Positions 1 to 64,000 of a stretch of 64,000 nucleotides of DNA are shown in pieces. Both the position numbers and the translations under genes were made by a program. Every line of letters starts with the position of its first letter. Within the stretch, counting starts at the first letter, position 1. The DNA is from Octadecabacter sp. B2R22 (GTDB taxonomy: Bacteria; Pseudomonadota; Alphaproteobacteria; Rhodobacterales; Rhodobacteraceae). The stretch lies in the NCBI RefSeq assembly GCF_018861045.1, contig NZ_JAHKQJ010000007.1:372001-436000 (forward strand), in the 5' to 3' direction. The notes under the pieces were generated by a model, which saw nothing but the letters and a program-made list of their open reading frames with translations, made no database searches and was not told where the DNA came from.

Positions 1-175
1 GAACCGACAACAAGAACGCGCCAAGGTTCAACGGCAGCACGGCTTGAATTTTCGCGCGCAATTCCTCGTCTGTTTCACTGCTTGCCTTGGCGCGGCGTAC
101 TTTTACGACACTCCAGATGATGCCGATGATCCCGACCAAGGACAGTAGTGCGCCAATTCCAACAAGTAGTTCCAT
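1..175 (-). CDS. Small membrane protein, 3' end outside window
   Basis: A reading frame on the minus strand starts at the ATG at 175-173 and runs off the window edge, so only about 58 residues are visible. The first 25 residues are strongly hydrophobic (MELLVGIGALLSLVGIIGII) and form one probable membrane segment, followed by a basic stretch (VKVRRAK), an acidic stretch and a second hydrophobic segment (AVLPLNLGAFLLSV). A GGAGG ribosome-binding site sits just upstream of the ATG. I do not recognise the family; it looks like a short two-helix inner-membrane protein. Confidence 0.6.
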   Translation of the reverse strand, partial: MELLVGIGALLSLVGIIGIIWSVVKVRRAKASSETDEELRAKIQAVLPLNLGAFLLSV

Positions 176-301
176 CTTCGCCTCCGCAGTGATGGCGCTG
201 CGTATCGTGTCAGCATCACGCACGCAAGCGCTTGCCGAGGTGGACAGGGGCGGTTAGGGAAGGGGCCGACCCTATTCATGTACACCCAGATGAGGCCCGA
301 T

Positions 302-559
302 ATGTCCGATATGTCTTCCGATACCAGCTACCGCGTAACAGCCGACGAATTGCGTCAGTTCATCGAACGGATCGAACGTCTGGATGCTGAGAAAAAAGAC
401 CTCGCTGAGCAACAAAAAGAAGTCATGGCAGAAGCGAAGGGCCGCGGTTACGACACCAAAGTCATGCGCAAGGTCATTGCACTGCGCAAGCGCGACCAGA
501 ACGATATCGCCGAAGAAGAAGCGGTGTTGGAAATGTATAAAGAAGCGCTTGGTATGTAG
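302..559 (+). CDS. gapR: GapR-like DUF2312 DNA-binding protein
   Basis: This 85-residue protein matches the DUF2312 family, whose best-known member is GapR of Caulobacter, a nucleoid-associated protein that binds overtwisted DNA ahead of polymerases. The family pattern is visible: LRQFIERIERLDAEKKDL, a predicted long coiled coil, then EVMAEAKGRGYDTKVMRKV and RKRDQNDIAEEEAVLEMY. Length agrees with the family. A start at 278 is possible in frame, but the ATG at 302 has a GAGG motif six bases upstream (292-295) and is preferred. It stands alone; neighbours on both sides are on the other strand. Confidence 0.9.
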   Translation: MSDMSSDTSYRVTADELRQFIERIERLDAEKKDLAEQQKEVMAEAKGRGYDTKVMRKVIALRKRDQNDIAEEEAVLEMYKEALGM

Positions 560-580
560 GGCGCATTTCTGTGAGCTCGT

Positions 581-1432
581 TCAGAGCGTCACAGTGCCTT
601 TTATCAAAATATTAGTATGCCCACCGATGCGGATTTCCCCTGCATCGTTGGGGATTACGTGAACGCGGCCAGTGCGGTGAATACAGCTGCCTTGCGCCAC
701 GACATAGGGCTGGCGCACGCGGCCCTGTGATTGCAGCCAATGGGCCAGTGCGGCATTCAATGATCCAGTGATCGGGTCCTCATGGGCGCCGCGTTTGAGG
801 TCAAACATCCGAACTTCAAACGCCACATCGCCTTTGGCATGGGGGGCGATCAAGCCAACGGCGAACCCGTTCAAGCAGTCGTCTGCCACGATCTTGCTCG
901 CATCCAAATCAAGTAGATCACTGGCATCGGCCAATTCCAAAACATGCCAAACAGGACCGTTGTCCAAGACCGCACCGCTACGCACATGTGCTGCATCAAA
1001 TCCGAAGGCTTCAACCAGCGCATCCAAGATGCTTTCAGGTAGCTTCGAAATCGCCGTAGGGGGCGCCACAAACGCAGTTTGATCACCGGTCAGGTCAATG
1101 TCGACAATCCCCACACCGCAGTTCTGACGTATCACACCACCCGCCTTTGGGGTGTTACCGGCCGCAAGCCAACAGGTCGCTGTGCCCAAGGTCGGGTGCC
1201 CCGCGAACGGCAGTTCACGTTGCGCCGTGAAAATACGAATGTCGTAGTCTGCATCAGGATGACTGGGCGGGCGAACGAACGTCGTCTCCGCGAGGTTCGT
1301 CCAGCGTGCAAATCCCTGCATGGCCGCATCATCCAAACCGTCACCATCAAGCACCACAGCCAGCCCGTTGCCGCCCGTCGGCGTTGTGCTGAACACATCG
1401 CACTGCATGAAAGGGCGGGAATTAAGGGGCAA
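581..1432 (-). CDS. PhzF family isomerase/epimerase-like protein
   Basis: The 283-residue product has the PhzF (phenazine biosynthesis-like) fold signature: an N-terminal DVFSTTPTGGNGLAVVLDG segment, NLAETTFV with the Glu (near residue 49) equivalent to the catalytic acid of PhzF, FAGHPTLGTA, and a second-domain GAHEDPITGSLN motif. The family contains isomerases and many uncharacterised members, and no phenazine genes are nearby, so the substrate is unknown. The start at 1432 overlaps the end of the upstream gene by 11 bases, implying translational coupling. The Met nine residues in (1408) is an alternative start. Confidence 0.85.
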   Translation of the reverse strand: MPLNSRPFMQCDVFSTTPTGGNGLAVVLDGDGLDDAAMQGFARWTNLAETTFVRPPSHPDADYDIRIFTAQRELPFAGHPTLGTATCWLAAGNTPKAGGVIRQNCGVGIVDIDLTGDQTAFVAPPTAISKLPESILDALVEAFGFDAAHVRSGAVLDNGPVWHVLELADASDLLDLDASKIVADDCLNGFAVGLIAPHAKGDVAFEVRMFDLKRGAHEDPITGSLNAALAHWLQSQGRVRQPYVVAQGSCIHRTGRVHVIPNDAGEIRIGGHTNILIKGTVTL

Positions 1433-2297
1433 TGAAGGTCACCCCGTCCATCCGTTCGATACGATAAACGTCATCATCATAACCGGCGGTTAATGTGGCC
1501 ACGGTGTCCTCGGTCCAACCGGGGAGGTCGATTTCGTCCTCGACCTCATCTTCAAGCGCGTACTTTTCGAGGAAGGCAGCGATGATCCGCCGTTTTTGCG
1601 ATTCCGTCTGTGGCGGGTTCGCGCGCAGATAGCTCACAAATTTCTTCATTCCGTCGGGGCTCATGATCGCGCTCAGCAAATCGAAACCACCTGTGATTTT
1701 CACCAATGGATCAATGCCACCGAGTTCTCGGATCAGCTGCGCCCAAATCATCGGAGTATCTTCATTACACCACACTGTAACTGTCGCCTTGGGCAGGATT
1801 TTTCGGATACGTGCGATCAAATCAGACCATCGCAATTGCATCGGATCAAAGCCGTTCAGAAACGACTCAAGGTCATCGACTTTCGAGTCGCCAAAAACAG
1901 CGGGAATAAACGTCGCGGGATTCCGAATCCCGAGGAAAACTTCGATTTCATCTTCGGGAAAGAGGCTGGCCAAGCCCGTAAGCTTGTCTTCCGCTAACGC
2001 GTAAAAGATACCGTCCTCAAAAATACGGCGATGCACACACATGAACTGCGCATGGCTCATCACAAGCCGATTGCATTGCTCGTCGTCAAGAATCGCATCC
2101 AGCAAGATTTCGCGCGTGTCAGGGGCGGGTGATTTTCCGTCAAGCGATTGAATTGTCTCACGAATAAGGCGTCTGTACTTTCCTGGTCCTGGGACCTTCA
2201 CACCTTGGTTCGCAAAGGTGTCTGCGTTCTTGAGAACAGATTTCAACAAGCGATCCTGATCGGTGCAGTTGGCGCCGATGTGATAGACAATTTGCAT
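1422..2297 (-). CDS. Conserved hypothetical protein, possibly sulfotransferase-like
   Basis: About 291 residues beginning MQIVYHIGANCTDQDRLLKS. The chosen ATG at 2297 follows an AGCAGG-type ribosome-binding site; an upstream in-frame start at 2339 adds 14 unconvincing residues. The N-terminus (a beta strand, then HIGAN and an Arg/Lys-rich helix) and the central MSHAQFMCVHRRIF and FLGIRNPATFIPAVF segments resemble divergent P-loop sulfotransferase-like proteins common in Rhodobacteraceae, but no canonical PAPS loop can be seen. The C-terminal third is acidic. It overlaps the PhzF gene by 11 bases and probably shares its transcript. Function unknown. Confidence 0.65.
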   Translation of the reverse strand: MQIVYHIGANCTDQDRLLKSVLKNADTFANQGVKVPGPGKYRRLIRETIQSLDGKSPAPDTREILLDAILDDEQCNRLVMSHAQFMCVHRRIFEDGIFYALAEDKLTGLASLFPEDEIEVFLGIRNPATFIPAVFGDSKVDDLESFLNGFDPMQLRWSDLIARIRKILPKATVTVWCNEDTPMIWAQLIRELGGIDPLVKITGGFDLLSAIMSPDGMKKFVSYLRANPPQTESQKRRIIAAFLEKYALEDEVEDEIDLPGWTEDTVATLTAGYDDDVYRIERMDGVTFIAP

Positions 2298-2441
2298 AAA
2301 TTTGAGCCTGCTATTTGAACTGTTTACTGTTGAAAACAAGCATACGGGGGAATTGACAGCAGTGGAACCTGCGATGATGTGAGAAAAACGTCAAAGACCC
2401 TCTTGCGCGTCCCGAAACTCTCCCTTAAACGACCGCCCAGT

Positions 2442-2517
2442 GCCCCTATAGCTCAGCTGGTAGAGCAACTGATTTGTAATCAGTAGGTCCGCGGTTCGAG
2501 TCCGTGTGGGGGCACCA
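2442..2517 (+). tRNA. tRNA-Thr (anticodon TGT)
   Basis: The cloverleaf can be read directly. The acceptor arm GCCCCTA pairs with TGGGGGC (one G-U pair), the D arm contains AGCTCAGCTGGTAGAGC, the anticodon stem is CTGAT/ATCAG with loop TTTGTAA giving anticodon TGT (threonine, codon ACA), and the T arm contains GGTTCGAGTCC. The discriminator is A and CCA is encoded (2515-2517). It lies between two divergent intergenic stretches and beside an AT-richer patch. Confidence 0.97.
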
Positions 2518-2773
2518 TTTATCTATAAATTTCAAATACTTATGACGTGCGAGCATTCGTCTGGAAGTTGCGCCGAAAATCCGGAAGCTTATCCTCATTC
2601 TGGTAGCAAACTTTATACTGCTCAGCAAAAATGCCTATTCTCAGTCATTCATTTTTTCGATCTTGTCGCTCTGCGCACTATATTTTTCTATCTTGTAAAT
2701 ACCACCGGTTCAGGAAACCGAGAACCTGCAGCATGTTGCTATCCCGCTTGGGATTTTCGGGATATTTGCCGCT

Positions 2774-3184
2774 TTGTTCATTGATAGAATATTGAAAAAT
2801 AACGAAAAATCTCAGGCTTCATCGCGTGAAGGATCGTCAAACGTGCATAAGCCTTCTATCGGCGAAGGGTTGTACTCGCATTACATTTTTGTGCTTTGGA
2901 TACTTGGGACTGGATCAGTCTTAAGTATGATCGCATTTCGTCCCGACAACCGCATTGAGATCGAATTTGTTTCTGCCTTTGTTGCCGTGGCCGTGATCTA
3001 CATTTGTTTGGTACCGTTGGAATTCTTGGCGCTGTCTCGCACTGATAGAGAACCAGAAGACCACGGAAATGCGATTTCTCCAAGAGACACGACTTTGTCT
3101 CTTGTTACGTCAGCGCTGTTCATCGCATGTCTTTTTGCTCTGTATCTCTTGGCGCTCATTCAAGACGTTTCCTTGGACGTCTGA
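2774..3184 (+). CDS. Putative multi-pass membrane protein, start uncertain
   Basis: An open frame of 136 codons from a TTG at 2774 encodes three clear hydrophobic segments: YIFVLWILGTGSVLSMIAF (about 36-55), FVSAFVAVAVIYICLVPLEF (about 66-86) and LVTSALFIACLFALYLLALI (about 111-130). The same frame is open upstream to a stop at 2696 and there encodes another hydrophobic run (VAIPLGIFGIFAALF), so the true start may lie further up, perhaps CTG at 2726, or the gene may be a decayed remnant. No ribosome-binding site was found at 2774. The stretch is more AT-rich than its surroundings. No family recognised. Confidence 0.4.
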   Translation: MFIDRILKNNEKSQASSREGSSNVHKPSIGEGLYSHYIFVLWILGTGSVLSMIAFRPDNRIEIEFVSAFVAVAVIYICLVPLEFLALSRTDREPEDHGNAISPRDTTLSLVTSALFIACLFALYLLALIQDVSLDV

Positions 3185-3466
3185 GTTGGGGCAACAAACA
3201 CAGCGCGGGAAATTTTACGACACAGGTATCGGGGCAGGGCAGCAAACAAACACCGTGCTACCATAAGCTATGCTGCTCATTTCGGACGTTCGATATGGCT
3301 CGTTGAACAGCGAACAACGGCGTAGAACCCACGGTGTGGAGTGAAGTGAAGGCCTGATATTGGGAAACCATTACAGAAAATGGCGACATCACGCCAAGGA
3401 ACGAGCCCAAGACCAGATGTCCTAATTCAGAATACAATCGCGCGCCGAGACGTTAATTTTTAACAG
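3185..3466. other. Non-coding stretch, no feature recognised
   Basis: The 282 bases between the doubtful membrane ORF and the end of the coxI-like gene contain no convincing ORF, RNA gene or strong hairpin. Together with 2518-2773 this forms an AT-richer tRNA-flanking patch. Confidence 0.4.
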
Positions 3467-4471
3467 TTAGCCAGAGTAAAGTTGAGCGATTTCATAGGGC
3501 TGCTGAACGTCAACGACCCGTTGCTGATCATAGGCAAAGGCCTGCGCGATTTCGGCCAATGCGGAGATTGCGATTAGATCGGCATTTCGCAGGGATGGCA
3601 CAAGACCAATTGGCCCCGTGATCCGTTGCAAATCCTGTTCGCAAACCCCCATGTTCGCCAACTGGGAGAGACGGGCAGCGTGTGTTCGTGTGCTTCCTAA
3701 CGCACCAATGAATCCAGCGGTGGTGCCCAAGGCAGCAACAAGGAACGCGGGTTCCCAATCATGATCGTGAAACAGAGTTAAGAAGCCACTGGTCGCGTCC
3801 AGATCAAGGTTGATGGCACCTTGCTGGGACGTCACATGCGTTGGGGGCGTCAGACAGTAGGGTAGGACGGCATCAAGATCATGCAGATCGGGGGAAAAGC
3901 CCGTCACATCAAGTCCGATGGCATGTGCAACTTTGGCGGTCGCGCGGAAAATTGCGCCCCGCCCTGCAAGGGTCAAGGCAACTTTGGGTTGATAGGCGAT
4001 CGTGATCGCATCTGTCCCCTGATTGGGGTCTGAGCAGGGATAAAATGTAAGCGTAGCAGGGGTGCGGGCCAGCAATGCCGTGTACGCTTCCATGAGTGCT
4101 ACGGTGTCGGGGGCAGGGTCGATCCAAATTGACAAAGACCCACCACAGGGCAAGGTCAAATCATGGAACGGCGATCCATCCCCGTACCGCAACATGCGGG
4201 CTGTCCCCGACTGCAAACACTCCAGCGCCTGAAGTAGTATATCCTGATCAATGCATCCGTTGGACATATAACCTGTCATCTCGCCCTCATCATTGACGAC
4301 AGCCAATGATCCTAGATCACGTGCGCTGCCGCCTTTGATGTCCACAGACGTTATCAGCACAAACCTCTGCCCTGACCGGACATAGGCCGCAACCTGTGCT
4401 AAAACGTCGACCGCGTGGTCTTGATATGTGATGGGGTTAGCCAACCGTTTCGCCGTCCAGCACTTCGGCAA
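3467..4471 (-). CDS. coxI: CoxI-like XdhC family protein
   Basis: A 334-residue XdhC/CoxI-family protein. The family inserts the sulfurated molybdenum cofactor into xanthine and CO dehydrogenases. Visible family signatures are FVLITSVDIKGGSARDLGSL near residues 38-57, GYMSNGCIDQD near 67-77 with the conserved Gly-Cys, and the C-terminal AALGTTAGFIGALGSTRT typical of the Rossmann-like XdhC_C domain. It is the last gene of the cox cluster. The start at 4471 overlaps coxG by 35 bases; a TTG at 4444, overlapping the coxG stop, is a plausible alternative. It is one of two XdhC paralogues in the cluster, matching the coxF/coxI pair of Oligotropha carboxidovorans. Confidence 0.85.
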   Translation of the reverse strand: MPKCWTAKRLANPITYQDHAVDVLAQVAAYVRSGQRFVLITSVDIKGGSARDLGSLAVVNDEGEMTGYMSNGCIDQDILLQALECLQSGTARMLRYGDGSPFHDLTLPCGGSLSIWIDPAPDTVALMEAYTALLARTPATLTFYPCSDPNQGTDAITIAYQPKVALTLAGRGAIFRATAKVAHAIGLDVTGFSPDLHDLDAVLPYCLTPPTHVTSQQGAINLDLDATSGFLTLFHDHDWEPAFLVAALGTTAGFIGALGSTRTHAARLSQLANMGVCEQDLQRITGPIGLVPSLRNADLIAISALAEIAQAFAYDQQRVVDVQQPYEIAQLYSG

Positions 4472-4889
4472 ATTTCTTAAAGAACTTGGCCGCGAGCTTT
4501 TTGGCAGTGCTTTGGATCAGGCGGCTGCCCAGTTGCGCCAATTTACCGCCGATCTGCGCCTTGGCGTCATAACTCAGGATTGTTGTGTCACCGTCCGCAA
4601 CCAGTGTAACGTCCGCTCCACCTTTCGCATGGCCCGCAGCACCGCCATTGCCCTGTCCTGTTAAGGAAAACGCGTCGGGTGCGCCGCTTTTGTCCAGTTG
4701 GACGTCTCCGCTGAACCGTGCTTTGACTGGGCCAACTTTCAGTACGATCTTTGCTTCAAGTTCAGTATCGGAGTGTTGGATCAGTTCTTCGCACCCAGGG
4801 ATGCATTCGCGAAGGATGTCGGGATCGTTCAATGCTTCGTAAACACGTTGCATTGGCGCATTGATGATGATTTCGTCTTTAAGTTCCAT
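4437..4889 (-). CDS. coxG: CoxG, SRPBCC family membrane-recruitment protein
   Basis: A 150-residue CoxG-family (SRPBCC/START-like) protein. CoxG in other carboxydotrophs helps attach CO dehydrogenase to the cytoplasmic membrane and quinone pool. The family pattern is clear: MELKDEIIINAPMQRVYEAL at the N-terminus, then DILRECIPGCEEL, KVGPVKARFSGDVQL, and a glycine- and alanine-rich C-terminal region (AQIGGKLAQLGSRLIQSTAKKL). The start is placed at 4889, where homology begins; upstream codons to 4961 are open but do not look like family sequence. It lies between the mocA-like gene and coxI and overlaps the latter. Confidence 0.9.
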   Translation of the reverse strand: MELKDEIIINAPMQRVYEALNDPDILRECIPGCEELIQHSDTELEAKIVLKVGPVKARFSGDVQLDKSGAPDAFSLTGQGNGGAAGHAKGGADVTLVADGDTTILSYDAKAQIGGKLAQLGSRLIQSTAKKLAAKFFKKFAEVLDGETVG

Positions 4890-4998
4890 GTTTTCGCTTT
4901 CTAACAGCAGGGGAATTTGACGGATGCTAGTGTTTCCACTTGCTCCGGTGAGAGGGCCCATTTTTGACGATAGGCTTGGAAAAGGCTGCGTAATTTTC

Positions 4999-5610
4999 TC
5001 ATGTCAGATCCTTTAATGTTGTTGATTTATTGAAGGTTTCAAACGCGGTTGGCGTATCGATGTCATTGAAGAATCCAGGTTGAGTCATTGTGTGGTGTTG
5101 GGCCAGTTCGGGATGGTCGCGGGTGAATTTCCCACAACCTGGATTGGCTTGATCTGCCAACAATCGAGCCTGCATGACTGCAGGAACAACGACAGGATTC
5201 CCCCGTGTCGTACCTTGGTAAGGGATTGAAATCTTCTGAACGTCGCCCGCCAAATGCGCCGCAATCAATGCACGCAGATCGCCACCCGTTAGGTCTGGCT
5301 GATCGCCAAGACCGATCAGATAGTGGCCTGCGCCCCGTGCCTCAAGAAGCCCCGCCCGGACTGAAAACGGCTGCCCCGCCTCGAAATTTTCATTGTGTAC
5401 GATGTGCACATCCAGACCCTGCAGCGCGGCTTCAATCCGTTCGTTCTCATAGCCAGTGACAACCCAAACCCGTTCGTTGACTACGGACAAATAGGTTTCA
5501 ACGACGTGGCGGATCATCGGCTTTCCGTGGGTTGGCAACAGTAATTTGTTGCGATCTCCCATGCGTCGCGACAGACCTGCCGCTAGGATTATCGCGCCAA
5601 AACTATCCAT
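4999..5610 (-). CDS. mocA: MocA-like molybdopterin cytidylyltransferase
   Basis: A 203-residue MobA-like NTP-transferase domain. The nucleotide-binding motif ILAAGLSRRMGDRNKLLLP is at residues 7-25, followed by KPMIRHVVETYL and the metal-binding GLGDQPDL motif near residue 100. CO dehydrogenase carries molybdopterin cytosine dinucleotide, so within a cox operon a CTP-using MocA role is the natural reading; nucleotide specificity is inferred from context. The start at 5610 (MDSFGAIILAAG) overlaps the upstream XdhC-like gene by 8 bases, which favours it over the open extension to 5661. Confidence 0.85.
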   Translation of the reverse strand: MDSFGAIILAAGLSRRMGDRNKLLLPTHGKPMIRHVVETYLSVVNERVWVVTGYENERIEAALQGLDVHIVHNENFEAGQPFSVRAGLLEARGAGHYLIGLGDQPDLTGGDLRALIAAHLAGDVQKISIPYQGTTRGNPVVVPAVMQARLLADQANPGCGKFTRDHPELAQHHTMTQPGFFNDIDTPTAFETFNKSTTLKDLT

Positions 5611-6382
5611 TTTGGGCAACCTTTGCCAAACGATCACGTTTGACCTGCGTGAGTTCCGCAAGGATCGACAACGCGATTTCGGCCGGTGTAACAGCGCCGA
5701 TGTTTAACCCAGCGGGCGCACGGACAGCGGCGATTTGCGCGGGATCGGTACCCGCCGCGATCAGCTTTTCGGTAAGGCTTGCGAACTTTTTGGAGCTGCC
5801 GACAAATGCGACGTAATCAACAGGTTCAACCAGCCCCGTCTTCAATGCAGCGAGATCACCTTGGCCTTGCGTCGCAATCACAAGATAGCGGGCGCGATTA
5901 GGTGTGCGTTCGTCCAAAGGGGCATCCACGCCAACAGGGGCGACGGCCCATCCAAACTGTGGGGCAAGCTCTAACAGTTTCCCCGCCACGGGGGAGTCCC
6001 CAAAGACCAGTAGATCAGGCGTCGGAAGGTAAGGTTCGATAAAGATGTCGATGGTGCCTTTGGACGGGCATCCGTTGCGTGCAAATCGGACACCATCAAC
6101 GTCATCGCCCGCCCGCACGCCTTTTTCCTTCAGGTCTTCTTCCGGAGCGACCGAGATGAATTGCGGTTGCCCCGTCGCATAGGCCCGCAAAGTCGCGTCC
6201 CTGATCGCACCGCGCACGCAACCTCCGCCAAGCCAGCCTTCTAGGATCGTGCCATCTTCGCGCAGCAGCGCTTTGGCACCGGGTTTGGCTGAGGTGGTTC
6301 CGGCGGTGCGCACAATCGTGGCGATGGCGAAACAGTCTTCGCCTTCGTTCAATCCATGGTCTGTGATCTGTTTAGGTGTCAT
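5603..6382 (-). CDS. coxF: CoxF-like XdhC family protein
   Basis: A 259-residue XdhC-family protein, the second in this cluster. It has IVRTAGTTSAKPGAKALL and GWLGGGCVRGAIRDATLRA near residues 23-66, including the conserved Cys in a glycine-rich loop, then the linker FARNGCPSKGTIDIFIEPY, and a C-terminal Rossmann-like half with LLVFGDSPVAGKLLELA and YVAFVGSSKKFASL. Position right after coxD-coxE matches coxF. The predicted role is maturation of the Mo-Cu active site of CoxL. It overlaps coxE at its start (4 bases) and mocA at its end (8 bases), consistent with one coupled transcript. Confidence 0.88.
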   Translation of the reverse strand: MTPKQITDHGLNEGEDCFAIATIVRTAGTTSAKPGAKALLREDGTILEGWLGGGCVRGAIRDATLRAYATGQPQFISVAPEEDLKEKGVRAGDDVDGVRFARNGCPSKGTIDIFIEPYLPTPDLLVFGDSPVAGKLLELAPQFGWAVAPVGVDAPLDERTPNRARYLVIATQGQGDLAALKTGLVEPVDYVAFVGSSKKFASLTEKLIAAGTDPAQIAAVRAPAGLNIGAVTPAEIALSILAELTQVKRDRLAKVAQNG

Positions 6383-7560
6383 AGCCGCTCCATTTCGGTT
6401 TCAAGCGCGGCCAAGTCACCCAACGTGTTGGCTGCGCGAAACAGATCCAGATGTGGCAAGGCACCAGCCATTGCGCGGGCTGTCGGCGCATAGTCATCCC
6501 AGCCTTTGAGGGGATTCAGCCAGATAAGTTTACAGCCGCGCTTTTTCAAACGAACGAGCGCGTCGGAAATTCCGTCAGGGGACGCGGTGTCATAGCCGTC
6601 CGACAAGATGATCACGACCGTGCGGTTATCGACAAACCGGCGGCCATATGTGTTTGCGAAAGTTTCAAGGCTTTCAGATATCTTTGATCCGCCCGCGAAC
6701 CCTTCCGCCAACAAAGACAGACGCGCCAAGGCCCGCAGCGCATCTTTGTCGCGTAAGGCTTCGGTTATCCGCACAAGGCGCGTGTGAAAGAGGTAGGCAT
6801 CGGCGCGAGGATCGGCGCGCATCAGGCCGGCAAGAAATGCAAGAAAAATACGGGAATAGACAGTCATCGATCCCGACACATCGCAAATCGCCGTAATCCG
6901 CATCGTGCGATCCGGCCGCCGACGTTTGGGCAGCGCGAAGGGGTCGCCACCCGTCGCAAGGCTTTGCCGCATGACTTTGCGAAAATGGATTTGATCGCCT
7001 TTACGGGCGGCTTTGCGACGACGCGAACGGCGATCACGCAAGGCAGCGCCAAGGCGTAGCGCGATCTTTTCAGCCTCGGCAATATCCTCGGGTTGGACAA
7101 GCTCGCGCAGGTCTTTCTTGAACAGGTTGGCGACGTCAGTCGCGACCAGCTTGCCTTCGCCATCGCTTTGCGCTTCGCCGTTGCCTCCATCTGGGGCGGT
7201 TAGGTCGCCGGCGCCGCTGCTGTCTTCGCCGCGTGCCTCGCGGTTGGAATGTACGTTTTCGTTCTGGCTCGGGGTTGCCGTGGTTGTCACTCGGGTTTTA
7301 ACCCGCCCGCCATTCATCCAAAAACTGTTGAATAGCGCGTCAAACTGGGCGGCCTCTTCGGCGCAACCTGTGAAAACGGATTTCAGTGCGCGGCGCGTAT
7401 CATGCGGGTTGGCTGCGTCTATGAAGGTGAGCGCGTCTAGCGCCATACCTGTTTCCCCGACGCCCAACCGCAAGCCATTGTCGCGCAGATGCGCCACAAA
7501 TCCAGCCATGCGGGCTGCAGGCCCGGGGTCTCGGGCTGCGAATTTAGTCACAAGGCTCAT
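6379..7560 (-). CDS. coxE: CoxE, VWA-domain protein
   Basis: A 393-residue CoxE-family protein with a von Willebrand A domain. The MIDAS motif DVSGS is at residues 227-231, preceded by a basic region (RDRRSRRRKAARKGDQ) and by a low-complexity Gly/Asp/Glu-rich linker at about residues 100-140. CoxE works with the AAA+ protein CoxD, and the pair is thought to act as a chaperone that introduces sulfur and copper into the CoxL active site. The start overlaps the coxD stop by four bases (ATGA type). The linker region is poorly conserved-looking and may be flexible. Confidence 0.92.
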   Translation of the reverse strand: MSLVTKFAARDPGPAARMAGFVAHLRDNGLRLGVGETGMALDALTFIDAANPHDTRRALKSVFTGCAEEAAQFDALFNSFWMNGGRVKTRVTTTATPSQNENVHSNREARGEDSSGAGDLTAPDGGNGEAQSDGEGKLVATDVANLFKKDLRELVQPEDIAEAEKIALRLGAALRDRRSRRRKAARKGDQIHFRKVMRQSLATGGDPFALPKRRRPDRTMRITAICDVSGSMTVYSRIFLAFLAGLMRADPRADAYLFHTRLVRITEALRDKDALRALARLSLLAEGFAGGSKISESLETFANTYGRRFVDNRTVVIILSDGYDTASPDGISDALVRLKKRGCKLIWLNPLKGWDDYAPTARAMAGALPHLDLFRAANTLGDLAALETEMERL

Positions 7561-8432
7561 GCGGCTTTTCCGGCTAAGCGTTGTGCGATTTCCGTCGGGA
7601 TCGCATCGCGGTCCATTTGCGTTTTCAGCAATGTCGTCAGTGTCGCCTGCAATGTCGTAGGATCATCCGTGAGATCCGCAACACCCAGCCCCATCAACGC
7701 CGCCGCGAAGTCGAGCATTTCTGCGATGCCCGGCTTTTTCTCCAACTCTTGTTTACGCAAAGCTTGAACGAAACCGACGATTTGCGCGCACAACCGATCC
7801 GTAATGTCGGGGTAGCGCGTAACCAAAATGGACAATTCGGTTTCATGATCGGGGTAGGGGACATGGGCGTAAAGACAACGGCGACGCAGCGCGTCGCTGA
7901 GGTCGCGGGTGCCATTGGCGGTCAGGATCACAATCGGGCGTGTGGTCGCTGTGATCGTCCCCATTTCAGGGATCGTAATCTGAAACTCTGACAGGATTTC
8001 GAGTAAATAGGCCTCAAATTCCTCATCCGCGCGGTCAATTTCATCGATCAGCAACACGGGTGCCTTTTCTTGTCGGATTGCCTTTAGCAAAGGCCGTTCC
8101 AATAGGAACTCGTCCGAAAAAATACGTGCCTCTACGCTTTTGCCCGTTTCGCCGTCTTCAGATGCCGCGCGAATTGCCAGCAATTGGCGTTGGTAATTCC
8201 ATTCATAAATTGCTTGGGCGGCGTCCAGCCCTTCGTAACACTGCAATCGGATCAGTTGCGTGTTTTCGGTTGCCGCCAGCACGCGGGCCACCTCGGTTTT
8301 ACCGACACCTGCTGCTCCCTCAAGCAACAAAGGCCGTCCAAGAGACAGTGCCAAATGCAGCGCCATCGCCAGATCGCCCGAGGCAATATACCCCTGATCG
8401 GCCATAGCCGTTTGCAACGTTTTCCAAGTCAT
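7557..8432 (-). CDS. coxD: CoxD, MoxR-type AAA+ ATPase
   Basis: A 291-residue MoxR-family AAA+ ATPase. Walker A GAAGVGKT is at residues 39-46, Walker B VLLIDE at 126-131, and a sensor 1-like ILTANGTRDLSDALRRRC segment follows. CoxD of O. carboxidovorans is needed for maturation of the copper-sulfur-molybdenum centre. It sits immediately downstream of coxL with a gap of 53 bases and upstream of coxE with a four-base overlap, so ATPase and VWA partner are translationally linked, as usual for MoxR-VWA pairs. Confidence 0.93.
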   Translation of the reverse strand: MTWKTLQTAMADQGYIASGDLAMALHLALSLGRPLLLEGAAGVGKTEVARVLAATENTQLIRLQCYEGLDAAQAIYEWNYQRQLLAIRAASEDGETGKSVEARIFSDEFLLERPLLKAIRQEKAPVLLIDEIDRADEEFEAYLLEILSEFQITIPEMGTITATTRPIVILTANGTRDLSDALRRRCLYAHVPYPDHETELSILVTRYPDITDRLCAQIVGFVQALRKQELEKKPGIAEMLDFAAALMGLGVADLTDDPTTLQATLTTLLKTQMDRDAIPTEIAQRLAGKAA

Positions 8433-8485
8433 TGTTGTCCTCCCAGACGATGCGGGCCGCGCAGATCGCCGCCCGCATCAAACCT

Positions 8486-10912
8486 TTAGTCGTGCATGCC
8501 TAGATCGTTGGCTGTCTGCCAAATGCGCCAGTGGTCGTGGGGCATATTGGTGTGACGGTTGCCAAACGGGCGGAACGCATCCTGCACCGCATTCGAGAAG
8601 CACGGAACACCGCCAACATGCGGGCTTTCGCCCACGCCTTTGGCCCCAATAGGGTGGTGCGGGCTTGGGGTGACGGTGTAATCCGTTTCGTAGTTTGGAA
8701 CTTCCCATGCCGTTGGCAGGAAGAAGTCCATCAACGTCCCCGTTTTGACATTGCCCATGTCGTCATAGGCAATCTCTTGGCCCAGTGCGACGGCGAGGGC
8801 TTCTGTCAGCCCTCCATGGATTTGCCCTTCGATGACCATTGGATTGATCCGCGTGCCGCAATCATCCAGCGCATAGAAGCGGCGGATTTCCGGCACGCCC
8901 GTATCGACGTCGATGTCCATGACGCAGACATAGGCGCCAAACGGATAGGTCATGTTCGGCGGATCGTAGTAGCTGACCGCCTCAAGCCCAGGTTCTAGAC
9001 CAGGAATGGCTTGATTGTAAGCAGCGTAGGCGATGTCTTTCATCGTCTTGAACTGCTCAGGCGATCCTTTGACGACGAAGCGGTCCACGTCGAATTCCAC
9101 GTCGTTGTCGTGAACTTCGAGCAAATACGCCGCGATCATCTGTGCCTTGGCACGGATTTTACGCCCTGCCATTGCTGCCGCTGCACCCGCAACTGGAGTG
9201 GAGCGGGACCCATATGTGCCCAGACCGTAAGGTGCTGTATCGGTGTCACCTTCCTCAATCGTGATGCTTTCGGCGGACAGGCCAATCTCGGTCGCAAGGA
9301 TTTGCGCGAAGGTCGTGGCGTGGCCTTGGCCTTGGCTGATCGTCCCCAGCCGCGCAACGGCAGACCCTGTCGGGTGGATGCGGATTTCGCAGCTGTCAAA
9401 CATACCCATCCCAAGGATGTCGCAGTTCTTGACAGGTCCCGCGCCAACGATTTCGGTGAAGAATGACAAACCGATGCCCATGACCTTACGGGTTTTGCCT
9501 GCCTTGAAATCCTCAACCCGTTGAGCTTGCTCAGCACGCAGACCTGTATAGTCAACGGCCAGTAGCGCCTTGTCCCACGCAGTTTGATAGTCGCCGGAGT
9601 CGTATTCCCAACCAAGTGCTGCGGTATAGGGGAACTGTTCCTTCTTGATGAAGTTGATCGAACGCAGTTCTGCGGGGTCCATGTTTAACTCAATCGCAAG
9701 GACTTCGATCATGCGTTCGATGAAATACACAGCTTCCGTGACGCGGAACGAACAACGGTAAGATACGCCCCCCGGGGCCTTGTTGGTGTAAACACCATCG
9801 ACGCCCAGATAGGCGACGGGGATGTCATAGGACCCCGTACAGATGTTCATGAAACCCGCTGGGAATTTGGTCGGGTCAGCACAGGCATCAAATGCGCCGT
9901 GGTCAGCGGTGACGTGGCAATGCAGGCCGGTAATCTTGCCCTCTTTGGTAGCGCTGATCTTGCCCTTCATCCAGTAGTCACGCGCGAAGGCGGTGGACAT
10001 CAGATTTTCCATCCGGTCCTCGACCCACTTCACAGGGACGCCCGTCACAATCGAGGCGACGATGGAGCACACATAGCCCGGATAGACACCGACCTTGTTG
10101 CCGAACCCGCCGCCAATATCGGGGGAAACGACACGGATGTTGTGCTCCTCAATACCTGACAGCAGTGATGCAACCGTGCGCACGACGTGTGGTGCTTGGA
10201 AGGTCCCCCACAGGGTTAATTTGCCGTTCACCTTGTCCATCGACGCTACAGATCCACAGGTTTCAAGCGGGCACGGATGGGTGCGGTGGTAATACATCTC
10301 TTCGGTGGCGACGACTTCGGCGTTGTCGATCACCTGATTGGTGGCTTCTTCTTCGCCCGCTTCCCAAGTGAAAATATGATTGGGATGCTTACGAGGACCG
10401 TGGGCACCGTTGGGGATTGAACCGTCTTCGGCCACCATATCCTCACGCAGTACCACGTCTGATTGCAGTGATTTGAACGGATCAACGATCACTTCAAGTT
10501 CTTCGTAATCCACTTCGACCAGCTCAACCGCGTCGGCTGCGATATAGCGGTCATTGGCCACAACGAACGCTACTTCCTGACCTTGGAACAGCACTTTTCC
10601 GTCGGCGAGCACCATCTGTTTGTCGCCCGCCAGAGTCGGCATCCAGTGCAGGTTTAGCGGTTCTAGGTCTTTGGCTGTCAGCACGGCAACAACACCGGGC
10701 AACGCCATCGCGGCGTCGATGTTGATCGATTTCACCCGTGCGTGCGCATAGGGCGACCGTACGAAATCGCCGTGCAGCATGCCCGGTAATTTGATGTCGT
10801 CGACGTAATTGCCTTTGCCTTGGGTAAAGCGTGCGTCTTCAACCCGCTTGCGTGAACACCCCATGCCCTTAAGGTTTGCGACCCGTTCGTCGCGTGTGAT
10901 TTCGTCCTTCAT
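8486..10912 (-). CDS. coxL: CoxL, CO dehydrogenase large subunit (form I)
   Basis: An 808-residue molybdenum hydroxylase large subunit that oxidises CO at a Mo-S-Cu centre. The active-site loop reads SYRCSFR with Cys at residue 387, equivalent to the copper ligand Cys388 of Oligotropha and diagnostic of form I CoxL (form II has AYRGAGR). The C-terminal GAKGVGES motif places the catalytic Glu at residue 762. GGGFGNKVG near 267-275 and HPCPLETCG near 212-220 are further family motifs. The usual form I loop is AYxCSFR; here Ala is replaced by Ser. Its ATG overlaps the coxS stop by four bases. Confidence 0.97.
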
Positions 10913-11403
10913 TGTGCCGCCTCCTTGGATGCGTTCAACTCAGACGCCGCTGAGAGAATTGATTTCACGATGTTCTGGTAGCCCGTGCAGCGGCAGATGT
11001 TGCCAGCGATGCCAAAGCGGACATCTTCCTCGGTTGGGTTAGGGTTTTCTTCCAGCAATTTGGCTGCGCGCGTGATCATGCCCGGCGTGCAAAAACCGCA
11101 CTGGAGGCCGTGATGCTCTTTGAAGTTCTCTTGCAAGACGTGCAACGCGTCGGGGGAACCGAGGCCTTCGACAGTAGTAACCTCAGCGCCATTGGCTTGC
11201 GCCACAAAGACGGTGCAGGATTTAACGGACTTGCCGTTCATCGTAACCGTGCAGGCCCCACAATGGGAGGTCTCGCAGCCCACGTGCGGCCCTGTGATAT
11301 TAAGCTTTTCACGCAGCGCATAGATCAGCAGCTCGCGTGGTTCAGCAAGGAATTCGTGGTCCTCACCGTTAACGTTAAGTTTGACGTGCATCTTGTTTGA
11401 CAT
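10909..11403 (-). CDS. coxS: CoxS, CO dehydrogenase small [2Fe-2S] subunit
   Basis: A 164-residue iron-sulfur subunit that passes electrons from the CoxL molybdenum site to the CoxM flavin. Eight cysteines define two [2Fe-2S] clusters: the ferredoxin-type set Cys43, 48, 51, 63 and the C-terminal helical-domain set Cys102, 105, 137, 139 (CGFC and CRCTG). The start at 11403 is preceded by GGGAGAAAAAAC, a good ribosome-binding site; the frame is open further up to 11463, overlapping coxM, but without family similarity. The gene order M-S-L is the typical one. Confidence 0.96.
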
Positions 11404-11416
11404 AGTTTTTTCTCCC

Positions 11417-12271
11417 TTACGCCCGTGACCAAGCGCGCGCGATGGCGCGGCCAAGGACGACACCAGCGGCGTGGCGTTTGAATGCGACGGGGCCGCGGTT
11501 GTCTTCGGTTGGATCGATGTCGTCCAGCATGGCGGTGACGGCTGCCTTTACGGCCACCTCATCGCAAGTCGAACCAACAAGAGCGGTGCCCGCGTCTTCG
11601 GACCAGACCGGCGTATCGCTGAGGTTGGTCATAGCGATTGAGGCCGCAGAAACTTTGCCACCCTCTTTAAAGATTTGTGCGGCAGCAGCGGCCGTCGCAT
11701 AATCGCCGATCTTGCGCTTTTGCTTTTCATAAGCGAAGCCACCGACGGGGGCTGCAAAGCTCACAGCAGTCAGGACCTCTTCGTCCTCGCGGTCGGTCAT
11801 ATAGGCTGCCTCGTAGAAATCGCGCGCATCGACCACGCGGTCCCCATCAGGGCCAACAAGGTGAAACTGTGCGTTCAGGCACTGCATCAGGCCAGGCATG
11901 TCGTTGCCAGGATCCCCGTTTGCAACGTTGCCACCCACGGTGCCCATGTAACGAACCTGTGGGTCTGCAATTTGCAGCGCTGCCTCTTTCATGATGGGGG
12001 CAGCTTTTTCCATCTCGGCAGAATTAATAATCTCGTGTTGGGTTACCATCGCCCCGATGGTGATGGAGCCGCCTGAGATGGCGATCTCGCTCAGACCTTC
12101 AATGGCTTGAAGATCAATCAGATGTGGCACCTCGGCCATCCGCAACTTCATCATGGGGATCAGGCTGTGCCCGCCCGCCATGACGCGTGCGTCGTCTCCG
12201 TGTTCTTGGAGCAAGGCTATTACGCCCGCCATATCCGTGGGCCTATAGTATTCAAACGCTGCTGGTATCAT
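11417..12271 (-). CDS. coxM: CoxM, CO dehydrogenase FAD-binding medium subunit
   Basis: A 284-residue FAD-binding subunit of CO dehydrogenase. The first FAD loop AGGHSLIP is at residues 32-39 and the second, [14 protein letters not shown], near residue 110; the C-terminal domain has the CO dehydrogenase flavoprotein fold. The start at 12271 ([14 protein letters not shown]) is chosen because a strong GGGAGGTGAAGCG ribosome-binding region precedes it; an ATG nine codons upstream (12298) is also in frame. It is the first gene of the structural cox operon, with repeated promoter elements upstream. Confidence 0.95.
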
Positions 12272-12349
12272 CGCTTCACCTCCCGTTTCCGCAATCATGT
12301 GTCAGGAGGACAGGTTGTACGCAGTCGTATGCAGTGGCTTGCGTTATTG

Positions 12350-12400
12350 AACGAAATGATCGGGTTTTTTCACGAAATGCGCCTAGGGTTGCACGAAGTG
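12350..12400 (-). promoter_or_regulatory. Three 21-bp-spaced direct repeats upstream of coxM
   Basis: On the plus strand AACGAAATG (12350-12358), CACGAAATG (12371-12379) and CACGAAGTG (12392-12400) repeat at exactly 21-base intervals, i.e. on one face of the helix. LytTR-domain regulators typically bind 9-bp imperfect direct repeats with about 12-bp spacers, which is this geometry, and the gene immediately upstream encodes an MHYT-LytTR protein. The nearest repeat is 79 bases before the coxM start. Assignment as the CO-regulator binding site is inference. Confidence 0.6.
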
Positions 12401-12407
12401 CGAAATG

Positions 12408-13544
12408 CTAAAGGCCAAGTACGTCGCGCACACCCTTGAGGTGGGAACGACTGACGGGGACCGAAGGCAATTGCGGCGATGCGAAGCGGCAAACGCCCGT
12501 ATCTTTGAGCCGTTCAAAGTCGTTGACCATAGCAGGGTTCACCAAATAGCTGCGATGGGTTCGAATAAAACCAGCCGCTTCCAATCGTGTGATCGCCTCT
12601 GTAATCGGCCAACCGCAAAATTGCTTTGCGTCGGCGGTAAAAACGTTGGTGTAGTGCCCTTCGGCCTGAACAAATGCGACCTGTTCTGAGGCGATCAATT
12701 TCGTGACGCCATTGTGGTCGCACGGAATGCGTACGGTTGCTGGGGCCGGATTGAATACAGGTTCAGTTGTCTTTGGTTGTTGTACGGCAAGAGGGGGAGG
12801 GGCTGGTGTCCCCGCCGTGGGTGCAAAGAACGTCACCCCCATCCAAAGGAACGCGCCAAAAATGACAAAGCTGGAAAGAATGACACCCATCGCGAGCGTT
12901 TCATTGCTCATCACAGGGCCAAATTCGTGCATCGTCGGAACGGCAATGAAATTTGTGCCTGCCATCGCGGCAAAATGAACAGCGCTTACGGCCGTCCCAA
13001 AGCACAGCGTTCCCAATAGAATGTTGCGATTGGTCCGGCGGCCATAGGCAATCCAGAACGCGGCGATACAAAGTCCCACGGCAGAAACGACGGCCAGTAA
13101 AATCCCAAGCGGCGTGTAAACGGCGCGGCACAATTGAAGGCCTGCCATTCCGATATAATGCATCGCCAGTATGCCACAGCCAACCAATGCTCCTGCGGCT
13201 GACAGGGTAAAAGGCGTCCGTTCGCGAAAGTGAAGTAACAGCAAAGCCGTTCCCACAATCAAAATTGCCAACAGCGCGGACGCGAGTGTTATCGCCGCAT
13301 CGTAATAAAAAAGGATGGGCATCTGAATGCCGAGCATGGCCACAAAATGCATCGACCAAATGCCGCCCCCTAGGGCGATAGACGACATCGCGATCGATAC
13401 CTTTCGACGTGCCACACTTTTCGTTGAAAGATCTTTGGACAACGTCAAACCCGTAAAGCCAGCGACAAGAGCAACGATGATAGAAGCCAAGACAAGAGCG
13501 GTATTGTTGGTGGTGTCTAAAAATTCCATTCTGGTTGATGGCAT
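12408..13544 (-). CDS. coxC: CoxC-like MHYT-LytTR membrane regulator
   Basis: A 378-residue protein with an N-terminal MHYT sensor and a C-terminal LytTR DNA-binding domain, the architecture of CoxC and CoxH in carboxydotrophs. The MHYT motifs are MHFVAM (65-70), MHYIGM (128-133) and VHFAAM (189-194), lying between about seven hydrophobic segments; MHYT domains are predicted to bind copper and sense CO, NO or O2. A Pro-rich linker (about 245-270) precedes the LytTR domain (272-378, with AFVQAEGHYTNVF and FIRTHRSYLVNP). It lies directly upstream of coxM in the same orientation and is the likely regulator of the operon. Confidence 0.88.
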   Translation of the reverse strand: MPSTRMEFLDTTNNTALVLASIIVALVAGFTGLTLSKDLSTKSVARRKVSIAMSSIALGGGIWSMHFVAMLGIQMPILFYYDAAITLASALLAILIVGTALLLLHFRERTPFTLSAAGALVGCGILAMHYIGMAGLQLCRAVYTPLGILLAVVSAVGLCIAAFWIAYGRRTNRNILLGTLCFGTAVSAVHFAAMAGTNFIAVPTMHEFGPVMSNETLAMGVILSSFVIFGAFLWMGVTFFAPTAGTPAPPPLAVQQPKTTEPVFNPAPATVRIPCDHNGVTKLIASEQVAFVQAEGHYTNVFTADAKQFCGWPITEAITRLEAAGFIRTHRSYLVNPAMVNDFERLKDTGVCRFASPQLPSVPVSRSHLKGVRDVLGL

Positions 13545-13944
13545 CAAATTTCAAACAAATCAAACGGGCAAACACCGCGTCCACATCAATCCCGCGTCAT
13601 CCGCCTTGTTTGCCTGACGACATACTAGTAGCGCAACAGGTAATGGATTTGCGATTAATTTTCGGGCGAACTGCAGTTTATTGACTGAAAATTAGGCAAG
13701 CCTCTTGGGGGTCGCGTGTTTTCTAGCGCGATGCGTTGCCTTGCTGCGGTGCGGCGTCAAGTCTCGCCCTGCCTCTTGATGAGGGGCATGAGTGCCAAGC
13801 GAGGGCGCGATCCTGGAAGATAACAACCCTCGCATGGCTGCAACAATAAGCTGCGGCAATAGGGATACCGTGGTTTTCGCCTTTCGAACAGGCGTAACTA
13901 TCGGGCCAAGACCGCGGCCGAATTCCAAATGGGGGAACGATCCT
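13545..13944. other. 400-base divergent intergenic region between coxC-like and urtA
   Basis: No convincing gene is present. Frames open through it are shadows or an unlikely N-terminal extension of UrtA. It must contain the promoters for the coxC-like gene (minus) and urtA (plus). A perfect 8-base inverted repeat TAATTTTC (13656-13663) / GAAAATTA (13687-13694) with a TTGACT between its arms could mark a promoter or operator. No clear sigma-54 or NtrC consensus was found by eye. Confidence 0.4.
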
Positions 13945-15234
13945 TTGAAGACGTCCACAAAACTTCTTTCTACTCTTTCAACGATGACCTTGATTGCTGC
14001 TGGCAGCAGCGCGATGGCGCAAGACTGCACCATCAAGGTTGGCGTTTTGCACTCGCTGTCCGGTACAATGGCGATTTCCGAAACAACTTTGGCTGACACC
14101 ATGCAAATGCTTGTCGCCACACAAAACGAAGCAGGCGGCGTTCTGGGCTGTGAACTGGAAGCGGTCGTTGTTGACCCTGCATCCGACTGGCCACTGTTTG
14201 CTGAAAAAGCTCGTGAGCTTTTGACTGTGCACGAAGTCGACGTGATCTTCGGCAACTGGACATCGGTGTCCCGTAAATCTGTTTTGCCAGTTATCGAAGA
14301 ACTGAACGGCCTTCTGTTCTACCCAGTTCAGTACGAAGGCGAAGAGTCCTCACGTAACGTATTCTATACCGGTGCCGCACCAAACCAGCAGGCCATTCCG
14401 GCTGTCGATTATTTCCTCGAAGAGCTGGGCGTAGAGCAATTTGCGCTTTTGGGGACAGACTATGTCTATCCTCGCACCACCAACAACATTCTCGAAAGCT
14501 ACTTGATTTCAAAGGGTATCGCGCCAGAGAATATCTTTGTGAACTACACACCATTCGGTCATTCTGACTGGGCAACGATTGTTGGTGACGTTGTAGCGCT
14601 GGGCGCAGACGGCAACCAAGTTGGCGTAATCTCGACAATCAACGGTGATGCGAACGTCGGTTTCTACAAAGAATTGGCTGCTGCCGGCGTTTCTGCTGAC
14701 GACATCCCAGTTGTTGCGTTCTCTGTTGGTGAAGAAGAGCTGTCCGGCTTTGACACATCCGAGCTGGTTGGCCACTTGGCTGCATGGAACTACTTCATGT
14801 CCGCTGACACCGAAGCCAACACGCAGTTCATCGCTGATTGGCAAGCCTACACTGGCGACGACACACGCGTCACAAACGACCCAATGGAAGCCCACTACAT
14901 CGGTTTCAACATGTGGGTGAACGCAGCAGAAGCAGCTGGAACCGTTGAAGTCGACGCCGTTCGCGCAGCAATGTACGGTCAGGAATTCCCGAACCTGACA
15001 GGCGGCACAGCCGTAATGTTGCCAAACCACCACCTGTCCAAGCCAGTTCTGATTGGTGAGATCACAGCGGACGGTCAGTTCGACATCATCAGCCAGACAA
15101 GCGAAGTTCCAGGTGATGCATGGACAGACTACTTGCCAGAATCTGCGGTCCTTGTTTCCGATTGGAAAGACCTCGGTTGCGGCATGTACAACACCGAAAC
15201 TGAAACATGCGTTCAGCTGACATCTAACTACTAA
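13945..15234 (+). CDS. urtA: UrtA, urea ABC transporter substrate-binding protein
   Basis: A 429-residue periplasmic urea-binding protein of the Leu/Ile/Val-binding superfamily. The start is a TTG at 13945, nine bases after GGGGGA (13931-13936); it gives a normal signal peptide (basic N-terminus, hydrophobic core, cleavage after SSAMA at residue 25). The frame is open upstream to 13792, but that part lacks signal-peptide character. Mature-protein motifs such as VGVLHSLSGTMAISE, FGNWTSVSRKSVLP and NGLLFYPVQYEGEESS are typical of UrtA. It heads urtABCDE and is followed by a hairpin. Confidence 0.95.
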   Translation: MKTSTKLLSTLSTMTLIAAGSSAMAQDCTIKVGVLHSLSGTMAISETTLADTMQMLVATQNEAGGVLGCELEAVVVDPASDWPLFAEKARELLTVHEVDVIFGNWTSVSRKSVLPVIEELNGLLFYPVQYEGEESSRNVFYTGAAPNQQAIPAVDYFLEELGVEQFALLGTDYVYPRTTNNILESYLISKGIAPENIFVNYTPFGHSDWATIVGDVVALGADGNQVGVISTINGDANVGFYKELAAAGVSADDIPVVAFSVGEEELSGFDTSELVGHLAAWNYFMSADTEANTQFIADWQAYTGDDTRVTNDPMEAHYIGFNMWVNAAEAAGTVEVDAVRAAMYGQEFPNLTGGTAVMLPNHHLSKPVLIGEITADGQFDIISQTSEVPGDAWTDYLPESAVLVSDWKDLGCGMYNTETETCVQLTSNY

Positions 15235-15246
15235 GATGCGTTTTGG

Positions 15247-15272
15247 GCGGGCGGGGCAGGTGCCTCGCCCGC
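15247..15272 (+). terminator. Intercistronic hairpin after urtA
   Basis: GCGGGCGGGGCA (15247-15258) pairs with TGCCTCGCCCGC (15261-15272), a 12-pair stem with one G-U pair and a very tight loop. No T-run follows, so it is more likely an mRNA-stabilising or attenuating element that raises urtA expression over urtBCDE than a full terminator. Confidence 0.6.
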
Positions 15273-15297
15273 TTCACGACCAATGAAAGAATACCCA

Positions 15298-17247
15298 ATG
15301 CTGCGACTTCTGCTCGCGTGCCTGTCCCTGTGTGTGGCCCTCGTTTTGGCCCAACCCGTTCAGGCGCAAACCCTCCAAGACGTTTTGCAAAACAATGCAG
15401 AGGCCGTTGCCAAACCCTCCCGCCGCACAGTTGATGATGTTATTGCCGCCTTGGTTGCGTCCTCGGCCACTGGCATTCCTGATTTCCTAGAAGGATGGCG
15501 CGCCAAAGAGATTTGGCAGCGCGACGCCGACGGTTTGTTTTTCCGCGCTGTAGAAGACGGGGATGGTTTGATCCTTACCGATCTGGACACCGCAGAGGTC
15601 ACGACCGTTGCCGATGATGACGGATTTAGCCAAGCCAAACCCAATGCAGGCGTGCGCCGCGTGATCAGCAGCGCTTTGGTTCAATTCCTGCTGTCTGACC
15701 CTGACATCACCCGCCGCCAGTCCGCGCTTGATGCGATTGGCCGCGATCCGTCGGGGGATCAGCTTGCGCCACTACGGGCCAGCCTTGAGGGCGAGCCAGA
15801 TGCAGATATCCTTGCGCGCAAACAACAGCTTGAACGCCAGCTAACGGCGCAGTTTGATGAAGACCCAGCCGCGCGGATTGCAGCGATCAATGATCTGTCA
15901 GGTGACGTCAGCGTCGAAGTGCGCGGTGTGATCAGCCAAGTTCTGGCCACACGCCAATTCGTGGCCGTTGATGTTCCTGAGGGCACAAACCTCGCTCGGA
16001 TCCTTGAGGTCGGGGAAAACCTGTCAGCTGATGATGCGTATCAACAACTGGTTGAAGCGGACCTCGCACCCGCAACCGTTTCCCTTGATGATGTTGTCGC
16101 AACGCTTACGGCACAAATTTCAAACGGGCAGGTGGCTGGTGTGGACGTGTCCACGCTCGACACTGACGACGCACGCATCGCCGCCTATGAAACCTTGGTG
16201 GCCAGCGGTGACGCACCTGCGATTATTTTGCCAGATGAACGCGCGGCAGCGATCAGTGCGCATACGTTCTACCTCGCCTATACCGAAGAGAATGCCGATA
16301 TCACGGGGGCCGCCGAAGACGCGCAATCCGCGATTGCGGGGTATCTTGGGGCTGGTCAAACGATCGATCTTACGATGGATGCCCTGTCGCTGGCATCGAT
16401 CTATTTTCTCGCAGCAATTGGCCTTGCGATTACGTTTGGCGTGATGGGGGTCATCAACATGGCCCACGGCGAATTCATAATGATGGGGGCCTATGCTGGC
16501 TACGTCGTGCAGCAGGTTGTGCCAAATTACACGTTGTCGATCATCATCGCGCTGCCCGTCGCCTTTGCGGTGACCTTTGCAGCTGGGGTTGCGATGGAAC
16601 GCTTGGTCATCCGGCATCTCTATCATCGACCGCTGGAAACCTTGCTTGCCACGTTTGGTATCGCAATCGTCCTGCAGCAACTGGCCAAGAACATTTTTGG
16701 CACGCAGGCCCGTCCACTTACGTCACCTGACTGGTTGGCTGGCGCTTGGGTGGTCAATGATGTGATCCAGATCAGCTATATCCGTATCGCGATTTTCGTT
16801 TTGGCGCTGCTGTTCTTGGGGCTGATCTTGTTCATTCTGAAACGCACTCGGCTAGGGCTAGAAGTCCGCGCCGTGACCCAAAACCCCGGCATGGCCGCGA
16901 GCATGGGCATCAACCCTGATCGCATCAATATGCTGACGTTCGGGCTTGGGTCTGGCATCGCAGGGATCGCAGGGGTTGCCATTGGGCTTTATGCCAAGGT
17001 GACATCTGAAATGGGTGCGGATTACATCGTGCAGTCTTTCATGACAGTCGTTGTTGGCGGTGTCGGTAACGTCTGGGGCACGCTTGCTGGTGCGTCGCTG
17101 ATCGGGTTCACCCAAAAGGGGATCGAATTCTTCAACCCATCCAACACGTTGGCGGCACAGACCTATATGATCCTGTTCGTGATCCTGTTCATCCAATTCA
17201 GACCCAAGGGTATTGTTGCCCTCAAGGGTCGTGCGGCGGGGGACTAG
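15298..17247 (+). CDS. urtB: UrtB, urea ABC transporter permease with long N-terminal extension
   Basis: A 649-residue protein (654 if the ATG at 15283 is used). Residues 1-23 form a signal peptide (MLRLLLACLSLCVALVLAQ), followed by about 330 polar residues with alpha-helical, HEAT-like character, and then the LivH-type permease from about residue 355, with the landmark VINMAHGEFIMMGAYAGY. The extended periplasmic N-terminal part is common in proteobacterial UrtB and is absent from shorter cyanobacterial forms. The start at 15298 has GAAAGAA upstream. UrtC starts 3 bases after the stop. Confidence 0.93.
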   Translation: MLRLLLACLSLCVALVLAQPVQAQTLQDVLQNNAEAVAKPSRRTVDDVIAALVASSATGIPDFLEGWRAKEIWQRDADGLFFRAVEDGDGLILTDLDTAEVTTVADDDGFSQAKPNAGVRRVISSALVQFLLSDPDITRRQSALDAIGRDPSGDQLAPLRASLEGEPDADILARKQQLERQLTAQFDEDPAARIAAINDLSGDVSVEVRGVISQVLATRQFVAVDVPEGTNLARILEVGENLSADDAYQQLVEADLAPATVSLDDVVATLTAQISNGQVAGVDVSTLDTDDARIAAYETLVASGDAPAIILPDERAAAISAHTFYLAYTEENADITGAAEDAQSAIAGYLGAGQTIDLTMDALSLASIYFLAAIGLAITFGVMGVINMAHGEFIMMGAYAGYVVQQVVPNYTLSIIIALPVAFAVTFAAGVAMERLVIRHLYHRPLETLLATFGIAIVLQQLAKNIFGTQARPLTSPDWLAGAWVVNDVIQISYIRIAIFVLALLFLGLILFILKRTRLGLEVRAVTQNPGMAASMGINPDRINMLTFGLGSGIAGIAGVAIGLYAKVTSEMGADYIVQSFMTVVVGGVGNVWGTLAGASLIGFTQKGIEFFNPSNTLAAQTYMILFVILFIQFRPKGIVALKGRAAGD

Positions 17248-17250
17248 ATC

Positions 17251-18483
17251 ATGAAAAACACCTTCATCGCGCGTAACCCGTCCGTCTTGTGGTTCCTTGC
17301 TGGGCTGGCGATTTTCACGATCCTTGTGACAATCATGAGCGAAGCCACAGGGTTCGGTCTCATCTCGACCTCATTCCTGAAGACCTTGGGCAAGACCCTG
17401 TGCCTGTGCCTTGTGGCCATCGCCATGGATGTTGTCTGGGGCTATTGCGGCATCCTAAGCCTTGGGCACTTCGCATTCTTTGGCATTGGTGGGTACGCCA
17501 TCGGTATGTGGCTGATGTATGCGCGTACCGAAGGGATCGTGCTGACCTCTCTTAAGGCGAATGCGCTCCCTCCGACCGCGACCGAGATTACAGACGCCAT
17601 TGGTGGTCAGATTTTCGGTGTCGTTGGCAGTTCGGACTTCCCGATGATTTGGGCGTTCTCACACAGCCTGCCACTGCAACTGCTGGCAGTGATCTTGGTT
17701 CCCGGGGTGTTGGCATTGGTGTTTGGTTGGCTGGCGTTTCGCAGCCGGGTGACAGGGGTCTACTTGTCCATCCTGACCCAAGCGATGACACTGGCATTGT
17801 CCCTTTACTTTTTCCAAAACGATACCGGTTTGCGGGGCAACAACGGGTTGTCAGGTTTGCAAAACATTCCAGGTCTTGAGGATCAAAGCCAAGCGGTTGT
17901 TTCGCTCTGGTTCTTCTGGGCCTCTGCGATTGCGCTGGCGCTTGGCTATGTGCTGTTTGCCTATGTGGTGTCTGGTAAGTTCGGGTCCGTTATTCGCGCC
18001 ATTCGCGACAACGAAGCCCGCGTTAGGTTCCTTGGGTATCACGTTGAACACTATAAACTTTTCGTCTTTACGCTGACGGCAATGATCGCTGGTGTGGCTG
18101 GGGCTTTGTATTACCCGCAAGCGGGCATCATTAACCCCGCCGAGATCGCGCCGATTGCATCGATCTATTTGGCGGTTTGGGTCGCCATTGGTGGACGTGG
18201 GCGGCTTTATGGTGCGGTGATTGGCGCGGCGTTGGTGTCACTGTTGTCATCTTGGTTCACAGGCGGTTCCGCCCCCAACATCAATCTTGGTTTCTATGTG
18301 ATCAAATGGACCGACTGGTGGCTGGTGCTGCTTGGCCTGTCCTTCGTGTTGGTCACGCTGTTCTTTCCCAAAGGCATCGGCGGCATCTTTGATGCTTTGG
18401 CGAAAAAGACGCCACCCAATCGCGAGGGCGATTTTGGCCCCGACAAGGGCGCGTGGCGCAATGAAGAGGGGGAGCCATCATGA
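17251..18483 (+). CDS. urtC: UrtC, urea ABC transporter permease
   Basis: A 410-residue LivM-type inner-membrane permease, the partner of UrtB. Family landmarks are DVVWGYCGILSLGHFAFFGIGGYAIGMW near residues 52-80 and the C-terminal AIRDNEARVRFLGYHVEHYKL cytoplasmic loop that contacts the ATPases. Roughly ten hydrophobic segments are visible. It follows urtB after three bases and overlaps urtD by four bases, so the permease and ATPase genes are translationally coupled. Confidence 0.95.
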   Translation: MKNTFIARNPSVLWFLAGLAIFTILVTIMSEATGFGLISTSFLKTLGKTLCLCLVAIAMDVVWGYCGILSLGHFAFFGIGGYAIGMWLMYARTEGIVLTSLKANALPPTATEITDAIGGQIFGVVGSSDFPMIWAFSHSLPLQLLAVILVPGVLALVFGWLAFRSRVTGVYLSILTQAMTLALSLYFFQNDTGLRGNNGLSGLQNIPGLEDQSQAVVSLWFFWASAIALALGYVLFAYVVSGKFGSVIRAIRDNEARVRFLGYHVEHYKLFVFTLTAMIAGVAGALYYPQAGIINPAEIAPIASIYLAVWVAIGGRGRLYGAVIGAALVSLLSSWFTGGSAPNINLGFYVIKWTDWWLVLLGLSFVLVTLFFPKGIGGIFDALAKKTPPNREGDFGPDKGAWRNEEGEPS

Positions 18484-19220
18484 GCACGCTTCTTGAAGTT
18501 TCCGGCGTCTCGGTCACGTTTGATGGGTTTCGCGCCATCAACAATCTGTCGATCCAGATCGCGGAGCCTGAACTGCGGGCCGTCATTGGCCCCAATGGTG
18601 CGGGCAAGACCACGTTCATGGACATCGTGACGGGCAAAACCAAGCCCGACGAAGGTCGAGTGGTGTTCGGGGATCGCGGAGATTCACTGCTCGGGATGAG
18701 CGAAAGCCAGATCGCGCAGGCGGGCATTGGCCGCAAATTCCAAAAACCTACAGTGTTTGAGGCGCAAACCGTGCGCGAAAACATCGCCATGGCGTTGAAA
18801 AACAAGCGTGGTCCGTTTGATGTTCTGTTGCGTCGCAAGACCGAAAATCGCGAAGATCGCATTCGCGCTATCAGCGATGAGATCGGTTTGACAGACGCGT
18901 TGGATCAACAATCAGGCTCGCTCAGCCACGGTCAGAAACAGTGGTTGGAAATTGGCATGTTGCTGGCGCAGGACCCGCGTTTGTTGCTGGTGGACGAACC
19001 CGCGGCGGGCATGACGCCAGCAGAACGTGAACACACGACCGATCTGTTGGTTCGGGCCGCCAAGACACGCGCTGTTGTCGTCGTCGAACACGATATGGAA
19101 TTTGTGCGCCGGCTGAACTGCAAAGTGACCGTGCTGCACGAAGGCTCCGTTCTGGCCGAGGGCAGCTTGGATCACGTGACGAAAAACAAAGACGTCGTTG
19201 ACGTCTATCTAGGGCGATAA
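18480..19220 (+). CDS. urtD: UrtD, urea ABC transporter ATP-binding protein
   Basis: A 246-residue ABC ATPase of the LivG type. Walker A is GPNGAGKTTF (about 37-46), the signature motif is the atypical LSHGQKQWLEIG, Walker B is LLLVDEPAAG, and the switch His lies in VVVVEHDMEF. UrtD energises urea import with UrtE. The LSHGQ form of the signature is characteristic of UrtD and separates it from amino-acid LivG proteins. It is separated from urtE by two bases. Confidence 0.95.
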   Translation: MSTLLEVSGVSVTFDGFRAINNLSIQIAEPELRAVIGPNGAGKTTFMDIVTGKTKPDEGRVVFGDRGDSLLGMSESQIAQAGIGRKFQKPTVFEAQTVRENIAMALKNKRGPFDVLLRRKTENREDRIRAISDEIGLTDALDQQSGSLSHGQKQWLEIGMLLAQDPRLLLVDEPAAGMTPAEREHTTDLLVRAAKTRAVVVVEHDMEFVRRLNCKVTVLHEGSVLAEGSLDHVTKNKDVVDVYLGR

Positions 19221-19222
19221 TC

Positions 19223-19918
19223 ATGTTGGAAGTCAAAGATTTAACACTGAAGTATGGCCAAAGCCAGATTTTGAATGGCATCAATATCACCGCCAAAAAG
19301 GGTGAAATTACGGCCGTGATGGGCACCAACGGCGTGGGTAAGACGTCGCTTTTGAAAGCCATCGCAGGGCGCCATCCATATGCATCTGGCACGATCTCAT
19401 TGGACGGTGAGGTTCTTGGTAAACATTCAGCCGTGAACGCCGCGCGGGCAGGGATCGCATATGTCCCGCAAGGGCGCGAAGTGTTCCCGATGATGACCGT
19501 GACGGAAAACCTAGAGACCGGTTTTGCCTGTCTTGAGGGCCGTGCCCACGGTGTGCCCGACCATATCTATGATCTGTTTCCTGTGCTGCGGGACATGTCC
19601 GCTCGCCGCGGCGGGGACTTGTCAGGTGGTCAGCAACAACAACTGGCCATTGCGCGGGCGTTGATCACCAAGCCATCCGTCTTGTTGCTGGATGAACCGA
19701 CCGAGGGCATCCAGCCCAACATCATAAAACATATCGGCAAGGTCATCCAAACGCTGCGTGATCAAGGTGAGATCGCGATTGTGTTGGTCGAACAGTTTTT
19801 CGATTTCGCTTTTGAACTTGGCGATCGGTTTGTGACGATGGATCGCGGGACAGTCACGTTGGATGATGTGTCGGCCAACGTCGGGCGGGAACAGCTGCTG
19901 GAACTGGTGTCAGTTTAA
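19223..19918 (+). CDS. urtE: UrtE, urea ABC transporter ATP-binding protein
   Basis: A 231-residue ABC ATPase of the LivF type: Walker [11 protein letters not shown], signature [15 protein letters not shown], Walker [10 protein letters not shown], switch region VLVEQFF. It is the final gene of urtABCDE. Its 3' end overlaps the 3' end of the convergent ureG gene by nine bases (19910-19918), leaving no room for a conventional terminator between the urea-uptake and urease operons. Confidence 0.95.
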
Positions 19919-20527
19919 CGGCAACCCGCCAATGTCAGAGATGAGGCTGAGAACTTCATCGATGCCCTGATCGTTTCGCAAGGAACAAAACACAAAAGGA
20001 CGGCCCGCGCGCATTCTTGTGGCGTCGCGGTCCATTACGTCTAGTGACGCCCCGACATGGGGGGCCAGATCGGTTTTGTTGATAACCAGAATATCCGATT
20101 TGGTGATTGCAGGCCCGCCTTTGCGCGGGATCTCTTCGCCAGCTGCCACATCGATCACGTAGATCGTCAGATCCGCGAGTTCAGGGCTAAACGTGGCGGA
20201 CAGATTGTCGCCGCCGCTTTCGATCATTACGGCGTCTAGGTCATCGAAGCGTTTGCGCATCTCGGCAATCGCTGCGAGGTTGATTGATGCGTCCTCGCGG
20301 ATTGCAGTATGGGGGCATCCGCCGGTTTCAACGCCAATCACGCGCTCCTGCGGTAGGATTTGCATGCGCATTAGCGCTTCAGCGTCTTCTTGGGTGTAGA
20401 TGTCATTGGTGATGACCCCAATGGACAACCGTGGGTGCAGCGCCCGCGCCAAAGCCGCGGTTAGCGTGGTTTTACCCGCTCCAACGGGGCCGCCGATACC
20501 AATGCGAAGGGGGCCGTGTTTGCTCAT
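19910..20527 (-). CDS. ureG: UreG, urease accessory GTPase
   Basis: A 205-residue SIMIBI-class GTPase that drives nickel delivery to urease. P-loop [10 protein letters not shown] is at the N-terminus, followed by the metal-binding [15 protein letters not shown] region (Cys-Pro-His motif), [19 protein letters not shown], and the [11 protein letters not shown] guanine-specificity motif. Length is typical. It is the last gene of the urease operon and overlaps ureF by four bases. Confidence 0.96.
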
Positions 20528-21171
20528 GAGCGGAAAATCCTTGGTTGGAGTGTTTCATGTTGCATCGCTGCGATGTCAGACAGGAACGCCGTGCTCTGCA
20601 AATCATCGAGGGTGGCGTTTGCGGTGTCTTCGGCAATTTCGATGCACAGGGGGGAGAGGGCGGCCAGTACTGCTTGGCCCTCGGTTTGCCCAAGCGGCAC
20701 CGCCCGTACAGAGGCAGACACCAGATTGCTGCAAAAGGCCTGTAGATACATTGAGGCTGTAAGTGTTTGGTCGATGCCCTGTCGCGCTGCTGCCATCCCA
20801 ACCGCCACAGGTAGGGCAAGTTCAGGAAGGGTATTATCACCCCAGATCGCCGCTGTTGTCTGGCAAAACGCCGCCCCTTGCAAAAGCGTCTCTTGGATAC
20901 GTTCTGATGAGGCCGCAAAGGCGAGGGCGGTTGCGTTCACATCTGCCAATCCATCATCACCACAGTCATATCCCGCGCGCAGCAGGATGCAGTCATTGCG
21001 GCCACTGCCGTGTGCCAGCAGGTCTGTCAGCCAGTCTTGAAGGTCTGTGGCTGTCGCGAGAGTGCCGTTCGCAATCGCGGTTTCCAGACCGTGGGAATAG
21101 GCAAAGGACCCAAGGGGGAAACTCGGGGAAAGCCATTGCGTCAGGGTTAAGACGTCGCGGTTAGTGGTCAT
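20524..21171 (-). CDS. ureF: UreF, urease accessory protein
   Basis: A 215-residue all-helical urease accessory protein that complexes with UreD and UreG. The N-terminal [21 protein letters not shown] is the family hallmark; a C-terminal helical region with [19 protein letters not shown] follows. The start at 21171 is the ATG nearest the family N-terminus and overlaps ureE by 11 bases; an extension to 21216 is open but lies inside ureE. Confidence 0.93.
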
Positions 21172-21631
21172 GTGCGGTTGCCACATGTTCATGGCTGTGG
21201 GTGCGCCCGTGCCCATAGGCGCCGCCTTCTGGTGTGAAGGGGGCCGTTACCTCTGCCACCTGAGCGCCCAAGTGTTCCAACATATGACCAATGACAGGGT
21301 CCGCTTGGATCAACAGGTAATCGGCTTCGATCTGACAGGGGGTGTGGCGGTTGCCAACATGCCACGCCAATTGCACCAGATTATCGCCAGTCACTTGGTA
21401 AAGCGGTTCAGGGGCCGCGTGAACTTCGATCATCTGGCCATCGCCCAGCACGAATGCGTCCCCTTGGTTCAGGGACTCGGTGTTTTCCAGATCGACAAGG
21501 AACTTCACCCCGTCATCTGTTGCCAGCATCTTGCGGCGCAAGAACCGATCATCATAGCTCAGAGTGCAGTGGCCCATTGGTGCTGCGGCGTGGGCGTGGC
21601 GTTTGATGATCTGTGCGGTTAGGTTGGTCAT
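21161..21631 (-). CDS. ureE: UreE, urease nickel-binding metallochaperone
   Basis: A 156-residue UreE. The N-terminal domain carries CTLSYDDRFLRRKMLATDDG, the central metal-binding segment is LAWHVGNRHTPCQIEADYLLI with the conserved His of the nickel site, and the C-terminus is His-rich ([17 protein letters not shown]), a metal-binding tail common in UreE. It lies between a secreted-protein gene and ureF. The poly-His tail suggests nickel storage as well as delivery. Confidence 0.95.
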   Translation of the reverse strand: MTNLTAQIIKRHAHAAAPMGHCTLSYDDRFLRRKMLATDDGVKFLVDLENTESLNQGDAFVLGDGQMIEVHAAPEPLYQVTGDNLVQLAWHVGNRHTPCQIEADYLLIQADPVIGHMLEHLGAQVAEVTAPFTPEGGAYGHGRTHSHEHVATAHDH

Positions 21632-21640
21632 TTATGTCTT

Positions 21641-22252
21641 TCACTGCGCCCGAACGGAAACGAAGGTGAACTCATCCCGACCGTCGGAATCAGAATAGGC
21701 CGTCAGCACCGCTGTCCCGAGGTCCGGAAAATACAACGCTTCTTCGATGTGGTCGTATTCACGACTGGTGTATTTCACGCTGACAGGGATCGCATCCAAC
21801 GTGCAGTTGCCCATGGTGTATTGCGTTGTCGCGCCCCAACGATGACTTACGCGTTCGATGGTTGTTTCACCCATCTGGATTTGCGTTGTCCGTGCGGACC
21901 ACGTCCCACCCGCGACGGGGACGGGTAGGTCCGCAATCGGTTCTTCGAATACAAACTGCCACAGTGAATCTGGAATGATCCGCCCGTTTTCAATCGAACT
22001 CAGCTGAAGGACGTGAACCCCGTGTGCCAGGTAATTCAGGCTTTCATCGCCATCGAAGTATGTGTTCTGCTGGATCGCGCCATTGGACGCCATGCGATGG
22101 ATTTCGTAGTCACCGTTGTCTTGTGTGAACCGGATACCTTGCCCGTCCAGCATGTCCGCTGATGGGCAGGTGGACTGTGCAGCCGCGCCGATAGGGGCCA
22201 GAAGAAGACCCGCCACAAAGGTTGCGCGGAGGGTTTGGAAAACATGTGCCAT
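21641..22252 (-). CDS. Secreted protein of unknown function inside the urease operon
   Basis: A 203-residue protein between ureC and ureE. The start at 22252 gives a good signal peptide (MAHVFQTLRATFVAGLLLAP, cleavage after GAAAQ around residue 26). The mature part has two cysteines (one near the mature N-terminus, one in MGNCTLDAIPVSV) and beta-rich character, without a family I recognise. It starts 11 bases after the ureC stop and ends nine bases before ureE, so it is surely co-transcribed. No nickel-binding motif is visible. A periplasmic role linked to urease or to nickel or urea handling is speculative. Confidence 0.8.
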   Translation of the reverse strand: MAHVFQTLRATFVAGLLLAPIGAAAQSTCPSADMLDGQGIRFTQDNGDYEIHRMASNGAIQQNTYFDGDESLNYLAHGVHVLQLSSIENGRIIPDSLWQFVFEEPIADLPVPVAGGTWSARTTQIQMGETTIERVSHRWGATTQYTMGNCTLDAIPVSVKYTSREYDHIEEALYFPDLGTAVLTAYSDSDGRDEFTFVSVRAQ

Positions 22253-22263
22253 TGGGGCGCCTT

Positions 22264-23973
22264 TCAGAACATAAAGTAACGTTGCGCCATGGGTAGCACA
22301 TCTGCTGGCTGACACGTGAGTAATTCACCGTCCGCGCGGACTTCATAGGTTTCGGGATCAACCTCAACCTCGGGTGTGGCGTCGTTCAGCAGCATGTCGG
22401 ATTTACCGATTGTGCGCGTGTTCTTCACTGCAACCGTTTGTTTCGCCAGTCCCAAGCTGTCACGCAGGCCTGCGTCTTGGGCGACACCTGATACAAAGCT
22501 GACAGAGGTGTGCTGCTGTGCGCTGCCATACTGGCCAAACATCGGCCGTGTATAGACGGGCTGTGGCGTCGGAATAGACGCGTTGGGATCACCCATTTGC
22601 GCCACGACGATCGTGCCAGCCATCAACACCATTTCTGGTTTGACCCCAAAGAACGCGGTGTCCCAAAGAACAAGGTCCGCCCGCTTGCCGACCGAAATAT
22701 CGCCGATTACATGGCCAACGCCCTGCGCAATGGCGGGGTTGATCGTGTATTTCGCGATGTAGCGGCGCACGCGCATATTGTCGTTGTCGCCTGTTTCATC
22801 TGCCAGCGCGCCGCGTTGCTTTTTCATCTTGTCGGCGGTCTGCCATGTGCGGATCAACACTTCACCGACGCGGCCCATGGCTTGGCTGTCAGACGCGATG
22901 ATCGAAAACGCGCCGATGTCATGCAGGATGTCTTCGGCGGCGATGGTTTCACGGCGGATACGGCTTTCGGCGAATGCGATATCTTCGGGGATCGATTTGT
23001 CGAGGTGATGACACACCATAAGCATATCGAGGTGTTCTTCCAACGTATTCACCGTGAAGGGGCGCGTCGGGTTGGTCGAACTTGGGATGACATTGTCATG
23101 GCCGCAGATCTTAATGATGTCTGGTGCGTGCCCACCGCCTGCGCCTTCAGTATGGAAGGCGTGGATCGTGCGGTTCTTGATCGCGCCGACTGTGTGTTCA
23201 ACAAAGCCGGATTCATTCAGTGTGTCCGTGTGGATCATCACCTGCACATCGAGATCATCCGCTACACCAAGGCAGCAATCAATCGCAGCAGGGGTGGTGC
23301 CCCAGTCTTCGTGCAGTTTCAGTGCACAAGCACCGGCTTGAACCATCTCAACCAGAGCGTCTGGTTGGCTGGCGTTGCCTTTGCCCGACAGGCCGATGTT
23401 CATGGTGATGCCGTCAAAGGACTGCAACATCCGGCCGATATGCCAAGGACCCGGCGTGCAGGTCGTGGCCAATGTCCCGTGCGCGGGCCCCGTGCCGCCG
23501 CCAAAACAAGTGGTGACACCGGAATGCAGGGAGTCTTCCATCTGTTGCGGGCAGATAAAGTGGATATGACTGTCCACACCGCCCGCCGTCAGAATGCGGC
23601 CTTCACCTGCGATAATCTCAGTGCCTGGTCCGATAATGATATCGACGCCGGATTGGGTGTCAGGATTACCTGCTTTGCCGATGGCATGGATGAGGCCGTC
23701 TTTCAGCGCCACGTCGGCTTTGTAGATGCCGGAATGATCCACGATCAACGCATTGGTGATGACCGTATCCACGGCACCGTTTGCACGGGTGACTTGGGAC
23801 TGGCCCATACCGTCACGGATGACTTTTCCGCCGCCAAACTTCACCTCTTCGCCGTAGGTCGTAAGATCGCGTTCGACTTCGATAATCAGATCGGTGTCCG
23901 CAAGGCGCACTTTGTCGCCAGTCGTCGGGCCGAACATGGCGGCATATTGGGGGCGGGGAATTTCACGAGGCAT
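22264..23973 (-). CDS. ureC: UreC, urease alpha subunit
   Basis: A 569-residue catalytic subunit that hydrolyses urea at a dinuclear nickel centre. Visible landmarks are [14 protein letters not shown] (nickel-binding HxH), [15 protein letters not shown] with the lysine that is carbamylated, [14 protein letters not shown], and [22 protein letters not shown] containing the flap Cys-His. Length is standard. Start directly abuts the ureB stop. Preceding genes give the order D-A-B-C. Confidence 0.98.
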
Positions 23974-24279
23974 CTATAGGTCTCCCATAACTTCTTGGTT
24001 GAAACCAAAAATCTTGCGATCGCCACCAAAGGGGATCAGTTGGACGTCGCGGCGTTGGCCCGGCTCGAACCGCACGGCCGTTCCGGCGGCGATATCAAGA
24101 CGCATGCCGCGGGCTGCGGTACGATCAAAATCCAGCGCTGGGTTGGTTTCTGCAAAATGGTAATGGCTGCCGACTTGCACAGGGCGATCGCCGGTATTGG
24201 CAACCTGCAACGTGATTGCCTCCGCGCCTGCGTTCAGGGTCAAAGGGGTATCGGCTGGGAAAATCTCTCCGGGGATCAT
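23974..24279 (-). CDS. ureB: UreB, urease beta subunit
   Basis: A 101-residue urease beta subunit with the family opening [20 protein letters not shown], the [20 protein letters not shown] motif and the [16 protein letters not shown] segment. Length matches bacterial UreB. It abuts ureC and begins nine bases after the ureA stop. Confidence 0.97.
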
Positions 24280-24288
24280 GTTGTTCTC

Positions 24289-24591
24289 CTACCTAATCGG
24301 ATTGTGAACAGTGACGAGCTTGGTGCCGTCAGGAAAGGTGGCTTCGACTTGCACCTCTGGGATCATCTCGGGGATACCTTCCATGCATTGATCGCGGGTG
24401 ACGACCAAACCGCCAGCTTCCATCATGTCAGCAACGCTGCGCCCGTCGCGGGCGCCTTCAACCACGGTGTCCGTGATTAGGGCAATGGCCTCTGGGTGGT
24501 TCAGCTTTACGCCACGGGCCAGTCGCTTGCGGGCGACTTCGGCTGCCATGGCGATCAGCAGTTTATCTTTTTCTCGCGGGGTAAGTTGCAT
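24289..24591 (-). CDS. ureA: UreA, urease gamma subunit
   Basis: A 100-residue gamma subunit: [32 protein letters not shown]-like segment ([14 protein letters not shown]), and the C-terminal [20 protein letters not shown] typical of the family. It forms the small structural part of the (UreABC)3 assembly. It starts three bases after the ureD stop. Confidence 0.97.
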
Positions 24592-24594
24592 GGC

Positions 24595-25428
24595 CTAAAG
24601 CCTCCATGACGCGGGGAGAGGGGATTGGTTAAGGTGTTCAAGAACGGGGATCAGATCGCGGCGCAGATCATAGCTGTCTGGCGCAAGATGGCGGATGACC
24701 AGAACGTCACTGCCAAGAACGCTGGCGCCTGCCGTTTCGGGCAGCAAGGCGCGTACGCCTGTTAGGTGGCGTTTGGCGTCAGGGGTGACCATCACGACAC
24801 TGCACATGGCCCCAGAGCCCTTGGCGGTGGCGGTGGTGGCAAGGTGGGCCGCAGCATTGCCGTGTAGGTCCGCACCGTCGATATAGATCGGTACACCATT
24901 GCGGGTAATCTTGATGCGGTCTTTGAAGTGCACATCGCGTAGGGTTTCGCCCATGGCGGTGCGGCCAAAGACAACGGGCTCGACCATCAACAGCTCGGCA
25001 GACGCATCCAGCTGTATATCAAGGCGGCGGTGCAGGGTGCAGCCGTCAAACAGGATCATCTCTTGTGGCAACCAGTTAAGCCGCGCACCAGCGTTCACGT
25101 TCAGCCGCGTGTTTAATCGGCCCGTTTCACCGGTTTGCGCACGATAGGCGCGTTCGGCGGCTTGGGTTGTCAGGGTGAGCGTCGCATTCGGCCCAGCCGT
25201 AAAGGCGAAATCATAGGCGTCGCCGCCGGTGATGCCGCCAGCGGTGTTGACGATGACAGCCTCAAGGTCAGGGCGAAACGTTTGGGGGAGCACCAATCGG
25301 GTCGATCCTGACTGACGCATGGTTTGTAAGCGTGTGCGGCCAGTATCATCCGCGTGCACGGCCAAAGACGCTGCACCAACAGCGCGGGGTTGCAGCGCAT
25401 CAGCGTCTTGCAAGGATATGGCAGCCAC
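24595..25428 (-). CDS. ureD: UreD, urease accessory protein
   Basis: A 277-residue UreD, the scaffold through which nickel passes from UreG/UreF to apo-urease. Family signs are LVLPQTFRPDLEAVIVNTAGGITGGD, TLTTQAAERAYRA, LNWLPQEMILFDGCTLHR and DVHFKDRIKITRNG. It is the first gene of the operon. A small hairpin, CAGGCG (25450-25455) / CGCCTG (25461-25466), lies in its presumed 5' leader. Confidence 0.95.
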   Translation of the reverse strand: MAAISLQDADALQPRAVGAASLAVHADDTGRTRLQTMRQSGSTRLVLPQTFRPDLEAVIVNTAGGITGGDAYDFAFTAGPNATLTLTTQAAERAYRAQTGETGRLNTRLNVNAGARLNWLPQEMILFDGCTLHRRLDIQLDASAELLMVEPVVFGRTAMGETLRDVHFKDRIKITRNGVPIYIDGADLHGNAAAHLATTATAKGSGAMCSVVMVTPDAKRHLTGVRALLPETAGASVLGSDVLVIRHLAPDSYDLRRDLIPVLEHLNQSPLPASWRL

Positions 25429-25585
25429 TTTGGTGATTGTATGCTCCGACAGGCGTTATTCGCCTGCTTAGGGACCACAGTGAGCACTAAATTGACAGTT
25501 GATGGACGGTCACATGCCCGCAGCATCCTGTTCGCAAAAACTTAATGCTTAAATTTTATGCGAGATGCCTAAATGGTAATCTGGT

Positions 25586-26812
25586 TTAGTAATTCCAAAG
25601 TGTGCCATCTTGCAGGCGCACCACTGGATGGCTGCCGGCTGAATAATTGTATTTTTGGGCTTCGGTTTCATCGAAATCCACCCCAAGGCCCGGTGCATCG
25701 CTGACGTAAACCATCCCGTTTTCCATGCGGTGATCGCTCGGGAACAAAGCATCACATTCGGGCGTTCCCAGCACCAGATATTCCTGAATGCCAAAATTCG
25801 GGGCCCATGCGTTCAAATGGTATTGCGCGGCCATGCTGATGGGCGAATGGCTTGGCGCGCCATGAAAACCCGTACGAACGTGATGAAGGCCCGCGAGATC
25901 GATGATCCGTTTCAGGTGCGTGATGCCACCGCCGTAGGTCGCAGCCACGCGGATAAAGTCGATCATTTCGTTTTCGATCAACTTGTTGCAGTCCCAGATT
26001 GAATTGAACACCTCGCCGATTGCGATGGGGGTGGTCGAGTGCTGGCGGATCAGTTTGAGCGCATCTTGATCGTCGGCAACTGTCGGGTCTTCGAGCCAGA
26101 ACAGGTCCACGGGTTCGACGTCTTTGGCAAAAGCTGCGGCCTCGCGCGGGGTAAGGCGGTGGTGGACGTCGTGTAAGATGTGCAGGTCAGGACCAAATCG
26201 TTCGCGAATGTCGGCCAAGGCCTGCGGCATGTAACGCATGTATTTGCCTGTGTCCCATGTCTCAACTTTGGGTCGTATGCCGCTGAAATTGGTCATGTAT
26301 TCGGTTGATGCGCCCTTTTCCTCGGGCACTGCATAGCTGGCGCTGGGCATGCCTGGAATACCGCATTGAACGCGCACGGCTTTGTAGCCGTCATCGACAA
26401 AATGCTGGACCGAGTCCATGAGGTCGGGCAGGTCAGCGCCCGTGGCATGGGCATACACCATCGCACCATCGCGGCTTTTGCCGCCAAACAAATCGTAGCA
26501 CGGCAGCCCCGCGATCTTTCCTTTGATATCCCAAAGCGCCATGTCGATCGCACCAAAAGCGGCCATCGCAATGGGGCCACGGCGGAAATAAGCGCCGCGA
26601 TAGAAGAACTGCCAGATGTCTTCGCTGCGCCGTGGATCCATGCCAATAAGGGCAGGGATCAAGTAGTCCTGAAGATAGGCGGCGGGCAGGGTTTCGCGGT
26701 TGTTCAGGGTCGCGTCACCAAGGCCGTAAACACCTTGGTCGGTCATGATTTTCAAGGTGACGTAATTCTTACCGGGACCACCGACAAAGACCTGCGCACT
26801 TGTGATTTTCAT
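25586..26812 (-). CDS. manD: ManD-type D-mannonate dehydratase (enolase superfamily)
   Basis: A 408-residue enolase-superfamily acid-sugar dehydratase of the ManD/RspA subgroup. The N-terminal capping domain (MKITSAQVFVGGPGKNYVTL) is followed by a barrel with LHILHDVHHRLTPREAAAFA and FWLEDPTVADDQDAL (Mg ligands), IAIGEVFNS, and GFHGAPSHSPISMAAQYHLN. The subgroup includes efficient D-mannonate dehydratases and poorly active members acting on mannonate or gluconate, so exact substrate is inferred from the uronate context. A second, unrelated mannonate dehydratase (UxuA) lies about 9 kb away. Last gene of the TRAP operon. Confidence 0.88.
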   Translation of the reverse strand: MKITSAQVFVGGPGKNYVTLKIMTDQGVYGLGDATLNNRETLPAAYLQDYLIPALIGMDPRRSEDIWQFFYRGAYFRRGPIAMAAFGAIDMALWDIKGKIAGLPCYDLFGGKSRDGAMVYAHATGADLPDLMDSVQHFVDDGYKAVRVQCGIPGMPSASYAVPEEKGASTEYMTNFSGIRPKVETWDTGKYMRYMPQALADIRERFGPDLHILHDVHHRLTPREAAAFAKDVEPVDLFWLEDPTVADDQDALKLIRQHSTTPIAIGEVFNSIWDCNKLIENEMIDFIRVAATYGGGITHLKRIIDLAGLHHVRTGFHGAPSHSPISMAAQYHLNAWAPNFGIQEYLVLGTPECDALFPSDHRMENGMVYVSDAPGLGVDFDETEAQKYNYSAGSHPVVRLQDGTLWNY

Positions 26813-26841
26813 GACTGTTTTCCTTTCGTCTTAATGGCCGA

Positions 26842-27966
26842 TCATGCCAGATCAGTGACGTCCGTCCAATTGTCGTTTCGACGGATTACATCGATGATCT
26901 GCTGATACTGTGCCCCGTCTTTGAATGTCGGATAGGGCGCGACGTCTTTGCCTTGAATGTCGGCTACAAATTCGCGCACCAAATAGTGCCAGCACTGTTC
27001 GGTTTCGCCTTTGACGTCGGGGTTGGCGGCTTTGATATCTTCGGGCAAGTCTTGGTCGACCCAAGCGCCGTCTTGGTAAAGCGACAGTTGACCGCTGCCA
27101 TAGTGACCTTTGATGTAGATCGCGCCTTTGGTGCCGTAAAACACGATGTGATCGTCATGGAACCGAGGCACCAATCCGCCATGTTTGAAGAGAACCGAAA
27201 CGGGTTTGGGCGCGAACGGGCTGCCGAGCTTTGCGAGAACCGTATAGGACCATTCCACATCGCTCCCACCCCATTTCAACGTTGGATCATCCAGATCGTC
27301 AGGGATGAAATCGCGCCGTGTCATGAAGTTATGGACACCCTCAACGATGGGCGCGCGGCCAAGGTCATCGCGGACTTCACCGATGATGGATTGAATGTCA
27401 TCACCGACAACCGAGGCCACGATGGACAGGGTATGGGTAAAGTTGTTGTTGAGCCGCCCGCCACCTGCCGCCGCCTCATGAGACCACCCGAACGGGATGT
27501 TGCGATCTAGGTTGAAGTGGGAAACGCATTCGACCTCGGTCGGCTCACCGATGGCACTCTCTGCAACCAACCGTTTGGCGTGCAGGATGCTGGGGGCGTA
27601 GCGGAACGATGCTGCATAAGCGGTCTTCACGCCTTTGGCCTGTGCGAGGTCCCGCAGTTCGACCGCGGTTTCGCCGCTATGGGTCATGGGTTTGTCGACA
27701 AAGACATGACAGCCGCGCGCCAAAGCCTGTTTTATGACCTCAAAATGCGCTCCACCCGGTGTCGCGATGGAAACGATGTCTGGTTGGCAAGCATCCAAGG
27801 CCGCGGCCCAGTCCGTTCCAGCGTGAGGGATTGCCATCTTGTCGGCCACGTCGTGCACAACATGTTCAGTGCGTCCGACCATTCCGACCACATCAGCCCC
27901 AGCCCAACGGAATGCATCTGTATGGCCTTGCCCTGCAAAACCGGTTCCGTGGATTAGGACTTTCAT
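26842..27966 (-). CDS. Gfo/Idh/MocA family oxidoreductase
   Basis: A 374-residue NAD(P)-dependent sugar oxidoreductase. The N-terminal Rossmann domain reads MKVLIHGTGFAGQGHTDAFR with the nucleotide-binding GxGxxG-like loop; VFVDKPMTHSGETAVELRD carries the family EKP-like lysine motif (DKP here); the C-terminal domain has GGGRLNNNFTHTLS. It lies between the DUF475 gene and manD in the uronate TRAP operon, so a hexuronate or aldonate substrate is likely but not determinable. Confidence 0.88.
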   Translation of the reverse strand: MKVLIHGTGFAGQGHTDAFRWAGADVVGMVGRTEHVVHDVADKMAIPHAGTDWAAALDACQPDIVSIATPGGAHFEVIKQALARGCHVFVDKPMTHSGETAVELRDLAQAKGVKTAYAASFRYAPSILHAKRLVAESAIGEPTEVECVSHFNLDRNIPFGWSHEAAAGGGRLNNNFTHTLSIVASVVGDDIQSIIGEVRDDLGRAPIVEGVHNFMTRRDFIPDDLDDPTLKWGGSDVEWSYTVLAKLGSPFAPKPVSVLFKHGGLVPRFHDDHIVFYGTKGAIYIKGHYGSGQLSLYQDGAWVDQDLPEDIKAANPDVKGETEQCWHYLVREFVADIQGKDVAPYPTFKDGAQYQQIIDVIRRNDNWTDVTDLA

Positions 27967-27990
27967 AGTGTACCTCTGTAAAATTCGGGG

Positions 27991-29049
27991 TCAGTCGGTC
28001 TCGATCTGTTGTTTGTTGTAGCGGACCGACGAAAACAAAGAGACGCCAATCAAAGCGACCCCGATAGAACCTGTTATGGCTTCGGGGACGTGACACAGCG
28101 CCTGTAAGAACATGATGATGGAAAGCGCAAAGATCGAATAAAACGCGCCATGTTCGAGGTAGAGAAATTCTTTCAACGTGCCTTTTTCGACCAACATGAT
28201 TGTCATGGAGCGCACATACATCGCACCGATCCCAAGGCCGATGGCGATCAGCAGGATGTTGGTCGTCAGGGCAAAGGCACCGATCACCCCATCAAACGAG
28301 AAACTGGCATCGAGCACTTCGAGGTACATAAACGCCCCGAACCCACCCGCGGCGCCAACCTTTGTGGCGTCTTTGGCAACACCATCAAGCGCTTTGCCGA
28401 GGCCTTCAACCATCGTGAAGATGATAATGCCCATGATGCCTGACAGTAAGAAACCGGTCTGTTTCGCTGCGGGCAGGGCGAGCGAAACCCCAGCCACAAT
28501 CGCCAGCACAAAAGCGATTTCCAATCCACGCACAGACCCACACTGGCGCAGGCGTTTTTCCAGCGGCCCAACCCAGTCGATTTCTTTATCCGGATCAAGG
28601 AAAAAGCTGAGAGCGACCATCATCAGGAACGTGCCGCCAAAGGCCACAATCGAAGTATGCGCGCCCTCAATGATGCGGGCGTATTCGTCCGGCTGTGCAA
28701 TCGCCAGCTGCATCGCCTGTATCGGATTTATCTTGGCGAAGACGGCAACAATCGCCAGCGGAAAGATAATCCGCATACCGAAGACGGCAATCAGAATGCC
28801 CCATGTGAGGAAACGCTGACGCCAGATGGGCGTCATGTCTTCCAGTTTGTTGGCGTTGACGATTGCGTTGTCAAAAGACAGCGCAATTTCAAGTGCAGCC
28901 AACACCAGCCCGATCATCAAAAAGGACAGCACCGCGCCGAATGTTCCGTGCGTTGCGTAACCCAACCACGCCGACAATCCCAAGCCGACAACAGTTACGA
29001 TCAAGGGCCACTTAAGGTAGTGCAGGGCGGGTTTGGTAACTGTCGACAT
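27991..29049 (-). CDS. DUF475/TerC-like integral membrane protein
   Basis: A 352-residue multi-pass protein of the DUF475 family, distantly related to TerC. Two internally repeated motifs are seen: ALEIALSFDNAIVNANKLEDM near residue 50 and YLEVLDASFSFDGVIGAFAL near residue 240; paired acidic FDN/FDG motifs are typical of TerC-type metal or ion transporters. About nine hydrophobic segments. It sits 45 bases after dctM and 24 before the Gfo/Idh gene, inside a sugar-acid operon where it has no obvious catabolic job. Confidence 0.85.
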   Translation of the reverse strand: MSTVTKPALHYLKWPLIVTVVGLGLSAWLGYATHGTFGAVLSFLMIGLVLAALEIALSFDNAIVNANKLEDMTPIWRQRFLTWGILIAVFGMRIIFPLAIVAVFAKINPIQAMQLAIAQPDEYARIIEGAHTSIVAFGGTFLMMVALSFFLDPDKEIDWVGPLEKRLRQCGSVRGLEIAFVLAIVAGVSLALPAAKQTGFLLSGIMGIIIFTMVEGLGKALDGVAKDATKVGAAGGFGAFMYLEVLDASFSFDGVIGAFALTTNILLIAIGLGIGAMYVRSMTIMLVEKGTLKEFLYLEHGAFYSIFALSIIMFLQALCHVPEAITGSIGVALIGVSLFSSVRYNKQQIETD

Positions 29050-29094
29050 GTTCGTCCTAGCAAATGAAAGAGGCAGCCCGCAGGCGAAACCGTT

Positions 29095-30408
29095 CTATGA
29101 GAAGAACGATTTCACCCAAGCCGTAAAGACTGGCAGGTTTTCAGGCAGCCACAAGGACACTGCAGGGACGTAAGTGACCAAGATCAACGCGCCCAGCATT
29201 GCCAGATAGAATGGCCAGATGGATTTCAACGCTTGTTCGATCTTGATCTTGCCCACGGCACAGCCCACGAACAAACAGGTCCCGACAGGTGGCGTACACA
29301 GGCCCAGACCAAGGTTCATCAGCATCATGATGCCGAACTGCGTTGGATCCATGCCAAGGCCTTTGGCGATCGGCAGGAAGATCGGCGTACAGATCAGGAT
29401 CAGCGCGGCCATGTCCATGATCATACCAAGGATCAGCAGGATAACGTTGATCATAAGCAAGATGATGATCGGATTGTCCGAGATCAGAACCAATGCGTTG
29501 CTCAGACGTTCAGGCACTTGGTAAAGCGCAAGAAGGTAAGCAAACGAGCTGGCAAAGGCGATCAGGATCATCACCATCGATGTCGTGCGAACAGTGCCCG
29601 TCAGGGCCGTGATGAACGATTTAAACGTCAGCGTGCGGTAATAGAACGTCGTCAGCAGGATCGCGTAGATCGCACCAAAGGCACCGGATTCTGTCACTGT
29701 AAAGATACCGGACAGTGTCCCGCCAACGATGATCACAGCCGTAAAGAAACCTGGGATTGCGTCTGCAGCAGAGCGACCAACTTCGCGCCAACCGGGGAAG
29801 GGCTCAGCTGGGTAGCCGTGTTTGATCGACAGGATATAGGCCGCAATCGCGAGGCTGAAGCACATCAACATGCCTGGAACAACGCCAGCAAGGAACAGGC
29901 CAGACACGGAAATGCCGCCACCAGCTGCAACCGCAAAGATGATCATGTTGTGGCTCGGCGGAATAACGATCCCCGCGATAGAGGACGTCACAGTCACGTT
30001 CACCGCAAAATCTGGGCGGTAACCGCGTTCTTTCATAACAGGCACAAGGATCGATCCCAGCGCCGAGATGTCCGCAACAGCGGACCCAGAAATACCGCCA
30101 AACAGCATGGATGAGAAGATGTTCACCATCGCGAGACCACCCTTAAGGTGACCGACAAGCGCGGAGGCGAGTTTTACGAGCCGCACGGCGATACCGCCGT
30201 GCAGCATGATCTCACCAGCCAATACGAAGAATGGAATGGCGAGAAGGGAGAAAACAGAAACACCAGCTGTCGCACGCTGGAAGGTGATTAGCATCGGGAA
30301 GCCTTCGTACCAGAACGAAGACGCCGCAGCGATCCCCATGGCAAAAGCAACCGGCATGCCGATGACAACACCGACACCAAAAACGAGCATTAAGATTAGC
30401 AGACCCAT
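29095..30408 (-). CDS. dctM: TRAP transporter large permease DctM
   Basis: A 437-residue large (12-TM) TRAP permease subunit. Family features include the GMPVAFAMGIAAASSFW opening, AMVNIFSSMLFGGISGSAVADISALGSILVPVM, VIPPSHNMIIFAVAAGG and the C-terminal GLCTPPVGTCLFVGCAVGKI. It imports a sugar acid by sodium symport together with DctQ and DctP. It follows dctQ by one base. In this setting the substrate is probably a hexuronate such as glucuronate or an unsaturated uronate. Confidence 0.95.
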   Translation of the reverse strand: MGLLILMLVFGVGVVIGMPVAFAMGIAAASSFWYEGFPMLITFQRATAGVSVFSLLAIPFFVLAGEIMLHGGIAVRLVKLASALVGHLKGGLAMVNIFSSMLFGGISGSAVADISALGSILVPVMKERGYRPDFAVNVTVTSSIAGIVIPPSHNMIIFAVAAGGGISVSGLFLAGVVPGMLMCFSLAIAAYILSIKHGYPAEPFPGWREVGRSAADAIPGFFTAVIIVGGTLSGIFTVTESGAFGAIYAILLTTFYYRTLTFKSFITALTGTVRTTSMVMILIAFASSFAYLLALYQVPERLSNALVLISDNPIIILLMINVILLILGMIMDMAALILICTPIFLPIAKGLGMDPTQFGIMMLMNLGLGLCTPPVGTCLFVGCAVGKIKIEQALKSIWPFYLAMLGALILVTYVPAVSLWLPENLPVFTAWVKSFFS

Positions 30409-30409
30409 A

Positions 30410-30940
30410 TCAGGACTCCTGAGTTTGGGGCAGCGGGTGCCACTGTGAGAAAGTTAGCAGGCGGATGATCCCACGCGACCCCGCGTGCAGAACAATCAAC
30501 GCACCACAAAGTGTGATCGCCAAAGTCCGGAAACTTTCAGGGACGTTCAGCATTGGAATGAAAGAATCCCAACCAAACCTCATCAACTCTGTGCCCGCCA
30601 GGAACATTACTGTTCCAAAGGCCGCAAGGATGAAGTCGATGAAAACAATAAGAACTTTTTGTACGCCTTCTGGGGCCATGTCACGAAACAGAGATACGCC
30701 AAGGTGCGTATCGTCGCGTACACCAGCGGCCGCGCCGAGAAAGGCAATGTAGCAGATCAACATCAACGCCAATTGTTCAACCCACGTTGGCGTAACGTTG
30801 AGAACATAGCGGCCAAAGACCAACCACCCGAAGGTGACAATCAAAATTGCAAGGGCAAGCGACGCTGTAAAGATACTGGCCCATTGAACCGCCCCCAACA
30901 CGGTCTCGCACTTGTCAATTATGGATTTACGACCACTCAT
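30410..30940 (-). CDS. dctQ: TRAP transporter small permease DctQ
   Basis: A 176-residue small TRAP permease with four hydrophobic segments, FTASLALAILIVTFGWLVFGRY, EQLALMLICYIAFLGAAAGV, VLIVFIDFILAAFGTVMFLAG and a C-terminal segment near ITLCGALIVLHAG. VRDDTHLGVSLFRDM in the loop is characteristic of DctQ. It follows dctP after 86 bases containing a hairpin and is nearly fused to dctM. Confidence 0.92.
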   Translation of the reverse strand: MSGRKSIIDKCETVLGAVQWASIFTASLALAILIVTFGWLVFGRYVLNVTPTWVEQLALMLICYIAFLGAAAGVRDDTHLGVSLFRDMAPEGVQKVLIVFIDFILAAFGTVMFLAGTELMRFGWDSFIPMLNVPESFRTLAITLCGALIVLHAGSRGIIRLLTFSQWHPLPQTQES

Positions 30941-30977
30941 CTTTGCCCCTCACGTTTTTTGGTAGATAGATTGCAAA

Positions 30978-31008
30978 ACGGCCCATGCCATATTGAGGCA
31001 CGGGCCGT
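30978..31008 (-). terminator. Intercistronic hairpin between dctP and dctQ
   Basis: ACGGCCCATGCC (30978-30989) and GGCACGGGCCGT (30997-31008) form a 12-base stem with one mismatch. Read in the gene direction (minus) the hairpin is followed by TTTTGC. It probably acts as a partial terminator or 3' stabiliser that raises DctP over the membrane subunits. Confidence 0.6.
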
Positions 31009-31026
31009 CTGCTAAAGCAACTTAGC

Positions 31027-32010
31027 TTAGCCGCCGTTGCGGATCAGGTTAACCAGATCAGCAAGGTCAGGGTTCGCTTCGAGGAAGCCTTCGTAAACTG
31101 GCGCCATAGCGTCCTGGAATGGACCCTTGTCAGCGATTGTGTTCACGACTGTGCCGCCAGCTTCTACGATTTCCATAGATGCCGCTTCACGTGCCTGCCA
31201 CAGTTCGCGCTGCAAGACAGCGGAGTTGTGACCAGCTTCACGAAGGATTGCCTGGTGCTCTTCGGACAGACCATCGAATGTGATCTTGGACATGCAGAGA
31301 CACTCAGGAATGATCAGGTGCTCTGTCAAAGAGTAGAAAGAAGCAACTTCGTAGTGGCTTGTGGATTCGTAGGATGGTGGGTTGTTTTCCGCACCGTCTA
31401 CAACGCCAGTCTGGATAGACTGGTAAACTTCCGCAAACGCCATTGGTGTCGCGTTACCGTCCATGGATTCAACCATCTGAACGAACAGATCGTTGGACAT
31501 CACGCGGATTTTCAGGCCTTCAACATCAGCAGGTGTGTTGATCGGACGTACGGAGTTGTAGAAAGAACGAGCACCAGCATCGTACCAACCGAGTGGCTCA
31601 ACACCACGTGCACGCATGCCTTCAGAAATCGCTTCACCAACTTCACCGTCCATCATTTCGTACATCGCAGGGATGGATGGGAAGATGAATGGCAAGGAAA
31701 CAACGTTGGCTTCAGGAACGGATGTCCCGAATGGGCCGAGGCTGAATTCACCAAAGTCCAGAACGCCGAGGCGCAGCTGTTCGATCGCGTCAGGCTGGCT
31801 GCCCAGAACGCCGTTGTGGAATGTTTTCAGTGTAAGGTCGCCACCTGTGCGCTCTGCTACTTCTTCAGCAAAGGCTTCCATTGCGATGGAAACAGGGTAG
31901 TCTTCTACGTGGATGTTCCAGCCGCGAAGTTCTTCAGCGGAAACAGTTGTCGCAGCCAGTGCGAGGCAGCTGCCAGCAACGGCACTGCTAAGTGTAAATG
32001 TTTTAGTCAT
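31027..32010 (-). CDS. dctP: TRAP transporter substrate-binding protein DctP
   Basis: A 327-residue periplasmic DctP-family binding protein. The first 25 residues form a signal peptide (TFTLSSAVAGSCLALAATTV, cleavage after VSA). Mature-protein landmarks are LTLKTFHNGVLGSQPDAIEQL, SLPFIFPSIPAMYEMM, NTPADVEGLKIRVMSNDLF with the Arg that binds the substrate carboxylate, and EVYQSIQTGVVDGAENNPPSY. It heads the TRAP operon; a CATGTATACTAG operator-like site lies 64-75 bases upstream. Uronate specificity is inferred from neighbouring genes. Confidence 0.93.
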   Translation of the reverse strand: MTKTFTLSSAVAGSCLALAATTVSAEELRGWNIHVEDYPVSIAMEAFAEEVAERTGGDLTLKTFHNGVLGSQPDAIEQLRLGVLDFGEFSLGPFGTSVPEANVVSLPFIFPSIPAMYEMMDGEVGEAISEGMRARGVEPLGWYDAGARSFYNSVRPINTPADVEGLKIRVMSNDLFVQMVESMDGNATPMAFAEVYQSIQTGVVDGAENNPPSYESTSHYEVASFYSLTEHLIIPECLCMSKITFDGLSEEHQAILREAGHNSAVLQRELWQAREAASMEIVEAGGTVVNTIADKGPFQDAMAPVYEGFLEANPDLADLVNLIRNGG

Positions 32011-32073
32011 GTGATCCTCCCAGATACATTTTATGTTTTGCCCCCGCGCGATTCCCTATCGAGCGGGTGGAAA

Positions 32074-32090
32074 CATGTATACTAGTATTG
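32074..32090. promoter_or_regulatory. Candidate GntR operator upstream of dctP
   Basis: CATGTATACTAG (32074-32085) matches CTGGTATACCAG at 9 of 12 positions and contains the GTATAC core expected for FadR/UxuR-type GntR proteins. It overlaps ATACTAGTATTG (32079-32090), which recurs identically at 46990-47001 before algS. Located 64 bases upstream of the dctP start. Confidence 0.5.
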
Positions 32091-32207
32091 GGAAGATGAC
32101 GCCAAGTCAAACATTGCCAGTAAATTTTTCGGGGAGAAGGGCAAAAAAAGGGAAGGGTGTGCAGAGCGAAATTGTAAAAACGCCGCTCAGCACTATGTTC
32201 TTGCGTC

Positions 32208-32726
32208 TTAAGCTGTACCACGCGGAGGGCGGTCGTTTTCGATCGTAAAGATCATACCATCCAGCAATTCAACAAGGTCGGGGCGTGCAGATGGGCCATT
32301 GGAGATCGAGATCAGCAAGATGCTACCGTCAGGGCGCAGCACGAATACACCCGGTTCAGCGAACCGGCGATCTGTTTCAGTCGGGGAAAGCGGATCGGAC
32401 ACGTAAACGCCCAAAACACCCATTTGTTCTTCTGTTAGGCCATACCCTAAGTCGAATTCCCAACCGAATTCGGCAACATCTGCCTGTGCTTTGGCTTCGG
32501 TATCTGCAGACACGACAGCCACATCAAACCCGGCATCTGCCCAGTCGCCGCGCATGTCATTGAGAATTTTCAGGTACTTCTTACAGCGACCGCAATGTTT
32601 GCCACGATACACGATAAAAAGCGTCCACTTGTCGTTCTTGCCGCCGACCGACAGTTCACCGCCGCCCAATTTGGGGAACGACATTGGTGCCAGAATACTG
32701 CCGGCTACTGGTTTGGGTGTTGGCAT
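32208..32726 (-). CDS. Peroxiredoxin-like AhpC/TSA family protein
   Basis: A 172-residue thioredoxin-fold protein. The active-site region is FIVYRGKHCGRCKKYLKIL with Cys45 and Cys48 in a CxxC arrangement, which is not the usual peroxiredoxin PxxxTxxC context and points to a thioredoxin-like or atypical peroxiredoxin activity. AVVSADTEAKAQADV and PGVFVLRPDGSILLISISNG complete the fold. Start at 32726 with AAAGGAC upstream. It is divergent from uxaC and ends 197 bases before dctP; it may be transcribed separately. Confidence 0.8.
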   Translation of the reverse strand: MPTPKPVAGSILAPMSFPKLGGGELSVGGKNDKWTLFIVYRGKHCGRCKKYLKILNDMRGDWADAGFDVAVVSADTEAKAQADVAEFGWEFDLGYGLTEEQMGVLGVYVSDPLSPTETDRRFAEPGVFVLRPDGSILLISISNGPSARPDLVELLDGMIFTIENDRPPRGTA

Positions 32727-32788
32727 CTGAATGTCCTTTGTAAATGTTGTGTTCAGGTTCGCATCTTGGGTGACAGCTAGCACCAAGG

Positions 32789-32806
32789 CAACTAGGATAC
32801 CAGTTG
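32789..32806. promoter_or_regulatory. Candidate GntR operator upstream of uxaC
   Basis: CAACTAGGATACCAGTTG is an imperfect palindrome (14 of 18 positions self-complementary) 18 bases before the uxaC ATG. It differs at only two of 18 positions from CAACTAGTATGCCAGTTG at 46962-46979 upstream of algS. Core CTAGGATACCAG matches CTGGTATACCAG at 10 of 12. Confidence 0.6.
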
Positions 32807-32824
32807 AGCTAAGCGGGGGAAGCT

Positions 32825-34231
32825 ATGACATTGTTGAATGAGGACCGTCTGTTTCCGGTGGAACCAGCTGTTCGTGAAATCGCGCGTACTTTGTATAATG
32901 ACGTGAAAAACTTGCCGATTATCAGCCCACATGGCCACACGGATCCGCGCTGGTTTGCGCAAAATGAACCCTTCTCTGATCCCGCTCAACTCTTTGTGAC
33001 GCCGGACCATTATGTTTTCAGGATGCTGCATTCTCAGGGAATCCCGCTTGAGGCGATGGGCGTACCGCGCGTTGACGGGGGTGCTATCGAAACCGACCCG
33101 CGCAAGATTTGGCAGCTGTTTGCACAGAATTATCATCTGTTCCGTGGAACGCCTTCCCGGATTTGGGTCGATCACGCGTTGCAGACTGTTTTTGGTGTCA
33201 CGCAGCGTCTGTCCGCCACGACCGCTGATTCTATTTATGACCAGATCGCAGACTGCCTGACACAGGACGCGTTCCGTCCTCGTGCATTGTTTGAGCGGTT
33301 TAACATCGAAGCGATTTCTACCACCGAAAGCGCGATTGATGATTTGCGCTGGCACAAGATGATCGGCGAAAGCGGTTGGGCAGGGCTGGTCATAACGGCG
33401 TATCGCCCTGACGCGGTCGTTGATCCCGAATTTGAAGGCTTTGCCGAAAACATCGAAACCCTCGGAGCGATGACGGGCGAAGATACGTCAACTTGGGCAG
33501 GGTACCTTGCCGCGCACCGCGCCCGCCGTGCCGTGTTCAAATCCTATGGGGCGACGTCATCGGACCACGGGCACCCAAGTGCGCGCACCGAAGATTTGCC
33601 AGCAGATGTTGCCGCCGCTCTATATGACAAGGCCCGCGCGGGAACCTGCACCGCGGATGAGGCCGATGCCTTTCGCGGACATATGCTAACGGAAATGGCG
33701 CGGATGTCTTTGGACGACGGGCTGGTTCTGCAAATCCACCCCGGATCGTATCGAAACCATTCTGGTGGGATATTCGCGCAGTTCGGGCGCGACAAAGGTT
33801 ACGACATCCCGATGCGAACCGATTACGTGCATGCTTTGGCGCCGCTGCTGAATGCCGTTGGCCAAGAGCCCGATTTGACCATCATCGTGTTCACGCTAGA
33901 TGAAACGTCGATCCCGCGTGAATTGGCGCCGCTTGCAGGCGTGTATCCGGCGTTGAAACTGGGGCCGCCGTGGTGGTTTCATGACAGCGCCGAAGGCATG
34001 CGCCGGTTCCGTGAAACGGCGACCGAAACGGCGGGGTTTTATAACACCGTCGGGTTTAACGATGACACCCGCGCATTTTGTTCGATCCCCGCCCGCCACG
34101 ATGTGGCTCGCCGTGTGGATTGTGCGTTTCTCGCGACGCTTGTTGCAACGGGTCGACTTGACCTTGATGAAGCACCAGACGTTGCCCATGATCTTGCCTA
34201 CGGGCTTGCCAAGAAGGCCTATAAACTATGA
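32825..34231 (+). CDS. uxaC: UxaC, glucuronate/galacturonate isomerase
   Basis: A 468-residue uronate isomerase converting D-glucuronate to D-fructuronate (or galacturonate to tagaturonate). The metal-binding N-terminal motif ISPHGHTDPRWFAQN is at about residues 36-50; VLQIHPGSYRNHS and KLGPPWWFHDSAEGMRRF are further signature segments. GGGGGA precedes the ATG. It starts a two-gene plus-strand unit with uxuB, overlapping it by four bases. Confidence 0.95.
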   Translation: MTLLNEDRLFPVEPAVREIARTLYNDVKNLPIISPHGHTDPRWFAQNEPFSDPAQLFVTPDHYVFRMLHSQGIPLEAMGVPRVDGGAIETDPRKIWQLFAQNYHLFRGTPSRIWVDHALQTVFGVTQRLSATTADSIYDQIADCLTQDAFRPRALFERFNIEAISTTESAIDDLRWHKMIGESGWAGLVITAYRPDAVVDPEFEGFAENIETLGAMTGEDTSTWAGYLAAHRARRAVFKSYGATSSDHGHPSARTEDLPADVAAALYDKARAGTCTADEADAFRGHMLTEMARMSLDDGLVLQIHPGSYRNHSGGIFAQFGRDKGYDIPMRTDYVHALAPLLNAVGQEPDLTIIVFTLDETSIPRELAPLAGVYPALKLGPPWWFHDSAEGMRRFRETATETAGFYNTVGFNDDTRAFCSIPARHDVARRVDCAFLATLVATGRLDLDEAPDVAHDLAYGLAKKAYKL

Positions 34232-35655
34232 CTGCACCTCGCTTGAAACGACCAGACACCCCACGCCCCGCAACAGGGATCGTACACCTTGGCTTGGGTG
34301 CATTCTTTCGCGCATTTGGCTGTTCTTATGTGATGGACGCGATGGCCGCAGGCGGTGGCGATTGGGGTATTGTGGGTGTGTCGTTGCGCAGCCCTGACAC
34401 ACGCGACGCACTGCGCGATCAGGACTGGGCGTATCGCGCCGTGTCCCTTGGCGCAGATGGTGAAAGCAGCCGCATCATTGATGTTCTGAATGACGTCCTT
34501 GTGGCTCCAGAAAACCCGCAAGCGGTTCTGGACGCGATGGTCAACGAAGCCGTGCAGATCGTGTCGTTGACCGTGACAGAAAAGGGCTACTGCCATCATC
34601 CGGCGAGCGGAAAGTTGAACCACGATCATCCTGATATTGTTCATGATCTGGCCCATGATCTTCCGCGTTCGACCATTGGTTATTTGGTGCGCGCCCTTAA
34701 GGCCCGTCGCGCCGAGGGCATGCGTCCGTTTACAGTTCTGACCTGCGATAACCTACCGCAAAATGGCCAACTCCTGCGCGGGCTGGTCCTAGAGTTTGCA
34801 GAACTTTTGGACCCCGATTTAGCGCGTTGGATCGCGACCGAAGGCCGTTTTCCAAGCACAATGGTCGACCGCATCACCCCCGCAACAACAGACGCCGATA
34901 TCGCGCGCCTGTCTGATGCGGCAGGAACCTATGATGCGGCCCCCGTACTGCATGAGCCATTTTCGCAATGGGTCGTAGAAGATGATTTCGTTGACGATGC
35001 GCGGCCCGACTTTGGCGCAGCAGGGGCGCAACTTGTACGCGACGTGGAACCCTTCGAGGACATGAAACTGCGGATGCTGAACGGCACCCATTCGGCGCTG
35101 GCCTACACAGGGTATCTTGCGGGTCATGAAACGATCTCAGACACCGTTTCGGATCCCGTTTTTGCGGCCTATGTTCGTGCCCTCTGGGGAGAGATCATGC
35201 CCAATGTTTCTGCCCCTGATGGGGTGGATTTGGCTGGGTATGCGGATGCGTTGTTTGATCGGTATGCCAATCAGAATATCCGCCATAAGACGTGGCAAAT
35301 TGCGATGGATGGCAGTCAGAAACTGCCGCAACGGATGTTTGGAACCTTGCGCGAGACCTATCAGGGGGGGGGCAGCGCGCCGATGCTGAGTTTGGCTATC
35401 GCGGCATGGATCAAATATGTAGGCGGAGTGGATGAAGCAGGCGCGCCGATCGATGTGCGTGACCCGTTGGCCGAGAAACTGCGCGAAGTGCTCGATGCGG
35501 CCCAATCGCCAGCCGACAAAACCGCTGCCGTGCTAGCGATCCGTGAAATAGTGCCAGCTGATTTGGCACCGCGCCTTGGCGATCCTGTTATGGCTGCCGC
35601 GCAGGACATTTGGGCGCTTGGCACTCGCGCGGCGATCGAAAAGGCCTTGGGTTAA
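34228..35655 (+). CDS. uxuB: UxuB-type fructuronate reductase / mannitol dehydrogenase family
   Basis: A 475-residue polyol/aldonate dehydrogenase that reduces fructuronate to mannonate. The N-terminal nucleotide-binding segment IVHLGLGAFFRAFGCSYVMD, VSLTVTEKGYCHHP, FTVLTCDNLPQNG, and the catalytic KLRMLNGTHSALAYTG motif are all present. It is coupled to uxaC by a four-base overlap, so isomerisation and reduction are co-expressed. Its stop codon lies in a 20-base palindrome shared with the convergent uxuA stop. Confidence 0.93.
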   Translation: MTAPRLKRPDTPRPATGIVHLGLGAFFRAFGCSYVMDAMAAGGGDWGIVGVSLRSPDTRDALRDQDWAYRAVSLGADGESSRIIDVLNDVLVAPENPQAVLDAMVNEAVQIVSLTVTEKGYCHHPASGKLNHDHPDIVHDLAHDLPRSTIGYLVRALKARRAEGMRPFTVLTCDNLPQNGQLLRGLVLEFAELLDPDLARWIATEGRFPSTMVDRITPATTDADIARLSDAAGTYDAAPVLHEPFSQWVVEDDFVDDARPDFGAAGAQLVRDVEPFEDMKLRMLNGTHSALAYTGYLAGHETISDTVSDPVFAAYVRALWGEIMPNVSAPDGVDLAGYADALFDRYANQNIRHKTWQIAMDGSQKLPQRMFGTLRETYQGGGSAPMLSLAIAAWIKYVGGVDEAGAPIDVRDPLAEKLREVLDAAQSPADKTAAVLAIREIVPADLAPRLGDPVMAAAQDIWALGTRAAIEKALG

Positions 35656-35663
35656 CCCAAGGC
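35644..35663. terminator. 20-bp perfect palindrome joining the uxuB and uxuA stop codons
   Basis: GCCTTGGGTTAACCCAAGGC is self-complementary over its full 20 bases. Its central TTAA provides the TAA stops of both convergent genes, and both proteins end in Leu-Gly encoded by the arms. It could fold as an uninterrupted cruciform or a tight RNA hairpin and may act as a bidirectional transcription barrier, although no T-runs follow. Confidence 0.5.
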
Positions 35664-36800
35664 TGCGATCACACCGCGCATTTCCGCCAAGCCACGCAGA
35701 CGTCCGATAATCGGATATCCTGGCTGGGTTTCGATCTGATCGTCCATCAAAAGGTCATGGCCATGGTCAGGCCGGAATGGGATCGTCACGCCGCGTTTGG
35801 CTTGCGCGTTAAGAAGTTCACGAACCAGTGCGACCATATCGGTATCCCCGCCAAGGTGGGCGGCTTCCTCAAAGGACCCGTCAGGGTCTTTGGCGACGTT
35901 GCGCAGATGCGCGAAATGAATGCGATCCCCAAAGCGGCGGGCAATGGCAGGCACATCGTTGATCGGGTTCGCCCCAAGCGAGCCTGAACACAGTGTCAGC
36001 CCGTTCTCAGGCGCATCAAACGCATCCATGATCCAAGCGATGTCATCGGCGTTGGACACAATGCGCGGCAGACCCAGAATGTCGCGGGGGGGATCATCTG
36101 GGTGGACGCAGAAATTCATTCCCAGCTCTTGCGCCGTTGGTATAACTTCTTGCAGGAAGCGTTTGTAATTGCTTCTTAAATCGTCTCGGCTGATGCCGTC
36201 ATAAGTGGCCAACACTTCGCGCAATTGCGGAATGTCGTAGCGATCAAACGCACCCGGAAGCCCAGACATAATGGAACGCAGAAGGTCCGCGCGCATCGCT
36301 TCATCGCTGGCTTGAAACCAGACATCAGCGGCGGCGATGGTGTCCGTGCTATAATCATCACGCGCGGCATCGCGGCCCAGCATATGCAGTTCAAACGCGG
36401 CCATTTTCGGGGCTGAAAAGCGCAGACATGTGCCGCCACCGGAAACAGGGGATTTCAGGTCCGTCCGCGTCCAGTCGAGAACAGGCATGAAGTTGTAGCA
36501 GATCGTCTTGATGCCTTCCGCCGCGAGGTTGGCCATAGATTGGCGGTAGTTTGCAAAAAGCGGTTCAAGGTCACCTTCGCCTTTCTTGATCCGCTCGTGG
36601 ATTGGCAGGCTTTCGACAACATCCCATGTGAACCCAGCGGCTTTGATCTCCGCGTTGCGTTCAGCAATCAACGCCTGAGGCCAGACCTCTCCGTAAGCGA
36701 TTTCATGCAGTGACGTGACAATTCCTGCCGCGCCCGTCTGTGTGATTTGGGGCAGGGTGATCCCGTCAAACGGCCCGTACCAACGCCAAGTTTCTCTCAT
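35652..36800 (-). CDS. uxuA: UxuA, D-mannonate dehydratase
   Basis: A 382-residue UxuA-family dehydratase converting D-mannonate to 2-keto-3-deoxygluconate. The opening MRETWRWYGPFDGITLPQI is characteristic, followed by YNFMPVLDWTRTDL, NFCVHPDDPPRDILGLPRI (metal ligands) and the C-terminal PFRPDHGHDLLMDD. It is the last gene of the long alginate operon, 61 bases after kdgK, and converges on uxuB. Confidence 0.96.
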   Translation of the reverse strand: MRETWRWYGPFDGITLPQITQTGAAGIVTSLHEIAYGEVWPQALIAERNAEIKAAGFTWDVVESLPIHERIKKGEGDLEPLFANYRQSMANLAAEGIKTICYNFMPVLDWTRTDLKSPVSGGGTCLRFSAPKMAAFELHMLGRDAARDDYSTDTIAAADVWFQASDEAMRADLLRSIMSGLPGAFDRYDIPQLREVLATYDGISRDDLRSNYKRFLQEVIPTAQELGMNFCVHPDDPPRDILGLPRIVSNADDIAWIMDAFDAPENGLTLCSGSLGANPINDVPAIARRFGDRIHFAHLRNVAKDPDGSFEEAAHLGGDTDMVALVRELLNAQAKRGVTIPFRPDHGHDLLMDDQIETQPGYPIIGRLRGLAEMRGVIAALG

Positions 36801-36861
36801 GATGTTCTCGTGTCTTTCGGTTTTTAGCGTGCAGCCCAGATGCTAGGGCAGCATGGCCATA

Positions 36862-37809
36862 TCAGTCGAGGACCATGTCAGCGGGCAGGGGCACAAGTGC
36901 GCCCTTTTGGCTGATACAATGGCGCGCGACGGCTGAGGCTTGCAAGATCGCATCCGATGCAATGCCGTGTTTGGTGATCCCCACAAGGAACCCCGCGTTG
37001 AAACTGTCACCCGCAGATGTGGTATCGACAACGGATGTCGCGGCAGGCGGCGTTACCATGCCGGTCTTGCCGTCATGGGTATAATGCACGTCGCCTTCGC
37101 CATTCTTGACGATAACGGTCGTCGCACCTGCGCTGAGATAGCGTTCGCGGGTGGCCGTGATGTCAGCGTCGCCAAAGTGATCCTGCTCATCATCAAAGGA
37201 TGGCAGCACGATGTCACAGGCAGATGCCGCGCGCATAACGGCTTCGGTCATTTCGGTATTGGAGCCCCACAGCCGCGGCCGCAGGTTTGAATCAAACACT
37301 GTCGTCTTGCCCGCAGCACGGGCATCACGGACCACATCAAGCAAGGTATCTCGCCCGACAGTATCGAGGATCGCCATGGTGATGCCGGAGAAATAGATTA
37401 CGTCGCCGTCATCGATGGCAGCCTTAAGGGTTTCACGATCATCGGCCAATTGACGCGCCGCAGAACTGTCGCGCCAGTAAGAAAAGCTGCGTTCGCCGTT
37501 CTTGAGGCTGATCATATAGAGCCCCAATGACCGCTCGTCGCTGCGCAAGATATGGCTGGAATCGATGCCCGATCCTTCCATCATGGCAAGCATACGGTCG
37601 GACACCACATCTTTGCCCACACGGGACACGAACCGCGATTGGGCGGATGGGGACAGCGCTTTGATGTACCAAGCGGTGTTAAACGTATCACCCGCGAACC
37701 CCAGTTTGTATTCGCCATCAATTGAGGCGGGGGCCATCTCGATCATGCATTCGCCGATCGAAACAAATCGCGGTGTTTGTGGTGCGTTAGAAGGGGAAGA
37801 GTTTGGCAT
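36862..37809 (-). CDS. kdgK: KdgK, 2-keto-3-deoxygluconate kinase (PfkB family)
   Basis: A 315-residue PfkB-family sugar kinase. The N-terminal SIGECMIEMA, the substrate region GFAGDTFNTAWYIKAL and the C-terminal VVDTTSAGDSFNAGFLVG (catalytic Asp in the anion hole) identify it. In context it phosphorylates KDG, the common product of the mannonate and alginate branches, to KDPG; the KDPG aldolase must be elsewhere in the genome. It follows the SDR gene after 69 bases holding a strong hairpin. Confidence 0.92.
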   Translation of the reverse strand: MPNSSPSNAPQTPRFVSIGECMIEMAPASIDGEYKLGFAGDTFNTAWYIKALSPSAQSRFVSRVGKDVVSDRMLAMMEGSGIDSSHILRSDERSLGLYMISLKNGERSFSYWRDSSAARQLADDRETLKAAIDDGDVIYFSGITMAILDTVGRDTLLDVVRDARAAGKTTVFDSNLRPRLWGSNTEMTEAVMRAASACDIVLPSFDDEQDHFGDADITATRERYLSAGATTVIVKNGEGDVHYTHDGKTGMVTPPAATSVVDTTSAGDSFNAGFLVGITKHGIASDAILQASAVARHCISQKGALVPLPADMVLD

Positions 37810-37836
37810 GTCGTGGCGATGTCCTATTTGAACAAA

Positions 37837-37864
37837 GGGCGGCGCAACGATTGATGCGCCGCCC
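37837..37864 (-). terminator. Intercistronic hairpin between the SDR gene and kdgK
   Basis: GGGCGGCGCA (37837-37846) pairs perfectly with TGCGCCGCCC (37855-37864), an eight-base loop between. In the gene direction the stem is followed by TTTGTT. It is probably a partial terminator reducing read-through to kdgK-uxuA. Confidence 0.65.
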
Positions 37865-37878
37865 CTTATCGGGAGGTC

Positions 37879-38622
37879 TTAGCTGAACAGCATTCCGCCG
37901 TTGATGTCGACGTTCGTACCCGTGATGAATGCAGAGTCGTCGCAGGCGAGGAACAACACAAGGTTTGCCACATCTTCTGGCAGACCTTGGCGACGCACAG
38001 GTGCGTTTGCTTCCAAACCACGGCGCGCCGCGTCTGGCGTGTGGATGTTGTGGAAATCCGTGTCGATCATGCCTGGGCAAAGTGCGTTAACGCGAATGTC
38101 GGGGCCGAGCTCTTTGGCCAAGCCGCGTGTCAATGTCATGACCGCACCTTTGGATGCGGAGTAGGCAACCGAACCGGGGCCACCGCCATCACGACCAGCT
38201 TGGCTGGCGAGGTTAACGATCGTGCCTGTTTTCATCTTGGCCAAGCATGCTTTGGTCATCATGAATGTGCTGGTCAGGTTCAGATCCATCACATTGTTCC
38301 AGTGCTCAAGCGACATTTCAGCGATCTTGATACGTGCGATCAAGCCCCCTGTGTTGTTCACCAGAACATCAACGCTGCCGAAGTCGTCATAGGCTTTGTT
38401 GACCAAAGCATCGACGCCTTCTTGCGTGTTTAAATCACCCTGTAGGGCGAACGCTTTGCCGCCTGCTGCAGTGATCTCAGCGACAGCGCTGTCCGCGCCT
38501 TCGCTGCTGGAAAAGTAGTTGATCGCAACGGCAGCGCCTTCGGCAGCCAGTTTGATTGCTACGGCGCGCCCGATGTCGCGTCCGCCACCAGTAACGATGG
38601 CTGTTTTGCCTTGAAGTTTCAT
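37879..38622 (-). CDS. SDR family oxidoreductase, possible DEH/KDG-pathway reductase
   Basis: A 247-residue classical short-chain dehydrogenase. Cofactor motif TGGGRDIG is near residues 11-18, NNTG in LVNNTGGLIARIK is an NNAG variant, and the catalytic triad region is NLASQAGRDGGGPGSVAYSASKGA (Ser, Tyr, Lys). In alginate degraders SDR enzymes such as Sphingomonas A1-R reduce 4-deoxy-L-erythro-5-hexoseulose uronate (DEH) to KDG; a KduD-like role is the alternative. Position beside kdgK and kdgF supports one of these. Assignment is by context. Confidence 0.85.
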   Translation of the reverse strand: MKLQGKTAIVTGGGRDIGRAVAIKLAAEGAAVAINYFSSSEGADSAVAEITAAGGKAFALQGDLNTQEGVDALVNKAYDDFGSVDVLVNNTGGLIARIKIAEMSLEHWNNVMDLNLTSTFMMTKACLAKMKTGTIVNLASQAGRDGGGPGSVAYSASKGAVMTLTRGLAKELGPDIRVNALCPGMIDTDFHNIHTPDAARRGLEANAPVRRQGLPEDVANLVLFLACDDSAFITGTNVDINGGMLFS

Positions 38623-38650
38623 AGTCTGTCCTTCGTCCTTAAGTTTGGGC

Positions 38651-39532
38651 TTAGCCCTGAAGCTTCATGAAGTAATCAAAAATTTCCGGCACGTTGCCGT
38701 CACCCATGCCAGCGTCAACAGCCGCTTGCAGGTTATGGGATGTGCCTTCGGCAATCTCGGCGCGTGTACCCATGTCTTCGACCATTTTCAGGAAATAGCC
38801 CAAGTCTTTGTTGGCGTTGTTGAGCGAGAAGCCCAGATCGCTCACACCGTCGACTGCGTAGTTCTTGCAGAACCCCATGAAAGGGGAGTTGGATGGGCCA
38901 GTGGACATGATGTCAAACAACTGCTGGCGATCGACGCCCGCACGGTCTGCGACTGCAAACGCTTGAGACATCGTCGCGACTGTTGTCATGCCCATGAAGT
39001 TGTTGATCAGCTTGGTAACGTGCCCAGCACCCAGTGCACCAAGGTAGAAAACGTTTTCGCCTTGTTCGTCCAAGACGGGTTTCACCTTGTCGAATGTCGC
39101 TTTGTCGCCACCACACATGATGTTGAGCAAACCGTCCTTGGCGTGCGCTGGTGTGCGCCCCAGTGGTGCGTCGATCATGCCAACGCCTTTGGCTGCCAGA
39201 TCAGCGCCAATCTTCTTGGTTGAAGCAGGGATGGACGTACCGAAGTCGATCAGTACAGACCCTTCTTTGATGCCAGCCAAAATGCCGTCATCGCCATAAA
39301 CCAGCCCTTCAACCACGTCCGAAGTGGTCAGCGCCAGCATGACGATGTCACTTGCTGCGGCCAGTTCTTTTGGTGTGCTTGCTTCTGACGCGTTGCCGCG
39401 ATCAAGAACTGTTTTCACAGCGTCTTTGTTGAGGTCCATAACAACGACTTCAAAGCCGCGCGTCTGAAGGTTCTCAACCATGTTCCCGCCCATAAGGCCG
39501 AGTCCGATGAATCCGATGGTGGGTTTGGTCAT
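38651..39532 (-). CDS. NAD(P)-dependent beta-hydroxyacid dehydrogenase family protein
   Basis: A 293-residue member of the 3-hydroxyisobutyrate/tartronate-semialdehyde reductase family. The dinucleotide loop IGFIGLGLMGGNM is at residues 6-18, substrate-binding DAPLGRTPAHAKDG near residue 117, and the catalytic-lysine segment GHVTKLINNFMG near 170. Substrates of the family include tartronate semialdehyde and, in some marine bacteria, the alginate product DEH. With the SDR next door, two candidate DEH reductases are present; which is used cannot be told from sequence. Confidence 0.88.
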   Translation of the reverse strand: MTKPTIGFIGLGLMGGNMVENLQTRGFEVVVMDLNKDAVKTVLDRGNASEASTPKELAAASDIVMLALTTSDVVEGLVYGDDGILAGIKEGSVLIDFGTSIPASTKKIGADLAAKGVGMIDAPLGRTPAHAKDGLLNIMCGGDKATFDKVKPVLDEQGENVFYLGALGAGHVTKLINNFMGMTTVATMSQAFAVADRAGVDRQQLFDIMSTGPSNSPFMGFCKNYAVDGVSDLGFSLNNANKDLGYFLKMVEDMGTRAEIAEGTSHNLQAAVDAGMGDGNVPEIFDYFMKLQG

Positions 39533-39566
39533 GCCCTGTTCTCCCTAAGGTGTTCTTTTAATTATA

Positions 39567-39902
39567 TTAGTCGAGGAAATCTTCACGGTGTGGCGTGAAC
39601 ATATCCAATAGCGTTCCAGCTTCGAGGCAGGTCGCCCCGTGCATGATGTTTGGTTCTTTGTAGAGGCTGTCACCAGCCGTCACGATGTAGGTCTCGTCGC
39701 CGACAACGAATTCGAACTTGCCGGAGATAACGTAGGTGATCTGTTCGTGGGGATGGTTATGCAGTGCGGCCACGGTGCCCGTTTCGAATTTCACTTCGAC
39801 GCACATCATGTTGTCGTTGTAGGCGCCGACTTTGCGTGTCAGTCCGCCGCCCGCGTCGAAGAGCTTGTTTTCCTGAGCGGGAAAGTAGTTTTTTACAGTC
39901 AT
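39567..39902 (-). CDS. kdgF: KdgF-like cupin protein
   Basis: A 111-residue single-domain cupin. Metal-binding motif 1 is HNHPHEQITYVISGKFEF and motif 2 is PNIMHGATCLEAG. KdgF proteins linearise 4,5-unsaturated monouronates released by pectin or alginate lyases, giving DEH or DKI. It lies immediately after the PL15 oligoalginate lyase gene, which would release that substrate. The start at 39902 (MTVKNYFPAQ) is favoured; the frame is open to 39920. Confidence 0.88.
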   Translation of the reverse strand: MTVKNYFPAQENKLFDAGGGLTRKVGAYNDNMMCVEVKFETGTVAALHNHPHEQITYVISGKFEFVVGDETYIVTAGDSLYKEPNIMHGATCLEAGTLLDMFTPHREDFLD

Positions 39903-39938
39903 TGCGTCGTCCAATTTCAATATTCGTGTTGGGTCGGC

Positions 39939-42257
39939 TTAAGTATTGGCCAGCTTTTTCATCACCACCTTGAAGGTGTTTTCTTCTGGGTCGGTGAAAT
40001 AGAGGTCGGCATCGTAGCCTTGGTCATCCATGAAGTGGAAAATCCGTTTCGGCTCAGCGAGGCGGTAAGGGACAACCAGCGTGGCAATCCGGTGACGTGT
40101 AGACGCCGGATATTGCGCATGCAGGCAGGTGCTTTCGTGCAGGCCTTTGTAGTCCTCTGGGTCCACGTCAGGGAAACCGGTTTCCTGTGTCAGGGTCGGT
40201 TTGCCCGCTTCGGACCACACAACCTGACCATAGAACCCAGCCTTGTCGCCGGTGTTGCGGAACGACGTTTTGCCCAGGTCGTAGGTGTTGTTGGCGTGCA
40301 GCAACCAATCGATTGTCACCGGCGTTTTTGCATCGACCTTATCCACGATCACGAAATAGCTGCCGCGCACGAAATAGATTTCGCGTTCGGCCAGCGTCAC
40401 TTCCGGGGATAGGCTTTGGTAGGCCGCCGTCGCATCGCCTTTGATAAAGATATGATCTTCGCGCTGTTCAGCGGCCATGATCTTACCCGTGGCGCGCATG
40501 GCCTTGGACTTATCCTTGTCCGCGTATTGGCCTTTGCCGTTTATCAAAATCGCGTTCTTGGATCGCGTCTGACGGCGCCAGTTGCGGTGCATAGATGAGT
40601 TAAATGCAACGTAATAACCGGACTGGATCGCCATATCCTCGCCGTAGGCCGCCATACAGAACGCGTTTTGGTCGCCGTGGCTGTGGCTGATGGATCCAAA
40701 CTGGGACGACTTGAACACGAATTGAACGTGGTTGTCGTCATCACCCAGCGCGTGCTGAACGCCGACCCAGCCAATACCTTTGAAGTGACGGAAGCCGCTT
40801 GGCGGAGGGGAGGCCTCAACCGGTGCGCAGCTGGACGTGTAGACGAGATCGTCAAAGTTGGTGTCCCACCAACCCCAGTTATAAAACGCCATTTCGGTGC
40901 CTGGGTTCATGCGAAGGTTTTCTTCATAATACCACTGATACGCACCGTTTCCGGTCTCGCCGCCAAACTGGCGCAGGTTGATGCCAGTCTTAATGCCGGG
41001 CAGATCGCCCTGCGTGCTGTCATCCCCAAACGTCGAACGGCGCGTGTTCGGCGCTTTGCAATACAGCGGGAAATCACCCGTGTTCTGAAGGAAGGGCCGT
41101 TTATACAGATCAAACCCTGTGTAGGCCTTCAACTGGTTGGCCGCGTCGATCAGATAGGCCATGCCCATCATCCAATAGTTGGACCCTTCGGCCCAGCCGC
41201 CATCGCTGTCGCCCCAAGGCGAGTAGACGGTGAACAGGAATTCGATGCAGTAGTTCAGCCAATCACGGGCTTCGTCATCCTCGTCATCCCCTAGCAGCGC
41301 AATGCAGGCCGGAATGATCGTCAACGACACCGAACGCACAGCGTGGCTGTCATACGGGAACAGGTGGATTTTGGCGTTAATAATCGCATGTTCTGCGATG
41401 TCGCGTGTGCGTTCGAGCAATGCGGTGCGTACCGTTACGCGTTCCTCATCGCTCAACTGGTCATAAAGCCAGTCATAGCCCCACGCCAAAGCGTTACAGA
41501 CACGATAGGCCCATTCATCGGTATAAGCGCGGGAAGTGACCCCCATCGGGTCCCAAGATGCGGCTTCCAGCAACCATTCTTTAGCGCGGTCCAGCATCGC
41601 TTGATCGCCCGTGACCTGACCACCGATTGCCAGATGGCGTGTCGCGTAGATAACTTCTTGCAGGTCGATGTAGGTCTGGCGCCAAACAGGGGCGACACGT
41701 TGATGGTTCGGGTAGCCCGCGGGCTCTTTGTAGACGTCCTTTTCCATCCATGGAAGAACAGACTTTTCGTAAAAATTCGCCCACGTGCAGTGGTCGCCGT
41801 CTTTCGCAACGTCTTTGCGGAATTGATCCAGACGATCGGCCGTCAACCAAAGGCGCGGGTGGGCGCTGCTGACGTGATCCAGTCGGGTGGCGCGCAAGGG
41901 CAGGGGCACTTCGGGCAGGTCCGCAGCGACAGTAAAGGCGCGGTCCTTGCTCCAAGTTGTCGATGGTGCACCAGTTTCGGCGTCCCATACGGCGTAAGAC
42001 CAGACATAATCACCTGCTGGCAATGCAATGTCGGGTGTAAAGAAATTCAAAGTGATACCAGGGTAGGTATGCGTGGTTTTGGCTGGATATTTCGGATCGC
42101 CGGAGATGCGCAGCACATATTGCGCCTCATCCTCGATCACCGGAAGCCAGCTAAAGCGTGGTGGGTTCTCGGCGATGTCATCGCCATTTGGCGCATAGTC
42201 AATCGTCAGGCGGCCTGCATTTGGTTCATCAAGGGTCGTGAGGGTTTGGCCAGACAT
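39939..42257 (-). CDS. PL15-type exolytic oligoalginate lyase (heparinase II/III-like)
   Basis: A 772-residue protein closely resembling, from memory, the PL15 exolytic oligoalginate lyase Atu3025 of Agrobacterium along its whole length. Shared segments include ENPPRFSWLPVI near residue 32, SHPRLWLTADRL near 131, TRDIAEHAIINAKIHLFPYDSHAVRS near 289 with the catalytic-region His, DGGWAEGSNYWM, and SHSHGDQNAFCMAAYGEDMA with the conserved His-rich loop. It has no visible signal peptide, so it would act in the cytoplasm on oligomers imported by the AlgSM1M2Q-like transporter, releasing unsaturated monouronate for KdgF. Confidence 0.9.
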   Translation of the reverse strand: MSGQTLTTLDEPNAGRLTIDYAPNGDDIAENPPRFSWLPVIEDEAQYVLRISGDPKYPAKTTHTYPGITLNFFTPDIALPAGDYVWSYAVWDAETGAPSTTWSKDRAFTVAADLPEVPLPLRATRLDHVSSAHPRLWLTADRLDQFRKDVAKDGDHCTWANFYEKSVLPWMEKDVYKEPAGYPNHQRVAPVWRQTYIDLQEVIYATRHLAIGGQVTGDQAMLDRAKEWLLEAASWDPMGVTSRAYTDEWAYRVCNALAWGYDWLYDQLSDEERVTVRTALLERTRDIAEHAIINAKIHLFPYDSHAVRSVSLTIIPACIALLGDDEDDEARDWLNYCIEFLFTVYSPWGDSDGGWAEGSNYWMMGMAYLIDAANQLKAYTGFDLYKRPFLQNTGDFPLYCKAPNTRRSTFGDDSTQGDLPGIKTGINLRQFGGETGNGAYQWYYEENLRMNPGTEMAFYNWGWWDTNFDDLVYTSSCAPVEASPPPSGFRHFKGIGWVGVQHALGDDDNHVQFVFKSSQFGSISHSHGDQNAFCMAAYGEDMAIQSGYYVAFNSSMHRNWRRQTRSKNAILINGKGQYADKDKSKAMRATGKIMAAEQREDHIFIKGDATAAYQSLSPEVTLAEREIYFVRGSYFVIVDKVDAKTPVTIDWLLHANNTYDLGKTSFRNTGDKAGFYGQVVWSEAGKPTLTQETGFPDVDPEDYKGLHESTCLHAQYPASTRHRIATLVVPYRLAEPKRIFHFMDDQGYDADLYFTDPEENTFKVVMKKLANT

Positions 42258-42295
42258 GGAGCGACTGCTTTCTGATTAACTGAGAGAATTGAAAA

Positions 42296-42320
42296 GGGGG
42301 AGCAGAAGCACCGCTCCCCC
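42296..42320 (-). terminator. Hairpin after algQ
   Basis: GGGGGAGC (42296-42303) pairs with GCTCCCCC (42313-42320) with a nine-base loop. Read in the gene direction it is followed by TTTTC. It separates the highly expressed binding-protein gene from the PL15 lyase gene and probably works as a partial terminator or stabiliser. Confidence 0.7.
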
Positions 42321-42339
42321 CATTTTTTTGAGGGCTCGC

Positions 42340-43902
42340 TTAGCCGCCGTACTGGCGTGTGTAAGCAGAGTTCATGACTTCAAGAAGGTCCTGATAGCCC
42401 ATGGAGTCGAGTGTCTCGAGGTAAGCATCCCAGTCTTCGTTGACGTCGGAGTTACCAAGGATCCAGCCCTGCTGGCGCTCGAGCATGTAGTCACGGATAG
42501 AGGAGAACGTGCGGTCATAAACGCGCTGTTCTTCTGCATTCAGTGCGACACCGAGGAACTGGTCGATCAGGTAATCACCTTCGTCGTAAAGAGCGATACC
42601 AGCCAGAGCGAACTCGTTGGACCACTGCTGCTCGTAGCGGTAATCCTGAAAGTACCCACGCGCCTGAAGCTGGGACCCGACGCGATACAGCTGGTTGTTG
42701 ACCGGCTCGCCGTTTGTCAGGAACTCTTCGGTGAATGTTGCTTCACCATCGACCATTGTGTACTGCTGGCCTTCGACGCCAAAGTTGGCCAAACGACGAC
42801 CTTCTTCGGAGAACCAGAAGTCAAAGTACTTGATCGTTTCGATTGGGTGCTCGTTGGTTGCACCAATCGCCCAGCCATCCGGCTTGATCGGGATACGGCG
42901 GTGCTCTTCCATGCGAACGCCGGACACGGATGCTGGCGGTGCAAGGGCTTCGAATGCGAAACCGTCGATTTCCTCGGACAGACGGTTGTAGCCGCCAGTG
43001 GATGCGAACCAATCGTGTGTCATGCCGCCAAGGTTTTCACCCAGCAGGAAGTCACGGGAAGAGGAGCCGCGTGTGAAGATTTCTGCGTCGATCAGGCCTT
43101 CAGCATACCAACGGGACAGGTTTGTGATACCTTCGCGGTAACCGTCCTGTGCGTAGGGGTGCAGCAATGCGCCGTCTTCAACGTAGAAGTCATGGTATGT
43201 GTCGGAACCGGAAGACCGGCCATCCCACAGTGTTACCAGACGGATAAGCTCTGGCCACTGACGTGCGAAGTATGGAACTTCGTCTGCGACACCGTTGCCG
43301 TTTGGATCGCCGTCACGGAACGCGATAAGAACTGCTTCGAGTTCTTCAACTGTTTCAGGGCGCTCAAGGCCGAGGATTTCCAACCAGTCAGTCCGGATGA
43401 AGTATGCACGACCGTATTTGCCGTCTGGCAGATATGGAATGTAGTACATGTTGCCGTCAGAGGCTGCGATTGCAGACTGAATTTCTGGACGCTCTTCGAA
43501 GAAGGCTGTCAGGTGTGGTGCGTGCTCAGCGATCAAATCGTTCAGCGGCAAGAATGCGCCTTCTGGACCGTACTGGTTTACGAAGTCTTTGATGCGGCTG
43601 GAACCCACGATGTCAGGGATCGCACCAGCAGCAAGCATCAGGTTCAATGCTTCTGTTTTACCTGTGTTTTCGTCTGTACGCATGTTCGCGCCAACGGTGT
43701 CGTCAACAAGGTGGATGTTGGTCAGCTCACGAGCGACTTGTTCAACAGGCCAGTCTTCTTGGTACGTCGGGTAACGGACGTGGTTCATCTGGATCGTAAG
43801 TTCCAGTGGCTCGTCTGTGATCAGCAGGTGACCGTCGGCAAATGCCGGAGCCGCCAAGGCCGTGCCCGCAAGCAAAGCTGAAGTCAGAGTTAGTTTACGC
43901 AT
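42340..43902 (-). CDS. algQ: AlgQ-like alginate-oligosaccharide-binding protein
   Basis: A 520-residue periplasmic binding protein with a 22-residue signal peptide (LTLTSALLAGTALAAPAFA). It matches, from memory, AlgQ1/AlgQ2 of Sphingomonas sp. A1 over its length: NWPV-like DWPVEQVARELTNI, NLMLAAGAIPDIVG, QYGPEGAFLPLNDLI, FRDGDPNGNGVADEVP (calcium-binding loop DxNxNGxxD), GGMTHDWFAS and PDGWAIGATNEHPIETIKYFDFW. It delivers alginate oligomers to the AlgM1M2 permease. It is followed by a hairpin and then the lyase gene. Confidence 0.9.
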   Translation of the reverse strand: MRKLTLTSALLAGTALAAPAFADGHLLITDEPLELTIQMNHVRYPTYQEDWPVEQVARELTNIHLVDDTVGANMRTDENTGKTEALNLMLAAGAIPDIVGSSRIKDFVNQYGPEGAFLPLNDLIAEHAPHLTAFFEERPEIQSAIAASDGNMYYIPYLPDGKYGRAYFIRTDWLEILGLERPETVEELEAVLIAFRDGDPNGNGVADEVPYFARQWPELIRLVTLWDGRSSGSDTYHDFYVEDGALLHPYAQDGYREGITNLSRWYAEGLIDAEIFTRGSSSRDFLLGENLGGMTHDWFASTGGYNRLSEEIDGFAFEALAPPASVSGVRMEEHRRIPIKPDGWAIGATNEHPIETIKYFDFWFSEEGRRLANFGVEGQQYTMVDGEATFTEEFLTNGEPVNNQLYRVGSQLQARGYFQDYRYEQQWSNEFALAGIALYDEGDYLIDQFLGVALNAEEQRVYDRTFSSIRDYMLERQQGWILGNSDVNEDWDAYLETLDSMGYQDLLEVMNSAYTRQYGG

Positions 43903-43935
43903 AAGGTTTCCTCCCAGAAGTTGCGTTTTCGTTCG

Positions 43936-44817
43936 TTATTCTTTCACCCCACCCAGCATGATACCTTTTTCAAAGTATTTCTGGATGAACGGGTAGACGA
44001 TGAGCACCGGAATAATCGAGCATACGATAATCGCGGCAGACACCGTTTCGACAGAGTAGGGCGCATCAATCAGAGTTGCCCCGAATTCGTCATCGTTAGA
44101 AAGCGTCGCGATGGTGTGGCGCAGGTAAACCTGCAACGGGATTTTCTCTTCGTCCCGCAACAACACCATGGCCCAAAAGAAGCCGTTCCAGCGCGACACC
44201 AAGCAGAACAAGGCGACAGTCGCGATGGCTGGTTTGGCCAGCGGCATGTAGACCTTCCACAAGACTTGGAAGTCATTTGCGCCATCCATACGGGCGGCTT
44301 CCTCAAACGAGCTTGGAACGCCTTCAAAGAAGTTGCGCAGTAGGATCAAGTTGAAGCCGTTTACTGCAAAGCCGATCAAGATACCGATGTAGCTGTCCAG
44401 CAAACCAAGATCACGCATGTTTAAGAAGAACGGGATCAGGCCCGCGTTGAACCACATGGTAAAGGCGACCATCAGGTTAAAGAAGCGACGACCATAAAGC
44501 TGCGGACGTGAAAGGGCATAGGCGCCCGGGATCAAAAACAGCAACGACGTGATTGTGCCAAAGATCGTATAGAAGAACGTGTTCCCGTAAGAGACCCAGA
44601 ACATCCGTTGTGACAAGATGTACTTATACGCTTCGATCGTTGTGTCGATCGGCGTCAGAACAACCTGACCCGCCCGTGCTGCAAAGCCAGAGCTAAGCGA
44701 CAGTGAGGCGATATAGATAAACGGATACATCGTTGAGATCGTGAAGATCGCGATGAGGAACATGTTGATTAGGACAAAGCGTTTGTCGCTGCGCGAGTAG
44801 AGATTAAGATTAGCCAT
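43936..44817 (-). CDS. algM2: AlgM2-like ABC sugar permease
   Basis: A 293-residue MalG/LplC-type permease with about six hydrophobic segments and the EAA loop FEEAARMDGANDFQVLWKVYMPLAKP near residues 176-200, which contacts the ATPase. The position beside algM1 and algQ identifies it as the AlgM2 equivalent of an alginate-oligomer importer. The N-terminal FVLINMFLIAIFTISTMYPFIYIASLSLS segment is typical of the LplC group. Twelve bases separate it from algM1. Confidence 0.9.
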   Translation of the reverse strand: MANLNLYSRSDKRFVLINMFLIAIFTISTMYPFIYIASLSLSSGFAARAGQVVLTPIDTTIEAYKYILSQRMFWVSYGNTFFYTIFGTITSLLFLIPGAYALSRPQLYGRRFFNLMVAFTMWFNAGLIPFFLNMRDLGLLDSYIGILIGFAVNGFNLILLRNFFEGVPSSFEEAARMDGANDFQVLWKVYMPLAKPAIATVALFCLVSRWNGFFWAMVLLRDEEKIPLQVYLRHTIATLSNDDEFGATLIDAPYSVETVSAAIIVCSIIPVLIVYPFIQKYFEKGIMLGGVKE

Positions 44818-44829
44818 TGGTTTTCTCCC

Positions 44830-45795
44830 CTACCACAGCGATGTGCGCGAGAAGCGCTTGGCGATTGTGTTTGCACCGATGACCAAAACGAAGGCCACAA
44901 CAGCGTTGAACAGGCCAGCGGCAGCGGCAAAGTCATATTGCCCGTTCTGCAAACCCTGACGGTAGATGAAGGTGTTCACAACATCTGCGGTCTCATAGGT
45001 ACTTGGCTGATAGAGCAGGATGATCATCTCGAAGGAGACTTCGAGCATGTTACCGATGCGGATGATCAACATGATGATGATCGTCGGCAGGATAGATGGA
45101 ATTGTGATCTTCCACATCATCTGCCAGCGGCTTGCCCCATCCACCACAGCGGATTCATACAAAGTAGGGGACACGCCAGCGATGGCCGCAAGGAACACGA
45201 TGGATTGGAAACCAGCCTCTTGCCAAATGGTCGTACCGATAAAGATCGGGCGGAACCATTCAGGTTTGGTCAGGAAGTAAATCGGGTCGAGCCCAAACCA
45301 CCCCATTACAGTATTCACGATACCTGCACCCGGTGAGAACGCCGTGATAACGATACCAGCAATAATCACAGACGAGATGAAGTGCGGCAGGTAAACGATT
45401 GTTTGCGCAGTGCTTTTGAATTTCCGATGAAGGATTTCATTGAACATCAGCGCCAAGAAGATCGGCATTGGAAAGCCGATCAGCAGGCTCCAGAAACTGA
45501 TCGCAATCGTGTTGCGCAGGGCCCGCATGAAGCCTTCACTATTGAAGAGGGTTTCGAAGTGCTCAAATCCGATCCAAGGGCTGGCAGCAACGCCGCGAAA
45601 AATACTGTAGTCTTTGAACGCAATCTGCAGCCCGTACATCGGCTTATACAGAAACACGAGAAGCCAGATGAGCGTCGGCAACAGCAGCACATAGAGCTGC
45701 CAATCTTTCTTCATGTGATCAACGAGGCGCTCCATGCGGCCGCGCGTTGGTATTTGTAGGGTTTGGGTTTCTTCGATGTCAGGTCCAGAGCTCAT
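44830..45795 (-). CDS. algM1: AlgM1-like ABC sugar permease
   Basis: A 321-residue LplB/UgpA-type permease with six to seven hydrophobic segments, opening LYVLLLPTLIWLLVFLYKPMYGLQIAF and the EAA-like loop YESAVVDGASRWQMMWKITIPSI near residues 205-227. It would form the translocation pore with AlgM2. The start overlaps the algS stop by four bases, indicating coupling. Confidence 0.9.
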   Translation of the reverse strand: MSSGPDIEETQTLQIPTRGRMERLVDHMKKDWQLYVLLLPTLIWLLVFLYKPMYGLQIAFKDYSIFRGVAASPWIGFEHFETLFNSEGFMRALRNTIAISFWSLLIGFPMPIFLALMFNEILHRKFKSTAQTIVYLPHFISSVIIAGIVITAFSPGAGIVNTVMGWFGLDPIYFLTKPEWFRPIFIGTTIWQEAGFQSIVFLAAIAGVSPTLYESAVVDGASRWQMMWKITIPSILPTIIIMLIIRIGNMLEVSFEMIILLYQPSTYETADVVNTFIYRQGLQNGQYDFAAAAGLFNAVVAFVLVIGANTIAKRFSRTSLW

Positions 45796-46895
45796 GCTGC
45801 ACGCGTCTGGCCGGCGAGGGCCATACCTGTATCAGCATCAAAGACCTTGATCAGGTCAGGCTGGGCTGTGAAGCCAGTCACCGCGTCGAGCACCCCCATT
45901 TTATCAAGGGTGTCGGTGCGGATTACAAACGGATCATCGCCAACCGTTGTGTGAAGCAGGGCTTCGGAGCCGAGCGTTTCAACAAGGTCGAGATTACAGG
46001 ATACGGAACCGGCAGTGGGCTCAGTGACGATCTGTGCGTATTCAGGGCGGATGCCAACAATGACTTCTCGGCCAACAGCATTCTGAAGGTCGGCCAGCGG
46101 TGCCAAGGCCAACTCACCACCTGCAAACTGCGCCAAGGGGCCGGTATCACCAGCCGCGATCGTGGCTTTGATCTGGTTCATCGGCGGGGCACCAAGGAAA
46201 CCCGCAACAAATGAGTTAATAGGGTTCAAGAACAATTCCATCGGCGTGCCGATTTGTTCGATCCGGCCATCGTTCATCACAACAATTCGGTCTGCCAGCG
46301 TCATCGCTTCGACCTGATCGTGCGTCACATAAAGGCTGGTTACGCCAAGACGTTTGTGAAGACGTTTGATCTCTGCGCGCATCTGTGTGCGAAGCTTTGC
46401 GTCAAGGTTGGACAGCGGTTCGTCAAACAAGAACACCTTTGGGCGACGCACGATTGCGCGGCCCATTGCGACACGCTGGCGTTGGCCACCGGAGAGGTCG
46501 GACGGCTTGCGATCAAGGTATTCTGTCAACCCAAGGATACCGCCGACTTCAGCAACAGCATCTTCGATGTCTTGCTTGGATTCTTTGCGGATTTTCAGGC
46601 CGAACGCGATGTTGTTTGCAACATTTAGGTGCGGGTAGAGCGCGTAGTTCTGGAAAACCATCGCCACATCGCGGTCTTTAGGGGCGACGCGGTTCATGAC
46701 CTTGCCGTCAATCGTCAGCTCACCGCCGGAGATTTCTTCAAGGCCGGCAACCATCCGCAAAGTCGTTGATTTGCCGCAGCCAGACGGGCCAACCAAAACA
46801 ACGAATTCCTTTTCCTGAACCTCAAGATCAATCCCGTGCACAACCTGCACGGCGCCATAGGCTTTGACGATACTCTGTAGCTTGACGCCAGACAT
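45792..46895 (-). CDS. algS: AlgS-like sugar ABC transporter ATPase (UgpC/MalK type)
   Basis: A 367-residue CUT1-type ATPase. Walker A GPSGCGKST, signature LSGGQRQRVAMGRA, Walker B VFLFDEPLSNLDAKLR and the switch THDQVEAMTLADRI are intact, and a C-terminal MalK-like regulatory domain with EVIVGIRPEY follows from about residue 240. It is the first gene of the alginate operon. The start at 46895 is where family similarity begins; the open extension to 46964 runs into the operator region. Confidence 0.93.
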   Translation of the reverse strand: MSGVKLQSIVKAYGAVQVVHGIDLEVQEKEFVVLVGPSGCGKSTTLRMVAGLEEISGGELTIDGKVMNRVAPKDRDVAMVFQNYALYPHLNVANNIAFGLKIRKESKQDIEDAVAEVGGILGLTEYLDRKPSDLSGGQRQRVAMGRAIVRRPKVFLFDEPLSNLDAKLRTQMRAEIKRLHKRLGVTSLYVTHDQVEAMTLADRIVVMNDGRIEQIGTPMELFLNPINSFVAGFLGAPPMNQIKATIAAGDTGPLAQFAGGELALAPLADLQNAVGREVIVGIRPEYAQIVTEPTAGSVSCNLDLVETLGSEALLHTTVGDDPFVIRTDTLDKMGVLDAVTGFTAQPDLIKVFDADTGMALAGQTRAA

Positions 46896-47242
46896 GGCTG
46901 CCCCCCTTATTGTAGCGCTTTGCGCAAATCTCCCATACACGGAGCTAGAATCACCGCGTTCCAACTAGTATGCCAGTTGCGAATCTGGAATACTAGTATT
47001 GATTTCTGAATGAAAAGAGTGTCGACTGATTGAAAGCCTCGGAGGAGATTGTTCGTTTTGCTAGGGCAAGGCAACAGGAAAAAAGGCGAGGGGGGAGACG
47101 TTCGACACGCTTGTTGTGTCATCTGATGCGCAGGCGCGGGTGGCATTGATTGGACTGGCGGGTTTGAGCAGAGGGTCTCCATTACATTTTATTGGCCATT
47201 TGTTTTTCAAATGGCTATTCAAGCCGAAACTTGGAGATAACT
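46896..47242. promoter_or_regulatory. Divergent control region between algS and the GntR gene
   Basis: This 347-base region has no convincing gene. It carries two operator-like sites 27 bases apart centre to centre: CAACTAGTATGCCAGTTG (46962-46979) and, in the opposite orientation, CTGGAATACTAGTATT (46985-47000), which includes the 12-base palindrome AATACTAGTATT (46989-47000). They lie 67-105 bases before algS and 243-281 before the GntR start, so they suit control of the algS promoter. Confidence 0.6.
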
Positions 47243-47926
47243 ATGTCGAATTCCACCCAAACACGGGTCCGCCGCACAAGCGTCGATGAGGTATTTGATT
47301 TTCTTCGAACAGAGATATCTGAGTCCCGCCTTTTGCCCGGTGACAAGATTTCTGAATCCGAGATTGCAGCCAAGTTCGGTATTTCACGCCAGCCCGTGCG
47401 CGATGCGTTCAGCCGTCTTGAAAACCTGGACCTTTTGTTGATTCGCCCGCAACGGTCAACCGAAGTGAAACGGTTCTCGATGCGCGAAATTACAAAATCC
47501 CGTTTTGTGAGATCATCCGTAGAGGCCGAAGTCTTGCGTCTTGCGGCTGCCAACTGTGATGCGTTAGGCGCAGCACGGCTCAAGGCGAGCCTGGAGCTGC
47601 AAGCCGCCATCGTAGAGATTGGCGACTATGACAAGTTTGGTGAAATGGACTACGAATTCCACCAAATCCTCTGCGATATCGGCAAGGTCGATTTCGCGTT
47701 CGAGGTCATCAAGCAAGAGAAGGCGAATGTGGATCGATTGTGCCAGCTTGGCCTAGCACAGGAAAACCGGATGCCTCAGCTATTGGACGATCACCGAGAG
47801 ATCGCCAAAGCGGTTCAGGAACATGACGCAGAGGGCGCGGTGAAGGCCGGTATGAAGCACTTGCACCGCCTCGACGCGACGATTGACGCCGTTTCGGATG
47901 CCCATGCGGATTACTTCGATCCTTAA
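47243..47926 (+). CDS. GntR family regulator, FCD (FadR/UxuR-like) subgroup
   Basis: A 227-residue regulator: an N-terminal winged helix with ISESRLLPGDKISESEIAAKFGISRQPVRDAFSRLE (residues about 25-60) and a C-terminal FCD effector domain with EMDYEFHQILCDIGK and DDHREIAKAVQEHDAEGAVKAGMKHL, whose His and Asp residues usually bind a metal. FCD regulators of this kind sense sugar acids such as KDG or uronates. The start at 47243 follows GGAGATAACT. Divergent from the alginate operon, it is the likely regulator of the shared CTGGTATACCAG-like sites. Confidence 0.93.
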   Translation: MSNSTQTRVRRTSVDEVFDFLRTEISESRLLPGDKISESEIAAKFGISRQPVRDAFSRLENLDLLLIRPQRSTEVKRFSMREITKSRFVRSSVEAEVLRLAAANCDALGAARLKASLELQAAIVEIGDYDKFGEMDYEFHQILCDIGKVDFAFEVIKQEKANVDRLCQLGLAQENRMPQLLDDHREIAKAVQEHDAEGAVKAGMKHLHRLDATIDAVSDAHADYFDP

Positions 47927-47930
47927 GGGG

Positions 47931-49298
47931 TCAGTCGTCAAACACCGCTGCGCGTTTCCAATCGCCGCGCCATAGGCGTTTGTGGAACATCGGAAATTTG
48001 ACCAGTTCTTCAAACAAAAGCAGCGACAATACCCATGCGACGTGCACATCAAGAACCAGCACCAGCAGGGCCGTGACGGGGACTTTGAACCCCCATTGGC
48101 CGATGATGAAAATATTCATAACAGTCAACGTGTCGCCTGAAGCGCGCAGCGTCTGACCGCAAATCGCGTTGGACCCTTTGGGAAACGGAAGAACCAACAG
48201 CACGGGCAGGAACGTCAGCAGGATCGCCGTCGTTTCAGGTTCTAGGTTGCTGTAGATTTGTCCCGAAAACAGGCACAAGATCAGATAGGCCAGTGCAACA
48301 ACCCCAGCAGCCCAAAAGGCCGCGCGCCATGCTCGGCTTAGAAATTCGTCCAGCGCGGTTTCGCCCAAGTTGCGCCCCAAAAGCTGGGCCACGGCAATGC
48401 CTGTCGCTTGTGCCCATGCCATGCCAAAGACCCCTGCGGTTTGAACCCAAGGCAACATCAAAGTCATCGCCGCGAATTCATTCACCGAAAGCGTCGCGTA
48501 GATCAAAACACAGGTCTGATTGCCGATCGACGTGCTGATAAACGTCCCTGCGATTGGCAGTGAAAAGGCCCAATGCCGTCTTAACGCTTGCGCGAATGTC
48601 GGCTTCGACCAGCCTTTGGCCCCTAGAATTTCGCCATCTTCTATAAAGAACCGCCACCCCATGAACAGCAGCCGTGCGCCGGATGATGTGGCGCTCCCGA
48701 CGGCGGCGCCCATAACGCCGAGTTCGGGAAACCCGTAAAGCCCGTGGATTAACACCAAACTGACCCCGATGTTGATCGGCACGGCGATTAGGTAGCTGTA
48801 AAAGGGGATGCGCGTCTTACCGCAGCCGTTGAAGTGGCTTGCAAGACATTGACCAACGGCCTCAAACGCGGCCACCCAAAGGAAAACATGCAAGTATCTT
48901 GAGGCCTGTTCCGCAATCCAAGGCGTGTGTGCAAACCCGTCGATGATCCGGTCACCAAACACAAACACCAAACAAATGCCGAGGATCGTCGCGACTACAT
49001 TGATCAGAAGCCCGCAGTACAGACTGGTCTTGAGCGCGACTGGCCCCGCTGCGCCAAATGCCTGCGCCACTCTGATTTGTGTCGCCGTCGAAAATGAAAA
49101 CAGCACGCCCATCAAGAGACCACCGATGGCCCCCGCAAGGCCCATAGCGGCCAATGCGGTTTCCCCTAAAGGCGCAACAAGCAGCGCGTCGATGACAATA
49201 ATGCCTTGCAACATGATCGTTTTCAGCCCCAAAGGCCAAGCGAGCCCAAAGAGCGCGCCAGTCGAAAACGTTCCCGACTGTTGATGGTGAGAGGGCAA
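47931..49298 (-). CDS. MATE family efflux transporter
   Basis: About 455 residues with 12 hydrophobic segments in two homologous halves, matching the MATE (NorM-like) family: FGLAWPLGLKTIMLQGIIVIDALLVAPLGETALAAMGLAG in the first half and FAQALRRHWAFSLPIAGTFISTSIGNQ in the second. The start is set at the TTG at 49298, after an AGG motif; the frame is open to 49589, but that part is not MATE-like. Five bases separate its stop from the convergent GntR gene. An operator-like CTGGAATACTAGT lies 33 bases upstream of the start. Substrate unknown. Confidence 0.87.
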   Translation of the reverse strand: MPSHHQQSGTFSTGALFGLAWPLGLKTIMLQGIIVIDALLVAPLGETALAAMGLAGAIGGLLMGVLFSFSTATQIRVAQAFGAAGPVALKTSLYCGLLINVVATILGICLVFVFGDRIIDGFAHTPWIAEQASRYLHVFLWVAAFEAVGQCLASHFNGCGKTRIPFYSYLIAVPINIGVSLVLIHGLYGFPELGVMGAAVGSATSSGARLLFMGWRFFIEDGEILGAKGWSKPTFAQALRRHWAFSLPIAGTFISTSIGNQTCVLIYATLSVNEFAAMTLMLPWVQTAGVFGMAWAQATGIAVAQLLGRNLGETALDEFLSRAWRAAFWAAGVVALAYLILCLFSGQIYSNLEPETTAILLTFLPVLLVLPFPKGSNAICGQTLRASGDTLTVMNIFIIGQWGFKVPVTALLVLVLDVHVAWVLSLLLFEELVKFPMFHKRLWRGDWKRAAVFDD

Positions 49299-49330
49299 AT
49301 TAAAGCCTGAGTTTAGGATTGAAATTAATG

Positions 49331-49343
49331 CTGGAATACTAGT
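49331..49343. promoter_or_regulatory. Candidate GntR operator upstream of the MATE gene
   Basis: CTGGAATACTAGT is identical over 13 bases to 46985-46997 upstream of algS. It lies 33 bases before the MATE TTG start, where a repressor would block transcription or elongation. Confidence 0.5.
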
Positions 49344-49451
49344 CTTAAGTCGCTGGGATGCAACGGCGAAGTCTGATCTCTCAGAGCTAAAATCGAGGTG
49401 GATGCGATGATCGGTGGCGCGAACGCTTGCATTCGCGGCACGAGGTCTGCT

Positions 49452-49470
49452 TGATAGGGGTCTTCTATCG
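49452..49470. promoter_or_regulatory. LysR-type box before the lysR gene
   Basis: TGATAGGGGTCTTCTATCG has inverted GATAG/CTATC ends separated by seven bases, an ATAG-N7-CTAT arrangement typical of LysR-type sites. A copy with 16 of 19 identical bases lies at 50371-50389 before fdsG. Confidence 0.6.
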
Positions 49471-49482
49471 AAAGGCCGTGAA

Positions 49483-50373
49483 ATGATCGACAAACTGGAA
49501 ATGTTCATTGCTCTCGCCCGTGAGGAACACTTTGGCCGCGCTGCGAATGCGCAGGGGGTGACCCAGCCCACGTTGTCCGCGGCAATCAAACAGCTTGAGG
49601 ATCAGCTGGGCGTTATGCTGGTCTGGCGCGGGTCGCGGTATCGCGGGTTAACACCAGAAGGGCAGCGTGCGCTGGATTGGGCGCGTCGGATCGTTGGGGA
49701 TGCCCGATCATTGCGGCAAGAAATGCGCGTCGCCCGCCAAGGGCTCTCAGGGGATCTGCGCCTTGCTGTGATCCCGACGGCTCTAACCGTGGTCAGTGAC
49801 CTGATTGCGAGCTACGCCGAATCCCATCCCAATGTGCGGTTCTCGGTGCAGTCAAAAACATCAATTGAGGTCCTTAACATGCTGGAAAATCTCGAAATAG
49901 ATGCCGGATTGACCTATCTGGACAACGAACCTTTGGGCCGGGTGACGACAGTGCCAATCTATTCGGAACGCTATGTTTTGGTCGCCAAAGCTGGGCATCC
50001 TTTGCTGGGTGGTCCGGTGCGGTGGGCCGACCTTGCGGATGTCCCATTGTGTTTGATGACACCGGATATGCAAAACCGCAGGATCATCAATCAACATCTC
50101 GCCAAGGCGGGTGTCGAGGTCACTCCGCAGATCGAAGCGTCCTCGATCGTGGTTCTTGTCAGTCAGGTTGTGAACTCCAATTTGGCAACAATTCTGCCCG
50201 TCCGCGCGGCCGAGATTTTTCTGAAAGGGGATGATCTTGGCTCTGTGCCACTGATTAAGCCCGATGCCAGCCATACTGTTGGCCTTGTGGCCCCCCAACG
50301 AGAACCCTTTACGCCTGTGCTCGCGACGCTTTTGGACCGCGCAAAGACGCTTTCAGCCACCTTGTCCGCCTGA
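49483..50373 (+). CDS. LysR family regulator, likely of formate dehydrogenase
   Basis: A 296-residue LysR-type regulator. The winged-helix domain MIDKLEMFIALAREEHFGRAANAQGVTQPTLSAAIKQLE occupies residues 1-40 and the effector domain follows from about residue 90 (DLRLAVIPTALTVVSDLIA). The ATG at 49483 matches the family N-terminus; an upstream frame to 49414 would run through the operator-like box and is rejected. It lies just ahead of fdsG in the same orientation, an arrangement common for fds operons, so formate or a related metabolite is a plausible signal. Confidence 0.92.
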   Translation: MIDKLEMFIALAREEHFGRAANAQGVTQPTLSAAIKQLEDQLGVMLVWRGSRYRGLTPEGQRALDWARRIVGDARSLRQEMRVARQGLSGDLRLAVIPTALTVVSDLIASYAESHPNVRFSVQSKTSIEVLNMLENLEIDAGLTYLDNEPLGRVTTVPIYSERYVLVAKAGHPLLGGPVRWADLADVPLCLMTPDMQNRRIINQHLAKAGVEVTPQIEASSIVVLVSQVVNSNLATILPVRAAEIFLKGDDLGSVPLIKPDASHTVGLVAPQREPFTPVLATLLDRAKTLSATLSA

Positions 50374-50389
50374 TAGGATTCCTCTATCG
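50371..50389. promoter_or_regulatory. LysR-type box before fdsG
   Basis: TGATAGGATTCCTCTATCG overlaps the lysR stop codon and lies 73 bases before the fdsG ATG. It repeats the box upstream of lysR (16 of 19 bases), suggesting that one regulator controls both its own gene and the fds operon. Confidence 0.6.
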
Positions 50390-50461
50390 CTATACGGGTT
50401 AACGATATTGATTACCCGCGTGAAAACCGCAAAGATACTTCATCCCGATGGAGTGACTTAC

Positions 50462-50929
50462 ATGGCTGATACTGCGACGACTGAAATTATGGCCGCGATC
50501 CTCGCCGAACTTGGCGATCTAGAAGGGCCGATGTTGCCCATTTTACATGCGGTTCAGGCCGAGTTTGGCTATATCCCCAACGACGTCATTCAGATCATCG
50601 CGGATCACCAGAACATCACCCGCGCAGAAGTGTATGGTGTCATTACGTTCTATCATGACTTCCGTGACGCGCCTGCGGGCAAGCATGTCGTCAAGATTTG
50701 CCGCGCTGAGGCCTGTCAGGCCGTTGGCGCGAACGCGTTGTCTGAACGTGCCTTCGAAAAGCTGGGCGTGAATTGGCACGGCACCACAAGCAACGGAAAC
50801 GTAACATTGGAACCGGTTTATTGCCTAGGCCTGTGCGCCTGCGGACCTGCCGCCATGGTCGACGGTAAGGTCGTGGGGCGTGTGGACGCTGCAAAGCTTG
50901 ATCAACTTTTGGCGGAGGCAGGCGCATGA
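50462..50929 (+). CDS. fdsG: FdsG, NAD-dependent formate dehydrogenase gamma subunit
   Basis: A 155-residue NuoE-like subunit with a thioredoxin-type [2Fe-2S] cluster. The ligands are CRAEAC (two Cys) and CLGLCAC further on; AEFGYIPNDVIQIIADHQNI and VYGVITFYHDFRD are family landmarks. It forms the diaphorase part with FdsB. The ATG at 50462 fits the family N-terminus. Its stop overlaps fdsB by four bases. Confidence 0.95.
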   Translation: MADTATTEIMAAILAELGDLEGPMLPILHAVQAEFGYIPNDVIQIIADHQNITRAEVYGVITFYHDFRDAPAGKHVVKICRAEACQAVGANALSERAFEKLGVNWHGTTSNGNVTLEPVYCLGLCACGPAAMVDGKVVGRVDAAKLDQLLAEAGA

Positions 50930-52443
50930 AGATTTTCGTCCCACTGGATTCAGCTGCTAAGGCGCTTGGCGCTGACAATATTGCCGCCGCGATCCAACGC
51001 GAAGCCGAAAGCCGTGGCCTGGATATAACCGTAGTGCGCAACGGCACACGTGGGATGATCTGGCTTGAACCATTGGTTGAGATTGAAACCGACGAGGGGC
51101 GTGTTGGATATGGCCCCGTCAGTGCCGATGATGTGCCTGCTTTGCTTGATGGTAAGCTGCAAGGCATTGGTTTGGTTGATGAATTGCCATGGATGAAAGG
51201 TCAAACGCGTCTGACGTTCCAGCGCTGCGGCGTGATTGATCCGCTTGATTTGACCGATTACCAAGCCCACGGCGGTTTGGCGGGCTTGCGCCGCGCAGTG
51301 TCGATGACCCCACAAGAAGTCGTCGAAGAAGTGACAACATCCGGCCTGCGTGGTCGTGGCGGTGCTGGGTTCCCGACGGGGATCAAATGGAACACCGTTT
51401 TGGGGGCAGAGGCTGATCAGAAATACATCGTCTGCAACGCGGACGAAGGCGATAGCGGAACATTCGCCGACCGCATGATCATGGAAGGCGACCCCTATAC
51501 CGTGATTGAAGGCATGGCGATTGCCGGCCTCGCGGTGAAGGCGACCAAGGGCTATGTCTATCTGCGGTCTGAATACCCTGATGCCATTGATATCATGGAG
51601 AAAGCCGTCGTTCTTGCCCGTAAGGCGGGTGTTCTTGGTGATGACGTTCTCGGTTCTGGCCTTGCGTTTGATATGGAAATTCGTGTTGGTGCTGGCGCCT
51701 ACGTTTGCGGTGAAGAAACCTCGCTTTTGAACTCGCTTGAAGGCAAACGTGGTGTGGTGCGGGCGAAACCGCCGCTTCCTGCCCTCGAAGGGTTCTTGGG
51801 CAAGCCGACGGTTGTGAACAACGTGATATCCCTCGCCACGGTGCCTGTGATCCTTGAGAAAGGCGCGCAGTATTACGCGGACTTTGGGCTTGGTCGCTCG
51901 CGTGGGACGATCCCGATGCAGATTGCGGGTAACGTAAAATACGGCGGGCTTTATGAAACTGCGTTCGGCATGCCCTTGGGCGAAGTGGTGAATACTGTTG
52001 CTGGTGGCACATTGACGGGCCGTCCTGTGAAAGCCGTGCAGGTTGGGGGCCCATTGGGCGCTTATATGTCCGCTGAAAAGTTTGACACGCAATTCTGCTA
52101 CGAAGAATTCGACGGCCAAGGTGGCTTGATCGGTCACGCGGGGATCGCTGTCTTTGATGATAGCGCCGACATGCTGAGCATGGCACGGTTCGCAATGGAA
52201 TTTTGCGCGATTGAAAGTTGCGGGAAATGTACGCCGTGCCGTATCGGCGCTGTGCGCGGTGTTGAAACGCTTGACCGGATCGGGCAGGGCGATGCCTCTG
52301 CTGTCGAACTGCTCGAGGACCTGTGCGAGACTATGAAAGACGGCTCTTTGTGCGCGTTGGGCGGCTTCACACCATATCCGGTTCTAAGCGCACTCCACTA
52401 TTTCCCTGATGATTTCGCCCCCGCCAAAGAGGCCGCGGAGTGA
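50926..52443 (+). CDS. fdsB: FdsB, formate dehydrogenase beta subunit (NuoF-like)
   Basis: A 505-residue FMN- and NAD-binding subunit. After an N-terminal thioredoxin-like region, the NuoF core shows GLRGRGGAGFPTGIKWNTVL (NADH/FMN site), GAGAYVCGEETSLLNSLEGKRG and the [4Fe-4S] motif ESCGKCTPCRIG. It transfers electrons from formate to NAD. The stop overlaps the start of the next gene (GTGA). Confidence 0.95.
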   Translation: MKIFVPLDSAAKALGADNIAAAIQREAESRGLDITVVRNGTRGMIWLEPLVEIETDEGRVGYGPVSADDVPALLDGKLQGIGLVDELPWMKGQTRLTFQRCGVIDPLDLTDYQAHGGLAGLRRAVSMTPQEVVEEVTTSGLRGRGGAGFPTGIKWNTVLGAEADQKYIVCNADEGDSGTFADRMIMEGDPYTVIEGMAIAGLAVKATKGYVYLRSEYPDAIDIMEKAVVLARKAGVLGDDVLGSGLAFDMEIRVGAGAYVCGEETSLLNSLEGKRGVVRAKPPLPALEGFLGKPTVVNNVISLATVPVILEKGAQYYADFGLGRSRGTIPMQIAGNVKYGGLYETAFGMPLGEVVNTVAGGTLTGRPVKAVQVGGPLGAYMSAEKFDTQFCYEEFDGQGGLIGHAGIAVFDDSADMLSMARFAMEFCAIESCGKCTPCRIGAVRGVETLDRIGQGDASAVELLEDLCETMKDGSLCALGGFTPYPVLSALHYFPDDFAPAKEAAE

Positions 52444-52901
52444 ACGCAATGACCGGCATCCCTCTCAGGCATGGCGCCCTTGATGCGATGGTGGAGAAGT
52501 TCAACCTCGTTGAGGAACCCGTGGATATGTGGTTGCGCCAGTTGAGCAGCGGTCTGGATTACGGGCGGCTGATTTTCGGCCAACGGTTTCAGGCCTTGCA
52601 ATCCTTTGCGGCCAACCGCCACGGCGAAGTCACTAAAGGCGAAAAGCTGCATTTCTTAGGCTATTTCTTTTTCCCGTTTCATGACGGGCTGCGGCTGTTC
52701 TTTGAACGCCGTGATGGCGGTAAGCTGATCCTCGAATTCGAGGAGGGCGCCAGCAATGACGAAGGAGAGGTTGATATGATCGACAACCGCAACGTCGATC
52801 AGTTTTTCGCACCTGTGCGATTTGACCTCTCCAAAAGAACCAAGCGGCTCACTGCAGCGCGCGCGATTATTGAATTCCACAAAAAGCGAGTTCGGCCATG
52901 A
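52440..52901 (+). CDS. Hypothetical protein inside the fds operon
   Basis: A 153-residue protein with a GTG start overlapping the fdsB stop and a four-base overlap with fdsA, so it is translated as part of the operon. It is soluble and rich in Phe and charged residues (FLGYFFFPFHDGLRLFFERRDGGK and EFEEGASNDEGEVDMIDNR). It has no cysteines, so no iron-sulfur cluster, and no motif I recognise. Standard fds operons run fdsG-fdsB-fdsA-fdhD(fdsC)-fdsD without such a gene. An assembly or regulatory role is a guess. Confidence 0.8.
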   Translation: MNAMTGIPLRHGALDAMVEKFNLVEEPVDMWLRQLSSGLDYGRLIFGQRFQALQSFAANRHGEVTKGEKLHFLGYFFFPFHDGLRLFFERRDGGKLILEFEEGASNDEGEVDMIDNRNVDQFFAPVRFDLSKRTKRLTAARAIIEFHKKRVRP

Positions 52902-55798
52902 AAGACTTCATTATCCCGACCAAAGACATGGACATGGGAACACCTGCGTCCAAATCCACGCAGATGGTCACGCTGACCATTGACGGATTTGACGTGACGG
53001 TGCCCGAAGGGACCTCCGTTATGCGGGCCAGCGCCGAAGCAGGGATCAAGGTTCCCAAGCTGTGCGCGACGGATAGCGTCGAAGCGTTCGGGTCTTGTCG
53101 GTTGTGCGTCGTGGAAATCGAAGGCCGCCGTGGCACCCCAGCATCCTGCACAACACCAGTTGCCCCGGGTATGGTTGTGAAAACGCAATCATCGCAGGTT
53201 AAAAAGATCCGCAAAGGCGTGATGGAGCTTTATATCTCCGATCACCCGTTGGATTGCCTGACCTGTGCAGCGAATGGCGATTGTGAACTGCAAGACATGG
53301 CAGGCATGGTTGGCCTGCGCGATGTACGCTATGAAGCGCCCGCAAATGGCGGCTTTGTAAATCACTTTGAAGCGCGCGATACCTCTGGTGATGTGAACCC
53401 GCAGTTCATTCCCAAAGACGACAGCAACCCGTATTTCACCTACGATCCCTCCAAATGCATTGTCTGTTCGCGCTGCGTACGCGCCTGCGAAGAAGTGCAG
53501 GGGACGTTCGCGTTGACCATCGAAGGGTCAGGTTTCAACAGCCGCGTTTCTGCGGGCGCTGGTGGCGATGATTTCCTAAGCTCGGATTGTGTGTCTTGCG
53601 GTGCCTGTGTGCAGGCCTGCCCCACGGCGACGTTGCAGGAAAAATCCGTTATCGAACTCGGCACACCAGATAAATCCGTCATCACAACCTGCGCCTATTG
53701 CGGCGTTGGGTGTTCGTTCAAGGCCGAACTGAACGGTGACGAACTTGTGCGCATGGTGCCGTATAAACACGGCGAAGCGAACCGAGGCCATTCTTGCGTC
53801 AAAGGGCGCTTTGCCTACGGTTATGCCAACCACAGCGACCGTATCCTGAACCCGATGATCCGCGATAAGATCACAGACCCTTGGCGCGAAGTGTCATGGG
53901 ACGAGGCGATCAGCTACACCGCCAAGCGCCTACGCGATCTTCAGGCCAAACATGGCGTGAAATCTATTGGTGGCATCACATCCAGCCGTTGCACGAACGA
54001 GGAAACATACCTCGTTCAAAAACTGATCCGTTCCACGTTTGGCAACAACAACACAGACACCTGCGCGCGTGTCTGTCATTCGCCGACGGGCTATGGATTA
54101 AAGACAACGTTTGGCACATCCGCCGGAACGCAGAACTTTGACTCCGTCGAAGAAACAGACGTCGTGATCATCATCGGCGCCAACCCGACCGATGGGCACC
54201 CCGTATTTGCCAGCCGCCTGAAAAAGCGCCTGCGGGCAGGGGCCAAGCTGATCGTAATCGACCCGCGCCGCACCAACATCGTGAAATCAGCGCATATCGA
54301 AGCGCAGCATCACTTGCCGCTGTTACCAGGCACGAACGTTGCGGTTCTGTCTTCCATCGCCCATGTCATCGTGACCGAGGGTTTGATGGACGAAGAGTTC
54401 ATCCGCACCCGTTGCGACTGGGACGAGTTTGCCCATTACGCCGAGTTCATCAGCGATCCACGTCATGCGCCCGAAGCGACAGCGCTGCTGACAGGTGTAG
54501 ACGCACAAGACCTGCGCGCGGCAGCCAAACTGTTCGCCACAGGCGGCAACGGGTCGATTTACTACGGCCTCGGCGTCACTGAACACTCCCAAGGGTCCAC
54601 GACCGTTATGGCGATTGCGAACCTTGCAATGATGACAGGCAACTTGGGTAAGAATGGCGTGGGCGTGAACCCGTTGCGCGGCCAGAACAACGTGCAGGGC
54701 GCCTGTGACATGGGATCATTCCCGCACGAATTGCCCGGTTACCGCCACGTGTCTGACGACGCCACACGCGACGTATTCGAGGCGATTTGGGGCACCAAGA
54801 TTGACCCAGAACCCGGCCTGCGTATTCCGAACATGCTCGACGCGGCCGTCGATGGCACATTCAAGGGCCTTTATTGTCAGGGCGAAGACATCCTGCAATC
54901 GGACCCAGACACCAAACACGTGCAAGCAGGCCTTGCGGCGATGGAATGCGTGATTGTCCATGATCTATTCCTGAACGAAACCGCCAACTACGCCCATGTG
55001 TTCCTCCCGGGATCTACGTTCCTTGAAAAGGACGGCACATTCACAAACGCCGAACGTCGTATCAACCGCGTGCGCAAAGTCATGGCACCAAAGAACGGCT
55101 ATGCGGATTGGGAAATCACCATGATGCTGGCCAACGCTATGGACAGTGGCTGGACCTATACGCACCCCTCCCAGATCATGGATGAAATCGCGTCCACCAC
55201 ACCGGGCTTTGCCAATGTGAACTACGAGATGCTGGAAACCCGTGGGTCTGTTCAGTGGCCGTGTAACGACGATAAACCCGATGGCTCGCCGATCATGCAC
55301 ATCGACGGTTTTGCCCGTGGCAAAGGACAGTTCATCATCACCGAATACGTGGCGACGGACGAAAAGACTGGCCCACGTTTCCCGCTGCTGCTGACAACGG
55401 GCCGCATCTTGTCCCAATACAATGTTGGCGCGCAAACGCGGCGGACAGAAAACACAGTGTGGCACGAGGAAGATCTCCTCGAAATCCACCCGCACGACGC
55501 CGAAGTGCGCGGTATTCAGGATGGGCAATTTGTGCGTCTTGCCAGCCGCGCGGGGGAGACTTCTTTGCGGGCGACGATCACGGATCGTGTGTCACCAGGG
55601 GTCGTCTACACGACGTTTCACCACCCCGACACACAGGCCAACGTCATCACAACCGACTATTCTGATTGGGCCACCAACTGCCCAGAATACAAGGTCACAG
55701 CAGTACAGGTGGCCTTGTCCAACGGGCCGTCAGACTGGCAGGAAGACTACAACGCGCAGGCCGAACAGTCGCGCCGCATTCTGCCTGCCGCCGAATGA
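52898..55798 (+). CDS. fdsA: FdsA, formate dehydrogenase molybdenum subunit
   Basis: A 966-residue catalytic subunit. The N-terminal NuoG-like part holds a [2Fe-2S] ferredoxin domain (Cys56, 67, 70, 84), a His-Cys3 [4Fe-4S] site (HPLDCLTCAANGDC), two further clusters (CIVCSRCVRAC and CVSCGACVQACP), then CAYCGVGC for the proximal cluster and the bis-MGD domain. The molybdenum ligand is Cys393 in RVCHSPTG, an ordinary TGT codon, not selenocysteine. It oxidises formate to CO2 in the cytoplasm. The stop overlaps fdhD (ATGA). Confidence 0.96.
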   Translation: MKDFIIPTKDMDMGTPASKSTQMVTLTIDGFDVTVPEGTSVMRASAEAGIKVPKLCATDSVEAFGSCRLCVVEIEGRRGTPASCTTPVAPGMVVKTQSSQVKKIRKGVMELYISDHPLDCLTCAANGDCELQDMAGMVGLRDVRYEAPANGGFVNHFEARDTSGDVNPQFIPKDDSNPYFTYDPSKCIVCSRCVRACEEVQGTFALTIEGSGFNSRVSAGAGGDDFLSSDCVSCGACVQACPTATLQEKSVIELGTPDKSVITTCAYCGVGCSFKAELNGDELVRMVPYKHGEANRGHSCVKGRFAYGYANHSDRILNPMIRDKITDPWREVSWDEAISYTAKRLRDLQAKHGVKSIGGITSSRCTNEETYLVQKLIRSTFGNNNTDTCARVCHSPTGYGLKTTFGTSAGTQNFDSVEETDVVIIIGANPTDGHPVFASRLKKRLRAGAKLIVIDPRRTNIVKSAHIEAQHHLPLLPGTNVAVLSSIAHVIVTEGLMDEEFIRTRCDWDEFAHYAEFISDPRHAPEATALLTGVDAQDLRAAAKLFATGGNGSIYYGLGVTEHSQGSTTVMAIANLAMMTGNLGKNGVGVNPLRGQNNVQGACDMGSFPHELPGYRHVSDDATRDVFEAIWGTKIDPEPGLRIPNMLDAAVDGTFKGLYCQGEDILQSDPDTKHVQAGLAAMECVIVHDLFLNETANYAHVFLPGSTFLEKDGTFTNAERRINRVRKVMAPKNGYADWEITMMLANAMDSGWTYTHPSQIMDEIASTTPGFANVNYEMLETRGSVQWPCNDDKPDGSPIMHIDGFARGKGQFIITEYVATDEKTGPRFPLLLTTGRILSQYNVGAQTRRTENTVWHEEDLLEIHPHDAEVRGIQDGQFVRLASRAGETSLRATITDRVSPGVVYTTFHHPDTQANVITTDYSDWATNCPEYKVTAVQVALSNGPSDWQEDYNAQAEQSRRILPAAE

Positions 55799-56604
55799 CA
55801 CAGCGCCGATCAAGCAAAGGCGCACGCGCGACCGATGCTTTGGTCGTGCGGGGTGGTCTGGCAGAACCCGCCACACGCAACCTCCCAGAAGAGGTTCCCG
55901 TGGCGCTTGTCTATAATGGCACGACACAAGCGGTCATGATGGCCACGCCTTGTGATCTTGAGGACTTTGGCCGTGGGTTCACGCGTACCGAAGGGTGGGG
56001 CGAAGTCGACAGCGTTGAGGTCGTGAGCCATCCGAACGGGATCGAAGTTCAAATGTGGCTGCCCGAAGATCAGGCAGAAACGCTGGCCACCCGCCGTCGC
56101 GCGATGGCGGGGCCGGTTGGCTGCGGACTTTGCGGGATCGATAGTCTGGATCAGGCCGCGCGGGCCGTTCCACCCGTGACAGCAGACGTGCCGTTCACGC
56201 CGCAAGATATCGCCACGGCAATGAAGGCCCTGCGCGGCGGGCAAGACCTGCACGACACAACACGCGCGGTCCACGGGGCCGGATTTTACACATCAGGGCA
56301 GGGGCTTAGCCTCATCCGTGAAGATGTGGGGCGCCACAATGCGCTGGACAAACTCATCGGAGCGACTGTTGATTGTAGCGCAGGGGCCGTTGTTCTGACG
56401 TCTCGTGTTTCGGTCGAAATGGTCCAAAAAACCGCAATGGCGGGTTGTGCCGTGATCTTTGCCGTGTCCGCGCCGACGACCCTCGCGGTTGAAACCGCAC
56501 AGGCCGCCAATATCACCCTTGTCGCCCTAGCGCGTGACGACGGCTTTGAAATTTTCACCCATTCCCACCGCATTCAAACAAAGGACGCCTCCCATGTCGC
56601 ATGA
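55795..56604 (+). CDS. fdhD: FdhD (FdsC), formate dehydrogenase sulfurtransferase
   Basis: A 269-residue FdhD-family protein that delivers sulfur to the molybdenum cofactor of formate dehydrogenase. Motifs are PVALVYNGTTQAVMMATPCDLEDF, the loop GPVGCGLCGIDSL with CGLC (Cys pair) near residue 108, VHGAGFYTSGQG, and REDVGRHNALDKLIGA. The ATG overlaps the fdsA stop, and the fdsD gene begins within its last coding bases. Confidence 0.95.
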   Translation: MTQRRSSKGARATDALVVRGGLAEPATRNLPEEVPVALVYNGTTQAVMMATPCDLEDFGRGFTRTEGWGEVDSVEVVSHPNGIEVQMWLPEDQAETLATRRRAMAGPVGCGLCGIDSLDQAARAVPPVTADVPFTPQDIATAMKALRGGQDLHDTTRAVHGAGFYTSGQGLSLIREDVGRHNALDKLIGATVDCSAGAVVLTSRVSVEMVQKTAMAGCAVIFAVSAPTTLAVETAQAANITLVALARDDGFEIFTHSHRIQTKDASHVA

Positions 56605-56812
56605 AAAACTAGTCCGTATGGCCAATCAGATCGCGACCTTCTTTGAAAGCCAGCCCGACGCCGACAAAGCAGGCCGCGTTGCCGAACACCTAAAGGAATT
56701 CTGGGAACCGCGTATGCTGGAACAGCTTGCCGATCACCTCAGCAGTGGGGCCGATGGTCTTAGCCCTTTGGCCACCGAGGGCAGCAAACGGGTTCTTGGC
56801 CTGCCTGCCTGA
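56594..56812 (+). CDS. fdsD: FdsD, formate dehydrogenase delta subunit
   Basis: A 72-residue protein matching the small delta subunit of NAD-dependent formate dehydrogenases: KLVRMANQIATFFESQP followed by EHLKEFWEPRMLEQLADHL. The subunit is needed for assembly of the FdsABG complex. It overlaps fdhD by 11 bases and closes the operon. Confidence 0.92.
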   Translation: MSHEKLVRMANQIATFFESQPDADKAGRVAEHLKEFWEPRMLEQLADHLSSGADGLSPLATEGSKRVLGLPA

Positions 56813-56893
56813 CGCTATTCATGGTCAGGCTTTCCTTGCTTGCCTGTCTGCCAGCACAACCATAGTTTGATGTGAACAACATCAGGCGCAAAT

Positions 56894-57844
56894 ATGCTCG
56901 GACCGATCCTAAAATCACTTCGCCACGCCTATATGGACGTGACGATGCGCAATGGGCGGGATCGTGTGGTGCGTATTTTGGAACGCCCCGGTCGCTGGAT
57001 GTCGCAACAAGACCTGCAAACCCTGACATCTGACTTGCGCCAAATCGCCAGTAAAACACTGGACGAGGGCGATTTGACCTATGGCGTGTTTTCGGGGGAT
57101 CGCGACAGGCTGCGCGACACCATCGTCACCCTCGTTACCCTCAAGGACGGCACGCCCATTGCCTTTAATGCGCTTGCGATCATGACCGTTGACGTCCAGC
57201 CTGAACCTGTCGATGTGTTGCATCTTGGCCTCGTGATGGTGGATCCAGATCAACGTTCGGGTGGCTTGTCTTGGGTTCTGTATGGACTGACATGTTTCTT
57301 GCTGTTCACCCGCAACCAATTCCGCCCGCTTTGGATTTCAAACGTAACCCAAGTGCCCGCCGTGGTTGGCATGGTCTCTGAGATGTTTTCCGATATCTGG
57401 CCGAAACCCGAAGCTGACAGGCGCACGCTGAACCACGTGCTAATGGCGCGCCGGATCATGGCGAACCACCGCCATGTGTTTGGTGTGGGCGCTGATGCCA
57501 AATTTGACGAAGACCGTTTTGTCATCACCAACGCCTATACGGGCGGGTCTGACGATCTGAAAAAGACATGGGAAGACGCCCCGAAACATCGTGATGCCCA
57601 GTTCAACGAGTTTTGTGAGGTCGAGCTGGATTACGCACGTGGCGATGATGTGCTGCAGCTTGGCAAGATGGATTTGCCAGCGATCCGGCGCTATTTAACC
57701 CGCGAAGTGCCACGCACAGCGGTGTTGAGCGTTATCGGGGCGGGCCTTTATGTGGCGCTGCGTCGATTGATCCTTCCAGTATTGTATTGGTCCGACAGCA
57801 CCCGCCCGTTTTCTATCCTGCGCCCCGCAAAAGGGGACAAGTGA
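56894..57844 (+). CDS. Putative GNAT-like acyltransferase of unknown function
   Basis: A 316-residue protein. Near residues 116-135 the segment LGLVMVDPDQRSGGLSWVLYG resembles the acetyl-CoA-binding motif A of GNAT enzymes (V-x-P-x-x-R-x-x-G), preceded by beta-strand-like VTLVTLKDGTPIAFNALAIM. The C-terminal 45 residues contain a hydrophobic stretch (AVLSVIGAGLYVALRRLILPVLY), a possible membrane anchor. No family recognised with confidence. Its stop overlaps the start of the ThiF-like gene (TGATG), and it begins a four-gene unit. A role in modifying a substrate for the downstream E1-like enzyme is inference only. Confidence 0.75.
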   Translation: MLGPILKSLRHAYMDVTMRNGRDRVVRILERPGRWMSQQDLQTLTSDLRQIASKTLDEGDLTYGVFSGDRDRLRDTIVTLVTLKDGTPIAFNALAIMTVDVQPEPVDVLHLGLVMVDPDQRSGGLSWVLYGLTCFLLFTRNQFRPLWISNVTQVPAVVGMVSEMFSDIWPKPEADRRTLNHVLMARRIMANHRHVFGVGADAKFDEDRFVITNAYTGGSDDLKKTWEDAPKHRDAQFNEFCEVELDYARGDDVLQLGKMDLPAIRRYLTREVPRTAVLSVIGAGLYVALRRLILPVLYWSDSTRPFSILRPAKGDK

Positions 57845-58710
57845 TGTTCGACTATGAAGAATTCACCACCCGCAACATTGGCTTTGTCACGCGGGCCGAG
57901 CAGGACAAACTGCGCGGCGCGACGGTTTTCGTGTGCGGCACGGGCGGAATGGGCGGGGCCTGCATCCTAGGCCTTGTGCGCGCTGGGGTAGGTAAACTTA
58001 TCATCGCGGATCTGGATGAGTTTGAGGTTAGTAACCTTAACCGTCAGGTGTTCGCGTTCACCCACACGATTGACCGCCACAAAGCCGACGCCACCGCCGA
58101 GATCGCGCGCCAGATCAATCCAGAGATTGAGGTTGAAGTCCATCATGCTGATTGGACCAAACATGTAGACGACCTGATCACCCGCTCGGCAATTGTTGTG
58201 AACGGGACTGATGATCTTGGCGCATCTCTGCTGCTTTATCGTCGTGCTCGCGTGCTTGGAAAAACTGTGATTGACGCTTACGCGTCGCCGCTACCATCGA
58301 TTTATGTCACTTTGGCCAGTGACACCCCCCATGAAGAACGACTTGGTTATCCGACGACTGAAACTTCTTGGGATGCTGTGTCCGATGATCAAAGATCTCA
58401 GGCTTTTATCAAGGAATCAGAATGGGTTGTAATTCATTCTTCATCTCGAAATTACATTGATCTGGATATCGTTGGTGATGTTGTGGCAGGCAAACGGTCC
58501 CGCATGTCGTTTGGACCAATGGTCATAACGACGGGCCAGTTGATGTGCTATGAGGCAGTGAATGCAATTCTTGGCAGATCGCATGGCACTGACAACCGTG
58601 GATATTTTTTCAACCCCTACAAGGCGCGTGTTGAACGGCCCAAGCCAGCCTTTGTTGCGGCCTTGATGCGTCCAATCGTGCGGCGCTTTCTGAATGGGTT
58701 GATGTCGTGA
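57844..58710 (+). CDS. ThiF/MoeB/HesA family E1-like adenylyltransferase
   Basis: A 288-residue E1-like ATP-binding enzyme. The nucleotide-binding loop VFVCGTGGMGGACILGLVRAGVGKLIIADLDEFEVSNLNRQ (about residues 28-68) has the GxGGxG, acidic D-x-D and SNLNRQ motifs; VVNGTDDLGASLLLYRRA follows. The zinc CxxC pairs and the catalytic-cysteine crossover loop of MoeB/ThiF are not seen. Such enzymes activate a carboxylate as an acyl-adenylate. Codons 145-215 (about 58280-58490) are noticeably more AT-rich than the flanks. It is coupled to genes on both sides (TGATG and GTGA overlaps). Confidence 0.88.
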   Translation: MFDYEEFTTRNIGFVTRAEQDKLRGATVFVCGTGGMGGACILGLVRAGVGKLIIADLDEFEVSNLNRQVFAFTHTIDRHKADATAEIARQINPEIEVEVHHADWTKHVDDLITRSAIVVNGTDDLGASLLLYRRARVLGKTVIDAYASPLPSIYVTLASDTPHEERLGYPTTETSWDAVSDDQRSQAFIKESEWVVIHSSSRNYIDLDIVGDVVAGKRSRMSFGPMVITTGQLMCYEAVNAILGRSHGTDNRGYFFNPYKARVERPKPAFVAALMRPIVRRFLNGLMS

Positions 58711-59906
58711 CGCTTGTGGCCGCTGATACAGTCAATCTGTTCCTGTCTCTCGCCGCATTGGCGGGGGTGTTTATCTTGCAACGTGTCATTTGCGCGCGTG
58801 ATCCATGGGCGCCTTTGAACCGTCGGTTCCTGACGGGGCTGCGTGTTATGATCATGTTGTTTGCAGGGCGTGCGTTGCTGGTCCTGACGGGGTGGGAGTT
58901 CTTTCGATTTTTCATCCTGCTCGGCGCCAGCCTTATTCCACTTTCGGTATTGCTATTGTCCGAAGGGCTATTGCGACGCCATGCGCCGAGATGGGCCAAA
59001 ATCTGGGTCGGCGGTGGCACCGCGATTTTCGCCATCCTGTCTTTGTGGTGGTCGGACAGCATCGACCCTGCGCGTCTTGTGGGGCTGTTGGTCTTTCAGC
59101 TCAGCGGGTTCGGGATTGGCGCGTGGTTGGTCCTGACACGAGACAAAGACAGCCTTTCGGTCGCCGAAAACCAGACCGTTGAACGTCTAGCATTGTCGTT
59201 GCTGTTGCTGATCCCCTTGGCCGCAGCTGATTTTCTTTTCCTATATCTGAATCTGCCCGCACAAATATCCGCCCTTGGGGTGCTATTCTTGTGTTGGTTG
59301 GCGGTCTCCTTGGGGCGGGCACAGGCGCAGCACCGTGCTCCGCTGGTGTCGTTTCTGGCGATCGTTATTGGCGCAGGGCTGTCGGGTGGCGTCGTTGCTT
59401 ATTTTGCCGCTATGGATCGTGACACGACGATCCTGACGTTCGTGGTGATCTTGGCAGCGGTTCTGGTCGCGGTCCTATTCATCGAAGCCCAGACATTGCG
59501 CGCCGAAGAGCAATCCCAGACCTTGCTGCGCCACATCGCAGATGATCGATCCGGTGATGCGTTGGTCTTTCTTCGTGGACTTCAGGCGCATCCCTTGGTT
59601 GAGGGTGCGGCGCTCATCTCGGACCCACAGCTCAAGGACTTCGATAGGGCCGTTCTGACCCACATCTTTCGCCGCGCTCCAGTTTTGCGCCGCTCTGATC
59701 CGCCGTTTCAGGACGGGGCCGAAGGCGATCACATCACCCATCTATTCCACTTGTTTGATGCCAGCCACATTCTGATTGCCGATGACGCGCCGCTTAAGCT
59801 TGTGGCGCTGTCTATGCCGTCGCTTGCGACCTCGCCGCGGGCGGAATTGGAACTGGCAGCTGTACAGCGCATGGCACGGTTGATGTCACAACGGCAGGTT
59901 GGGTAG
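58707..59906 (+). CDS. Multi-pass membrane protein with C-terminal soluble domain
   Basis: A 399-residue protein with a GTG start overlapping the ThiF-like stop. Residues 1-265 contain about eight hydrophobic segments (for example LFLSLAALAGVFILQRVI, LVFQLSGFGIGAWLVLT, FVVILAAVLVAVLFI), after which a 130-residue soluble part follows (TLLRHIADDRSGDALVFLRGLQ ... LAAVQRMARLMSQ). The layout recalls 7-8 TM sensor proteins but there is no kinase, cyclase or HTH signature. Conserved with the ThiF and nitroreductase genes presumably; function unknown. Confidence 0.78.
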   Translation: MTLVAADTVNLFLSLAALAGVFILQRVICARDPWAPLNRRFLTGLRVMIMLFAGRALLVLTGWEFFRFFILLGASLIPLSVLLLSEGLLRRHAPRWAKIWVGGGTAIFAILSLWWSDSIDPARLVGLLVFQLSGFGIGAWLVLTRDKDSLSVAENQTVERLALSLLLLIPLAAADFLFLYLNLPAQISALGVLFLCWLAVSLGRAQAQHRAPLVSFLAIVIGAGLSGGVVAYFAAMDRDTTILTFVVILAAVLVAVLFIEAQTLRAEEQSQTLLRHIADDRSGDALVFLRGLQAHPLVEGAALISDPQLKDFDRAVLTHIFRRAPVLRRSDPPFQDGAEGDHITHLFHLFDASHILIADDAPLKLVALSMPSLATSPRAELELAAVQRMARLMSQRQVG

Positions 59907-59907
59907 T

Positions 59908-60879
59908 ATGTTGATATCTCAATATATATTTGAACAATGTGTGATGCGGGCAGGGCTTGCACCAACCGTTCACAACACCCAGCCAGCCCGTTGGGTTCGC
60001 GACGGTGATGCGCTTTCGTTGTTCTGTGACACCAACGTTGGCCTGACGGTCGGGGACCCGACGGGGCGCGATGCGGCGCTGTCATGCGGTGCTGTGCTTG
60101 AGGCGATGGTCTTGGCACTGTCGGCGCATCACATCGCGGCGCAGGTTACCCTGACGGACACTGACACAGCACCGGGCCAAGGGCTTGTAGCGGTGGCGCA
60201 TCTGACGTTGTCGCAGGGCGATACTGACGGCTTGCACAGACAGCTCGAGACCCGGTTTACATGGCGGGCAGGGTTTGCAGATCAACCGGTTCAATTGTTT
60301 GGCTGGACCCGTGATGACACGCGTTTGGTCTTTGACCAGCCTGCGCGCGCTTGGCTGGCGGAGCGAAACGATTTTGCCAGCCATGAAATCATGCAAGAGG
60401 CGGCGTTTCGCCGTGAGCTGGTTGATTGGATGCGCCTTGATCCGCAACACCCGCGGGCCGGGCTGGACGGCATGGATCGCGCATCGATGCACATGACCAA
60501 TTCCGAGGCCTTTGCTGCGCCATATGTTTTGACCAATTTTTGGCCGATACTATCGCTTTTTCGACAAACCAGAAAGCTGGCGTCAGAGGCTGAGGCGACA
60601 TTAACATCGCCCGTTATCGCACTGTTTTATCGCGATGAATTTGAAAATTCGGCCATATCTGGCCGTGCATACATGCGCTTGTGCCTTGAGGCCGCGTCGC
60701 TTGGTTTGGCGGGGTGGCCTATGGCTGCGTTGTCCGATTGCGCGCAGACCCATCAAGAAACCTGTGAGCGTTTTGGCATCCCAGCAGGCCAGCGGCTTGT
60801 CCAGGCTATTCGGTTTGGGGTTCCGACAGGACAGGCCCCAATCCGTGCCAGACGCCCGCTTCACGAGACGCTACGATAG
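59908..60879 (+). CDS. Nitroreductase family (Acg/SagB-like) flavoprotein
   Basis: A 323-residue nitroreductase-fold protein. The opening RAGLAPTVHNTQPARWV near residues 12-28 is the FMN-phosphate-binding A-x-x-S/T-x-x-N-x-Q-P motif, and the C-terminal LCLEAASLGLAGWPMAAL is the second family motif; the inner segments resemble Acg-like nitroreductases, with double-length spacing. ATG at 59908, two bases after the preceding stop. In other bacteria nitroreductases next to, or fused with, ThiF-like domains occur (mycobacterial MoeW/MoeY types). Substrate unknown. Confidence 0.82.
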   Translation: MLISQYIFEQCVMRAGLAPTVHNTQPARWVRDGDALSLFCDTNVGLTVGDPTGRDAALSCGAVLEAMVLALSAHHIAAQVTLTDTDTAPGQGLVAVAHLTLSQGDTDGLHRQLETRFTWRAGFADQPVQLFGWTRDDTRLVFDQPARAWLAERNDFASHEIMQEAAFRRELVDWMRLDPQHPRAGLDGMDRASMHMTNSEAFAAPYVLTNFWPILSLFRQTRKLASEAEATLTSPVIALFYRDEFENSAISGRAYMRLCLEAASLGLAGWPMAALSDCAQTHQETCERFGIPAGQRLVQAIRFGVPTGQAPIRARRPLHETLR

Positions 60880-61047
60880 CGATCGAAGCCTCCCTTTCGG
60901 GCATTGGCTGCTGAGACGCGTTGCCCTTTATGTCCCTAGAATAAGGCCCAACCTTCAAATTATCACCATTATAGCGTCAACTTCGGGTTGTAAAAGCGGC
61001 CGCATACCGAGCCGATGTTCTGGCTTTTGTGAATAGGATCGTGACCC

Positions 61048-62238
61048 ATGGCCGATACGTTATTAAGTGGAATTGTCATCAGCGAGATCTTCGTTGACCC
61101 GAATGGTGCGCAGAACTTTGACACCGATGGCAATGGCACAGCGGCGGCCACGGATGAGTATATTGAGATTTACAACGCGTCTGGCAGCGCGATTGATATC
61201 TCCGGGCTTGAGCTGTGGGACGCGGGCGCCGGGAATTGGTTTACGTTTCCTGACGGAACGATTTTAACCGCTGGAGGGCACGCGATGGTCCTCACTGGGG
61301 TCCAGTCAGGAGGCAGCTTGCCGACCGGTGGCGCGGATGATTTGTTCTTTGATGCAGGTCGTGGGACCGCACTCATCAACAATGGGGGCGACAACGTCAC
61401 CCTTTTTGATCCGAGCAGTGATGAATTCGTTCAAGCGACCTTCAATGGCGATACCTTGGATGATCCGACCAGCTATTCAGGGTTTTCGGCGACGGCCACA
61501 CAGGTGGGCAGTGGCGAGGATTTCGGCAATGACACCGACGGTGAATCCCTGCAGCGCGCAAGTGACGGCACGGATACCTTTACGAGCGACACCCCCACAC
61601 CCGGCACAACCAATGTGTGCTTTGCGGATGGGTCTCGGATTGAGACCCCGACAGGCGATATCGCCATTGAAGATCTGAAAGTCGGCGATCCTGTTATGAC
61701 CTTGGACAACGGGGCGCAGCCAGTGCGCTGGCTCTACAGTTGCACGTGGCGCGCAGATCAGGTTGCGCAATGCCCCAGCCTTGCTGCTGTCCTTATTCAG
61801 GCGGGCGCGCTGGGTGTTGGATACCCGACGCGCGATTTGCGTCTGTCACAGCAACACCGCGTATTGGTGCGTGGCGCAATTGCCCAGCGGATGTTCGGGA
61901 CGTCCGAGGTTCTGATCCCCGCAAAGGCGTTTTTGGCCATTAAGGGCGTATCGCTAGATAAATCGGCACCGTCGGTGACGTATTACCATGTGATGTTAGG
62001 CGATCATGAGGTGATTTTTGCCAACGGCATCGCCGCTGAAAGCCTTTATTTGGGCCGTCAGGCGATTGAGACGATCCCATGCGCGGCCTTGGCCGAGATC
62101 GGTTTGATCCTTGATCTGCCTGTCGACGACCTTGGGGATGCAACGAAGATGTCGCGTCCGGCACGCGGGTTTGTTCGGGGCAGACGGGCGGCAAAACTGA
62201 TCGAACGTCATGCAAAGAACAGCCGCCCGATAATCTAG
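61048..62238 (+). CDS. LTD (lamin-tail) plus Hint domain protein
   Basis: A 396-residue two-domain protein. Residues about 5-150 are a lamin-tail domain (LSGIVISEIFVDPNGAQN, EYIEIYNASGSAIDISGLEL, NNGGDNVTLFDPS) rich in Asp and Gly. From residue 191 a Hint_2 domain begins, CFADGSRIETPTGDIAIEDLKVGDPVMTLD, with a Cys at the splice position, RLSQQHRVLVRGA, and the terminal HEVIFANGIAAESL. Hint domains can self-cleave. No classical signal peptide, so type I secretion is likely, as for similar roseobacter proteins. Stands alone; GGATCGTGACCC precedes the ATG. Confidence 0.85.
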   Translation: MADTLLSGIVISEIFVDPNGAQNFDTDGNGTAAATDEYIEIYNASGSAIDISGLELWDAGAGNWFTFPDGTILTAGGHAMVLTGVQSGGSLPTGGADDLFFDAGRGTALINNGGDNVTLFDPSSDEFVQATFNGDTLDDPTSYSGFSATATQVGSGEDFGNDTDGESLQRASDGTDTFTSDTPTPGTTNVCFADGSRIETPTGDIAIEDLKVGDPVMTLDNGAQPVRWLYSCTWRADQVAQCPSLAAVLIQAGALGVGYPTRDLRLSQQHRVLVRGAIAQRMFGTSEVLIPAKAFLAIKGVSLDKSAPSVTYYHVMLGDHEVIFANGIAAESLYLGRQAIETIPCAALAEIGLILDLPVDDLGDATKMSRPARGFVRGRRAAKLIERHAKNSRPII

Positions 62239-62243
62239 CCTGC

Positions 62244-62945
62244 CTAAGCAACCTCGCGGCGTTCGACCTCTGCCAAAATCGGCAGGTGGTCTGACGCGTG
62301 TCTGCCCTTTGCCTTTTGCGGAATATCAAGCATCCGGACTGACAGGCGGTGGCAATGGGCAACGCGGTCCAATGCGCCAAGCGGCAAGCTGGCAGGAAAC
62401 GTGCGCCCCGGTGTCAGGATGGTATAGCGCCGTGCAAGTCGTCCCAGCCCGACTTTGCGGGACCATTCGTTAAAGTCACCCAAGATCACGGTGGGCCGTT
62501 CTGGTAGGGCGTCCAGCTCTTCGCGGATGTGATCCAGTTGTGCACGGCGTGAATGGCGCAGCAACCCAAGGTGAACCCCAACGATGCGCAGATCGGGCAG
62601 GTCAACGGCGACAGCGCCGCGGGGTTCTAACCCCGGCAACGGGTATCGGTGCACCTGCTGTGCAACCAGATCAGGCCGCGCAAGCAGGGCAATTCCATGC
62701 CAGCCCAAGCTTACACCATTTTCAGCAACGGGGAGCGGCACAAGTGACGTGCGCTGCGCGATTGCATCACGCGGTAGGGCGGTTGGGCGTTTGCCTGTGC
62801 GAAAATCGGCCTCTTGCAGAGCGACGATATCAGCATCAAACGACGCAATCGCATCCAGGACCCTCATTGGATCGCGGCGCAGGTCCATGCCGAGCCCTGC
62901 ACGGATGTTATAGCTTGCCAATCTAAGGGGTGCGTCTGGTCTCAT
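62244..62945 (-). CDS. Endonuclease/exonuclease/phosphatase family protein
   Basis: A 233-residue metal-dependent phosphodiesterase-fold protein. The motifs are LRLASYNIRAGLG at the N-terminus (catalytic Asn), IVALQEADF (Glu), RIVGVHLGLLRHSRRAQL, VILGDFNEWS (Asp, Asn) and the final ASDHLPILAEVE (SDH). Together they form the DNase I-like active site; whether it cuts nucleic acid or a phosphoester is unknown. Start at 62945 (MRPDAPLRLASYN) where family similarity begins. Divergent from the YjdF-like gene. Confidence 0.92.
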   Translation of the reverse strand: MRPDAPLRLASYNIRAGLGMDLRRDPMRVLDAIASFDADIVALQEADFRTGKRPTALPRDAIAQRTSLVPLPVAENGVSLGWHGIALLARPDLVAQQVHRYPLPGLEPRGAVAVDLPDLRIVGVHLGLLRHSRRAQLDHIREELDALPERPTVILGDFNEWSRKVGLGRLARRYTILTPGRTFPASLPLGALDRVAHCHRLSVRMLDIPQKAKGRHASDHLPILAEVERREVA

Positions 62946-62985
62946 AACGTTTATATTGGGGTTAAGCTGGCAGAAAAGTAGGGCC

Positions 62986-63627
62986 ATGGCCAAATCAACT
63001 CCGAATTTTGTCGTATTAGCCATTCAAGCGGTGCTGGGCATGGAAGTCGTGACCGGTGTCATGACACAAAACTTTCCTGCAATCTTTGTGGCCTCTGTCA
63101 CCTTAGGTCTGACGTTCCTGCCAAGCAGGTTCGCGCGTTTCTTCGGGGTTTCCTTGCCGCGCACTGTGTTGGCCTCAATCGTCGTTTTCATCTTTGCAAC
63201 GCTGTTCTTGGGCGAGGTCGGGGACTTTTACGAAAAGTTCTGGTGGTGGGATGTTGCGCTGCACTTCATGTCCGCCCTGAGCTTTGGGGCGATGGGGTTC
63301 TTGTTGATTTTTATGCTGTTTGAGGGCGACCGTTACGCGGCCCCTGCATGGGCGCTTGCGACGCTGGCGTTTTGCGTCGGTATGTCCCTTGGTGGCCTTT
63401 GGGAAGTGTTTGAATATTCGATGGACTCACTCTTTGGTATGAACATGCAAAAATCCGGTCTCGACGACACAATGCAGGACCTGATTGTGGACGCCATTGG
63501 GGCCGCAATCGGTGCGTTTTCGGGGTATCTATATCTGAAGGGCCGCCAGTTAGGGGGGCTTGGTAAAATGCTGGAAGACTTCGTGCAGGCAAACGCGCGG
63601 TTTTACCGCAAGACGCCTAGAAAATAG
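62986..63627 (+). CDS. YjdF/DUF2238-like integral membrane protein
   Basis: A 213-residue membrane protein with about six hydrophobic segments. The family features FWWWDVALHFMSALSFGAMGF (WWD...LH, acidic/His in the membrane), FCVGMSLGGLWEVFEYSMDSLFG (WE...E) and a final DTMQDLIVDAIGAAIGAFSGYLYL (D-x-x-x-D) recur in YjdF-like proteins. Function unknown; conserved acidic and His residues in the membrane suggest metal or proton handling. Start at 62986 is the internal ATG with best fit; 62956 is also open. Confidence 0.8.
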   Translation: MAKSTPNFVVLAIQAVLGMEVVTGVMTQNFPAIFVASVTLGLTFLPSRFARFFGVSLPRTVLASIVVFIFATLFLGEVGDFYEKFWWWDVALHFMSALSFGAMGFLLIFMLFEGDRYAAPAWALATLAFCVGMSLGGLWEVFEYSMDSLFGMNMQKSGLDDTMQDLIVDAIGAAIGAFSGYLYLKGRQLGGLGKMLEDFVQANARFYRKTPRK

Positions 63628-63692
63628 ATGTATCAACCGTTTCGCTTCGTCCGAGACCATTCTATTTGCAGCTAATTTTATCGCTTAAGGCC

Positions 63693-63731
63693 TTGCTAAG
63701 CAGTGGTCGTTAATCGGGGTTTGCTTAGTAA
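63693..63731. repeat. Inverted repeat overlapping the ribosome-binding site of the last gene
   Basis: TTGCTAAGCA (63693-63702) and TGCTTAGTAA (63722-63731) form a stem with one mismatched position. The second arm touches the AAGGAG ribosome-binding site (63730-63735) of the gene at 63743, so folding could mask translation; alternatively it is a protein-binding operator. Confidence 0.45.
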
Positions 63732-63742
63732 GGAGTAAGCCT

Positions 63743-64000
63743 ATGATGAACAGTATCTCAACCCAGACCACCAGCATGATGCAACAGATGGGTGTCGGGC
63801 AGGCGCCCCCGCCGCCGCCACCGCCGCCCGAGGAGGGGACCTCCACCGGTAGCGCATCCGGCATGACGGACGTCCAAGAAAGCGGGCAGGGTGATCGCCC
63901 GCCGCCACCACCCCCGCCGTCCGATGGCGGCGGTCAAATGGGCGCGGAAACAAGCGGCATGGATGCGCAATCCATGTTGGAAGGCTTGTTTGAAGCCCTT
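63743..64000 (+). CDS. Polyproline-containing protein, 3' end outside window
   Basis: The ATG at 63743 follows AAGGAG. Eighty-six residues are visible: a Gln/Met/Ser-rich start, a run of eight prolines (residues 22-29), EEGTSTGSASGMTDVQ, a second run of seven prolines (about 51-57), then a Gly/Met/Ser-rich part ending QSMLEGLFEAL. No family can be assigned. Such proline repeats would need EF-P for translation. An antisense Arg-rich frame in the same stretch is an artefact of the GC-rich repeats. Confidence 0.75.
   Translation, partial: MMNSISTQTTSMMQQMGVGQAPPPPPPPPEEGTSTGSASGMTDVQESGQGDRPPPPPPPSDGGGQMGAETSGMDAQSMLEGLFEAL

What the first reader, a model, noticed from the sequence alone, without database searches (positions are those of the whole stretch)
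56894..60879. Compact four-gene operon pairing an E1-like enzyme with a nitroreductase, a membrane sensor-like protein and a GNAT-like protein
Seen: four consecutive plus-strand genes with TGATG and GTGA overlaps and a one-base gap. Family knowledge: ThiF/E1-like enzymes adenylate carboxylates, and nitroreductase-fold proteins oxidise or dehydrogenate (SagB-type azoline oxidation) or reduce; fused ThiF-nitroreductase proteins exist in mycobacteria. Inference: together with an acyltransferase-like protein and a membrane protein, this could be a small-molecule or peptide-modification system, or a cofactor-modification route. The E1 lacks the zinc cysteines and catalytic crossover Cys, so ubiquitin-like transfer is unlikely. 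I know of no described pathway with this set.
Basis: partly seen in the sequence, partly recalled or inferred. Interest (0 to 1): 0.75.

Follow-up and report, generated by a model that had tools for sequence, protein, structure and literature searches.

The report
E1-like lipid-modifying operon with hidden partner
A marine bacterium carries a small conserved operon that probably builds and then ring-closes or desaturates an unusual fatty-acyl lipid, much like recently described oxazolone lipid pathways but with different acyl-transfer and membrane proteins and with a partner gene elsewhere in the genome.

Summary
The four plus-strand genes are real, at the stated coordinates, and conserved as a unit: ORF1, E1 (ThiF), membrane protein and nitroreductase-fold flavoenzyme occur together in 17 of 17 other window-type E1 loci and in 10 of 10 matching Rhizobiaceae plasmid records. 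The window operon probably works like these but fails one membership feature: no FeeM-type N-acyl amino acid synthase was found. ORF1 matches no family significantly, and a membrane protein is built in. New here: a tandem-GNAT gene sits inside the operon in other lineages, is unlinked in this genome (G000:C7:61992-63101), and occurs in exactly the same 9 of 198 family genomes as the E1. ORF1 lacks the E1 at four places on its tree (two forced by supported branches; one of the four is an incomplete genome), and the tandem GNAT is undetected in those four genomes. Chemistry is inferred, not shown.

The parts
56894..57844 (+). ORF1, 316 aa, unknown conserved family; GNAT-like acyltransferase suspected; hydrophobic C-terminal segment (residues 276-298)
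   Evidence: alignment; hydropathy; only sub-threshold hits, GNAT and NodA among them; no PDB relative
57844..58710 (+). E1/ThiF-like adenylating enzyme, 288 aa, invariant GxGGxG, D58, N64, R67, K80, D123/D124; no conserved Cys
   Evidence: own group next to PRK08223-type E1s
58707..59906 (+). Membrane protein, 399 aa, about 8 hydrophobic segments plus a soluble C-terminal part of about 120 aa; no known family
59908..60879 (+). Nitroreductase-superfamily flavin enzyme of the Acg/Rv3131 (flavin-dependent oxidase) kind, 323 aa
   Evidence: NF047509 E 4.5e-39, 134.8 bits, below its 199 cut-off; closest solved structure 2ymv, Acg
56594..56812 (+). Flanking gene, not part of the system: FdsD-like last gene of the formate dehydrogenase operon that precedes the cassette (name by eye)
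   Evidence: the same flank in 6 of 23 loci examined

Best explanation
The operon encodes the tailoring half, and probably part of the acylation half, of a fatty-acyl (amino-acid-type) lipid pathway that works like N-acyl oxazolone biosynthesis. Proposed steps: (1) an acyltransferase - ORF1 and/or the unlinked tandem-GNAT protein - attaches a fatty acyl group to an amine with a free carboxylate [inferred]; (2) the E1 uses ATP to adenylate that carboxylate, and because it has no conserved cysteine the acyl-adenylate is attacked directly, closing a ring (oxazolone/azlactone type) or forming an amide [adenylation motif shown in sequence; reaction inferred from TyzB/TrzS]; (3) the flavoenzyme uses FMN and O2 to desaturate the product [family shown by sequence; reaction inferred from TyzC/TrzS]; (4) the membrane protein with its soluble tail and the C-terminal hydrophobic segment of ORF1 keep the chemistry at the inner membrane and may sense or pass on the lipid [inferred]. 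E1 and the tandem-GNAT protein probably act in the same branch because they are present and absent together; ORF1 and the membrane protein can persist without them.
For: Conserved four-gene unit: 17 of 17 loci; 10 of 10 plasmid records with the order ORF1-E1-MEM-GNAT-NR (PLSDB annotation). E1 has an intact adenylation motif and no invariant cysteine. Its top NCBI family is PRK08223 and its nearest group on a tree of 52 E1s is the PRK08223 type. PRK08223-type E1s lie within the same 14-kb stretch as FeeM/exosortase-type N-acyl amino acid synthase-like genes in 7 of 7 loci not used to build that profile (L084-L090; 7 fetched of 15 above-cut-off genomes; weakest E 8e-9 and 4e-8). Model PRK14852 joins an acyltransferase-like part, E1 and nitroreductase in the operon's order. 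TrzS is Rv1355c, a shown cyclase/desaturase (PMC12856293), and E1 and flavoenzyme both match the Rv1355c model (6.4e-13, 1e-9). The flavoenzyme is Acg-like; Acg is also the nearest solved relative named for the TrzS oxidase domain. Lipid-type neighbours elsewhere: acyl-ACP--phospholipid O-acyltransferase beside the operon on 9 of 10 plasmids; a RoxA-like di-heme cytochrome beside the operon or its GNAT in L008, L010, L082, L083, L116, L117, L143. Tandem GNAT and E1 in the same 9 of 198 genomes; GNAT undetected in ORF1-bearing genomes without the E1: G448, G506 and G022, G049, G123.
Against: No FeeM/TyzA-type synthase in the window-type loci (NAS profile gave no hit in them); ORF1 is not significantly similar to any acyltransferase. 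The flavoenzyme scores far better with the Rv3131/Acg (FDO-B-like) model than with the Rv1355c (FDO-A) model (134.8 vs 37.2 bits), whereas the one beside a PRK08223-type E1 in L012 scores 104.8 vs 121.3; PMC10404671 says that on current data FDO-Bs are not involved in oxazolone synthesis. For the E1, ThiF and MoeB models outscore PRK14851, PRK14852 and Rv1355c, and its group is separated from PRK08223-type E1s by long branches; no TyzB, TrzS or OxzB sequence was in that tree. No full-length PRK14852 fusion was seen (0 of 6 genomes over the cut-off). Amino acid, acyl chain and product are unknown. No structure could be predicted.
Confidence: 0.5

Rival explanations
1. A true but remote N-acyl oxazolone pathway: ORF1 is a diverged N-acyl amino acid synthase and the product is an ordinary N-acyl oxazolone or N-acyl dehydroamino acid. 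The tandem GNAT is accessory.
For: Component logic identical to TyzACB/TrzAS (PMC10404671, PMC12856293). ORF1 has an R/Q-x-x-G-x-S/A stretch after V-x-P (residues 116-125), typical of GNAT acyl-CoA sites (motif recalled); the G is kept in 11 of 17 members (S or N in 6). Weak hits to NodA, Acetyltransf_9 and Acetyltransf_1 in 2 of 17 members each.
Against: Unrelated families (YpoC, GST_C_2, WapI, FlbD) reach comparably weak E-values. Profile comparisons of ORF1 with FeeM-type proteins are null, though the method also fails between the tandem GNAT and FeeM, so it is insensitive; ORF1's best match to the tandem GNAT falls on the motif but is no better (E 0.13) than a control pair, tandem GNAT against E1 (E 0.13). 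E1 absence tracks the tandem GNAT, not ORF1.
Confidence: 0.25
2. The E1 condenses two acyltransferase products: the tandem GNAT acylates or supplies the nucleophile and the E1 activates the carboxylate made by ORF1, giving an amide- or ester-linked lipid, not a ring (as in direct amide-forming E1 relatives such as MccB; recalled).
For: Two acyltransferase-like proteins in one system; E1 and tandem GNAT occur together; ORF1 + membrane protein stand alone in L080 and L081; acyl-ACP--phospholipid O-acyltransferase neighbour on 9 of 10 plasmids.
Against: Nothing tests the linkage chemistry; the characterised E1s of comparable clusters (TyzB, TrzS) cyclise.
Confidence: 0.15
3. Ubiquitin-like or sulfur-carrier E1 (ThiF/MoeB-like) or tRNA ct6A dehydratase.
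For: ThiF-fold with significant hits to these families.
Against: No conserved Cys and no CxxC in 18 homologues; the operon has no gene for a ubiquitin-like, ThiS- or MoaD-like partner; scores below the cut-offs for ThiF, MoeB and TcdA; group separate from 14 other E1s with 98/95 support; a separate CxxC-bearing E1 exists in this genome (G000:C4).
Confidence: 0.05
4. A membrane signalling cassette: the membrane protein is a receptor for the acyl lipid made by the rest (autoinducer-like).
For: About 8 hydrophobic segments plus a soluble tail; ORF1 + membrane protein is the smallest unit kept (L080, L081); oxazolones resemble AHL signals (PMC12856293 discussion).
Against: No kinase, cyclase or DNA-binding domain found; no homology to PrsK (hhalign probability 0.6%).
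Confidence: 0.1

Closest known systems
TyzACB (tyrazolone) and TrzAS (tryptazolone) pathways of mycobacteria (PMC10404671, PMC12856293)
   Same: ThiF-type adenylating enzyme plus a nitroreductase-superfamily flavin enzyme in one cluster with an acyltransferase; Acg (2ymv) is the nearest solved relative of the flavin enzyme here and of the TrzS oxidase domain (paper section read)
   Different: No FeeM/TyzA-type acyltransferase found; unknown ORF1; extra membrane protein; flavin enzyme scores as Acg/Rv3131-like rather than Rv1355c-like; tandem-GNAT partner, unlinked in this genome
Stieleriacine / thalassotalic acid / kyonggic acid clusters (PMC7293339, PMC12479983)
   Same: N-acylation + ThiF + nitroreductase gene set; short or overlapping spacing described there for two of the producers
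   Different: Those have NasY-type N-acyl amino acid synthases; none detected in the window-type loci
PRK14852/PRK14851 family models and PRK08223 E1s near exosortase-type acyltransferases
   Same: Acyltransferase-E1-nitroreductase order in the PRK14852 model; PRK08223 type is the nearest group in the E1 tree
   Different: Fused, or near PEP-CTERM genes in L012; E1 separated by long branches; different acyltransferase family
Acg nitroreductase (PDB 2ymv)
   Same: AP-x-x-HNTQP-x-R motif and domain match
   Different: PMC10404671 says the three FDO-B genes of M. tuberculosis, Acg among them, are not near genes predicted for oxazolone synthesis

Membership tests
N-acyl oxazolone biosynthesis (OxzAB/TyzACB/TrzAS) | ThiF-type E1 with intact adenylation motif | tested here: met
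   no conserved cysteine
N-acyl oxazolone biosynthesis (OxzAB/TyzACB/TrzAS) | Adjacent nitroreductase-superfamily flavin-dependent oxidase of the FDO-A kind | tested here: inconclusive
   Adjacent FDO-like enzyme present, but 134.8 bits with the Rv3131/Acg model and 37.2 with Rv1355c; no FDO tree was built
N-acyl oxazolone biosynthesis (OxzAB/TyzACB/TrzAS) | Adjacent N-acyl amino acid synthase of the FeeM/OxzA/TyzA kind | tested here: not met
   No FeeM hit for ORF1; NAS profile silent in the window-type loci. OxzA and TyzA sequences themselves were not compared
N-acyl oxazolone biosynthesis (OxzAB/TyzACB/TrzAS) | ATP-dependent cyclisation and O2-dependent desaturation of an N-acyl amino acid | not testable with these tools
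   needs enzymes
GNAT superfamily (ORF1) | Significant profile match or GNAT fold | tested here: inconclusive
   Best Pfam E 0.22 for P0001; 2 of 17 members hit each of Acetyltransf_1, Acetyltransf_9 and NodA, best E 0.017, beside unrelated families at comparably weak E; fold prediction switched off
GNAT superfamily (unlinked partner G000:C7:61992-63101) | Match above Pfam gathering score | tested here: met
   PF00583 23.1 bits vs cut-off 20.7; L010 homologue 56.1 bits
Acg/Rv3131 flavin-dependent oxidoreductase (NF047509) | Score above curated cut-off | tested here: not met
   134.8 vs 199 bits, so a relative, not a filed member
ThiF/MoeB sulfur-carrier E1 | Zinc CxxC pairs, score above cut-off and a ThiS/MoaD partner | tested here: not met
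   no partner gene in the operon
TcdA tRNA ct6A dehydratase | Score above PRK15116 cut-off | tested here: not met
   50.8 vs 304 bits
PRK08223 E1 equivalog | Score above cut-off over full length | tested here: not met
   113.2 vs 266 bits, residues 2-145 only; separate group
PrsK-type membrane sensor (membrane protein) | Profile homology to PrsK N-terminal membrane region | tested here: not met
   hhalign probability 0.6% (a method that also missed GNAT-to-GNAT kinship)

The most novel reading that the evidence does not exclude
A lipid-building system in which two acyltransferase-type proteins of new or unassigned families (ORF1 and the tandem-GNAT protein) and a cysteine-free E1 make a lipid class that is not one of the known N-acyl oxazolones, desaturated by an Acg-type oxidase - a subgroup that PMC10404671 did not connect with oxazolone genes. 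[quoted passage not shown]
Probability: 0.3. Interest if true: 0.8.

Novelty: new variant of a known kind. Interest (0 to 1): 0.6.

Why it matters
Oxazolone-type lipids are a recent class whose physiological role is called a major unresolved question (PMC12856293). A compact relative in soil and marine bacteria, with a membrane protein built in and an unlinked GNAT that occurs with it, gives a tractable place to ask what such lipids do. It would also give a function to an unannotated conserved protein family (ORF1), to the membrane protein, and possibly to the Acg-type oxidases.

Tried and rejected
Ubiquitin/sulfur-carrier/tRNA readings of the E1: rejected on cysteines, scores, neighbours and tree. 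Defence system: PADLOC gave 32 families for the E1 (the 25 listed are all E1-E2 models, matching the E1 domain) and none for the other three proteins. ORF1 as FeeM/exosortase acyltransferase: profile comparison null, but the method also failed between two GNAT-type families, so this is weak evidence. Membrane protein as PrsK-like sensor: not supported (a first attempt used a wrong reading frame for L098 and was redone). RoxA-like cytochrome as a core component: rejected, strong hits (E under 1e-200) in only 2 of the 9 E1-bearing family genomes and none at 1e-20 in the window's own genome; three genomes without the E1 have partial hits. Paper searches found nothing usable; others found the papers cited. 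The original OxzAB paper was not found and is known here only through PMC10404671 and PMC12856293. The FeeM family search in 76 genomes rang nowhere, not even in its 14 controls, and is not used.

Rows dropped before counts: L072 (same as L005) in the counts; two sequences under 230 residues before the E1 tree (52 of 54 used). The ORF1 tree (28 rows) lacks L005/L072, the cut L079, the G123 fragment and plasmid copies identical to another row. In one search the PRK08223-type loci L011, L012, L014 and L091 come from genomes that supplied the NAS profile and are left out of the '7 of 7'; L013 (a 3.4-kb contig) had no NAS. In alignment A2 some rows start upstream of the likely start codon; A6 trims most of this. 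G022 (L139) is 85% complete and its contig ends about 50 bases after ORF1, so its 'E1 absent' is unsure. L141/L147 and L145/L150 are near-copies among the ten plasmids.

Motifs and names recalled, not from a call: GNAT R/Q-x-x-G-x-G/A motif; MccB amide chemistry; a GNAT-type bacterial ceramide synthase as a thought for the tandem GNAT (a search, did not help).
Full report
WHAT IS THERE. The window holds four consecutive plus-strand genes exactly as described: ORF1 (56894-57844), E1 (57844-58710), a membrane protein (58707-59906) and a nitroreductase-fold protein (59908-60879), with TGATG and GTGA overlaps and a one-base gap. Upstream is a formate dehydrogenase-type operon ending in FdhD- and FdsD-like genes (named by eye); downstream is a Hint/Lamin-tail-domain protein. 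The nearest named genome is Octadecabacter algicola (E1 96% identical). The window's genome has a single window-type E1 plus one remote, CxxC-bearing E1 elsewhere.

THE PARTS. The E1 matches ThiF at 3.7e-35. Its adenylation residues are invariant in 12 aligned sequences; across 18 sequences no cysteine is invariant and none has a CxxC. Among NCBI families it scores best with PRK08223 (113 bits against a cut-off of 266, residues 2-145 only), then with ThiF, MoeB and PRK14851 models, with Rv1355c lower (47.8 bits). On a tree of 52 E1s, rooted at the midpoint, the 18 window-type sequences form one group (99/99), next to 20 PRK08223-type sequences (100/98) and apart from 14 other E1s (98/95), on long branches; no TyzB, TrzS or OxzB sequence was in it. 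The nitroreductase-fold protein is closest to the Rv3131/Acg model (4.5e-39, below its cut-off) and to Acg 2ymv among solved structures. ORF1 is a well-conserved family (52 invariant columns in 17 sequences) with no significant relative in Pfam, NCBIfam or the PDB. It has a GNAT-like R-x-x-G-x-S/A stretch, the G kept in 11 of 17, and a hydrophobic C-terminal segment. The membrane protein has about eight hydrophobic segments and a soluble tail and no known family.

CONSERVATION. Among named genomes the set occurs in Octadecabacter, Pseudooctadecabacter, Maritalea, an uncultured Rhodobacteraceae bacterium and a Bacteriovoracaceae bacterium. Profiles of each protein found ORF1, E1, membrane protein and nitroreductase-fold protein together in 17 of 17 other loci with a window-type E1 (cut by contig ends in L079; in L010 the membrane gene comes first). 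In 6 of these 17 a fifth gene, a tandem-GNAT protein of about 370 aa, lies between the membrane protein (in L010, the E1) and the nitroreductase-fold gene. Ten plasmid records of Ensifer, Shinella and Rhizobium hold ORF1 and E1, and all ten carry the five-gene order. Where annotated (four of ten) the genes read hypothetical / ThiF / hypothetical / GNAT / hypothetical. On 9 of the 10 the next gene, convergent, is an acyl-ACP--phospholipid O-acyltransferase; on the tenth it is the RoxA-like cytochrome. In L145, L149 and L150 the GNAT or nitroreductase-fold gene reads in more than one piece, and in L144 several genes do.

THE HIDDEN FIFTH COMPONENT. In the window's genome the tandem GNAT is not in the operon but at G000:C7:61992-63101 (59% identical to the Maritalea copy). 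In a sample of 198 family genomes (197 genera) the E1 was found in 9 at 1e-30 and the tandem GNAT in 9 at 1e-40, and they are the same nine handles. Chance agreement of two random sets of nine would be about 1 in 1e15, but related genomes are not independent, so this number overstates the case. ORF1 is in 12 of the 198: those nine plus G022, G049 and G123. G049 keeps ORF1, membrane protein and nitroreductase-fold gene after the formate dehydrogenase genes, as in the window, without the E1. G123 holds only a remnant. G448 and G506, outside that sample, keep ORF1 and membrane protein alone, with only remote E1s elsewhere. The tandem GNAT was not found in any of these five. On the ORF1 tree the four full-length E1-less members need four separate changes; well-supported branches force at least two. 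So the E1 and the tandem GNAT appear to have been lost together more than once. G022 is incomplete and its contig ends just after ORF1, so it is the weakest case; two rows on the tree, L010 and L081 (G506), have long, unsure branches.

HOW IT MOST LIKELY WORKS. Published pathways pair an N-acyltransferase, a ThiF-type cyclase and a nitroreductase-superfamily oxidase. TyzACB makes C12 tyrazolone: TyzA acylates tyrosine, TyzB cyclises with ATP and TyzC desaturates with O2 (PMC10404671; abstract and sections 4, 5, 11 read). TrzAS makes tryptazolones; TrzS is a ThiF-oxidase fusion whose D217A variant gave no cyclised product and whose R540A variant made less tryptazolone and accumulated the cyclised intermediate that had not been desaturated (PMC12856293; abstract and sections 4, 7, 8 read). 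Producers of stieleriacines, thalassotalic and kyonggic acids share synthase, ThiF and nitroreductase genes, and a relative without the last two makes only saturated compounds (PMC12479983; abstract and section 6 read). PMC7293339 (section 8 and passages read) proposed a cyclic intermediate in 2020. The family model PRK14852 contains all three parts: its positions 30-224 match FeeM-type proteins, about 313-590 the E1 and about 613-985 the oxidase, the order of the window's operon with the membrane protein inserted; no full-length fusion was itself seen here. The window's operon therefore most likely acylates an amine-bearing carboxylate, activates the carboxylate with ATP, and desaturates. Steps shown: gene set, motifs, co-occurrence. 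Steps inferred: every reaction.

WHERE IT DIFFERS. No FeeM-type synthase was found in the window-type loci; ORF1 is unassigned; a membrane protein is present in all 17 loci and ten plasmids; the oxidase looks Acg/Rv3131-like, a group that PMC10404671 says is not involved in oxazolone synthesis on current data; the E1 is its own group; and the tandem GNAT follows the E1. Since one defining feature was tested and not met, it is not filed as a member of the oxazolone pathways; that it works like them is the best reading (0.5).

LITERATURE LIMITS. That this operon itself was not found described rests in the open-licence PMC library only; subscription papers, the OxzAB paper among them, were not available. 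[quoted passage not shown] PMC6296433 (passages read) names Roseovarius and Loktanella producers. The link to those compounds is speculation.

VERDICT. Observation confirmed, interpretation partly right, pathway type already known in outline, this version a new variant with an unsuspected fifth gene.

Noticed in passing
G000:C7:61992-63101 (L113:7993-9102): Tandem-GNAT gene unlinked to the operon but present in exactly the same 9 of 198 family genomes as the E1.
   Followed up: yes
L138 (G049) 5983-9072: Same flank after the formate dehydrogenase genes, with ORF1, membrane protein and nitroreductase-fold gene but no E1; tandem GNAT also undetected in that genome.
   Followed up: yes
L140 (G123) about 6017-6806: Decayed remnant of ORF1 and the nitroreductase-fold gene among sugar ABC transporter and glycerate-kinase-like genes (by eye), similar to the surroundings in L080.
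   Followed up: partly
L005 10022-11467, L006 10019-11698, L007 10025-11599, L140 8062-9981 (minus strand): A di-haem cytochrome c peroxidase/MauG-type gene (PF03150, E 4.1e-32 or better) lies convergent right after the operon in three Octadecabacter-type genomes and beside the remnant in L140: a second kind of di-haem cytochrome in the place where other lineages have a RoxA-like one.
   Followed up: partly
L008 11190-12887, L010 6230-7885, L082, L083, L116, L117, L143: A RoxA-like di-heme cytochrome is a recurrent neighbour of the operon or of its tandem GNAT, but only in some lineages.
   Followed up: partly
L012 1084-10301; L011, L013: PRK08223-type E1 beside exosortase-associated acyltransferases, PrsT and an MMPL-type transporter (L012), with PEP-CTERM-like proteins by eye in L011 and L013: an E1 link to the PEP-CTERM system that one paper search did not find described.
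   Followed up: partly
L141, L142, L144-L150: Acyl-ACP--phospholipid O-acyltransferase gene lies convergent to the five-gene operon on 9 of 10 Rhizobiaceae plasmids.
   Followed up: partly
L144, L145, L149, L150: Some operon genes on Rhizobium/Ensifer plasmids read in two or more pieces (sequencing error or decay).
   Followed up: no
L082 12532-13359 and L083 4487-5317: Similar alpha/beta hydrolases flank the operon region in two distant alphaproteobacteria.
   Followed up: no
window 61048-62238: Hint plus Lamin-tail-domain protein directly downstream of the operon.
   Followed up: no
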